DNA of 36,299 nucleotides from assembly GCA_023248635.1 (NCBI GenBank), contig JAHFED010000060.1, positions 1 to 36,299 on the forward strand, written 5' to 3'. The notes beneath the pieces were generated by a model. It was not told where the DNA came from. It made no database searches and saw only the letters and a list, made by a program, of their open reading frames with translations. The position numbers were made by a program, and so were the translations under genes. This document shows, in pieces, positions 1-36,299 of the stretch (positions are counted from its first letter, which is position 1; each line of letters starts with the position of its first letter). The stretch is from Myxococcales bacterium. GTDB lineage: Bacteria; Myxococcota; UBA727; VGSZ01.

Positions 1-114
1 GGCGGCGAGCGCGCCACTCCCGTGCGCACTGGCGGCGGGGAACGCGCCACCCCCGTGCGCACCGGCGGCGGCGAGCGCGCTGCTCCCGGGCGCACCGGCG
101 GCGGCGAGCGCACC
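1..114. repeat. 33-bp tandem repeat at the window edge
   Basis: Three and a half head-to-tail units (1-30, 31-63, 64-96, 97-114), each starting GGCGGCG and ending GTGCGCACC or GGGCGCACC. The 33-bp period equals 11 codons, so every frame stays open. Frame 1 reads GGGERATPVRT units and stops at TGA 115-117. Frame 3 reads Arg-rich units and runs straight into the adenylate-forming enzyme. It may be the repetitive C-terminus of an upstream gene or a low-complexity N-terminal extension of the downstream one; the window edge prevents a decision. Confidence 0.85.
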
Positions 115-1388
115 TGAAGAGGCCCGACGACGACGTCACCACCACCGTCGAGAATGCCCGGCGCGCGCCGTACTACCGGCGCGTCTTTGGGTCAGCGTGG
201 CGTGGCGTTCACAGCACGGCCGACCTCGCGCGCCTCCCTCTCCTCGACAAAGCCACCGCCATCGCTCACCAAGAGGAGCTGCTGACCGGCCCCCGCGGGC
301 TGGCCCTGGGCGTCTCTTCTTCGGGGACCACCCGCACCAACGCCATCGACCCACCCCTCGAGGTCGTCGTCGGCGAAAACGAGCTGGCGGCCCCAGACCA
401 AGGTGCCGCAGCCGAAGGCGTCGTCGTCGTCGTCGTCGCCGTCACCCACGGTCTGCCAGGACCGCCGGGCCGCAGCGAGGTGCTCGTGCCCTGGATGCAC
501 GACAAAAACGCCCTCCTGCTGCTCGACCAGGCCCTTCGACGACGTCACCTTGGCCGGTTGCCGGACACGCTGCGCATCTCGACCGGCGCGCTCAAAGCCT
601 TCGTCACCTGGCAGATCGAGCACGGCATCGACCCGGCTCGCTACGGGGTCCGCTTCGTCGGCACCAACAGCTTCCGCCTGTCACCCCACTGGAAAGAGCT
701 GATTCAGAGCCATTTCAATTGCGATATCTACGACAACTACAGTCTCTCCGAATTCGCCACGCCGGCGACGGAGTGCAAGGCCTGCCGCGGGCTGCATTGG
801 GGCGATCCCCCGCTGTTCTGGGAGGTCATCAATCTCGACGACGAGAAAGCGCTCGCCCAGCAAGCGGGGAGCACCGGCGAGCTCGTGCTCACCAACCGCG
901 CTCCCTTTGTCACGCTGATGCCGCTGATTCGTTATCGAACGGGTGATGTCGTTTCGCTGGGAAAAATATGCGCAGCCACGGGCAAGCGCGCCTTCACCTT
1001 TCTCGGTCGCCGCCGCCGCGGCCTCGTCGTCGACGGCACCTTCGTCTTGCCGCCGACCTTGCTGCAGGACGTGCTCGAGGCCTTTACCGAGACCGAGCGG
1101 GGCCTGCATCCCCTGGTCACGCTCGGCGTGCTGAACAGCCGCGAGCTGGGGCTGCCCCGCTTCGTCGTCGACGATGACGGCAGCGTGCTGCGGCTGCGCT
1201 TCGAGACCCGCTTTCACCCCGGGATCTACCGACACAACGCTGCTGGACTGGTCGAGCAGGTTCGCACGGCGGTCTTGCGCGGGGATCGCGCCCTGCGGGG
1301 ACTGCTGCGCCGTCGCCGTCGCCGTTTCGCCGTCGAAGCCGTGGCGCCAGGTGTGCTCGCGCCGCCACCGGACAAATACGATCCATGA
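3..1388 (+). CDS. PaaK-like adenylate-forming enzyme (5' end uncertain)
   Basis: Member of the ANL adenylate-forming superfamily, closest in layout to phenylacetate-CoA ligase (PaaK) and its relatives, which activate a carboxylic acid as an acyl-adenylate. Visible landmarks are a family-like N-terminus (VENARRAPYYRRVFG, about 141-191), the Gly/Ser/Thr-rich phosphate loop SSSGTTR at 315-335, YDNYSLSEFA near 729-758 and IRYRTGDVV near 928-954 (the YRTGD motif), then a C-terminal mini-domain. About 423 residues lie between the repeat and the stop, near the usual PaaK size. No in-frame ATG, GTG or TTG occurs before the conserved start: the frame is open to base 3 and crosses the Arg-rich repeat, so the start is upstream of the window, a rare CTG (114), or hidden by a frameshift. 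The loop lacks the usual G-x-K after TTG, so substrate and activity are unknown. A run of six Val is encoded by GTC repeats before AVTHG. Confidence 0.75.
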   Translation, partial: RRARHSRAHWRRGTRHPRAHRRRRARCSRAHRRRRAHLKRPDDDVTTTVENARRAPYYRRVFGSAWRGVHSTADLARLPLLDKATAIAHQEELLTGPRGLALGVSSSGTTRTNAIDPPLEVVVGENELAAPDQGAAAEGVVVVVVAVTHGLPGPPGRSEVLVPWMHDKNALLLLDQALRRRHLGRLPDTLRISTGALKAFVTWQIEHGIDPARYGVRFVGTNSFRLSPHWKELIQSHFNCDIYDNYSLSEFATPATECKACRGLHWGDPPLFWEVINLDDEKALAQQAGSTGELVLTNRAPFVTLMPLIRYRTGDVVSLGKICAATGKRAFTFLGRRRRGLVVDGTFVLPPTLLQDVLEAFTETERGLHPLVTLGVLNSRELGLPRFVVDDDGSVLRLRFETRFHPGIYRHNAAGLVEQVRTAVLRGDRALRGLLRRRRRRFAVEAVAPGVLAPPPDKYDP

Positions 1389-1404
1389 GCTGGCGGCATC
1401 AGGC

Positions 1405-1438
1405 ACCGCTCCGCGGTCGACGTTCAGCGAGATCGGGG
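1405..1438 (+). repeat. Fragment of the dispersed multi-hairpin element
   Basis: This 34-bp stretch matches the distal hairpin of the dispersed element: ACCGCTCCGCGGTCGA, one mismatch, then GTTCA. The following GTTCAGCGAGATCGGGG (1422-1438) is identical to the 3' end of the copy at 18537-18672. The rest of the element is absent. The remaining intergenic bases up to 1630 show no supportable gene; short reading frames there lack codon bias or a recognisable product. Confidence 0.55.
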
Positions 1439-1630
1439 GCGACGCGCATTGGCTCCAACCATCGGGGAGATGGCCCGAGCAACGTACGTCGATCACATGA
1501 GACACTCGCTTTGCATGGCCCGGCGTCCCAGCTTGCGTCGCTGGGCACGAAGTTCGTTGCCAGGCCGGCCGCATCTTGGATCTCGCTCCCCAACCCGCCT
1601 GGCGGGGCAGCGTCAATCGTGCCCGCTCGA

Positions 1631-4498
1631 CTACGGCGTCACGCTGACGATCGCGCCCTGCACAAAGTCGGGCACGAGCAGCGTGCCGTCGCTCTCGAAG
1701 GCGGCCCCCACGACGAAGGATCCCGGGGGCACCCGGTCGCCGTTTTGGGTGTTGAAATCCGCCATGGCGCTCCCAAAGGGCACGAGCTTGGCTGCCACGG
1801 GGTCAAGCTCCAGCACGTCGGCGGAGCCGTGGCGCACGGTGAAGACGCGCCCATCGCTGGAGGCCGCCAGGGCCCCGCTGCCATAGGCGGCGCTGGAGAG
1901 CAGACGCGCAGCAGCGCCGCCTACGTCGGTGGTCACGAAGTCGAGATTGGACCCGAAGGTCATGGTGAGATCGATGGCGGCGGCGATCAAGCGGTTGCCC
2001 GAGCGCACCAGGAAAAGCGAATGCGCCGCGAACCCAGTGCCGAAATTGGGCGTGTGCGTTCCATTGCTGGCGAGCCGGCCCATGGTCGCTGGCGGAGGCA
2101 AAGCGGGCGGAGCCGGATCGGGGCCCAAGGGGACGTCGAGATAATAAAGGTTCCCCGCATCATCGCGCGCCAGCCCCGTGGGGCATTGAATGGGGGTCGT
2201 GCCCCCGACGCCGACGTCGTCGAGCAGATCGATCGTCGCCCCGGTGTCGGCGTTGAGGGTGAAGATGCGGCGCTCGGCGCAGGAGCTCACCGTGAGCACG
2301 GCCGATCCAGCCACCGTTTGCCCAATCAGACCCCGCGGTTGCGCCACCGTGGCCAAGACCCGGGAGGTGCCGTCATCGTTGATGGCGACCACGGCGCCGT
2401 CGGGCTCATCGCTGACGACGACGCCGGGGCCGCCCCCGTTGGTTTGGAAGAGGAAGGGACCGTTGGTGGCCAAAAAGAGGGTGCTGCCGAGGCGCACGCC
2501 ACCAAACGACGGCAACACGCCGGCAGCAACGATGGTCGATTGGGTCGCGCCCGCTCCGAGGCGACGAACCATGCTGCTGCTCGACTGCGCCAGGAAGAGC
2601 GAGGTCCCATGATCGATCAAGGTGCCGTCACCGGCGAAATGGCTGTCGGTGGTCAGGGCGTCGGCCAGGTATTGGTAGCCGGTGGGGTTGGCAAAGGGAT
2701 TCAGCCCGCTGCAGCTGGCGACGGGGGTGGAGCGCAGGATGCCGTCGGCGCTCGACACGACGATGGTGGGAACGCCGACGACGTCGACGACGGCGATGCC
2801 CCGCGTCTGAGTCACGCCTGGCGCCGCAGAGCAAAAGAAGCTCGCCGTGGGGGACAGGCCGGCCGGATCGGTGATCTTGAAGACGGCGCTGGCGTCGTCG
2901 GTGACGTAGAGGTCGGTGCCGTCGGTGGTCATGCCAAACGAGTTGCAGAGCGTCGGATTGCTGCTGATCTTGGGTCCGGGGGGCGTTGGTCCACCCGCGC
3001 CACCTGGCGACGGCGAATCGAGGTTGCCGGCGGCATCGAGGCGGAAGATGCCGCAGGCCTGGCGATCGAGAACGTAGATGGAGCCATCGTTGGTCCGCGT
3101 GATCGCCGAGCGGGGCGGGAAACGCACGGGCCCCGCGCCGCCGCCGGGGGGTGGGCCCAAGAAGGGCGAGCGCGCGAGCAGCTCGGTGATGGCGCCGGTG
3201 GCGGGTTTGAACCGGCGCACCGAGCCCAGCGACGTCACAAAGAGGACGTCGGTGCCGTCGGTCGCCAGCGCAATGGGTCCATCGAGCACGACACCCCGGT
3301 TGCTGGTGTTGACGCTGGCGGCGGCCAGCACGCGGCGCACGGAGCCATCGGCGTCACGACGGAACAAGCCCGCGTTGGCGCCACGGGTCACGGCGCCGGT
3401 GAGAGGGGAGAAGCTGCCTCCAGGAGCTCCTCCCCCAGGCGCGGCGGCAGCGGGATCGGCGGCGGCGCCGGCGGCGATGAAGAGGGATGAGCCGACGGCG
3501 ACGACGCCGCTGGGGGCTGAGGGCAAGGCGACGTCCAGGAGGTTGGGGGTCCCCTGGGGCACAGCGAGAAAGACCAGCGGGTTGGAGGGCTGATTGGCCA
3601 CCTCGACGCTGACCGTCACCCGGGTGTCGCTCACAACGACCACGCCGACCCGCACGGTGAGTTGGGTCGGGGTCGCGGCGAGCACCGTCGCTGGCGCCCC
3701 GCCAAAGAGCACCAGGTTGTCGAGCAGCGTCGTGGAGAAGCCGGTGCCCGAGATGCGCACGTGGCTGTTCGCCGAGCCGACGGTGGGCGCCAAAGCGCTG
3801 AGGTGCGGGGGATCTTGCAAGACTGCGTCGCTGCCGTCTTGGCCATCCGCACCGTCTTGGCCATCGACGCCATCGACGCCATCGACGCCATCGACGCCAT
3901 CGACGCCATCCTCCCCGTCAACGCCGTTCAGGCCGTTGGTCCCGTTGGTTCCATTGAGGCCGTTGGTGCCGTTGGTGCCGTTGAGACCGTTGGTGCCGTC
4001 TGCGCCGTCTGCTCCGTCTGCGCCGTCTGCTCCGTCTGCGCCGTCTGCGCCGTCTGCTCCATCTGCTCCGTCCTGCCCGTTGGTTCCGTCGGTGCCGTCG
4101 GTTCCGTCGGTGCCGTCTTCCCCATTGGTGCCGTCGGTCCCGTCGGTCCCGTCGGTGCCATCCTCCCCATTGGTGCCGTCGGTGCCGTCCTCACCGTTGG
4201 TGCCATCGGTGCCATCGGTGCCGTCGGTCCCATCGGTGCCGTCCACGCCGTCGATGCCGTCGATGCCGGGGAAACCAGCTCCCGTCGCTTCACCGGAATT
4301 GTTGACGCCGTTGACGCCGTCGATCCCATCGATGCCGTTGGCGCCGTCGACGCCGTCGACCCCATCGCGCCCGTTGACGCCGTCGATGCCGTCGCGGCCA
4401 TCGGCACCCTTGATGGTGGTGACGCCTTCGGGGAGGCCGCACGACGCCAGCATCGCAAAAGCGGCGGTGAACAGCAGGTGCCGAATTGGTGTGTTCAT
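1631..4498 (-). CDS. Collagen-like lipoprotein with IPT/TIG domain and beta-propeller
   Basis: A 955-residue envelope protein. The N-terminus has a signal peptide ending in a canonical lipobox, L17-A18-S19-C20, so the mature protein should be lipid-anchored. Residues about 31-225 are uninterrupted Gly-X-Y triplets of the types GTD, GVD, GAD and GTN, with only a short break near residues 65-75. An IPT/TIG Ig-like domain follows (from HLSALAPTVGSANSHVRISG, about 230-310), and the remaining 640 residues are repetitive beta-rich segments with recurring DGT(D/S) and YVTDD or YVLDR turns, like NHL-type propellers. ATG is preceded by GGAG at a spacing of about nine. The collagen-like part has almost no Pro, unlike ordinary collagens. 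It lies downstream of the membrane protein gene on the same strand, but 201 bp apart. Role unknown; a rod-like surface stalk carrying a propeller is an inference. Confidence 0.8.
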   Translation of the reverse strand: MNTPIRHLLFTAAFAMLASCGLPEGVTTIKGADGRDGIDGVNGRDGVDGVDGANGIDGIDGVNGVNNSGEATGAGFPGIDGIDGVDGTDGTDGTDGTDGTNGEDGTDGTNGEDGTDGTDGTDGTNGEDGTDGTDGTDGTNGQDGADGADGADGADGADGADGADGADGTNGLNGTNGTNGLNGTNGTNGLNGVDGEDGVDGVDGVDGVDGVDGQDGADGQDGSDAVLQDPPHLSALAPTVGSANSHVRISGTGFSTTLLDNLVLFGGAPATVLAATPTQLTVRVGVVVVSDTRVTVSVEVANQPSNPLVFLAVPQGTPNLLDVALPSAPSGVVAVGSSLFIAAGAAADPAAAAPGGGAPGGSFSPLTGAVTRGANAGLFRRDADGSVRRVLAAASVNTSNRGVVLDGPIALATDGTDVLFVTSLGSVRRFKPATGAITELLARSPFLGPPPGGGAGPVRFPPRSAITRTNDGSIYVLDRQACGIFRLDAAGNLDSPSPGGAGGPTPPGPKISSNPTLCNSFGMTTDGTDLYVTDDASAVFKITDPAGLSPTASFFCSAAPGVTQTRGIAVVDVVGVPTIVVSSADGILRSTPVASCSGLNPFANPTGYQYLADALTTDSHFAGDGTLIDHGTSLFLAQSSSSMVRRLGAGATQSTIVAAGVLPSFGGVRLGSTLFLATNGPFLFQTNGGGPGVVVSDEPDGAVVAINDDGTSRVLATVAQPRGLIGQTVAGSAVLTVSSCAERRIFTLNADTGATIDLLDDVGVGGTTPIQCPTGLARDDAGNLYYLDVPLGPDPAPPALPPPATMGRLASNGTHTPNFGTGFAAHSLFLVRSGNRLIAAAIDLTMTFGSNLDFVTTDVGGAAARLLSSAAYGSGALAASSDGRVFTVRHGSADVLELDPVAAKLVPFGSAMADFNTQNGDRVPPGSFVVGAAFESDGTLLVPDFVQGAIVSVTP
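3836..4395. repeat. 9-bp-type minisatellite encoding Gly-X-Asp triplets
   Basis: Degenerate tandem repeats of 3, 6 and 9 bp (on the plus strand variants of GCCGTCGGT and GCCATCGAC) cover the collagen-like part of the minus-strand lipoprotein gene. Because the period is a multiple of three, all frames on both strands remain open, which produces long meaningless PSVPSV and AVGAVG reading frames on the plus strand. Confidence 0.85.
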
Positions 4499-4624
4499 GG
4501 TCGTGGGCTCCGGCGCCGATCAGGTTGGGCGCTCTGAAGCTAGCGCCGCGTCCCTGGGTCGATCGCTTGGAGAGATCCACCGTCCCAATGTCGCTCGCTC
4601 GAGATGTAGGTGAAGGGTGGCTCA

Positions 4625-4648
4625 TTCAAGACACGGGCGCGTCTTCAG
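4625..4648. repeat. Solo palindrome, TTCAAG family
   Basis: Single 24-bp imperfect palindrome with left arm TTCAAGACAC, loop GGGC and right arm GCGTCTTCAG. It is a diverged member of the family arrayed at 27716-27938. It sits in the 201-bp gap between the end of the minus-strand membrane protein gene and the start of the collagen-like lipoprotein gene, where it could act as a terminator or 5' structure. Confidence 0.6.
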
Positions 4649-4699
4649 CACGGCCCGCTTTGCATCCGCTGGAGCGCCAACTCTGAGAGCGCGAGCCCG

Positions 4700-6256
4700 T
4701 CAGCTGACGAAGACGACGTCGCCGACGGCCTTCTCTTCTTCTTTGGCTTGCTCGCGTTGCTTCTGCAGCTCTTCGACTTCGGCTTCGAGATCGCGAAAGC
4801 GGTAGAGGCCGCGACCCTCGGCCAGGGCTTCGACGTCGACGTCGCCTCCCAGAGCGACGACGGCCCGGGTGAGCTCTTTTTCGTCGGCGGGCTTGCCGGT
4901 GGCTTCTTGCCAGACTGCTTGCAGGGAGGCTTCACTGACGCCGGGGTCGGTGCCTGTGCGCGCGGCCTGCTGCATGGTGTTGAACACCGTCTTCAGCACC
5001 GCACGCTCGGCGTTTTGCTGCGCGGCGGCGGCCTCTTTGCTCGAGGACCGCCACTTTCGCAGCGCGGGCAGAGCGAAGAGCACGAGAGAAAACACCAGCG
5101 GGATGACCCCAAAGACCAAGGGAACGCCTTCGACGGGGAGCACCGGTGGATTCGCCACCTTCAGGCGGATCATCTCGAACATGTGCCAGAGCCGGTCGAT
5201 GGTCAGGTTGAGCTGCAGCGCCACCAGAGCCGCGACCAGGTTGAAGGCGTTGACGGCGGCGATGAGGAAATTGGTGCCGCCGCTGTTGCCGGTGACAGCG
5301 GGGGCTTGCACGCGCTCGTTCCACACTGGTGGCGGAGCACGATCTTCGTGGTGGCCGGCGGTCTTTCTCAAGGCCTCGAAGCGATAGGTGATGGCGCCGG
5401 CATCAGAGACGTCTACGTCGCCTTCGTAGTCGAGCAGCAGGCGCGACATGAGTGGATCGGCTTCTTCGCGCGGCAGTCCGGTGACCTTCATGACGTCGAG
5501 CAAGCCGATGCGGCCGGCGTTGGCGCGGATCTGGGCGATGAGCTTGCGCTCGAGCTCTTGGGGATCGGCCTTTGGCGGCTCGGGTCCGAACACGAAGCGG
5601 TTGACGCGCTCGTAGAACGGGACGCTTTTGTCGGAGACGTAGACGTCCTCTTCGATGACCACGCGCTCACCAAAGCGCATGACGGTGCGCCGTCGACGTT
5701 GCACCTGGTCCCCGAGTCCGCGCCTTTGGTCGCGCTGCTGGCGGCTGCGCGCGTAGGAGCCCTGCCCCATGGCCACGGGGGAGAAGGGGTGGAAGGTCCA
5801 AAACAAGGCCTCGGCGATGACGCGAAAGGCGACCACGAGGACGCCGCCGCCGCCGCGGTCGTCGCTGCGTCCCGAGAACATCATCGCCAGGGCGATGGCG
5901 ACGAAGGCCAGGGCATAGCCGATGAGCACCACGCTGACCCAAGCCCGCACCAGGAACTTGCCGACGCCGCGGATCGTCGACGTCACCTTGTCGATGGCCC
6001 TCTTGAACCAAGGCTTTTGGCTGAGGGGCAGCGAGAGCCCGTGGGGGAAACGGAAGAGGAGCTCCCCCTGATCGGTCGCCGACAGGGTGCCCCGGTAGCG
6101 CGTGGACAACACGTGCAACCCGCGCTCGGCGTCGCGCAGCGCCAGACCGGCCTTCGCCGCAGCGTCGGCGATGGTCAGCTCTGCCTTCTTGGGCAGGCCA
6201 CGCAGGGCGCCTTCGAGAGCGGCGGCTGCGGCGGCGGGTTCCATGATCTCGGCCAT
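4700..6256 (-). CDS. Membrane protein with three winged-helix-like modules
   Basis: A 518-residue protein not assigned to a named family. Hydrophobic segments are seen at about 100-128, 135-155, 300-320 and 350-370. Three similar soluble modules lie at about 15-70, 215-273 and 390-468. Each has two or three helices, a helix-turn-helix-like stretch and a closing strand of the form G-x-x-(Y/F)RF: GELLFRF, GAITYRF and GRGLYRF. The C-terminus after the third module is a charged coiled coil (EAEVEELQKQREQAKEEE). A Gly/Asp-rich loop (SDDRGGGG) follows the first membrane segment. The winged-helix reading is inference from helix spacing and the repeated RF strand, not from a database match. Only 59 bp separate it from the divergently transcribed nitroreductase. 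The start ATG at 6256 is the first in frame; a second, MEP, lies four codons later. Confidence 0.6.
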   Translation of the reverse strand: MAEIMEPAAAAAALEGALRGLPKKAELTIADAAAKAGLALRDAERGLHVLSTRYRGTLSATDQGELLFRFPHGLSLPLSQKPWFKRAIDKVTSTIRGVGKFLVRAWVSVVLIGYALAFVAIALAMMFSGRSDDRGGGGVLVVAFRVIAEALFWTFHPFSPVAMGQGSYARSRQQRDQRRGLGDQVQRRRRTVMRFGERVVIEEDVYVSDKSVPFYERVNRFVFGPEPPKADPQELERKLIAQIRANAGRIGLLDVMKVTGLPREEADPLMSRLLLDYEGDVDVSDAGAITYRFEALRKTAGHHEDRAPPPVWNERVQAPAVTGNSGGTNFLIAAVNAFNLVAALVALQLNLTIDRLWHMFEMIRLKVANPPVLPVEGVPLVFGVIPLVFSLVLFALPALRKWRSSSKEAAAAQQNAERAVLKTVFNTMQQAARTGTDPGVSEASLQAVWQEATGKPADEKELTRAVVALGGDVDVEALAEGRGLYRFRDLEAEVEELQKQREQAKEEEKAVGDVVFVS

Positions 6257-6315
6257 CGCCTATTCATAACCAAGCAGGCCGTTGCGTCGAGGGCGGTGGC
6301 GATTACCTCCCCTGC

Positions 6316-6888
6316 ATGCGCACCGCCGACCACGCCATCGACCCCCTCTTTCTGCGCCGCTGGTCGCCCCGGGCCATGTCGGGCGCCCCCCTGCCCACAG
6401 AGGAGCTCCACCGCCTCTTCGAAGCCGCGCGCTGGGCGCCATCGTCGGGCAACTCCCAGCCCTGGCGCTTCGTCGTTTCGCGCCGCGACCAAGAGAGCTT
6501 CGCGTCTTTCTTTGGCCTCCTCGACACCGGCAACCAGGCCTGGTGCCACCAGGCCGCCGCCCTCGTCGTCGTCTGCGCCGCCTCTGTCCGCGCGGCCAAA
6601 GATGGCAGCCTCAAACCCCTGGGCACCCACGCCTTTGACACCGGTGCGGCTTGGATGTCGCTGGCCCTGCAGGCAAGCCAGATGGGCCTGGTCGCCCACG
6701 GCATGGCGGGCTTCGACAAGGTCCGGGCTGCGGAGGTGGTGCGCGTCCCCGACGGCGTCGTCGTCATTTGCATGGTGGCCATCGGCTTGCCCGGCGATCC
6801 GGCGGCGCTGCCCAACGACAAGCTCGCCATCGAGCACCCCAACCAACGCGACCCCATCGAGCAGCACGTGTTCGACGGCCGGTTCTGA
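6316..6888 (+). CDS. Nitroreductase-family FMN oxidoreductase
   Basis: A 190-residue protein of the nitroreductase family: FMN-dependent enzymes that reduce nitroaromatics, quinones or flavins with NAD(P)H, usually as cytoplasmic homodimers. The N-terminal FMN-binding signature is clear: RRWSPRAM, then LFEAARWAPSSGNSQPWRF (Arg and Ser-Ser-x-Asn-Gln-Pro-Trp residues). The centre has GAAWMSLALQASQMGLVAHGMAGFD, typical of the dimer-interface helix and following loop, and the C-terminal VAIGLPGD matches the family's usual final strand. Length is normal. No clear ribosome-binding site precedes the ATG, and there is no better start. The physiological substrate cannot be told from sequence. Confidence 0.88.
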   Translation: MRTADHAIDPLFLRRWSPRAMSGAPLPTEELHRLFEAARWAPSSGNSQPWRFVVSRRDQESFASFFGLLDTGNQAWCHQAAALVVVCAASVRAAKDGSLKPLGTHAFDTGAAWMSLALQASQMGLVAHGMAGFDKVRAAEVVRVPDGVVVICMVAIGLPGDPAALPNDKLAIEHPNQRDPIEQHVFDGRF

Positions 6889-6922
6889 GCTCCATCGCAC
6901 CAGGCGTGATCATCGCCAGCCG

Positions 6923-7585
6923 TCAACGGGCGCTCATCCATCCCGTCGTCGACAAACGGCGCCGGGCCACCAGTCGCACCTCGTGCAGCATCCGCCGGCT
7001 CTGAAAGAGCACCAGCCGATCCAAGAGGGGTTCGACGTCGGTGGGTCCGCCTTCGTGGTGCACGCGCAGGGCGCCGCCGTCGTCGACACTCCAGGGCTCG
7101 TTCAGATAGTGGCTGAAGCTGATCACCCGGCGGGCGTCGTCGGCGAAGACGTCGACGTGGGCGTCGTAGCGGGAGCCGGGCTCGTAACAGGCCGCGTGGC
7201 ACTCGAGCTCGGCCAGCGACAGGAAACAGAAGCTGTTCAGGCGCTCGCGCAGCTCCTCGAGCCGCACCAAAAAGAGCAACATCTCAGGCCCAGGCCGCAC
7301 ACCCCGGCGGCCGTCGACGCCGTCGACGTCGGCGTCGGCAGCGAACCAGCAGACCTGATCGCTGCGCACCCCAGCGGAGCGGTGGCGCTTGGGACCGTGG
7401 CCCACGCGGGACTCGGCAAAGCACCCCCGCTCCAGCAGGAGCAGGAGCTCGGCGCGCAGAGCCAAGGCGCGCTCTCGACCCAACCAACCATCGATGAGCA
7501 CAAAGCCCCGAGCACCGAGCAGGTCGGCGTCGGCGCCGTCGAAGCCGGCTGGTGCAAGGCTCTGGGGCATGCCCGGGTGGTGCAC
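6923..7585 (-). CDS. 2OG-Fe(II) oxygenase, prolyl-4-hydroxylase-like
   Basis: A 220-residue non-haem iron dioxygenase of the prolyl 4-hydroxylase/EGL-9-like group. The iron-binding triad is visible as H143-x-D145 in SRYDAHVDVF and a distal His201 in MLHEV; an Arg of the 208-210 cluster fits the 2-oxoglutarate carboxylate contact. The family's YLNEPW...DGGALRV strand lies between them. The start is GTG 7585; an ATG five codons later (MPQSLAP) is an alternative and neither has a strong ribosome-binding site. It begins 3 bp after the exonuclease stop codon, so the two are probably co-transcribed. The hydroxylation target is unknown: a protein residue or a small molecule are both possible. Confidence 0.8.
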   Translation of the reverse strand: MHHPGMPQSLAPAGFDGADADLLGARGFVLIDGWLGRERALALRAELLLLLERGCFAESRVGHGPKRHRSAGVRSDQVCWFAADADVDGVDGRRGVRPGPEMLLFLVRLEELRERLNSFCFLSLAELECHAACYEPGSRYDAHVDVFADDARRVISFSHYLNEPWSVDDGGALRVHHEGGPTDVEPLLDRLVLFQSRRMLHEVRLVARRRLSTTGWMSAR

Positions 7586-7588
7586 CGC

Positions 7589-8155
7589 TCAGCGAAACAA
7601 CGCCAGCGCCCCCATCGATGCTGGTGCTGGGTCTGGCGTCGCTGCGTCCCGCGGCTGCAGCGCACGCCAGATGCCGAGGGTGGTGCGGGCGTCGTCGAGG
7701 GCGCGGTGGCTGCGACCGCTCTCGATGCCCATGAGCGCGGCGACGTCGACGAGGCGGTGGCGGGGCAGCTCGGGCCGACGCTTGCGAGCCAGCTCCAGGG
7801 CGCACCACCAGGGCACCAAGGGAAAGGCCCGGCCGCTGCGCTCGAAGGCGGCGACGACGAAGGATCGATCGAAGGTGGCATTCCAACAGACGACGGCGTC
7901 GACGCGGGACAGGGCGCGGGCCACCAGCTCGACGACCTGGCCTTCGGCGGGGGCCACGAGCAGTGAGCGCTCGTCGATGCCCGTCAGCCCCCGCACGGCG
8001 ACGGGCAACGGACGGGGGCAGGCGATCAGGCTCGAGAAGCAGCCGACGTCGACGTCGTCGCCGCCCACCACGGCTTCGACAGCACCCACCTCGATCCAGC
8101 GATCGCTGCGGGGGTCGAGCCCGGTCGTCTCTGTGTCGAGGGCGAGCAAGCGCAC
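7589..8155 (-). CDS. DEDDh 3'-5' exonuclease (DnaQ/epsilon-like)
   Basis: A 188-residue protein with the complete DEDDh exonuclease set: D7-T-E9 in ALDTETTGLD (Exo I), D96 in WNATFDRSF (Exo II), and H150-x4-D155 in SHRALDDA (Exo III). It is the size of a free-standing proofreading-type or RNase T-like nuclease, without polymerase or helicase domains. The GTG start is preceded by GGAGAGAG. It lies between a DUF4139 gene (88 bp upstream) and the 2OG-Fe oxygenase (3 bp downstream). Whether it trims DNA or RNA cannot be decided, and it need not be the replicative epsilon subunit. Confidence 0.88.
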   Translation of the reverse strand: MRLLALDTETTGLDPRSDRWIEVGAVEAVVGGDDVDVGCFSSLIACPRPLPVAVRGLTGIDERSLLVAPAEGQVVELVARALSRVDAVVCWNATFDRSFVVAAFERSGRAFPLVPWWCALELARKRRPELPRHRLVDVAALMGIESGRSHRALDDARTTLGIWRALQPRDAATPDPAPASMGALALFR

Positions 8156-8243
8156 CTCTCTCCACCGAAAGGAGGGCGGATCTTGTGCGGCCCTGGCTCC
8201 AAGTAAGCGGATCTACGCCGCAATCGGTGGACGCCGTCGGCGG

Positions 8244-9872
8244 CTACTGCACCTGCCACTCCTTGGGCAGGGCGATGGTGAAGGCGAGGTCGCGCGTCTC
8301 GGTGGCGTTGCGTTTGATCGGCACCTTCCAGGCGAGGTGTCCGCGCACCTTGTCGAGGGTGTAGCCGGGGGCGGTCTTGTCGCTCTCGACGGTGACGACG
8401 ACGTCGGCGGTCTTGGTGACCGGGATCTGCTCGCGGACCTCAACGCTGAGGTCGCCTTCGCTGCGGTTGTGCAAGATGGTGCGCCAGGCTTGGCCAATGG
8501 TCTTGTCGCCGGAGAAGAAAGGGCCGTCGCGCTGCTCCTTCACGAGGTCCTTGCGCTCGAGGGCCACCTCTTCGTCGATGCCGAGGGAGACCTCGAGGGG
8601 TTCGCCGGGTGCGCGGTAGGCGAAGGCCTCGTTGCCGACGAAGGTGGGTCCGCGAAAGACGTGCACCGTGCCCGCCATCAGCGGAAAAGACGCTGGGTTC
8701 GCGAAGGCCGCGACCTGAAACACATAGGGCGACAGCGAAGGCACCGCCACCAACGACGACGTCGCCTTGGTGTTGAGGTCGTCGACGGGGAACCAATAGG
8801 GCCGACCGTCGGCGCGCACCGTCACCTTCTTGGGCAGCTTGAGCACGAAGGCCTTGCCGCCGTCCTCGAGGGACGCGCCCCGCACGTCGCCGCCGGTGTC
8901 TTTGCCGGCTTTGAGATCGTCGGCGCGGTGCTCTTGGGCCTGCACGAGGGTCTTGGTCTTTTCGTCGGGATGGCCGCTCACATAGATGGGATTGGGCAGC
9001 GGGGCCTCGCCGCCCAGCGCGGGCTTGGCCGTCGACAACCACAGCTCGGCATCGTTCCAGTCCTCGCCGCTGGCTTGGGTGACGACGCCGGCGACGGTGA
9101 GGACCGCGTTGCCTTCGCCGGTCTTTGCCTTGGGAGGCGTGAAGCGAAGGTCGTACTCGGGCTTCCAGGTCGCGCCGGGCACGACGTAGCTGAGGCGCAC
9201 CCGCGGCGACGACGACGAAGCGCAACGGACAGCGACGGTGGCGCTGAGGCTCGCCGGGGCCTGGGCGGGGGCGAGGCGGCTCAAGCGGGCGTCGAGGCGC
9301 TCGTGCTTGCGCGAAAGGGTGCGGACTTCGGCGTCGCGGGTCACTTGCCTGCTGAGCGCCTCGTTCCTTTCGCTCTGCAGATAGCCCAGCATCTCGCTCC
9401 AGCGAGAAGCGTCGGGCTTGGGTTGGCGCATCTCTTCGACGGCGAGGCTGCGAAAATAGTCAGCGTAGCTCTGCACCGAGGCCAGCCGTTCGTCATCGTC
9501 GACGGCCGCCCGGGCGAGCACGGCCAGCTGTTCATCGAGCGCCAGCAGCTCCGATCGCAGCGAGCGCACGCGCTCATCGAGGGACTCGACCAGAGCCCGA
9601 CGCGTGGTGGACACACCCACAGCGGTGGCGTCGCCGTCGACGTCGCCCCGCAGGGTTCGGGGATCGATGGCCTCGGGCAGGGCCCCAAAGACGGCGGCGG
9701 CGGCGCCCCCTTCGCAGTGCGCGGTGAGCACCCGCGTGACTTCGGCGCGATCGGCGAAGACCACGACCCGCTCGATGACGACGGGGGCGGGCTCGGGCGC
9801 ACTGGGCGCGGGTTGGGCCAATGCGCGCTGCGCGCCGCCGACGCTGAGCAAGAGGACCACGCTGGGCAACAC
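8244..9872 (-). CDS. DUF4139 (MuiA-like) exported protein, second copy
   Basis: Belongs to the mucoidy inhibitor A-like family, with an N-terminal DUF4140-type segment (VVIERVVVFADRAEVTRV), a central coiled coil of about 100 residues, and a C-terminal DUF4139 beta domain containing SYVVPGATWKPEYDLR and TQASGEDWNDAELWLSTA. The frame is open further upstream, but I place the start at GTG 9872. It has AGAGGGGA five bases before it and begins a normal signal peptide (MLPSVVLLLSVGGAQRALA, then QPAPS), giving 542 residues; the longer form would put an implausible 63-residue Arg-rich tail in front. It is a diverged paralogue of the protein encoded immediately upstream at 10058-12166. Envelope location is likely. 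The biochemical function of the family is not established. Confidence 0.85.
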   Translation of the reverse strand: MLPSVVLLLSVGGAQRALAQPAPSAPEPAPVVIERVVVFADRAEVTRVLTAHCEGGAAAAVFGALPEAIDPRTLRGDVDGDATAVGVSTTRRALVESLDERVRSLRSELLALDEQLAVLARAAVDDDERLASVQSYADYFRSLAVEEMRQPKPDASRWSEMLGYLQSERNEALSRQVTRDAEVRTLSRKHERLDARLSRLAPAQAPASLSATVAVRCASSSSPRVRLSYVVPGATWKPEYDLRFTPPKAKTGEGNAVLTVAGVVTQASGEDWNDAELWLSTAKPALGGEAPLPNPIYVSGHPDEKTKTLVQAQEHRADDLKAGKDTGGDVRGASLEDGGKAFVLKLPKKVTVRADGRPYWFPVDDLNTKATSSLVAVPSLSPYVFQVAAFANPASFPLMAGTVHVFRGPTFVGNEAFAYRAPGEPLEVSLGIDEEVALERKDLVKEQRDGPFFSGDKTIGQAWRTILHNRSEGDLSVEVREQIPVTKTADVVVTVESDKTAPGYTLDKVRGHLAWKVPIKRNATETRDLAFTIALPKEWQVQ

Positions 9873-9893
9873 GAGTCCCCTCTGGTTCGCTCG

Positions 9894-10020
9894 GAGCCAT
9901 CTCCCCCTCTTCCGCAGGGGCGGTCGAAGTGAGTCGTTGGCCCCCGCGCGGCGACCAGAACGATCGGGGATCGTCACTGTCAAAGCCGCGCCCGCGGAAG
10001 AGGGGTCGGGGGAGATGGCT
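9894..10020. repeat. Long imperfect inverted repeat between the DUF4139 genes
   Basis: Left arm 9894-9915 (GAGCCATCTCCCCCTCTTCCGC) pairs with right arm 9994-10020, which reads GCGGAAGAGGGG, three inserted bases, then GGGAGATGGCT. About 78 bp lie between, and inside is a small hairpin (ACGATC, loop GGG, GATCGT, near 9960). It ends about 12 bp upstream of the ribosome-binding site of the second DUF4139 gene, so it could form a structured leader or an attenuating terminator for the pair. Confidence 0.6.
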
Positions 10021-10057
10021 GGTCTCGAGGGCGGGGCAACCTCACGACGAGTTGAGC

Positions 10058-12166
10058 TCATTGCAGCCTCCAGCCCTTGGGCCGCGTGATTCGATAGCTG
10101 AAGCTCACGGTCTTGGTCGCGCCGGCAGGGACGTCGACGTGCCAGTAGAGCAGGCCGTCGGCGTCGGCGTTTTCTTCGGAGTGGGGCACGGCGCTGATGA
10201 TCTCGACCTTGATCTTCTCGGCGTTGGTCTTTGGCAGTTGGTCGACGACGCGGATGGTGACCGGCCGCTTTTTGTAGTTGCCGACCTCGATCTTCACCGC
10301 GTACTCGGTGACGTCCTCAGCGCCGAAGAGAAAGCCCTGGGTCTTCGTCGCCGGAATCACCGTGCGCGTCAGTCGGATGTCCTCGTCAGCCCCCAAGGGC
10401 AGCTCGAGGGCGCCGCCGGGACCCGTGGTCGCCAACTGGGCGTCGCCAGAGAAGGTGCGCTTGACGAAGACGTTGGCGGGTCCCGCCAGGATGGGCAGGC
10501 GACTGCCGTTTTTCACCGTGGCCTTGAGGTAGGCCGTCGTCGCCAGCGAAGGCGTCGCTTCGTAGAAGGTGGTCACGTCGTAGGAGCGTGCGGCCAGGGG
10601 GACCCGCAGCTGCTCGGCCTGCGAGGGCACAGTGACGGGGAGCGGGGCCTCGTAGACGTAGTCGAAGCCGCCGGCGGAAACCGCGGGCAAGGTCTCGTCG
10701 TCGAACACCCGGGGGCGCCAGGCATCCCCGCGGTAGAGCGCCAGGCCCCGCGACGTCGTCGGCGCCCGGTCGCGCATCACGTCGTCGAGGAAAGCACCGG
10801 GGCTGAAGCCGGCCGACGGCGCAGCGGACTCGGCCCGGGGGGCGTCGTAGTCCCGCTCCTCGTCGGCGCTGGTCGGCTCGCTCACGATCAGGGGCGATGG
10901 AGGTGGGGAGGGGGAGGGGCGTGACGCGCGGGCAGCGCCCGTGGGCGCCGCTCCTTTGCGCTTCTCGAGGAGTTCACCATCCGGGACGCTGAGGTCGCCT
11001 TCGACGGTGTCGTCGCCGAAGTTGACCGTTGTCCTGCGGCCCCCTCCCGCGCCGCGTCCAGCACCGGCGCCACTGCCGTAGGTCGCGCCGGTCTCTTCGG
11101 GCTCGACCGCCGGCGCGCGGGCGAAGGCGAGCAGCTGTTGGGAGCGCGCTTGCAGCAGCGCCCGATCGGCCTCGCGCTCGAGCTCGGCGATGCGGGGGCG
11201 GGCGGCGGGGGGCGAGAAGGGACGCGAGGTGCGCGGCGTCGCGCGGGCCGTGGGGCGGGGGACGTACTCGCGATCGTCGCCGAGGGTCCAGGTCTGCAAC
11301 GAGGGTAGATCGATGCCGAGCCCGGGGATCGCCGTCGACAACGACAGCTTCGCGTTGCTCCAATCTTCGCCCGAGGCTTGGGACACGAGGCCGGCGGCCT
11401 TGAGCTCCACCTTGCCGGCGTCGGGGTCGAAGAAGAGATCGTAGGCCGGCTTCCAATAGGCTCCGGGCACGGCGTATTCGACGCTGAGCAGCCCCGGCCC
11501 CCGGGTGCCCTCGCCGTCGACGATGACGAGCACCTCGAGCTTGCGCTCGCTGAAGCCGCCGAGATCGCGGTGCTGCACCTCGAGCTGGGCTGCCTGGTAG
11601 GCGATGTTGAGCTCGTGCAGCTCCCGCTCGAGCGCTCGCTCTGTGCTGCGCGCCTCGGATCGTCGTTGGGACAAGCGATCTTGCAGCGCATGCCAGCTCT
11701 CGGGCGCCAACGACAACGGCGGCTTGCCGATCCTGTCCTTCTCCGGGATGGGTGGAGCCGCGCTGAGCCCGGCCAGCAACGCCAATTCGCCGCGGGCGCT
11801 GCCGAGCTTGCCGTTGGCCAGGGTGATCTTGTCGCCCTGTTGCTCGAGGGCCACCAACCAGGCGTCGACCTGATCGATGGACCAGCGCTCCCGCTCCACG
11901 GGGCTCGTCTCGACCCGCACCACGCGCGCCCCGTTGGCGCTCACGCGAATGCTGTCGAGCATCACACCACCCGGTAGGTCGGGCACCCGCAGCACCTGCA
12001 AGCCGCCCGTCCACGTCAGCGACGACGTTCGGGTGACCCGGGCGCGATCGGAGAAGACCATGACCCTTTCGATGGGCAGGTCGACGCCCGTCGCTTTTTC
12101 GCCGAGATCAGGGCCCGAGGAGGCCCCGCTCGCCCCCACCACCGCCGCCACCAAGATGCTCCACAT
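10058..12166 (-). CDS. DUF4139 (MuiA-like) exported protein, first copy
   Basis: A 702-residue relative of the mucoidy inhibitor A family. A short signal peptide (MWSILVAAVVGASGASSG) is followed by the DUF4140-type strand LPIERVMVFSDRARVTRT, a coiled-coil region (about 95-215), and DUF4139 landmarks VEYAVPGAYWKPAYDLFF and VSQASGEDWSNAKLSLSTA. The same landmarks occur in the neighbouring copy. Unlike the neighbour, it carries a 150-residue low-complexity insert rich in Arg, Pro, Ser and Gly (about 310-460) inside the DUF4139 part. The closing segment (VDVPAGATKTVSFSYRITRPKGWRLQ) matches the other copy's end in position. ATG has GGAGCACTC directly upstream. The two genes are 185 bp apart and co-oriented, which suggests duplication and perhaps a hetero-complex in the envelope. 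Confidence 0.85.
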   Translation of the reverse strand: MWSILVAAVVGASGASSGPDLGEKATGVDLPIERVMVFSDRARVTRTSSLTWTGGLQVLRVPDLPGGVMLDSIRVSANGARVVRVETSPVERERWSIDQVDAWLVALEQQGDKITLANGKLGSARGELALLAGLSAAPPIPEKDRIGKPPLSLAPESWHALQDRLSQRRSEARSTERALERELHELNIAYQAAQLEVQHRDLGGFSERKLEVLVIVDGEGTRGPGLLSVEYAVPGAYWKPAYDLFFDPDAGKVELKAAGLVSQASGEDWSNAKLSLSTAIPGLGIDLPSLQTWTLGDDREYVPRPTARATPRTSRPFSPPAARPRIAELEREADRALLQARSQQLLAFARAPAVEPEETGATYGSGAGAGRGAGGGRRTTVNFGDDTVEGDLSVPDGELLEKRKGAAPTGAARASRPSPSPPPSPLIVSEPTSADEERDYDAPRAESAAPSAGFSPGAFLDDVMRDRAPTTSRGLALYRGDAWRPRVFDDETLPAVSAGGFDYVYEAPLPVTVPSQAEQLRVPLAARSYDVTTFYEATPSLATTAYLKATVKNGSRLPILAGPANVFVKRTFSGDAQLATTGPGGALELPLGADEDIRLTRTVIPATKTQGFLFGAEDVTEYAVKIEVGNYKKRPVTIRVVDQLPKTNAEKIKVEIISAVPHSEENADADGLLYWHVDVPAGATKTVSFSYRITRPKGWRLQ

Positions 12167-12208
12167 GAGTGCTCCGTCGACGTCGTCCTGCTGCTCTGCG
12201 GGCCGACC

Positions 12209-12469
12209 CTAGGTCTGGGTGGGCCGCAGCTGCAAACAGAGGGAACGACGCAACGACGTCTGCGGTCTGGGGTCGACGACGCGAATGTGCTCGATGACGT
12301 CGGCGACGATCCGACCCCCAGCGCCGCCACTGCCCACCCCGGCGATCTGACAGCCCGAGGGACGGCCGCTGTCGTCGTCGTTTGTCCGCTCCCGTTTCTG
12401 ATCGGGCTTGAGCCGCTGTCGTCGCTTCAGGAGGGCGGTTCCTCCCCAGAGGCGACGCGGAGCTCCCAT
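12209..12469 (-). CDS. Possible small protein or gene fragment
   Basis: An 86-codon frame whose last 45 codons look coding: G/C third positions and a plausible sequence (GGRIVADVIEHIRVVDPRPQ, then TSLRRSLCLQLRPTQT, stop TAG). The first half is basic and low in hydrophobic residues, and the ATG has no ribosome-binding site. It ends 42 bp before the first DUF4139 gene on the same strand. I do not recognise it. It may be a small gene, the tail of a lost gene, or chance. The rest of 12167-12494 would hold the divergent promoters of the DUF4139 and oxidoreductase genes. Confidence 0.3.
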   Translation of the reverse strand: MGAPRRLWGGTALLKRRQRLKPDQKRERTNDDDSGRPSGCQIAGVGSGGAGGRIVADVIEHIRVVDPRPQTSLRRSLCLQLRPTQT

Positions 12470-12494
12470 CGCTAGGCCATGGTGAGGTGACGCC

Positions 12495-13445
12495 ATGGAC
12501 ATGATGAAAGCAGTGCAATTCCACGAGTACGGCGGTCCTGAGGTCCTGCGTTTCGAAGATGCGCCGCGGCCGTCGCCGGCCAACGACGAGATCCTCGTGC
12601 GGGTGCATGCTGCGGGCGTGAACCCCGTCGACGGCGGCATCCGGGCGGGCCGGGTGCGCTCGCTTTCCCAACGCCTGCCTCAGGTGGCTGGGCTCGACTT
12701 CGCGGGAACTGTGGAACAGGTGGGCAAGAAGGTGCGCGGCTTCAGGGTCGGTGACGCCGTCTACGGTCGTCCCCAATTCGGTCACGGTGGCGCCTATGCC
12801 CAGTACGTCGTCGTCAAGCCCACCGACGTCGCCAAAAAGCCCAGGTCGCTGGACTTCGCCCACGCCGCCGCCCTCCCCACGGCGGCCCTTGCGGCCTGGC
12901 AGGCCCTCTTCGAGTCCGATGGCACACCGACCATGAGGCTCAGCAGGGGCCAGACCGTGCTCATCCACGGGGCCTCCGGCGGCGTCGGCACCTTCGCTGT
13001 GCAATTGGCCAAGTGGATCGGCGCCACGGTCATCGGCACCGGGCGCACCGAGAACCTGCAGTTCCTGAAAGAGCTCGGCGTCGACGTCGTGGTCGACTAC
13101 ACCCAGCAGCGCTTCGAGGACTTCGCACACCAGGTCGACGGCGTGCTCGACGTCGTCGGGGGCGAGACCCAGGCGCGATCTTGGGATGTGCTGAAGAAGG
13201 GGGGCGTGCTGGTGTCGACGGTGGGGATTCAATCCGAAGAGCCGGCAAAGGCCCGAGGGGTGCGCGCCATCGCCATCATGGCCGGCCAAGATCCGCGGGT
13301 CCTCGCCGAGATCGCCAAGCTCGTCGACAAAGGCGTGATCAAAGTGCCCTTGTCCGAGGAGCTACCGCTTGAGCGCGCCCGCGAGGCCCAAGAGCACATC
13401 CAGTCCGGCCATACGCGCGGCAAGATCGTGCTCGACGTCCACTGA
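12495..13445 (+). CDS. MDR-family NADP-dependent quinone oxidoreductase/alcohol dehydrogenase
   Basis: A 316-residue zinc-free member of the medium-chain dehydrogenase/reductase superfamily (quinone oxidoreductase/zeta-crystallin type), which transfers hydride from NADPH to quinones or activated alkenes. The GroES-like N-terminal half contains VQFHEYGGPEVLRFED, VHAAGVNPVDGGIRAGRV and VAGLDFAGTVEQVG. The Rossmann half has the nucleotide-binding motif HGASGGVGTFAVQLAKWIGA and GVDVVVDYTQQRFED. The Cys/His zinc ligands of true alcohol dehydrogenases are absent. GAGG lies seven bases before ATG 12495; ATG 12504 (MKAVQFHEYG) is the more usual family start and is possible. It precedes purK by 30 bp, so the two may be co-transcribed. 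Confidence 0.9.
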   Translation: MDMMKAVQFHEYGGPEVLRFEDAPRPSPANDEILVRVHAAGVNPVDGGIRAGRVRSLSQRLPQVAGLDFAGTVEQVGKKVRGFRVGDAVYGRPQFGHGGAYAQYVVVKPTDVAKKPRSLDFAHAAALPTAALAAWQALFESDGTPTMRLSRGQTVLIHGASGGVGTFAVQLAKWIGATVIGTGRTENLQFLKELGVDVVVDYTQQRFEDFAHQVDGVLDVVGGETQARSWDVLKKGGVLVSTVGIQSEEPAKARGVRAIAIMAGQDPRVLAEIAKLVDKGVIKVPLSEELPLERAREAQEHIQSGHTRGKIVLDVH

Positions 13446-13475
13446 CCCCACACCCCACAGACGACGACGAGACCG

Positions 13476-14717
<1,242 letters not shown>

Positions 14718-14819
14718 CCGCCGACGTTGGCTCTTGTTTGCTGCGGCATGATCTCGTCCTCGCCGGGTGTCGCCCCTGCTCCGCGTGGACCCCCCAGGAC
14801 ACTCGGCTGCGGAAAAAAC

Positions 14820-15743
14820 ATGAAGCGCGCACAGGTCTCCGTCGTCGTCTTCGCCGTGTTGATTGGTGCCGGAGCCCTGCGCGCCGAACCCCTCACCAAG
14901 GTGTTCATCAATGGGCGGCCGACGCCGGTGTCCTTCAACGACGGCGACTCCTTCCGCCCTCACGCGGGTCCCTACAAAGGATCGCAGTCACGCTTGGCGG
15001 GATACAATACACTGGAGTCTTTCGGTCCGGTGCATTCCTGGGGCACATGGACGGAGAAGGAGATGTGGGTCAACGCGAAGCTGGCGACGAAGCATGCCCA
15101 GCACGGCGTGTGGCACTGTGAAACCGACGGCAAGAAAGACGGCTACGGGCGCTTGCTGATGAATTGCAAAGATTTGGCGAAAAGCCTGATTGAAAATGGC
15201 TACGCGATGGCCATGACCATCGACGAAAAGGCCGCCGACAGCGAGCTGGTCGAGGCCCAGTCCGCGGCCATCGGTGCCCAGCGCGGCATGTGGGCCCACG
15301 GGGTGCCGAGCTACGTGTTGACCTCGCTGCACGCGACCTCTGAAGGCGGCGGCAAAGACGGCAAGACCTACAACCGCTTGGTCTCGACCATCGACGGTCA
15401 CTCCGAAAAATGGAGCCACAACGAGGACTACGCCGAGTGCCGCAAGGTCTGTCGCGAGCGCAAGCAGCTGGCGGCCGCCGCCCTGCCGATCGTGAGCGCG
15501 CGCTTGAAGGCCATCGAAGGCGCCGACGCCCTGCGTGACATCGACATCACGCGCCTCACCGACGAGTACCTGAGCTTTGGCGGGGCCACCTCGGCGGGCG
15601 CCCTGAGGCCGCAGCTCGACGCCGTCTTCAAAGCCCTCGACGCCGAAAAAGCGCTGACGACGACGACGACGCCGGACTCCTGCCAGATCTACGTGGATTT
15701 TCGGCGGCGCTTCGGCGGCGACCGCGCCATGTGCCTGCGCTGA
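14820..15743 (+). CDS. Secreted thermonuclease (SNase-like) family protein
   Basis: A 307-residue protein with a signal peptide (MKRAQVSVVVFAVLIGAGALRA) and a staphylococcal-nuclease-like domain. FNDGDSF supplies the Ca-binding Asp pair. SRLAGYNTLES parallels the family's VRLIGIDTPE, keeping the catalytic Arg and Glu. DGYGRLLMNCKDLAKSLIENGYA carries the second Arg and the following helix. The middle Asp of the IDTPE motif is Asn here. The C-terminal 130 residues are not SNase and contain four Cys (CRKVCRERKQ, SCQIY, MCLR) and a TTTTT run encoded by ACG repeats. The start is ATG 14820 because the upstream 31 codons are low-complexity and only this ATG opens a signal peptide. Predicted to cleave DNA or RNA outside the cytoplasm. 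Confidence 0.82.
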   Translation: MKRAQVSVVVFAVLIGAGALRAEPLTKVFINGRPTPVSFNDGDSFRPHAGPYKGSQSRLAGYNTLESFGPVHSWGTWTEKEMWVNAKLATKHAQHGVWHCETDGKKDGYGRLLMNCKDLAKSLIENGYAMAMTIDEKAADSELVEAQSAAIGAQRGMWAHGVPSYVLTSLHATSEGGGKDGKTYNRLVSTIDGHSEKWSHNEDYAECRKVCRERKQLAAAALPIVSARLKAIEGADALRDIDITRLTDEYLSFGGATSAGALRPQLDAVFKALDAEKALTTTTTPDSCQIYVDFRRRFGGDRAMCLR

Positions 15744-15786
15744 TCGAAGCGTCGCGCTCAACTCGGCATCGTGCTGTGAGCTGAGC

Positions 15787-16167
15787 TCAAAGGCCTTCGC
15801 AGCCCTTGGTCACGCAGCCGAACTGGCCCGGGCTGTCGGGGTTCTCGAAGCAGATGGCGCCTTCGCCGCAGTCCTCGTCGACGTCGCAGAGGCGGCTGCA
15901 GATGTGTACGTCGGTGTTGTCGGAGAAGTCGACGGTGCACACCCCGGCTTCGCCAGCGAGCAGGTCGAAGACGTCGCACTCGCCGCCGCCCTTGGTGCAG
16001 GGTTGGCCGACGCCGGCGGAGTTGCCGCACTGTCCTTCGAGGCAGGGGTTGCTCGGCGGCGGCAAGAAATCGGGGCACTCCGCATCGGGGATGGGATTGT
16101 CGGGTGGCGGCGGCGGGATGCAGGCCCCGGCGGCGACGAGAGCAAGGGCGAAGATGAGCTGGTTCAT
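15787..16167 (-). CDS. Small Cys-rich lipoprotein
   Basis: A 126-residue exported protein. The N-terminus (MNQLIFALALVAAGAC) is a short signal peptide with a lipobox-like AGAC, followed by a Pro-rich linker (IPPPPPDNP). The mature part has about a dozen Cys, including NPCLEGQCGNS, QPCTKGGGECDVF and ICSRLCDVDEDCGEGAICF. The CDxDxDC pattern is frequent in secreted proteins of Myxococcota. ATG overlaps the aminopeptidase stop codon by 4 bp (ATGA), so translation is probably coupled. No enzymatic motif is recognised. Confidence 0.75.
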   Translation of the reverse strand: MNQLIFALALVAAGACIPPPPPDNPIPDAECPDFLPPPSNPCLEGQCGNSAGVGQPCTKGGGECDVFDLLAGEAGVCTVDFSDNTDVHICSRLCDVDEDCGEGAICFENPDSPGQFGCVTKGCEGL

Positions 16168-17933
16168 GCGCTGGGCGGGAGAATGTTGCTGTTGCCGCGG
16201 CCGAACCAGGAAAGAAAGCGCTTCTCGTGATCGCTGAGCATGCGGCGCTCGATGAGGCGGCGGTCGAGGGGCGAGAAGGTGAGCGGCTTCACGCGCAAGA
16301 AGCGGCGGGGCACGCCCGAGGGCGGGGTCACGGGGTCGTCGACGACGGTGCAGAGGTTCTCGATGCGCACGCCGCCCCAATCGGGCAGGTACACGCCGGG
16401 CTCGATGGAGAACACCTGGCCCGGCTCGACCGAGATGCGCGAGCCGATGCGGATCGAGGGCGGGGCCTCGTGCACGTTGACGCCGACGCCGTGGCCAGTG
16501 CCGTGGCCGTAATCGAGGCCGTGACGCCACAGCGCCTGCCGAACGATGGCGTCGAGCTGCTCGCCCGTGACCCCCACGGGGACCCGCGCGCTCATGCCGG
16601 CGATGGCGGCCTGTAATACAATCGTATACAGTCGTTTCTGCTCTTTGGTGGCCTTCGTCGTCGAAGGACCGGCCAGAAAGGTGCGGGTCAAATCCGTCGC
16701 GTAGCCGCCTTCGTAGTAGGCGCCCGTGTCGAGAAGAAAGAGCTCACCCTTTTTCACGCGTCGGCTCTGGTCCGGCGTTGAATAGTGAATGATGGCTCCG
16801 TTTTTTCCGACGGCAGAGATGACCTTGAAAGACAGACCAAAGGCGCCGGATTCTTGAAACAACCGAGCGGTGGTGTCGGCGACGTCGGCTTCGCTGACCG
16901 GACGGTTCTTCGCGAGCTGGCGGGCGAGCCAGCGCTGCACCTGGTCGACGACGCCGTCGGCTTTGGCGAAGGCCGCCGCCATGTGCTTGAGCTCGGCCGC
17001 GGTCTTTCTGGTGCGCAGCACCGCGTAGGGGCTCGAGACCTCGACGAGCACGCAGCCCCGCGCCGTCAACGCCGCGCACAGGGCATGGGGGGTGCTGAAG
17101 GGATCGACGCCGACGCGTGCGCCTGGTGTGAGGCCGTCGAACAAGGCCGTGGGTCCGACGAAGACGACGCCGTCCTCCACCGGCCGGTGCTCGGGAGGAC
17201 GCCGCAGCGTCGAGGTGTCGGCGGCGACGACGACGCGCTCGCGCATCACCAGCCCTTGGGCCCTGAAGGTGGCCTGGTAGGCGAAGTGATCGCCGCGCAG
17301 GTTGGTGAGCCAGGCGAGCTCGTCCAGGGCGGTGATCAGCAGACCTTCGAGCTGGTGCTCCTCGAGCAAGGGAGCACCCAGCGCGATGCGCTCAGCCACG
17401 CTGCGGCCCGAGAGCTTGGGATCGATGGCCCAGAAAGCCAACAAGGGCGCCAACGACGACGACGGCGACGCTGGCGGCCCCCGCTCCTCGTCGATGGGCG
17501 AGATGGGCAGGGGCACCGCGGTGAAGCCGGCCTTGAGCGCACGGGCCTCGATCGTGCGCCACAGGGAGAGCGAGACCCGATCGCTTTCGATGCCAACCTT
17601 CTTCCCGGGGGCGATTGCCGCCAGGAGATCGAGCCAGGCGCCTTCGATGGATTGGCCCGTCGTCGTCGTCGTCACCTGGGCTTCGGGCACTTCCCGGCTG
17701 GCCTGCAAGGTGTAACGGCCGTCGACGATCAGGTGCAGCGCATCAGCGGTGACAAGGGCGTCACCCATGGATCCCGAGAAACCCGTGAGCCAGAGGCGGG
17801 TGGATTCGTCGTCGGGGACGTACTCGTTCAAGAAGCGATCGGTGGAGCGCACCAGCAGCACATCGACACCGCGCTGCTGCATGCGGGCCCGGACCTGAGA
17901 GAGACGCGAGGACGAAGCGACGGCGGCAACCAT
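16164..17933 (-). CDS. Aminopeptidase P family protein (Xaa-Pro aminopeptidase)
   Basis: A 589-residue metallopeptidase of family M24B, which removes the N-terminal residue before proline. It has the three-part build of eukaryotic-type aminopeptidase P: two creatinase-like N-terminal domains (about 1-330) and a pita-bread catalytic domain. Dimetal ligands are visible: two Asp in LLDTGAYYEGGYATDLTRTF, His in YGHGTGHGVG, Glu in SIEPGVYL and Glu in GVRIEN. The substrate-binding FGLSFKVISAVGKNGAIIHY and HEAPPSI stretches are intact. It lacks a signal peptide, so it is probably cytoplasmic. The ATG has no clear ribosome-binding site, so the start could lie a few codons downstream. Codons near 16612-16650 are unusually AT-rich (TTG TAT ACG ATT GTA TTA) for this genome. 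Confidence 0.92.
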   Translation of the reverse strand: MVAAVASSSRLSQVRARMQQRGVDVLLVRSTDRFLNEYVPDDESTRLWLTGFSGSMGDALVTADALHLIVDGRYTLQASREVPEAQVTTTTTGQSIEGAWLDLLAAIAPGKKVGIESDRVSLSLWRTIEARALKAGFTAVPLPISPIDEERGPPASPSSSLAPLLAFWAIDPKLSGRSVAERIALGAPLLEEHQLEGLLITALDELAWLTNLRGDHFAYQATFRAQGLVMRERVVVAADTSTLRRPPEHRPVEDGVVFVGPTALFDGLTPGARVGVDPFSTPHALCAALTARGCVLVEVSSPYAVLRTRKTAAELKHMAAAFAKADGVVDQVQRWLARQLAKNRPVSEADVADTTARLFQESGAFGLSFKVISAVGKNGAIIHYSTPDQSRRVKKGELFLLDTGAYYEGGYATDLTRTFLAGPSTTKATKEQKRLYTIVLQAAIAGMSARVPVGVTGEQLDAIVRQALWRHGLDYGHGTGHGVGVNVHEAPPSIRIGSRISVEPGQVFSIEPGVYLPDWGGVRIENLCTVVDDPVTPPSGVPRRFLRVKPLTFSPLDRRLIERRMLSDHEKRFLSWFGRGNSNILPPSA

Positions 17934-18026
17934 GGCTTGTTGTACAGCAGGCCGGAGGCGACTGCAGTCAGACGTTGACGTCGACGGCGCGCGCTCCTAA
18001 CGAGCGCTTCGCCAGCAGGAGTGTTC

Positions 18027-18509
18027 ATGCAGATCGGGAAAAAGGCCGCCGTGGCCATCGACTACAAGCTCACCATCGAAGGCGGCATCGTCGTCGACGC
18101 GTCGGAGAAGGGGCAGCCCCTGTGGTACCTGCACGGCGCCAGCAACATCATCCCCGGCCTCGAGAAAGCCCTCGACGGCTTGAAGGCCGGTGACAAGAAG
18201 ACCGTCGTCGTCGGCCCGGCCGAGGGCTACGGCACCCGCGAAGAGGCCCGCGTGCACACGGTGCCCAAAACTAAGTTTCCGCCGGGCAACTACAGCGTCG
18301 GCGACCACGTCACAGCGACTGCTCCCGACGGCAACGAGATGGACGCCCGCATCTCGGCCATGGACGGCAAGAGTTACACCCTCGACTTCAACCATGAGCT
18401 GGCGGGCAAGACCCTGACCTTCGACATCGCCGTCGTCGAAGTCCGCGCCGCCACCAAAGACGAGATGACCCACGGACACGTGCACGGTCCCGGCGGCCAT
18501 CACCACTGA
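18027..18509 (+). CDS. slyD: FKBP-type peptidyl-prolyl isomerase, SlyD-like
   Basis: A 160-residue isomerase and chaperone of the SlyD subfamily. The FKBP core is split by the insert-in-flap domain: IGKKAAVAIDYKLTIEGGIVVDAS and LHGASNIIPGLEKALDGLKAGD, then the IF insert starting about GPAEGYGTREEARVHTVPKTKFP, then the returning strand NHELAGKTLTFDIAVVEVR. The C-terminus HGHVHGPGGHHH is the His-rich metal-binding tail typical of SlyD, shorter than the E. coli one, and suggests nickel or zinc binding. AGGAG lies seven bases before ATG 18027, favouring it over GTG 18021. Divergent from the aminopeptidase with 93 bp between. Confidence 0.92.
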   Translation: MQIGKKAAVAIDYKLTIEGGIVVDASEKGQPLWYLHGASNIIPGLEKALDGLKAGDKKTVVVGPAEGYGTREEARVHTVPKTKFPPGNYSVGDHVTATAPDGNEMDARISAMDGKSYTLDFNHELAGKTLTFDIAVVEVRAATKDEMTHGHVHGPGGHHH

Positions 18510-18536
18510 TCCCAAGTCCAGTTGAAGTTCGCTCAG

Positions 18537-18672
18537 GCGCGGGGAGCGCGCGCGAAGCGGAGTTGGGTGGGCCCCACCGTCCGGCTTCGCCGGCGTGGGG
18601 AGGGTCTGCATCAGACCCTCCAGGAAGAACATCTCCGACCTCGGTGAACGAAGTTCAGCGAGATCGGGGATG
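18537..18672 (+). repeat. Dispersed multi-hairpin element, copy C
   Basis: Diverged copy of the element at 33608-33816 and 36134-36299, with the modules in the same order. A GCGGAGTTGG segment comes first. Next is a GC hairpin (CCCCACCGTCCGG, CTTCG, CCGGCGTGGGG). Then comes a perfect 10-bp hairpin (GGAGGGTCTG, loop CAT, CAGACCCTCC), and last a hairpin (ATCTCCGACCTCGGTGAAC, GAA, GTTCAGCGAGATCGGGGAT). The stem of the second hairpin differs from the other copies on both arms in a compensating way. It lies just 3' of slyD, where it could also terminate transcription. Confidence 0.75.
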
Positions 18673-18715
18673 AGCCTCCGTCCCCTCCCGTCCTCCGGGT
18701 GAGGAAGACGTGCTC

Positions 18716-19006
18716 ATGTTCTCGCCTCAGGCGCAGGCGCCGTCTCCGACGCCGTCTGCGCCGCCGCCACCGCGTGCTTCGTCACGGTTCCGGCGGCATC
18801 ACCTGAACGGGGGTATCGACGCTCGGCGTTGTACGTGCCGACAGAGCTGCTCCACCGACGCCGATTGCGAGGGCGAGGAGGTTTGCGCCGGGAACTTGCC
18901 CGGCAGCAGCTGCCTGACCGTCGCCCGTACGTCGTTCACCAGACCGTGCGCTCCCGGGCTGGCGTGCGCTGTCGACGCCGACCTCGGTGTCGGCGTGTGC
19001 GGCTGA
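18716..19006 (+). pseudogene. Probable remnant of a Cys-rich secreted protein
   Basis: The last 60 codons read CTCRQSCSTDADCEGEEVC, then AGNLPGSSC and CAPGLACAVDADLGVGVCG, a Cys pattern (CSxDxDC) typical of myxobacterial secreted proteins. The first 40 codons are a Pro/Ser/Arg-rich sequence without a signal peptide. GAGGAAG precedes the start region, so a short product cannot be excluded. It lies in a stretch of about 1 kb with no other gene and directly follows a dispersed repeat, so loss of the 5' part by rearrangement is the simplest reading. Confidence 0.4.
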
Positions 19007-19533
19007 CATCGTCGATGCCAAGCGCCGCGAGTCCGTGTGAAGGGCGACGGCTGTCGTACTGCTCGCCAGGTCCCGTGCGGTATCCAACGCCGGTCAAGCA
19101 GAGACATGCTCTTCCGCCGGAGAACGAAGGCGAGGCGGAGAGGGGCGCGTTCTTCACCCTCGATGCCGAGCCGCACTGGACCGTGGCCGCGCCTCGCGTC
19201 GTCGGGCCCCCGGCGCAGTGTGTCTTCAGCCCGGTCGTGACATTACGAGAAGGATCGACCGCTCGGCCCAGCCAGGAAACGTCGTCGGCAACCCCCCGGA
19301 CTTGCCATGGACGAAGCGCGAGGTCGCTCGGCAAGCAATCGATCGAGGCGTCGTCGTTCGCACCGCGCAAAGCCGGGGCATGACGAACGAACGCTCGTGC
19401 GCGAGCAGCTTGCGCACCGGCTGCGCAGAACGATTCGAGGCAGAGGACGCAACTCCGGTCGGGGTCTCTGTCATGGCATCGGTCATGCTTAGGCAAGGCG
19501 ACGTCCCATGATTTGCGCTTCGGAGCCGATGTC
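19007..19533. other. 527-bp stretch with no supportable gene
   Basis: Short frames exist on both strands, the longest plus frame at 19218-19511. Their products have no recognisable domain, codon bias is weaker than in neighbouring genes, and none has both a ribosome-binding site and a sensible N-terminus. The end of the stretch must hold the promoter of the FG-GAP lipoprotein. It may contain decayed coding sequence. Confidence 0.5.
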
Positions 19534-22500
19534 ATGAAGAACCTGGCCCTCACCCCCCTGCTTCTGCTCTCTCTCTCTTGTGGCTACGCCGTCACCGCCA
19601 ACGGCGATCGAGACGACGAAGGCGAGGGAGAAGGCGAAGGAGAAGGCGGGGGAGAAGGCGACAGCGACAGCGACGGCGACGGCGACGGCAGCGACCTCGC
19701 TCCCAACGATCCTTGCCTGCCAGAGCCCAACGCCATTGCCTGTGGGGGCGGCGATTTCGACGACGACGGCGTCAACAACGGCGCCGACTCCGAGCCCGCG
19801 GACAGCTGCGTCCCCGATGACGCCTCGCTGGCTTGTTTGGGAGAGGGGGAAGGCGAGGGCGAAGGTGAGGGTGAAGGTGAAGGCGAAGGCGAAGGTGAAG
19901 GTGAAGGTGAAGGTGAGGGTGAGGGCGAAGGTGAGGGCGAAGGTGAGGGTGAGGGCGAAGGTGAGGTTGACGACGGCTGCGGCGACGGTGTGCTTGACCC
20001 AGGACTCGAAGAGCAGTGCGACGGCGACGATGTCGGGGGCCAAGACTGCGCGTCCTTCGGCTTCGACACGGGGGTGCTGGCCTGCGACGCCGCCTGTGAT
20101 TTCGATTTCACGGGGTGCAACACCGCGCCGGAGGCAACGCCACAGTCTGTGAGCACCAATGAGGACACCCCCAAGGCCATCACGCTCGCGGGCAGCGACG
20201 CCGACGATGACCCGCTCTCCTTCGCCATCGTGCAAGCACCTGCCAGAGGCACGCTGAGCGGGACGCCGCCCAACCTCAGCTACACACCCGACGACAACGT
20301 CAACGGCGACGACAGCTTCTCCTTCACCGTGAACGACGGCGCGCTCACCTCGGCCGCCGCGGAGGTCTCGCTCACCATCGTGTCGGTGGACGACGCTCCG
20401 GTGGCCGACCCCCAATCGATCAGCGTGGACGAAAACGGCCAGCAAGAGGTCGTGCTCAGCGGCAGCGACGTCGACGGCGACGCCATCACGGCCTTCACCA
20501 TCCTCACGCCACCGGCCTTGGGCGTGCTCTCCGGCAATGCACCCAACTTGATCTACACGCCCGATCCCAACGTCAGTGGCAGCGACAGCTTCGCCTTTGG
20601 CATCCGCGCGGGGAGTCGGGACTCGGCCGAGGCCACGATCTCCATCGACATCGTCCCCTTCTCCGCCGCCTTCGGCGCCGGCGTCGAATTCGCGACGGGC
20701 CCGTCTCCGATCTCTCCGGGCGTGGGCGACCTCAACGGCGATGGCAGGCCCGACCTGGTGATCGCGAACCAAGAGTTTTCCGACAACGGCAACAGCCTCT
20801 CGATCCTCTTCAACACGAGCGCTCCTGGCGCCGCTACACCGAACTTCGCGCCAAGGTTCGACCTCGCGCTCGGCCGGTCGCCCAACTTCGTTGCGATCGG
20901 CGACCTCAACGGCGACGGTAAGGTCGACCTCGCCGTTGCGATCGATGCGACCGTCGCCATCCTGCTCAACACGACCCCGAGGGGAGCCGCGTCACCAAGC
21001 TTCGAGACGAGGGCGAACTTCGGAGTCTTCAGGGTTGTGAACTCGATCGCCGTCGGTGACCTCAACGGCGACGGCAAGCCCGACCTCGCCACGGCGCAGG
21101 TCGCCGGAGGAGGTGCGGAGTTCGTCTCGGTCCTCTTCAACACCACTCCCCCAGGGGCCGCGACACCGACCTACGAGGGGGCTCAGATCGCATTGATGGC
21201 GGGCAACGGGAGCACCTCCGTCGTCGCCATCGGCGACCTCAATGGCGACGGGAAGGGCGATCTCGCCGTCGCGAACCTCCAGTTGAACATCCTCTCGGTC
21301 CTCTTCAACAGGACAGATGTGCCCGTGACCGGCGTTGGTGGAGGAAGCTTCACCACCATTGACTTCGCGCCAAGCGTCGACTTTCCTGCGGGCATCGCCC
21401 CCGACTCCCTGGCCATCGACGACTTCAATGGCGACGGCCGGCCCGACCTCGCCTGCGCGACGGCGGACTCGATCGCGGTCCTCTTCAACACCACCCCGAC
21501 GGGGGCGGTGGCACCCACCTTCGCGGCGAAGGTCGAGTTTCCCGTCGATGGGAATCCCCGCTCCGTGACCAGCGCCGATCTCAATGGCGACGGCAAGCAG
21601 GACCTCGCCTTCGCGAACACCCTCTCGAACACCGGCTCGGTCTTGTTAAACACGACCGAGCCGGGGGCGACGGCGCCCACCTTCGCGACGCGCTTCGACT
21701 TCGTCACCGATGCCTTTCCCCACTCCGTCGCCACCGGGGACTTCAACACCGACGGCAAAGCCGACCTCGCCGTCGCAAACCAGGTGTCGGACAACGTCAC
21801 GGTCGTCCTCAACACCACCGCACGCAACGTCGCGCCCCGCTTTGAACCCAAGGTCGATCTCGCGACGGCCAACGGTCCCGCAGCCGTCGCCAGCGCTGAC
21901 CTCAACGGCGACGGGCGGCCTGACTTTGCGGTGGCCAACTTCGACGCCAACAGCGTCTCCGTCCGCTTTGACACCACCGTGCCGGGTGCGGTGCGGGCGA
22001 CCTTCGGGAACCGGGCAGACATCGGCGTCGGTGCGGCGCCGGACGCCGTGGCCATCAGCGATCTCAACGCCGACGGCCGACCCGACCTGGCAGTCACCAA
22101 CCAGGCCTCCGACACCGTCTCGGTCCTCTTCAACCGCACCGTGCCGGGGAACGCGGCGGCGAGCTTCGCGCGGGTCGACTTCGCCACCGGGGCAACGCCT
22201 CAATCCGTGGCCCTGGGCGACCTCAACGGCGATGGCTTCCCCGACGTCGCCGTCGCCAACGGCGGATCGGACAGCGTCTCGATCCTCTTCAACACCACCG
22301 CGCCCGGTGGCACGACGGCGGACTTCGCGGACCGGATCGACTTCCGCACCGCCGAGAACCCCGCAGCCGTCGTCGTCGTTGACCTCAACGGCGACGGCAA
22401 GCCCGACGTCGCCGTCGCGGGCAAGGCGGCTGTCTCTGTGCTCTTCAACACCACGCCGACCGGGGTGCTGGCGCCGACCTTCGCCGATCGGGTCGACTTC

Positions 22501-22935
22501 GCGGCGGGCCTCGATCCCGTCTCCCTCGCCACCGGCGACCTCAACGGCGACGGCCGCTCCGATCTCGCCGTCGCCAACGCCGCCTCGGACTCGGTCTCGA
22601 TCTTGCTGAACGCGAGCGCGCCCGGGGCCCTCGCACCCGCCTTTGCGAGCGCTTTCGACTTCACGGTGCTTCAGCCTTCCTCCGTCGCCATCGCCGACCT
22701 CGACGAGGACGGACGGCCCGACCTCGTCGTCACCCAGCTCGCGGCAAACAACGTCACGGTCCTCCTCAACGTCAGCGTCGCGGGGCAGCAGCTGGCCAAC
22801 TTCTTGGGCGGGGACGACTTCACCACCGGTGCCGGTCCGGCGTCCGTGGTGGTCAGCGACTTCACCGGTGATGGGCGGCTTGACCTCGCCGTAGCCAACG
22901 CGGCGAACAGCGTCTCGGTGCTCGTGGCCGAGTAG
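19534..22935 (+). CDS. Large FG-GAP/VCBS-repeat lipoprotein with Gly-Glu spacer
   Basis: A 1133-residue exported protein. MKNLALTPLLLLSLSC is a signal peptide ending at a probable lipid-modified Cys16. It is followed by an acidic EGEGEGEGEG tract, a Cys/Asp-rich segment, and a second Gly-Glu tract of about 40 residues. Next comes a Cys-rich module (CGDGVLDPGLEEQCDGDD), two cadherin/Ig-like domains (NEDTPKAITLAGSDADDDPL and DENGQQEVVLSGSDVDGDAI), and about 14 FG-GAP repeats of roughly 50-60 residues. Each repeat carries a Ca-binding DLNGDGxPDLAVAN loop and an SVLFNTTxPGA turn, as in integrin-type propellers. The start is ATG 19534 (GGAG upstream), since an upstream in-frame ATG would spoil the signal peptide. 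It probably stands on the cell surface on the Gly-Glu spacer and binds a ligand or another cell. Function unknown; expression probably monocistronic. Confidence 0.88.
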   Translation: MKNLALTPLLLLSLSCGYAVTANGDRDDEGEGEGEGEGGGEGDSDSDGDGDGSDLAPNDPCLPEPNAIACGGGDFDDDGVNNGADSEPADSCVPDDASLACLGEGEGEGEGEGEGEGEGEGEGEGEGEGEGEGEGEGEGEGEGEVDDGCGDGVLDPGLEEQCDGDDVGGQDCASFGFDTGVLACDAACDFDFTGCNTAPEATPQSVSTNEDTPKAITLAGSDADDDPLSFAIVQAPARGTLSGTPPNLSYTPDDNVNGDDSFSFTVNDGALTSAAAEVSLTIVSVDDAPVADPQSISVDENGQQEVVLSGSDVDGDAITAFTILTPPALGVLSGNAPNLIYTPDPNVSGSDSFAFGIRAGSRDSAEATISIDIVPFSAAFGAGVEFATGPSPISPGVGDLNGDGRPDLVIANQEFSDNGNSLSILFNTSAPGAATPNFAPRFDLALGRSPNFVAIGDLNGDGKVDLAVAIDATVAILLNTTPRGAASPSFETRANFGVFRVVNSIAVGDLNGDGKPDLATAQVAGGGAEFVSVLFNTTPPGAATPTYEGAQIALMAGNGSTSVVAIGDLNGDGKGDLAVANLQLNILSVLFNRTDVPVTGVGGGSFTTIDFAPSVDFPAGIAPDSLAIDDFNGDGRPDLACATADSIAVLFNTTPTGAVAPTFAAKVEFPVDGNPRSVTSADLNGDGKQDLAFANTLSNTGSVLLNTTEPGATAPTFATRFDFVTDAFPHSVATGDFNTDGKADLAVANQVSDNVTVVLNTTARNVAPRFEPKVDLATANGPAAVASADLNGDGRPDFAVANFDANSVSVRFDTTVPGAVRATFGNRADIGVGAAPDAVAISDLNADGRPDLAVTNQASDTVSVLFNRTVPGNAAASFARVDFATGATPQSVALGDLNGDGFPDVAVANGGSDSVSILFNTTAPGGTTADFADRIDFRTAENPAAVVVVDLNGDGKPDVAVAGKAAVSVLFNTTPTGVLAPTFADRVDFAAGLDPVSLATGDLNGDGRSDLAVANAASDSVSILLNASAPGALAPAFASAFDFTVLQPSSVAIADLDEDGRPDLVVTQLAANNVTVLLNVSVAGQQLANFLGGDDFTTGAGPASVVVSDFTGDGRLDLAVANAANSVSVLVAE
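19846..19968 (+). repeat. Hexanucleotide repeat encoding Gly-Glu
   Basis: Tandem GGNGAR codon pairs (GGCGAA, GGTGAG, GGTGAA, GGCGAG variants) make about 20 uninterrupted Gly-Glu dipeptides in the spacer of the FG-GAP lipoprotein. A six-base period keeps the frame when copies are lost or gained, so spacer length is likely to vary between strains. Confidence 0.9.
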
Positions 22936-23036
22936 GTCGGTCCGACAGGCACCCTCTTGTTCCGTGTAGGGCCTGGGGCCCAGGGAATTGTTGCGGGCCC
23001 CGCTGTTTCGCGGGAATAAATCCGAGGAGTGGGACC
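22936..23036. other. Gap after the FG-GAP gene with weak hairpins
   Basis: No gene is seen. Two small GC-rich inverted repeats lie here: CCTGG-GGC-CCAGG near 22970-22985 and CCCGC-TGTTTC-GCGGG near 23000-23015, the second followed by AATAAAT. They are possible but unconvincing terminators for the gene ending at 22935. The palindrome array begins directly afterwards, and the 308-bp gap to pgi holds no other frame of interest. Confidence 0.4.
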
Positions 23037-23180
23037 AGTGCCGATGGTTTGCGCCGTTGGCACGGCTCAAGGTGCCAATGGTTTGAGCCGTTGGCACGGC
23101 TCAAAGTGCCGATGGTTTGAGCCGTTGGCACGGCTCAAAGTGCTTCCTGCTTTGAGCCGTTGACACGGCTCAAAGTGCCG
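23037..23180. repeat. Array 1: tandem TGGC-loop palindromes, TTTGAGCC family
   Basis: Four 34-35-bp units plus a partial (units start at 23038, 23072, 23106, 23140 and 23175). Each unit is a 10-base spacer GTGCCGATGG followed by a 24-bp palindrome: arm TTTGAGCCGT, loop TGGC, arm ACGGCTCAAA. The first unit has TTTGCGCCGT and the fourth has a changed spacer (GTGCTTCCTGC) and loop TGAC. The array lies between the FG-GAP gene and pgi, both on the plus strand. It has no unique spacers. It could work as a set of transcript hairpins or as protein-binding palindromes. Confidence 0.9.
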
Positions 23181-23243
23181 AAGCGTTGACGGCGGGGGTC
23201 GAGACGAGCGAACACGCGCCACCTCGCACACACGGAGATCTCG

Positions 23244-24827
23244 ATGTCTGACGCCAAGACCCTCTGGGAACGCACCAAAGCCCAATACTTCGCCGACGCC
23301 GACCTCGGCTTCGCCATCGACGTCAGCCGCATGGACCTCGACGACGCCTTCTTTGCCAAAAACAGCGACGGCGTCACCAAGGCGCTCAAAGCCATGGCCG
23401 AGCTCGAGAAGGGCAGCATCGCCAACCCCGATGAGAAGCGCATGGCCGGCCACTACTGGTTGCGCGCGCCGCAGCTGGCACCGCACCTCGCCGATCGCCG
23501 CGCCATCGAAGACACGCTGCAGAAGATGCTGCGCTTCGCCGCCGACGCCCACACCGGCAAGCTGCGCGGCGAATACGGCGAGCTCTTCGCCAACGTGCTG
23601 ATCGTCGGCATCGGCGGCAGCGCCCTGGGTCCCCAATTTGTCGCCGACGCTCTGGGTGCGCCCACGGATCGCATCAAGCCCTTCTTCTTCGACAACACCG
23701 ATCCAGACGGCATGGATCGCGTGCTGGATTCCATCGAGAATCATGGCGGTCTCTCGCGCACGCTGACCATCGTGATCTCCAAGTCCGGTGGCACCAAAGA
23801 GACCCGCAACGGCATGCTCGAAGCCCAGGCCGCCTACCGCGCCGCCGGCCTCGATCCCGCCCGCCACATGGTCGCTGTGACCCAAGAGGGCAGCGAGCTC
23901 GACAAGGTCGCCGTCAAAGAGGGCTTCATCACCCGCTTCCCCATGTGGGACTGGGTTGGCGGCCGCACCTCGGAGCTCTCCGCCGTCGGCCTGCTCGCCG
24001 CAGCACTTCAGGGCATCGACATCGTGGGCATGCTCAACGGTGCTGCCGCGATGGACGTGCTGACCCGGGCCACCGACACCAAGAAGAACCCCGCGCTGCT
24101 ACTGGCGCTGTCGTGGTTGAAGGCCACCAATGGCAAGGGCGAAAAAGACATGGTCGTCTTGCCCTACAAAGATCGCCTGACCTTGCTGTCCAAGTATCTG
24201 CAGCAACTGGTGATGGAGTCCCTGGGCAAAGAGAAGGATCTCGACGGCAAGACCGTTCACCAGGGCATCGCGGTCTATGGCAACAAGGGCTCCACCGACC
24301 AGCATGCTTATGTGCAGCAGCTGCGCGATGGCGTGCCGAACTTCTTTATCACCTTTTTGCAAGTCCTGCGCGAGCGCAAGGCGACGGCGATGGAGGTCGA
24401 ACCCGGCGTCACCTCTGGCGACTTCCTCTTTGGCTTCCTGCTCGGCACGCGCCGCGCTCTGTACGAGGGTGGTCGTCCGTCGATCACCGTCAGCATCGAC
24501 GACGTCACGCCTCGGGCTGTGGGCGCCCTCATCGCTCTCTTCGAGCGCGCGGTGGGCTTTTACGCGTCCTTCGTGAACATCAACGCCTACCACCAGCCCG
24601 GCGTCGAAGCCGGCAAGAAGGCGGCGCAGACGGTGATCACGCTGCAGTCGAAGGTCGTGAAGGGCCTTGCCGAAGCCAAGGGCGCGCAGACCGCCGACGA
24701 GCTCGCCAAGTCCATCGGCGAAGACGACGCCGAAACGGTGTGGCGCATCTGCGAGCACCTCGCAGCCAACGGTCGCGCGCGCAAAGAAGGCGGCACGGGC
24801 CCCTTCACCGTGAAGTACCTGGGCTGA
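23244..24827 (+). CDS. pgi: Glucose-6-phosphate isomerase
   Basis: A 527-residue cytoplasmic enzyme interconverting glucose-6-phosphate and fructose-6-phosphate in glycolysis and gluconeogenesis. Two SIS domains are clear. The first has [15 protein letters not shown] and the phosphate loop [14 protein letters not shown]; the second has [26 protein letters not shown], which includes the catalytic His region. The C-terminal [17 protein letters not shown] holds the ring-opening and proton-transfer Lys. Length and motif order fit the bacterial form that runs without the animal-type N-terminal extension. GGAGATCTCG immediately precedes ATG. It is flanked by the palindrome array upstream and a strong intrinsic terminator downstream, and so is probably a single-gene transcript. 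Confidence 0.96.
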
Positions 24828-24851
24828 GCCCAACTGCAGGCAGCCAGAAAG

Positions 24852-24881
24852 GCCGGCGTCGTCGACGTCGGCTTTTTTTTT
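24852..24881 (+). terminator. Rho-independent terminator of pgi
   Basis: GC-rich stem GCCGGCGTCG paired with CGACGTCGGC (one mismatch) directly followed by nine T residues, 25 bp after the pgi stop codon. The convergent gene ends at 24887, so the structure may also serve it less efficiently from the other side. Confidence 0.88.
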
Positions 24882-24886
24882 CTGCC

Positions 24887-25372
24887 TCAGTGCGCTTCGT
24901 GCTCGCGGCCGTGCATCAGCGCCATGCGGATTTTGAAATGGCCGTCGTCGTCGCGGCGCAAGGTGTAGGTCGAGCTTTCGGCGCCGATTTCCTCACCGCG
25001 CTCGTCGATCCAGGGCCAGCGCACCTCGACCAGGGCCAGGCGATCGCCCATGAAGTGCAAGTGGATGATGTCGACGTTGGTGCCGACGACGCCGCGCTTG
25101 TTGTACTCGGCCTTGCCCTTGCCCATGAACGCCGCGATCTCGTCGAGGTCGTGGGTCATGAATTCGACGTTGTCGCCGATGATGAAGGTCGGCACGTCGA
25201 AGAGCTCGGCGGCAGCATCGCCGTCGCCCTTGGTGATGGCGGTGGCGAACTGCTCGAGCAGATCGACCACCTCTTGGGTGGCCAGCCCGAGCGGGATCGC
25301 ATCTGGCTCCGCTTGCGGTTCCTCGTGATCGTACTCGTGGGGTTCGTTGTCTGAAGCTTCGAGCTCGGGCAT
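24887..25372 (-). CDS. NTF2/SnoaL-like fold protein
   Basis: A 161-residue protein with an acidic, disordered first 30 residues (MPELEASDNEPHEYDHEEPQ) and then a compact domain. That domain has a long first helix (VVDLLEQFATAITKGDGDAAAELFD), FIIGDNVEFMTHDLDEIAAFM, and three closing strands (RLALVEVRWPWID, ESSTYTLRRDDD, HFKIRMALMHG). The order helix-loop-strands with DGHFKI near the end resembles SnoaL/DUF4440-type NTF2-like proteins, which act as small enzymes or ligand binders. No catalytic residues can be singled out. ATG 25372 has AGGAGG five bases upstream, which decides the start over a longer open frame. Its upstream region contains one copy of the array 1 palindrome. Confidence 0.72.
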   Translation of the reverse strand: MPELEASDNEPHEYDHEEPQAEPDAIPLGLATQEVVDLLEQFATAITKGDGDAAAELFDVPTFIIGDNVEFMTHDLDEIAAFMGKGKAEYNKRGVVGTNVDIIHLHFMGDRLALVEVRWPWIDERGEEIGAESSTYTLRRDDDGHFKIRMALMHGREHEAH

Positions 25373-25396
25373 CACAGCCTCCTGCGGCATCGATAA

Positions 25397-25430
25397 GTGC
25401 CGATGGTTTGAGCCGTTGGCACGGCTCAAA
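25397..25430. repeat. Solo copy of the array 1 unit
   Basis: One 34-bp unit identical to the third unit of the array at 23037-23180, including the spacer GTGCCGATGG and both arms (TTTGAGCCGT and ACGGCTCAAA around TGGC). It lies 25 bp upstream of the NTF2-like gene start. Identity over the spacer as well as the palindrome shows that the unit moved or was copied recently as a whole. Confidence 0.9.
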
Positions 25431-25608
25431 CGCTGCGCCAGCACCACCACCAAGACCCAAGCAGAGCCCGTGCCGCAGCCAACGCCACGTGCCCTCGCCA
25501 CCCGCGCATCGACGTCGACAAAGGTGGTGGGGGCAGCCTTGCGCGCTGGGGCAAGGGCGAGCGATCCGGGGTCGCAGACGCCGACGTCGACGTCGTTATC
25601 TCTGCTTC

Positions 25609-26107
25609 ATGGCCCTGCCTTTGGGACCACCGCTCAAGCCCATGCTGGCCAAGCTCTCGACGAGCTTGCCGCAGGGTGAGGGTTGGCTCTACGAGCCCAA
25701 GTGGGACGGCTTCCGGGCGTAGGTGTTCCGCGACGGCGACGACGAAGTGTTCCTGCAGAGCCGCGAGCTCAAACCCCTGGGACGCTATTTTCCCGAGCTG
25801 GTGGTGGGCTTGGGGCAGCGGCTGAGCCGGCCGTGCGTGCTCGATGGCGAGATCGTGATCGAGCGCGAGGGTGTGCTCGACTTCGACGCCCTGTCCCAAC
25901 GCATCCACCCCGCGGCTTCGCGCATCGAGCTGCTGGCACAGCAGACGCCCGCGGGCTTTGTGGCTTGGGATCTGTTGGCCCTCGACGACGACGACCACCG
26001 CGCCAATGCCGCTACGACCAGCTCGAGGTCGCCGCTCCCTTCGAGTTGGCGTCGATCCTCGCCCCGCCGCAGCCCCGGCCTCCGCAGCGCGCCCGGGCGC
26101 GCTCCCC
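25609..26107 (+). pseudogene. Broken ATP-dependent DNA ligase (adenylation domain only)
   Basis: Remains of a ligase of the LigD/LigC-like type, which joins DNA nicks using ATP. MALPLGPPLKPMLAKL and GWLYEPKWDGFRA contain motif I with the adenylated Lys of KWDG. Directly after it is an in-frame TAG (25720-25722). The same frame continues with convincing homology: VFRDGDDEVFLQSRELKPLG, RYFPELV, and the motif VLDGEIVI, then FDALSQRIHPAASR and VAWDLLALDDDDHR. Near 26000 the homology shifts frame (RYDQLEVAAPFELASIL) and then ends against the convergent RNase D gene. The nucleotidyltransferase C-terminal motifs and OB-fold are missing. One stop, one frameshift and a truncation mean it is inactive. 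No ribosome-binding site is visible. Confidence 0.85.
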
Positions 26108-27253
26108 TCAGGCGCACAGGTCGCGCAACACTTCGCCGTAGCGCTCGCTGCGACGCAAACCCAGCTGGGGCACGGTGGCGAGGTCGCCGGCGCCATGGAT
26201 CTTGAGGTGATCCAGGGAGCGCGCCGGCAACACCAGCTGCAGGGGCACGACGCGCTCTTCGATTTTGGAACGGCGCTCGGCCTCGGTGCGGCGCCAGGCC
26301 TTGAGCCGCTGCTCTCGGGCCAGGATCGCCGTCGTCGTCGAGGGGGGCGCGGGGCGCACCGGGGCTTCATCGTGCTCGGCCGCAGCGATGGCGGCGAGCA
26401 AGGAGGCCCCGTGGTGCGCAGCGACGAAGCTCTTCAAGCGCGCTTTCTTGAGCTCGACCAGAGACCTCGGTCGGTGGCGGGCGATCAAGAGCAGCACTTC
26501 GTTGTTCACCATGCGACCCGGCGGCAGGTTCTCCATCGACGCTGCCTCATCGCGCCACGCGCACAGACGCGCCAACACCCGCAGGCCCGCAGGATCAAGA
26601 GCGTCCACCTCGCGCATCCGCCACAGGGCCTCGGGATCAAAGCCCCCGCTCCACGCGGAGGCAGCAACGACGCGGTGGGCTTGGCTCACTTCGTCTTCAA
26701 TGTCTGTGGCGACGACGGCGGCGCGCAAGGTCTCGGCGATCTTCGGCAGGTAGACGACGTCGTCGACGGCGTAGGCCAGGGCCGCGGGATCGAGAGGACG
26801 CGTGGCCCAGTCATAGGTCGCCCAAGCCTTGCCCAAGACGACGCCGCACAAGGCTTCGACGATGCTGCCGTACCCCGTCTTCGGCCAGCCCAGCAGGGAG
26901 GCAGCCTGTTGGGTGTCCCACACGCCGCCCAGGGCGATGTCGAAGTCGCGACGGAGGCAGGCGACGTCGTATTCGCCGCCGTGCAGGTAGAGGGGCCGAT
27001 CGCTGCGTTCGAGCCCGGGCCGCAGCGGTGCCAACACCGTCGAGGGCGTTTGACCCGCGACGACCCCGAGAGCGAGGGGATCGACGACGAAGAAGGATCC
27101 GCCGGCGTTGATTTGCAGCAGGCACACCTGCTCGCGGTAGACGAACATCGAGTTCGACTCGCTGTCGAGGGCCACCCAGGGCGCGGCCCCCAGCGCGTCG
27201 GCGACGAGCGACAGCTGATCGGGGTGGTCGATGCGACGATGCTCGATGGGCAT
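26108..27253 (-). CDS. rnd: Ribonuclease D
   Basis: A 381-residue 3'-5' exoribonuclease of the DEDDy type that trims structured RNA precursors such as tRNA. The catalytic domain has WVALDSESNSMFVYREQVCLLQI (Asp and Glu of Exo I), YLHGGEYDVACLRRDF (Exo II Asp), and AYAVDDVVYLPKI (the DEDDy Tyr and last Asp). Two HRDC-like helical domains follow; the first includes LRVLARLCAWRDEAA and GRMVNNEVLLLIARHRP. Length matches E. coli RNase D. It is 66 bp downstream of the rhodanese gene on the same strand and may share its transcript. Its 3' end abuts the ligase pseudogene. Confidence 0.9.
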   Translation of the reverse strand: MPIEHRRIDHPDQLSLVADALGAAPWVALDSESNSMFVYREQVCLLQINAGGSFFVVDPLALGVVAGQTPSTVLAPLRPGLERSDRPLYLHGGEYDVACLRRDFDIALGGVWDTQQAASLLGWPKTGYGSIVEALCGVVLGKAWATYDWATRPLDPAALAYAVDDVVYLPKIAETLRAAVVATDIEDEVSQAHRVVAASAWSGGFDPEALWRMREVDALDPAGLRVLARLCAWRDEAASMENLPPGRMVNNEVLLLIARHRPRSLVELKKARLKSFVAAHHGASLLAAIAAAEHDEAPVRPAPPSTTTAILAREQRLKAWRRTEAERRSKIEERVVPLQLVLPARSLDHLKIHGAGDLATVPQLGLRRSERYGEVLRDLCA

Positions 27254-27319
27254 GGGGTGTGACTCTCCGCAGGCGACGACGGCGGGCCCAGAGCAACCAA
27301 CGCTGAGCTCTCGTCGTCG

Positions 27320-27697
27320 TCAGGAACGCTCGACGGGGAGGTTGGCTTCGCGCCAGGCGCGGATGCCGCCGTCCATCGAGATGACCTTGGTGTAGCCCAT
27401 CTTTTTCAGGTTCACCGCGGCCAGGGCCGAGCGGTAGCCGCCGCCGCAATAGAGAACGATCTCGGCGTCGTGGTGGGGGATCTTGGCCTCGATGTCGCGC
27501 TCGATGACGCCTTTGCTGATGTGCACCGCGCCCTGGGCGTGGTCGGCAGCAAATTCGCTCTCCTCCCGCACATCGACGAAGTGGAATTTCTCCCCGCGCT
27601 CGCGGCGCGCCTTGACGTCGGCGACAGTGCACTCTTGGACCTCGCGCTTGGCTTGTTCGGCGATCTTCAAAAAAGCGGGGCTGTGGGCCTGGGCCAT
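27320..27697 (-). CDS. Rhodanese-like single-domain sulfurtransferase
   Basis: A 125-residue protein with one rhodanese domain: CTVADVKARRERGEKFHFVDVREESEF, then HISKGVIERDIE, and the active-site loop YCGGGYRSALAA with the persulfide-forming Cys. It ends GGIRAWREANLPVE, as most single-domain rhodaneses do. It probably carries sulfane sulfur in the cytoplasm. The start is ATG 27697 with AAGAGG seven bases before it; the frame stays open upstream only because the adjacent palindrome array has a 33-bp period, so a longer product is not credible. Divergent from the poly-Val lipoprotein, with the array in the shared upstream region. Confidence 0.92.
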   Translation of the reverse strand: MAQAHSPAFLKIAEQAKREVQECTVADVKARRERGEKFHFVDVREESEFAADHAQGAVHISKGVIERDIEAKIPHHDAEIVLYCGGGYRSALAAVNLKKMGYTKVISMDGGIRAWREANLPVERS

Positions 27698-27715
27698 GGC
27701 GAACCTCTTCGATGG

Positions 27716-27938
27716 TGTTTCGACGCGCCAGCGTCTTGAAGTTTGGATGTTCAAGACGCTGGCGCGTCTTGAAGTTTGGCTGTTCAAGACGCTGGCGCGT
27801 CTTGAAGTTTGGCTGTTCAAGACGCTGGCGCGTCTTGAAGTTTGATTCTTCAAGACGCTGGCGCGTCTTGAAGTTTGGATGTTCAAGACGCTGGCGCGTC
27901 TTGAAGTTTGGATGTTCAAGACGCTGGCGCGTCTTGAA
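27716..27938. repeat. Array 2: tandem TGGC-loop palindromes, TTCAAGAC family
   Basis: Six direct 24-bp palindromes start at 27750, 27783, 27816, 27849, 27882 and 27915, at an exact 33-bp period. Each has arm TTCAAGACGC, loop TGGC and arm GCGTCTTGAA. Spacers are nine bases (GTTTGGATG, GTTTGGCTG or GTTTGATTC). A degenerate seventh copy in inverted orientation (27716-27739, with CCAG loop) lies at the left end. The array fills the 301-bp gap between the divergent rhodanese and lipoprotein genes, so it must overlap or adjoin both promoters. Besides the array, that gap holds no gene. Confidence 0.92.
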
Positions 27939-27998
27939 GAATCCTCTGCCTTCAGGCCGGGCGGCCAACTGGCACTGAATGGGGCTATAGCAGCAGTC

Positions 27999-29224
<1,226 letters not shown>

Positions 29225-29228
<4 letters not shown>

Positions 29229-29728
29229 CCGACGAGCCCGCCGTCAACGCCGCCCTGCACGAGCCCCAAGAAGGCTGGCGCGCCGTCGACGACGTCGGCA
29301 TCCACCGCATCACCAGCAGCTCCTTTGTCTCGGGCGACCCGCGCAGCGATCGCATTCGGGTCGCCTATTTCCACCGGCCCGCCGACCTCGCCGTCGTCGG
29401 GCGGGCTTGGTTTGGTCCAGGCGCCGAAGGTCCGCCGCGTCACGCCCACGGTGGCTCGATGGCCGCCCTGCTCGACGAGGTCATGGGCTTTTCGTGTTGG
29501 ATGAAGGGCCACCGCGTCTTGGCCAAGAAGATCGAGATCTCCTTTTTGCGCTCGCTGCCCCTGCACAGCGTGGTGACCTTCGAGGGCAGCGTCGTCGTCG
29601 TCGACGGCCGGAACATCTCGGCCCGGGGGGCGCTGGTCCTGCCTTCGGGCGTCCTCTGCGCCGAAGGCACGGGCCTGTTCGTCGAAATTCCCGCCGCGCG
29701 TTTGGCCCGCATGATCAGCGGCGAATGA
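29225..29728 (+). CDS. PaaI-family hotdog-fold thioesterase
   Basis: A 167-residue single hotdog-fold protein of the PaaI/YdiI type, which hydrolyses acyl- or aryl-CoA thioesters. The diagnostic central helix and preceding loop are present: PPRHAHGGSMAALLDEVMGF, with HGG and the Asp/Glu of the active site. KIEISFLRSLPLHSVVTFEGSV and ISARGALVLPSGVLCAEGTGLFVEI supply the following strands. The start ATG overlaps the upstream lipoprotein stop codon (ATGA). The partner is a lipoprotein rather than a fatty-acid or phenylacetate enzyme, so the substrate is open. It converges with maf, 21 bp apart, with no visible terminator. Confidence 0.88.
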
Positions 29729-29749
29729 TGCGGCGCGCAGGCAGGGGAT

Positions 29750-30337
29750 TCAGCGCAGCAGGCCGGCTTCGACGGGGCAGTGGGCCCGCAGCAAGGGCAG
29801 CACCAAGAGCAGCGGAAAGCCCAGCACCGCTTGCAAGTTGCCGTCGACGCGCTCGATGAGCTGGGCCCCGCGGTGCTCGCTCTCGTAGCCGCCGCAGCAC
29901 CCCTGGCCTTCTCCCGTCGCTGCATAGAGCCGGGCGACCTCGGCACCGAAGGGGCAGAAGGTGACAGCGACGACGTCGACGACGGAGGCGACGACGACGT
30001 CGCCTTTCACCAGAGCCACGGCGGGGTAAAAGCGGTGGGTGCGGCCGCTCATGCTCATCAAGAGCTCGACGTGATGGGGGGGATCGCGGGGCTTCACCAA
30101 AGGCGCGCCGTCGTCGTTGTGGCCCACCTGATCGCCGCCGAGCACGAAGCGTCCGGGCCAACGTCGCGCCACGTGCAGGGCTTTTTGGCGGGCCAGGGTC
30201 AGCGCTTGCGCAGCCGGATCACCGATGTCTTTGACCAGGGCGTCTTCGTCGAGGTCGGCGGCATCGGCTTCGAAGGCGACGCCGGCGTCCCTCAAGAGCT
30301 TCACGCGCACCGCCGAGCGCGAGGCCAGGATGATCAC
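29750..30337 (-). CDS. maf: Maf-family nucleoside triphosphate pyrophosphatase
   Basis: A 195-residue cytoplasmic enzyme of the Maf/HAM1-like group, which hydrolyses non-canonical or modified nucleoside triphosphates to the monophosphate and pyrophosphate. The N-terminal IILASRSAVRVKLLRDAGV is the Maf signature (usually ASxSPRR). FVLGGDQVGHN gives the metal-binding Asp, and SGRTHRFYPAVALV and CCGGYESEHRGAQLIERVDG, then NLQAVLGFPL, are the remaining motifs. The GGDQV form resembles the YceF (MafB) branch more than YhdE, but specificity cannot be assigned. GTG 30337 overlaps the psuG stop by 4 bp (GTGA), so it is translated after psuG. Confidence 0.88.
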   Translation of the reverse strand: MIILASRSAVRVKLLRDAGVAFEADAADLDEDALVKDIGDPAAQALTLARQKALHVARRWPGRFVLGGDQVGHNDDGAPLVKPRDPPHHVELLMSMSGRTHRFYPAVALVKGDVVVASVVDVVAVTFCPFGAEVARLYAATGEGQGCCGGYESEHRGAQLIERVDGNLQAVLGFPLLLVLPLLRAHCPVEAGLLR

Positions 30338-31269
30338 GACTGCGTCTTCTCCTCGGGATCGAGGTCTGCCTGCATGCGGGCCAGGGCCACCGCCAGCTCA
30401 CCACCGAGGTGGGCGTTGTTTTCGGCGAGAGCGACGTTGGCCTCGACGCTGCGACCCTCGGTGTGCTCATCCAAACGACGCAGGAGAAAGGGTGTCAGGC
30501 CCTTGCCCCGCACGCCCTTGGCTGCCGCTTCGCGCAAGGCGACCTCGATGGCCTCGTCGACGACGGCCTTGTCGAGGGCGTGCTCCGCGGGGATGGGATT
30601 GGCGATCAGCACGCCGACGTTGGGGTGAATGCGCCAGTGGGCGCGCAGCACCCGAGCGAGGGTGGGGACGTCGTCGACGGACAGGGCCAGGGGCAAGCCC
30701 GATTCGCGCGTGTAGAAAGCCGGAAACCCGGTCTGCGTCGTGCGAAAGCCAATGACAGGGACGCCCAGGGTTTCGAGACGCTCGAGGGTGGCGCCGAGAT
30801 CGAGGATGGCCTTGGCGCCGGCGGAGACGACGGCGACGGGGTAGCGGGCCAGAGCCGTCAGATCTTGGCTTTCATCGAAGGTCTCTTTGGCCCCGCGGTG
30901 CACGCCCCCGATGCCACCGGTGGCGAACACGCGCACTTTCGCGCCCGCCGCCAAGGCCATGGTCGCAGACACCGTCGTCGCTCCGGTCATGCCCAGGGCC
31001 ATGGCGGGCCCGAGGTCCGAGGCGTTGAGCTTCAAGACTCCCGCTGCGTCGCCCCGAGAGATGCGATCGAGCTCTTCATCAGAAAGGCCGACTTTGAGAT
31101 CGCCGTCGATGACGGCGAAGGTCTTGGCCTCGGCGCCGGTGGCGGCGATGGTGCGAGCGAGCTTCCAACCCAGCTCGACGTTCTTTGGGTAGGGCAAGCC
31201 GAATGCGTAAATGGTGGACTCGAGCGCCACCGAGGGGCGCCGTTCCTTGAGACGGGTGACGACGGGCAT
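30334..31269 (-). CDS. psuG: Pseudouridine-5'-phosphate glycosidase
   Basis: A 311-residue enzyme of the PsuG/IndA family that reversibly splits pseudouridine 5'-phosphate into uracil and ribose 5-phosphate. Family motifs are complete: VALESTIYAFGLPYPKN near the N-terminus, FAVIDGDLKVGL, TTVSATMALAAGAKVRVFATGGIGGVHRGA (with the conserved His), AGAKAILDLGATLERLETLGVPVIGF (with the conserved Lys), TQTGFPAFYTRESGLPL and VLIANPIP. No psuK (pseudouridine kinase) lies beside it; the downstream overlapping gene is maf. ATG 31269 has no strong ribosome-binding site but matches the usual family start. Confidence 0.94.
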   Translation of the reverse strand: MPVVTRLKERRPSVALESTIYAFGLPYPKNVELGWKLARTIAATGAEAKTFAVIDGDLKVGLSDEELDRISRGDAAGVLKLNASDLGPAMALGMTGATTVSATMALAAGAKVRVFATGGIGGVHRGAKETFDESQDLTALARYPVAVVSAGAKAILDLGATLERLETLGVPVIGFRTTQTGFPAFYTRESGLPLALSVDDVPTLARVLRAHWRIHPNVGVLIANPIPAEHALDKAVVDEAIEVALREAAAKGVRGKGLTPFLLRRLDEHTEGRSVEANVALAENNAHLGGELAVALARMQADLDPEEKTQS

Positions 31270-31404
31270 GGCCGAGCTGTGGCGGGATCTCGCGCGTCCC
31301 GCAACCGAGTGCCGACGTCCGTCGAAGCGCCGATGGCCAGGCGCTTGTCCGGGGAGCTGCGGGCCTCTAGACGACGACGTCAGCCCCGACGCCAGGAGTT
31401 CGCC

Positions 31405-32235
31405 ATGACCCCGACCCGAGTCGTCCCCCTCCTTTTCCTGACCCTAGCGCTGGGCCTCGCGGGCTCTGCGGCCGCCGGCGACGTCGCCTTCAAAGACCCC
31501 AAGGGCGACGACTTCGGTCCCGGCACCTACAAATATCCGACCAAGGTTGACTATAAGAAAGGCTCCTTCGATCTGACGGACCTTGAGATCAAAGAAAAGG
31601 GCAGTGATCTCGAGATCACCATCGGAGTGAATGCGGCGATCGAGGATCCGTGGGACAGCGCCAAATGGCCGACGCCGGGCAATGGATTTTCCTTGCAGAT
31701 GTTTCAGATCTATCTCGACGTCGACGGCAAGCCCGGGTCAGGAGAGACGAGCTCGCTGCCTGGTATGAATGCGACCTTCGCCGACGATTCTCGCTGGGAG
31801 AAGGTCATCATCGTCTCGCCACAGGCCAACAAAGAGATTGTCTCGCGCATCGATCAAAAAGCCAAAGCTCTCAAGGAAAAGATCGTGTTGCCGACCAAGG
31901 TCTCGGCCAAGGGCAAGAAGGTCACGGCGCTGGTGCGCAAGGCCGACCTCGGCGGCGCCGATCCCAAGAAGCTGGGCGTGCAGATCCTCGTCTCGAGCAA
32001 CGAGGGCTTCGACAGCCAGCCCCAAAACGGCATCCTGGCGCGCACCGTCAACGAGTTCGAAGGAGAGCATCGCTTCGGCGGCGGCGACGACGGCGACAGC
32101 GATCCCCATTTCCTCGACGTGCTGGCCGGCCAGGCCAAAGGTGGCGACGACGAAATTGCGGCCCAAAAAGAGCAGCTCAAATACGACGCCACGAAGAAGC
32201 AGCGGGCCGTGCTGAAGATGGTCCACGGGAGCTGA
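31405..32235 (+). CDS. Exported protein with glucodextranase C-like domain
   Basis: A 276-residue protein with a clear signal peptide (MTPTRVVPLLFLTLALGLAGSAAA). The mature part begins VAFKDPKGDDFGPGTYKYPT, the hallmark opening of the C-terminal carbohydrate-binding-type module of glucodextranase and related DOMON-like domains. It continues with FDLTDLEIKEKGSDLEITI and FQIYLDVDGKPGSG. The middle (SRWEKVIIVSPQ, KKVTALVRKADLGG) completes the beta sandwich, and the C-terminal 40 residues are charged and probably disordered. No catalytic domain is attached, so a binding role in the periplasm is more likely than enzymatic activity. AGGAG lies seven bases before ATG. Followed after 11 bp by the next gene, so likely an operon of two. 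Confidence 0.8.
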   Translation: MTPTRVVPLLFLTLALGLAGSAAAGDVAFKDPKGDDFGPGTYKYPTKVDYKKGSFDLTDLEIKEKGSDLEITIGVNAAIEDPWDSAKWPTPGNGFSLQMFQIYLDVDGKPGSGETSSLPGMNATFADDSRWEKVIIVSPQANKEIVSRIDQKAKALKEKIVLPTKVSAKGKKVTALVRKADLGGADPKKLGVQILVSSNEGFDSQPQNGILARTVNEFEGEHRFGGGDDGDSDPHFLDVLAGQAKGGDDEIAAQKEQLKYDATKKQRAVLKMVHGS

Positions 32236-32246
32236 GCGAGGTCGTC

Positions 32247-32978
32247 ATGTCGTTGCCAACCTTCTCGTGGGCGGGTCGCCAGGGACCCGCAAGCCTCGTG
32301 GTCCGCGACGACCACGTCCTCGTCTCCGACGACGCCGGCGCGGACCGCGTTCGCTCCCACGCCGAGGCCTTTGCGCAGGGTCCCTTCGGCGCGCCTTTCG
32401 CCGTTCGAGCAGCCGTGCGCCGCGCGCTCGTCGCTGGTCCGATCCCCGTGGGCCTCCCGCCGCTGCTCGAGCGCCAATGGCGTTTCGCGCAGGCCTTCGT
32501 TGGCATCGGCGCGGCGCGTGTCGTCACCATCGACGCCAACCACCGCCTGCTCCTCGACGACGACGGCCTGGTGGAAGAGTCCTGGAGCCAGCGCGTGGGA
32601 GAAGGTTGGGACGAGGTGGCCATCCTTGGTCCCAGCTCGACCTTGCTCCCCCTTCAGCTCTTGGCCGAGCTCCGCCAGCGTCTGATCGAGCAGCGCCCCA
32701 GCTCCATCGCCGTCGACGACATCTTCCCCCTCTTCGATCGCGATGCGGTGGCCACGGCCTCCTTCGACGAAGCCACGGGTCCCGGCGCCGGCGTCTTCTG
32801 CCGCGTACACCGGGACAAGCTCGAATTCGGCGGCTACGAGGGCCGCGACGGGGGCAGCTACTTCCGCTCCTTCGAGCGCTGTTGGCAGGACCCGGAGTCC
32901 ATCGTGCGCTTCAACCCCGACATGCGCGTCTTCGTCGACCGCGTCCGCGCCGCGTTGGGCCCGGCCGTCCGCCGCTGA
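32247..32978 (+). CDS. Hypothetical protein, no recognised family
   Basis: A 243-residue soluble protein without a signal peptide or membrane segment; codon use is strongly GC3-biased, as in real genes here. Segments include a beta-like start (FSWAGRQGPASLVVRDDHVLVSD), a helical Arg/Ala-rich middle, LLPLQLLAELRQRLIEQRPSS, and an acidic/aromatic end with KLEFGGYEGRDGGSYFRSFERCW. No motif I can name. GAGG lies six bases before ATG, 11 bp after the glucodextranase-C-like gene, so they are probably co-transcribed. Confidence 0.68.
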   Translation: MSLPTFSWAGRQGPASLVVRDDHVLVSDDAGADRVRSHAEAFAQGPFGAPFAVRAAVRRALVAGPIPVGLPPLLERQWRFAQAFVGIGAARVVTIDANHRLLLDDDGLVEESWSQRVGEGWDEVAILGPSSTLLPLQLLAELRQRLIEQRPSSIAVDDIFPLFDRDAVATASFDEATGPGAGVFCRVHRDKLEFGGYEGRDGGSYFRSFERCWQDPESIVRFNPDMRVFVDRVRAALGPAVRR

Positions 32979-33059
32979 GGTTCACCAGCGGAGGCCGTGC
33001 CCTCGGTAGAAACCATCAGAAAGGATCATCAATCCCGCAGGCGACACCCCTTTCGCGAA

Positions 33060-33449
33060 TCAGTTACAACCGTTGGCCCCGTTGACAACTTGGTTGTCCT
33101 GGTTGATGGTCCAGCTGTCGCTGCTCAACTCACCACTGAATTGGGCCGCTGGTGTCGCAGTTGCGATAAATTCATTGCTGGTGGTACCAGTTAAAGTATA
33201 GACGTAGCGGATCTTGTTGCCTTTGGGCTGAAAGCCGATGACGGTGGTGTTGGTGCCATAGGTGTCGGCCTCGGCGCGGTAGCTCTCTTCCGAGACGTAA
33301 ATGGCCTTCAGGTTGCCCTTGGCCTCGGACTGCTTCGAACGGCATTGGAATTTCACGAAATTCGGGATGGCGATGGCCGCGAGGATGCCGATAATCGCGA
33401 CGACGATCATGAGCTCGATCAGGGTAAAGGCTCTTTTTGCTGCGTACAT
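33060..33449 (-). CDS. pilA: Type IV pilin (PilA-like)
   Basis: A 129-residue prepilin. MYAAKRA is a short positively charged leader, followed by the conserved FTLIELMIVVAIIGILAAIA, whose Glu at mature position 5 is present. The start of the mature pilin, IPNFVKFQCRSKQSEAKGNLKAIY, resembles myxobacterial PilA. The C-terminal part ends NQVVNGANGCN; two Cys (FQC and GC) could form an unusual long-range disulfide or remain free. The residue before the cleavage site is Ala, where Gly is standard for prepilin peptidase. GGAGG lies four bases before ATG. A possible sigma-54 promoter is about 40 bp upstream. Other pilus genes are not in the window. A pseudopilin is possible, but the length and loop suit a major pilin. 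Confidence 0.87.
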   Translation of the reverse strand: MYAAKRAFTLIELMIVVAIIGILAAIAIPNFVKFQCRSKQSEAKGNLKAIYVSEESYRAEADTYGTNTTVIGFQPKGNKIRYVYTLTGTTSNEFIATATPAAQFSGELSSDSWTINQDNQVVNGANGCN

Positions 33450-33489
33450 GTAACCTCCGGATGATTTGGATCATTCTGGATGTTACGCA

Positions 33490-33505
33490 AGCACCGTCCA
33501 AGCCA
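33490..33505 (-). promoter_or_regulatory. Possible sigma-54 promoter of the pilin gene
   Basis: On the minus strand this reads TGGCTTGGACGGTGCT. GG and GC are separated by ten bases, the spacing required for -24/-12 elements (consensus TGGCAC-N5-TTGC), with TGGC and TGCT matching. Transcription would start near 33479, giving a leader of about 30 bases. Sigma-54 control by PilS/PilR is known for pilA in Myxococcus and Pseudomonas. Confidence 0.5.
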
Positions 33506-33607
33506 GTGCCGTGATCGCGGTGGGGCGCGACTTGAGTGACGAAAAACGGCAGAATGATTGCCGATCGACAACATTCGTCAGCGTGGTGATGTCGGTGCTG
33601 AGGTTCT

Positions 33608-33816
33608 GATCCCCGACGGCGATGAACTTCGACCGCGGAGCGGTCTCGTTCATCGCCGTCGGGGATGCTCTTCTGGGAGGTCTGGTGCAGACCTCCCCCC
33701 GCGCCGGCCGAGCCGGACGCGGGGCCCCCCACCAACTCCGCGTTCCGCGGGCGCGCTTCACGCGCATCTTTCCCATCTCGGAACGCGGTCGAACATCAAG
33801 CCGACGCGGGATGATT
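33608..33816 (-). repeat. Dispersed multi-hairpin element, copy A
   Basis: A string of stem-loops. A perfect 19-bp stem (33609-33627 with 33648-33666) encloses an inner hairpin (GACCGC, GGA, GCGGTC). A perfect 10-bp stem follows (GGGAGGTCTG, loop GTG, CAGACCTCCC; 33675-33697). Next is a GC hairpin (33697-33708 with 33712-33724) and a longer-range pair CCGCGTTCCG/CGGAACGCGG (33738-33788). The element is in reverse orientation relative to copies B and C. It lies between the pilin promoter and the beta-barrel gene. Apart from it, 33450-34020 contains no supported gene; 33816-33905 has CACCTTCACC-type repeats. Confidence 0.85.
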
Positions 33817-34020
33817 CGCCACCTTCACCTGCACCTTCACCGTCGCCCAATGCCGCCTTCTCCCGACATCGCCTTCTCGCTCACCTTCACCTTCACCCAC
33901 TGGGCCCTGGGACGCCGGGCAGTGGCGCGCCTCGGTCGAGGGCAAGCGGCGTTTTTCGTCGGACGACGAGAGGAAGGCCGGGCGCGTTGACGCCCCTTTC
34001 CGACGCCCCTACCTGAGCGC

Positions 34021-36087
34021 GTGCTCTCTATCGTGCTCGCCTTTGTCGTCGTCGCCCAGAGCGATCCCTCTCCAGCTTCGCCGCCCCCCCCTGAGGATCC
34101 CGCGGGTGAAGAGCCCGCCGCGGCCGCCGCCGTCGAAGCACCCGCCCTCGCGCCGGCCACCCTCGATCCCGCGATGCAGGCCGCCATCGAAGAGCTGGTG
34201 AACAAGAAGCTCGAAGAGAGACTGCAGGAGCGCAAGGCCGCCGGCTTCTTCGACGACGCCCCCCTGCCGGTCTCTCTGAGCTGGCGCGGCGATTTCTTCA
34301 CCAAGCTCCTGATCCGCAACAACCAGTCCGGCGGCTGCGTCAGCTACGGCAACCCAGCGCCCGAAGGCGACAACTTCTCTGGCGACAACGGCATCTGCAG
34401 CGAGCTCGGGCTCACCGTCACGGGCCGGGTCAGCGACCGCGTCGAGGTCGGCGCACGCATCCAGACCCGCTTTGGCGCGCAGTGGGCCGACTGGTTCGAA
34501 AACGGCGACGAGCGCGATCTGGCCGACGGCTCCGGCGAATCCCTGGGGCAGAACCACGCGGCCTATCTGCAGCTGCGCGGGCTTTACTTGAGAATCGCTC
34601 CGCCAATCCCTACCGTCACATCCATACACTTTGGTGCTAGTGATCTATCGATGTTCAATGCCTGGACGATCGGCAAGTCGCGCTACACTGAGAGGGACAA
34701 CGGCCGCGGCATCTTCGTCGACGGCGGCTTCGGTGATCCCCTCACCTACACGTTGGCCCGCGTCGCACTGCCCAAGCTCTTCGCCGGTCCAGGATACACC
34801 ACAGGAATCGCCGATCCGATCATCGAGAATCCCTTTTGGCAGCGCGATGCGGCCTGGGCCTACAAGCTCAAGAGCTCGTGGGATTGGTTCAGCGTCGAGC
34901 AGGTCACCAGCTACGTCGTCGACGAGGAAGCCGACCTCGACGATCCCGATGCCATCGGCTCCACCAACGCCATCGACGCCCGAGACGGCGCCGTCGTCAC
35001 CAACGCCCGCTACCAAAACGCCAACGCCACCCTCGAGGTGCGCTCCAACTTCGTCGACTGGCTCGGCCTCAAGGCCCTGGGCGCCTACTCCTACTCAAAG
35101 ACCGACGACCGCCTGGTGTTCAACTCCGTCAGCGGCGCCCAGGGCTTCACGCCCGTCCCCATGGGGGAGCACCAGGGCTACGCCGCCGTCGCCCGCCTCG
35201 AGCTTTTCGATCCCGCCGACATCGACGTCGATGTGGCCCTGGAATATTTCAACATCGGCCGCGACTGGGTGAGCGTCTTTGGCGCCCGGCGCGAGCAAGA
35301 CCTGCTGCTGACCGACGGCTTCGTCGACGGGCAGGTGGCCACCTTGAACGTCGCCAACGAATTCCAGGATTTCACCGAGCCCTTCTACGAGCCCATCATC
35401 GGCTGGCACGGCGGCACGGCCCTGGTCACCTGGTCGCCGGGCGCCCTGGAGCTCAGCGGTGAAGGCACGCTGATCGAATACAATACCGATACGGGTGAAG
35501 ATTCGTTGGACACCGCAAAGGTATATCCTGATTTCCTCTATACCGATGGCATGACCGACACGGAGCTGTTCACCTTTGCGAACACCAACGATCGCGGCCG
35601 CGATCCGCGCAGCGTCTACCACGAGTTCCAGAACCGGCGCACCGTCATCGGCGTCGCCAACGGCGCCTACACCCTCGATGTCTGGCGCAGCATCACCTTC
35701 CGGCTCAAGCACAAGACCATCTACGACACCGATCTGCGCAACCCCAGAATCACCGACGACGACGACTACGCCGGACTGCTGCTCTTCAACAAATTCTCGG
35801 TGGAAGCCCCGGTCACCGATGAGCTCTCCGCGGCGGTGGGCGGGCAGGTCGACACCTGGTTCGAGCAGCACCGCTCGGGCGAGGTCATCGCCGGCGTCGC
35901 CGACTTCCCCGACTACAACACGGTGCGCACCAAGGTCTTCAGCGACTTGCGCTACACGTTCGGCGGCGTCTCACTATGGTACCACATTGAATATCTGTGG
36001 AAGGACTTGGATGCCACGGACAATCGGCTCGATCAACGGAATCAAAACATCATTCGTTCCATCGCCATGGTGTCCGCCAGTTTTTAG
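34021..36087 (+). CDS. Outer-membrane beta-barrel (porin-like) protein
   Basis: A 688-residue protein. MLSIVLAFVVVAQS is a short hydrophobic leader without basic residues. It is followed by a Pro/Ala/Glu-rich linker, a short coiled coil (AIEELVNKKLEERLQERKAAGFFDD), and then long alternating aromatic/hydrophobic strands with polar loops. Examples are SLSWRGDFFTKLLIRNN, VEVGARIQTRFGAQWADWFE, ITFRLKHKTIYDTDL and VSLWYHIEYLWKDLD. The C-terminal residue is Phe (MVSASF), the usual signal for the BAM assembly machinery. The coiled coil before the barrel recalls trimeric porins with periplasmic stalks. GTG 34021 is the first start after an in-frame TGA (33988) and has no ribosome-binding site, so the start is uncertain. 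AT-rich codon patches occur near 34580-34690, 35470-35550 and the 3' end. Substrate unknown. Confidence 0.75.
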   Translation: MLSIVLAFVVVAQSDPSPASPPPPEDPAGEEPAAAAAVEAPALAPATLDPAMQAAIEELVNKKLEERLQERKAAGFFDDAPLPVSLSWRGDFFTKLLIRNNQSGGCVSYGNPAPEGDNFSGDNGICSELGLTVTGRVSDRVEVGARIQTRFGAQWADWFENGDERDLADGSGESLGQNHAAYLQLRGLYLRIAPPIPTVTSIHFGASDLSMFNAWTIGKSRYTERDNGRGIFVDGGFGDPLTYTLARVALPKLFAGPGYTTGIADPIIENPFWQRDAAWAYKLKSSWDWFSVEQVTSYVVDEEADLDDPDAIGSTNAIDARDGAVVTNARYQNANATLEVRSNFVDWLGLKALGAYSYSKTDDRLVFNSVSGAQGFTPVPMGEHQGYAAVARLELFDPADIDVDVALEYFNIGRDWVSVFGARREQDLLLTDGFVDGQVATLNVANEFQDFTEPFYEPIIGWHGGTALVTWSPGALELSGEGTLIEYNTDTGEDSLDTAKVYPDFLYTDGMTDTELFTFANTNDRGRDPRSVYHEFQNRRTVIGVANGAYTLDVWRSITFRLKHKTIYDTDLRNPRITDDDDYAGLLLFNKFSVEAPVTDELSAAVGGQVDTWFEQHRSGEVIAGVADFPDYNTVRTKVFSDLRYTFGGVSLWYHIEYLWKDLDATDNRLDQRNQNIIRSIAMVSASF

Positions 36088-36096
36088 TTCTGATGG

Positions 36097-36120
36097 TTCA
36101 AGACACGGGCGCGCCTTGAA
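36097..36120. repeat. Solo palindrome after the beta-barrel gene
   Basis: A 24-bp palindrome with arms TTCAAGACAC and GCGCCTTGAA around GGGC, preceded by TGATGG. It is a member of the TTCAAG family and shares ACACGGGCGCG with the copy at 4625. It starts 9 bp after the stop codon of the beta-barrel gene and could terminate its transcript. It is followed 13 bp later by dispersed element copy B. Confidence 0.75.
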
Positions 36121-36133
36121 GGATGCTCGGCGC

Positions 36134-36299
36134 GGTCATCCCGCGTCCGCTTGATGTTCGACCAGGTTCTGAGATGGGAAAGACGCGGGATGATGCGCGT
36201 GGAGCGCGCCCGCGGAACGCGGAGTTGGTGGGGGGCCCCGCGTCCGGCTCCGCCGGCGCGGGGGGAGGTCTGCACCAGACCTCCCAGAAGAGCATCCCC
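36134..36299 (+). repeat. Dispersed multi-hairpin element, copy B (cut by window end)
   Basis: Same modules as copy A in the opposite orientation. It opens with a 12-bp stem TCATCCCGCGTC/GACGCGGGATGA (36136-36147 with 36182-36193). CCGCGGAACGCGGAGTTGG follows, then the GC hairpin CCCCGCGTCCGG/CCGGCGCGGGG, then GGAGGTCTG-CAC-CAGACCTCC and AGAAGAGCATCCCC, which leads into the distal hairpin beyond the window. It carries about ten extra bases (GCGGGATGAT) relative to copy A. Confidence 0.85.

Follow-up and report, generated by a model that had tools for sequence, protein, structure and literature searches.

A covarying two-hairpin motif in dispersed repeats of a Myxococcales genome and behind stop codons of its relatives

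The DNA analysed here, a 36,299-nt stretch from a Myxococcales bacterium (the window), carries several copies of one array of stem-loops, which raises the question of what these repeats are and what their hairpins are for. The initial annotation had described three copies and one fragment. All were present where it had placed them, and their exact limits could now be set (Table 1). The letters that it had quoted for the stem pairs of a 10-bp hairpin were correct, and the window copies contain neither an open reading frame nor a transposase, as it had also stated. The observation of the repeats was confirmed, and its interpretation is partly supported, as detailed below. The TGA duplication of copy C at 18507-18509 is the stop codon of the ORF at 18021-18509. 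An ORF at 34021-36087, with a predicted outer-membrane-like product, lies between copies A and B, which are oppositely oriented.

Table 1. Coordinates of the repeats in the window and of transposase pieces elsewhere in the same genome (G000)
Feature	Position	Strand	Detail
MITE copy A, type 1	33610..33811	+	202 bp; without inner arm of right hairpin
Copy A left target-site duplication	33607..33609		TGA
Copy A right target-site duplication	33812..33814		TGA
Copy A left end and end hairpin	33610..33665	+	outer 19 bp perfectly palindromic via arm copying
Copy A conserved two-hairpin core (H2, H3, C-rich tail)	33673..33741	+	77.2 bits
Copy A core hairpin H2	33675..33697	+	GGGAGGTCTG-GTG-CAGACCTCCC
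Copy A core hairpin H3	33698..33723	+	CCCGCGCCGGC-CGA-GCCGGaCGCGGG
MITE copy B, type 1	36139..36299	-	cut at contig end; without left end
Copy B right-end duplication	36136-36138		TCA (read on +)
Copy B two-hairpin core	36219..36287	-	79.8 bits
MITE copy C, type 2	18510..18670	-	161 bp
Copy C target-site duplication	18507-18509 and 18671-18673		TGA
Copy C two-hairpin core	18557..18623	-	60.4 bits
Solitary left-end fragment (outer part)	about 1404..1436	-	sequence comparison by eye
Tn5/IS50-like IS4 transposase pieces	L131 1261-2649 (G000:C5); L132 (C59); L035 1740-2010 (C76)		PDB match to Tn5 transposase, 3.8e-30

The repeat family and its mobility

The initial annotation had suggested searching the genome for further copies. 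In G000, the genome to which the window belongs (6.53 Mb in 135 contigs), a pattern search allowing up to three mismatches recovered 213 left ends and 164 type-1 right ends, and the reversed control patterns gave 0 matches under the same rule. At the blast level there were at least 64 matches to the repeat, with 40 of 273 candidates scored, and a second type had about 50 matches. Many contigs of this genome break inside copies, and the right end of the window is one such break.

Type 1 is ~212 bp long and type 2 ~162 bp. The terminal inverted repeats of ~28 bp have related ends, which read inwards are TCCCCGATCTCGCTGAACTTCGACCGCG on the left and TCCCGCGTCCGCTTGATGTTCGACCGCG on the right of type 1, the type-2 right end being TCCCAAGTCCAGTTGAAGTTCG. 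Both type-1 ends double as the outer arms of end hairpins, and these end hairpins are specific to the G000 family. Between the ends lie two further hairpins, H2 and H3, followed by a C-rich tail. H2 is GGGAGGTCTG-GTG-CAGACCTCCC in type 1 and GGAGGGTCTG-ATG-CAGACCCTCC in type 2, and H3 is CCCGCGCCGGC-loop-GCCGGaCGCGGG in type 1 and CCCCAC.../...GTGGGG in type 2. Short non-coding units in high copy number, with terminal inverted repeats and target-site duplications, are what defines a MITE, and the repeats are best read, with the moderate confidence that we give to the explanation as a whole, as two subfamilies of one MITE.

Identical 3-mers were found on both flanks of 84 of the 97 intact copies (TGA 58, TCA 18, TAA 5, TTA 3), and together with the ends they support the earlier proposal of a non-autonomous mobile element. 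Among the 87 copies flanked by TNA twice, N was the same on both sides in 84 (Fisher p = 1.7e-20). The target consensus is C-TNA-G. Nested insertions reveal the empty site GGAGGGTCTGATGCAGACCCTCC; at L018, for example, GGAGGGTC-TGA-TGCAGACCCTCC became GGAGGGTC-TGA-[element]-TGA-TGCAGACCCTCC. A TNA target whose repeat is exclusively 3 bp long is the rule in the IS1031 group, which belongs to the IS5 family (PMC12016507), and the G000 copies follow it, which points to an IS1031-type enzyme. Most simply, the MITE would have been moved in trans by a DDE transposase of this type that has since been lost or was not assembled. Members of the IS1031 subgroup such as ISLrh, and their MITEs, share with the G000 copies the 3-bp TNA repeat, TGA among the targets and short inverted ends (PMC12016507). 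In contrast to that subgroup, the ends here start with TCCC... rather than GAACCTG..., the outer ends are hairpin halves, and no accompanying transposase was found.

Profile searches of G000 with PF01609 and PF01797 gave no transposase with matching ends; the only two PF01609 matches were both Tn5-like. The Y1 transposase RAYT (PF01797) had no match in G000 and was found in 5 of 14 control genomes, and a RAYT/REP origin was rejected on this ground. REP/BIME elements are likewise extragenic palindromes that occur in many copies close to the 3' ends of genes (PMC3733652), but they come with a RAYT and with a GTAG/CGTC tag at the hairpin base, whereas inspection of the G000 hairpin bases gave no GTAG tag and the copies have a target duplication. 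No autonomous copy was found among the unpaired MITE ends of G000, which were truncations, nested copies, or intron or IS insertions. Solo end-hairpin elements, considered as possible building blocks, did not turn up in the G000 search, and a search for plasmid carriage gave nothing convincing.

Copies sit mostly at gene 3' ends. The spacers that hold them were convergent in 27 cases, tandem in 26 and divergent in only 6, so that divergent spacers are avoided. Of 44 left sides, 21 lay exactly on a stop codon, as did 3 of 36 right sides. Noncoding insertions fell at stops in 30 of 71 cases (28 of 61 without nested ones). Among the noncoding CTNAG sites available, 38 of 111 are at stops, so that the excess is only ~1.3-fold. 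A special stop-codon targeting mechanism was therefore set aside, as the CTNAG preference and the loss of coding insertions mostly account for the pattern. At stop codons the core was in sense orientation 24:6. This bias may be an effect of target orientation, because TGA outnumbers TCA overall, 58:18.

Four G000 loci (L026, L010, L027 and L173) provide tandem arrays of whole or partial units with one common TNA, and insertions of copies into the H2 loop of other copies, which suggest that the loop TGATG is a preferred target. At L044 (G000:C69, 1640-1830), the right end of a type-2 copy carries several tandem ~35-bp units, GACGCGCCAGCGTCTTGAACATCCAAACTTCAA.

The two-hairpin core in the phylum

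Weak matches in relatives consisted of H2, H3 and the tail, without MITE ends. This core comprises two adjacent hairpins, GAGGGTCTG-loop-CAGACCCTC followed by CCCC-variable stem-GGGG, and an unpaired tail, CCCCC(A/T)CCC(A/G)A. A covariance model of the core was built, refined and run on 195 genomes of the phylum, a search of relatives that the initial annotation had proposed. Six genomes were positive, and the model found no core in the remaining 189. Besides G000 these were G001 and G002 from the same genus, G003 from the same family, G005 from the same order and G032 from another family, which makes five further genomes with the core.

Across 25 diverse core copies, 93.6% of the cells were paired and 13 of the 21 pairs showed two-sided changes. 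The two-sided cells numbered 58, whereas shuffling gave 17 and slid controls no more than 8. In a tree-aware test by our own R-scape-like method, with a parsimony null on a FastTree tree of 51 copies, four column pairs reached significance, and each of them is a base pair of the predicted structure. The covariation is confined to the inner two hairpins and shows between the types, but chiefly between genomes. The earlier proposal of a structured family with covariation therefore stands for these two hairpins across genomes, but not on the ground originally given, as three window copies cannot show covariation. Five of six cores had fold z-scores of -3.8 to -4.9, and one core from G005 folded poorly, with a z of -1.5. 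The window had no match in Rfam at the gathering threshold, and at six loci with cores, with or without MITE ends, a search with E up to 1 gave only chance matches elsewhere. In the alignment (A5) the core has no U-tract, and its tail is C-rich instead.

The core occurs naked, that is, without MITE ends, in G003, G005 and G032, with only about 5-35 such copies per genome. In 16 of the 20 inspected, the core started between -6 and +8 nt from a same-strand stop codon, a placement expected by chance for ~2% per noncoding position and strand. All of the six best-scoring cores of G003 started 4-8 nt behind a stop, weaker ones being less clearly placed; in G005, 5 of 5 started 4-8 nt behind a same-strand stop, though coding support for the stop at L219 is weak; and in G032, 5 of 9 started within -6 to +2 of a stop. 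Most of the inspected naked cores are sense-strand hairpins close to or downstream of a stop codon, as intrinsic terminators are. One host gene, recognised from translated ends, is what we take to be rpsK, with rpoA as the gene after it. Flanking duplications around naked cores were mostly absent, with one exception: at L219 (G005, about 1470-1650) the core is flanked by exact 26-bp direct repeats that include the CTAG at which the upstream frame stops. At L230 (G032:C428, contig positions 24722-24942), three cores stand in tandem with a period of 78 bp.

In G001 and G002 the core is carried by another MITE, whose ends are CAGGCTGNGGTGAA and whose 4-bp flanks are CTAG-like (CTAG...CTAG at L202 and CTAC...CTAC at L190). 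In G000 every sampled core, including those at 20 further loci, was within a copy of the TNA MITE. In the open-access text that we searched, we found no description of the conserved core or of its capture by two MITE families.

The role of the core

The reading that we favour, with moderate confidence, is that a conserved pair of 3'-end hairpins was captured by two MITE families and that the pair has a role in termination or in protecting mRNA 3' ends. As part of an RNA, the core would act at transcript 3' ends as a double-hairpin terminator without U-tract, as a structure that protects the mRNA, or as both; the transcript would be ended or shielded by a pair of highly stable hairpins just past the stop codon. 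A MITE with the captured core could insert at stop codons without doing much damage, as the TNA duplication would re-create a TGA stop at the insertion site. In sense orientation the core would be harmless or useful to a gene at its stop codon, which may be why the MITE spread. The position in the rpsK-rpoA spacer, where a strong terminator would be odd, and the small number of naked copies argue against a strong general terminator, and the absence of a U-tract also counts against the favoured reading.

Two known systems resemble the core. Intrinsic terminators without U-tract also consist of two hairpins <15 nt apart and at most 20 nt from the stop (PMC8355165), but they are unrelated hairpins, whereas the core is one homologous repeated family. 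SPRITE of Streptococcus pneumoniae is a small dispersed terminator-like repeat, enriched at gene 3' ends and often clustered with other repeats (PMC3049150). In contrast to the core, it has a single long hairpin with a U-rich tract and AAAA/TTTT at the ends, and no duplication has been established for it; the core has two GC-rich hairpins and a C-rich tail, is conserved across genera and occurs with and without MITE ends. A bolder proposal, which we make tentatively, is a new class of structured RNA: a stacked pair of hairpins directly behind stops, followed by a single-stranded tail that is conserved and rich in C. Two unrelated MITE families would have picked it up independently, and in one species it would have been scattered to ~200 sites, where many genes would have received a preformed 3' end with the stop preserved by the TNA duplication. 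A covarying and undescribed 3'-end hairpin motif, tied to the transposons that disperse it, would show how mobile elements can supply transcript ends in nature.

The main rival, which we consider unlikely, is that the core serves mobility as DNA, either as a hairpin bound by the transposase or as an extruded cruciform or single strand, that this role accounts for the covariation, and that the location at 3' ends reflects tolerated insertions. In keeping with such a role, the elements that carry the core are unrelated in their ends and in their duplications, which are TNA in G000 but CTAG-like in G001 and G002; moreover, the core reaches a high copy number only inside a MITE, and the loops of its hairpins have themselves taken insertions of further copies. 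However, two types of ends and duplications imply two transposases, both of which would need one common internal structure, and the naked cores of G003 and G005 have no inverted ends, mostly lack a flanking duplication and stand in sense behind stops. Moreover, L126 and L112 are without much of the core and still have correct or near-correct TNA flanks, so the core is inessential for transposition. The core-poor derivatives and the naked copies weaken this rival.

Stem changes, passengers and later insertions

Paired changes between the window copies had been taken as evidence of selection on the fold. Among 42 type-1 copies, the 47 distinct stem variants were all one-sided, 35 of them pair-breaking. 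The left hairpins of L009 and L174 are perfectly palindromic and were made from opposite arms, the left hairpin of copy A is half converted, and the right hairpin of L176 is inverted. With no two-sided variants within type 1 and with arm copying in several copies, the compensatory argument from three copies fails as stated. Some of the arm matching is homogenisation by template switching, which gives 'compensatory' changes without selection. Template switching between hairpin arms is a published mechanism (PMC8794818, PMC8604942), and these copies make it visible in this family. That it produced all paired changes during replication, without any selection on structure, is quite improbable, as it leaves unexplained why layout, loops and the unpaired tail were kept across genera and why 13 pairs over two helices covary at 94% pairing; in the absence of selection, most changes would be expected to be unpaired, which is what type 1 shows. 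Paired stem changes among a few repeat copies can thus be the product of hairpin template switching, and in this family real covariation appeared only across genera.

Three Tn5-like transposase pieces were present in G000, the third located by protein search in addition to the two PF01609 matches. All are fused to MITE sequence, broken or rearranged, and lie inside copies near one point of the GC hairpin. Related transposases came mostly from Myxococcota records. The fusion to MITE ends at first seemed decisive for a Tn5-like transposase as the MITE's own enzyme, and it would also suit a derivation of the MITE from this IS4-family element. This origin is very improbable, as the Tn5-like element has its own 19-bp ends, CTCATGAT(TGA/CCG)TCACATCT, which are similar in its relatives, differ from the MITE ends and adjoin the middle of the MITE. 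Tn5-type elements also produce 9-bp duplications. Because the pieces carry their own ends, they are passengers in the MITE, and their transposase was rejected as its enzyme.

Ordinary GC-rich terminator stems that resemble each other by composition, a likeness that the initial annotation had itself named as a possible refutation, deserve hardly any credit: double hairpins without U-tract behind stops are common in GC-rich genomes (PMC8355165), but the precise ends and duplications, the 0 control matches, the specific primary motif with its tail and the 189 of 195 negative phylum genomes stand against this account, which as far as the MITE goes is already refuted.

On the minus strand of L086 (G000:C14, about 310-530), a group II intron, matched by RF02001 of Rfam at 90.5 bits, starts with GTGCGCCCGGCATGGGTGC... 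immediately behind the H3 hairpin in one of the MITE copies. Class C group II introns insert behind hairpins, and the position of this intron fits that habit. At L123 (C50), a similar intron-like start lies behind the left hairpin.
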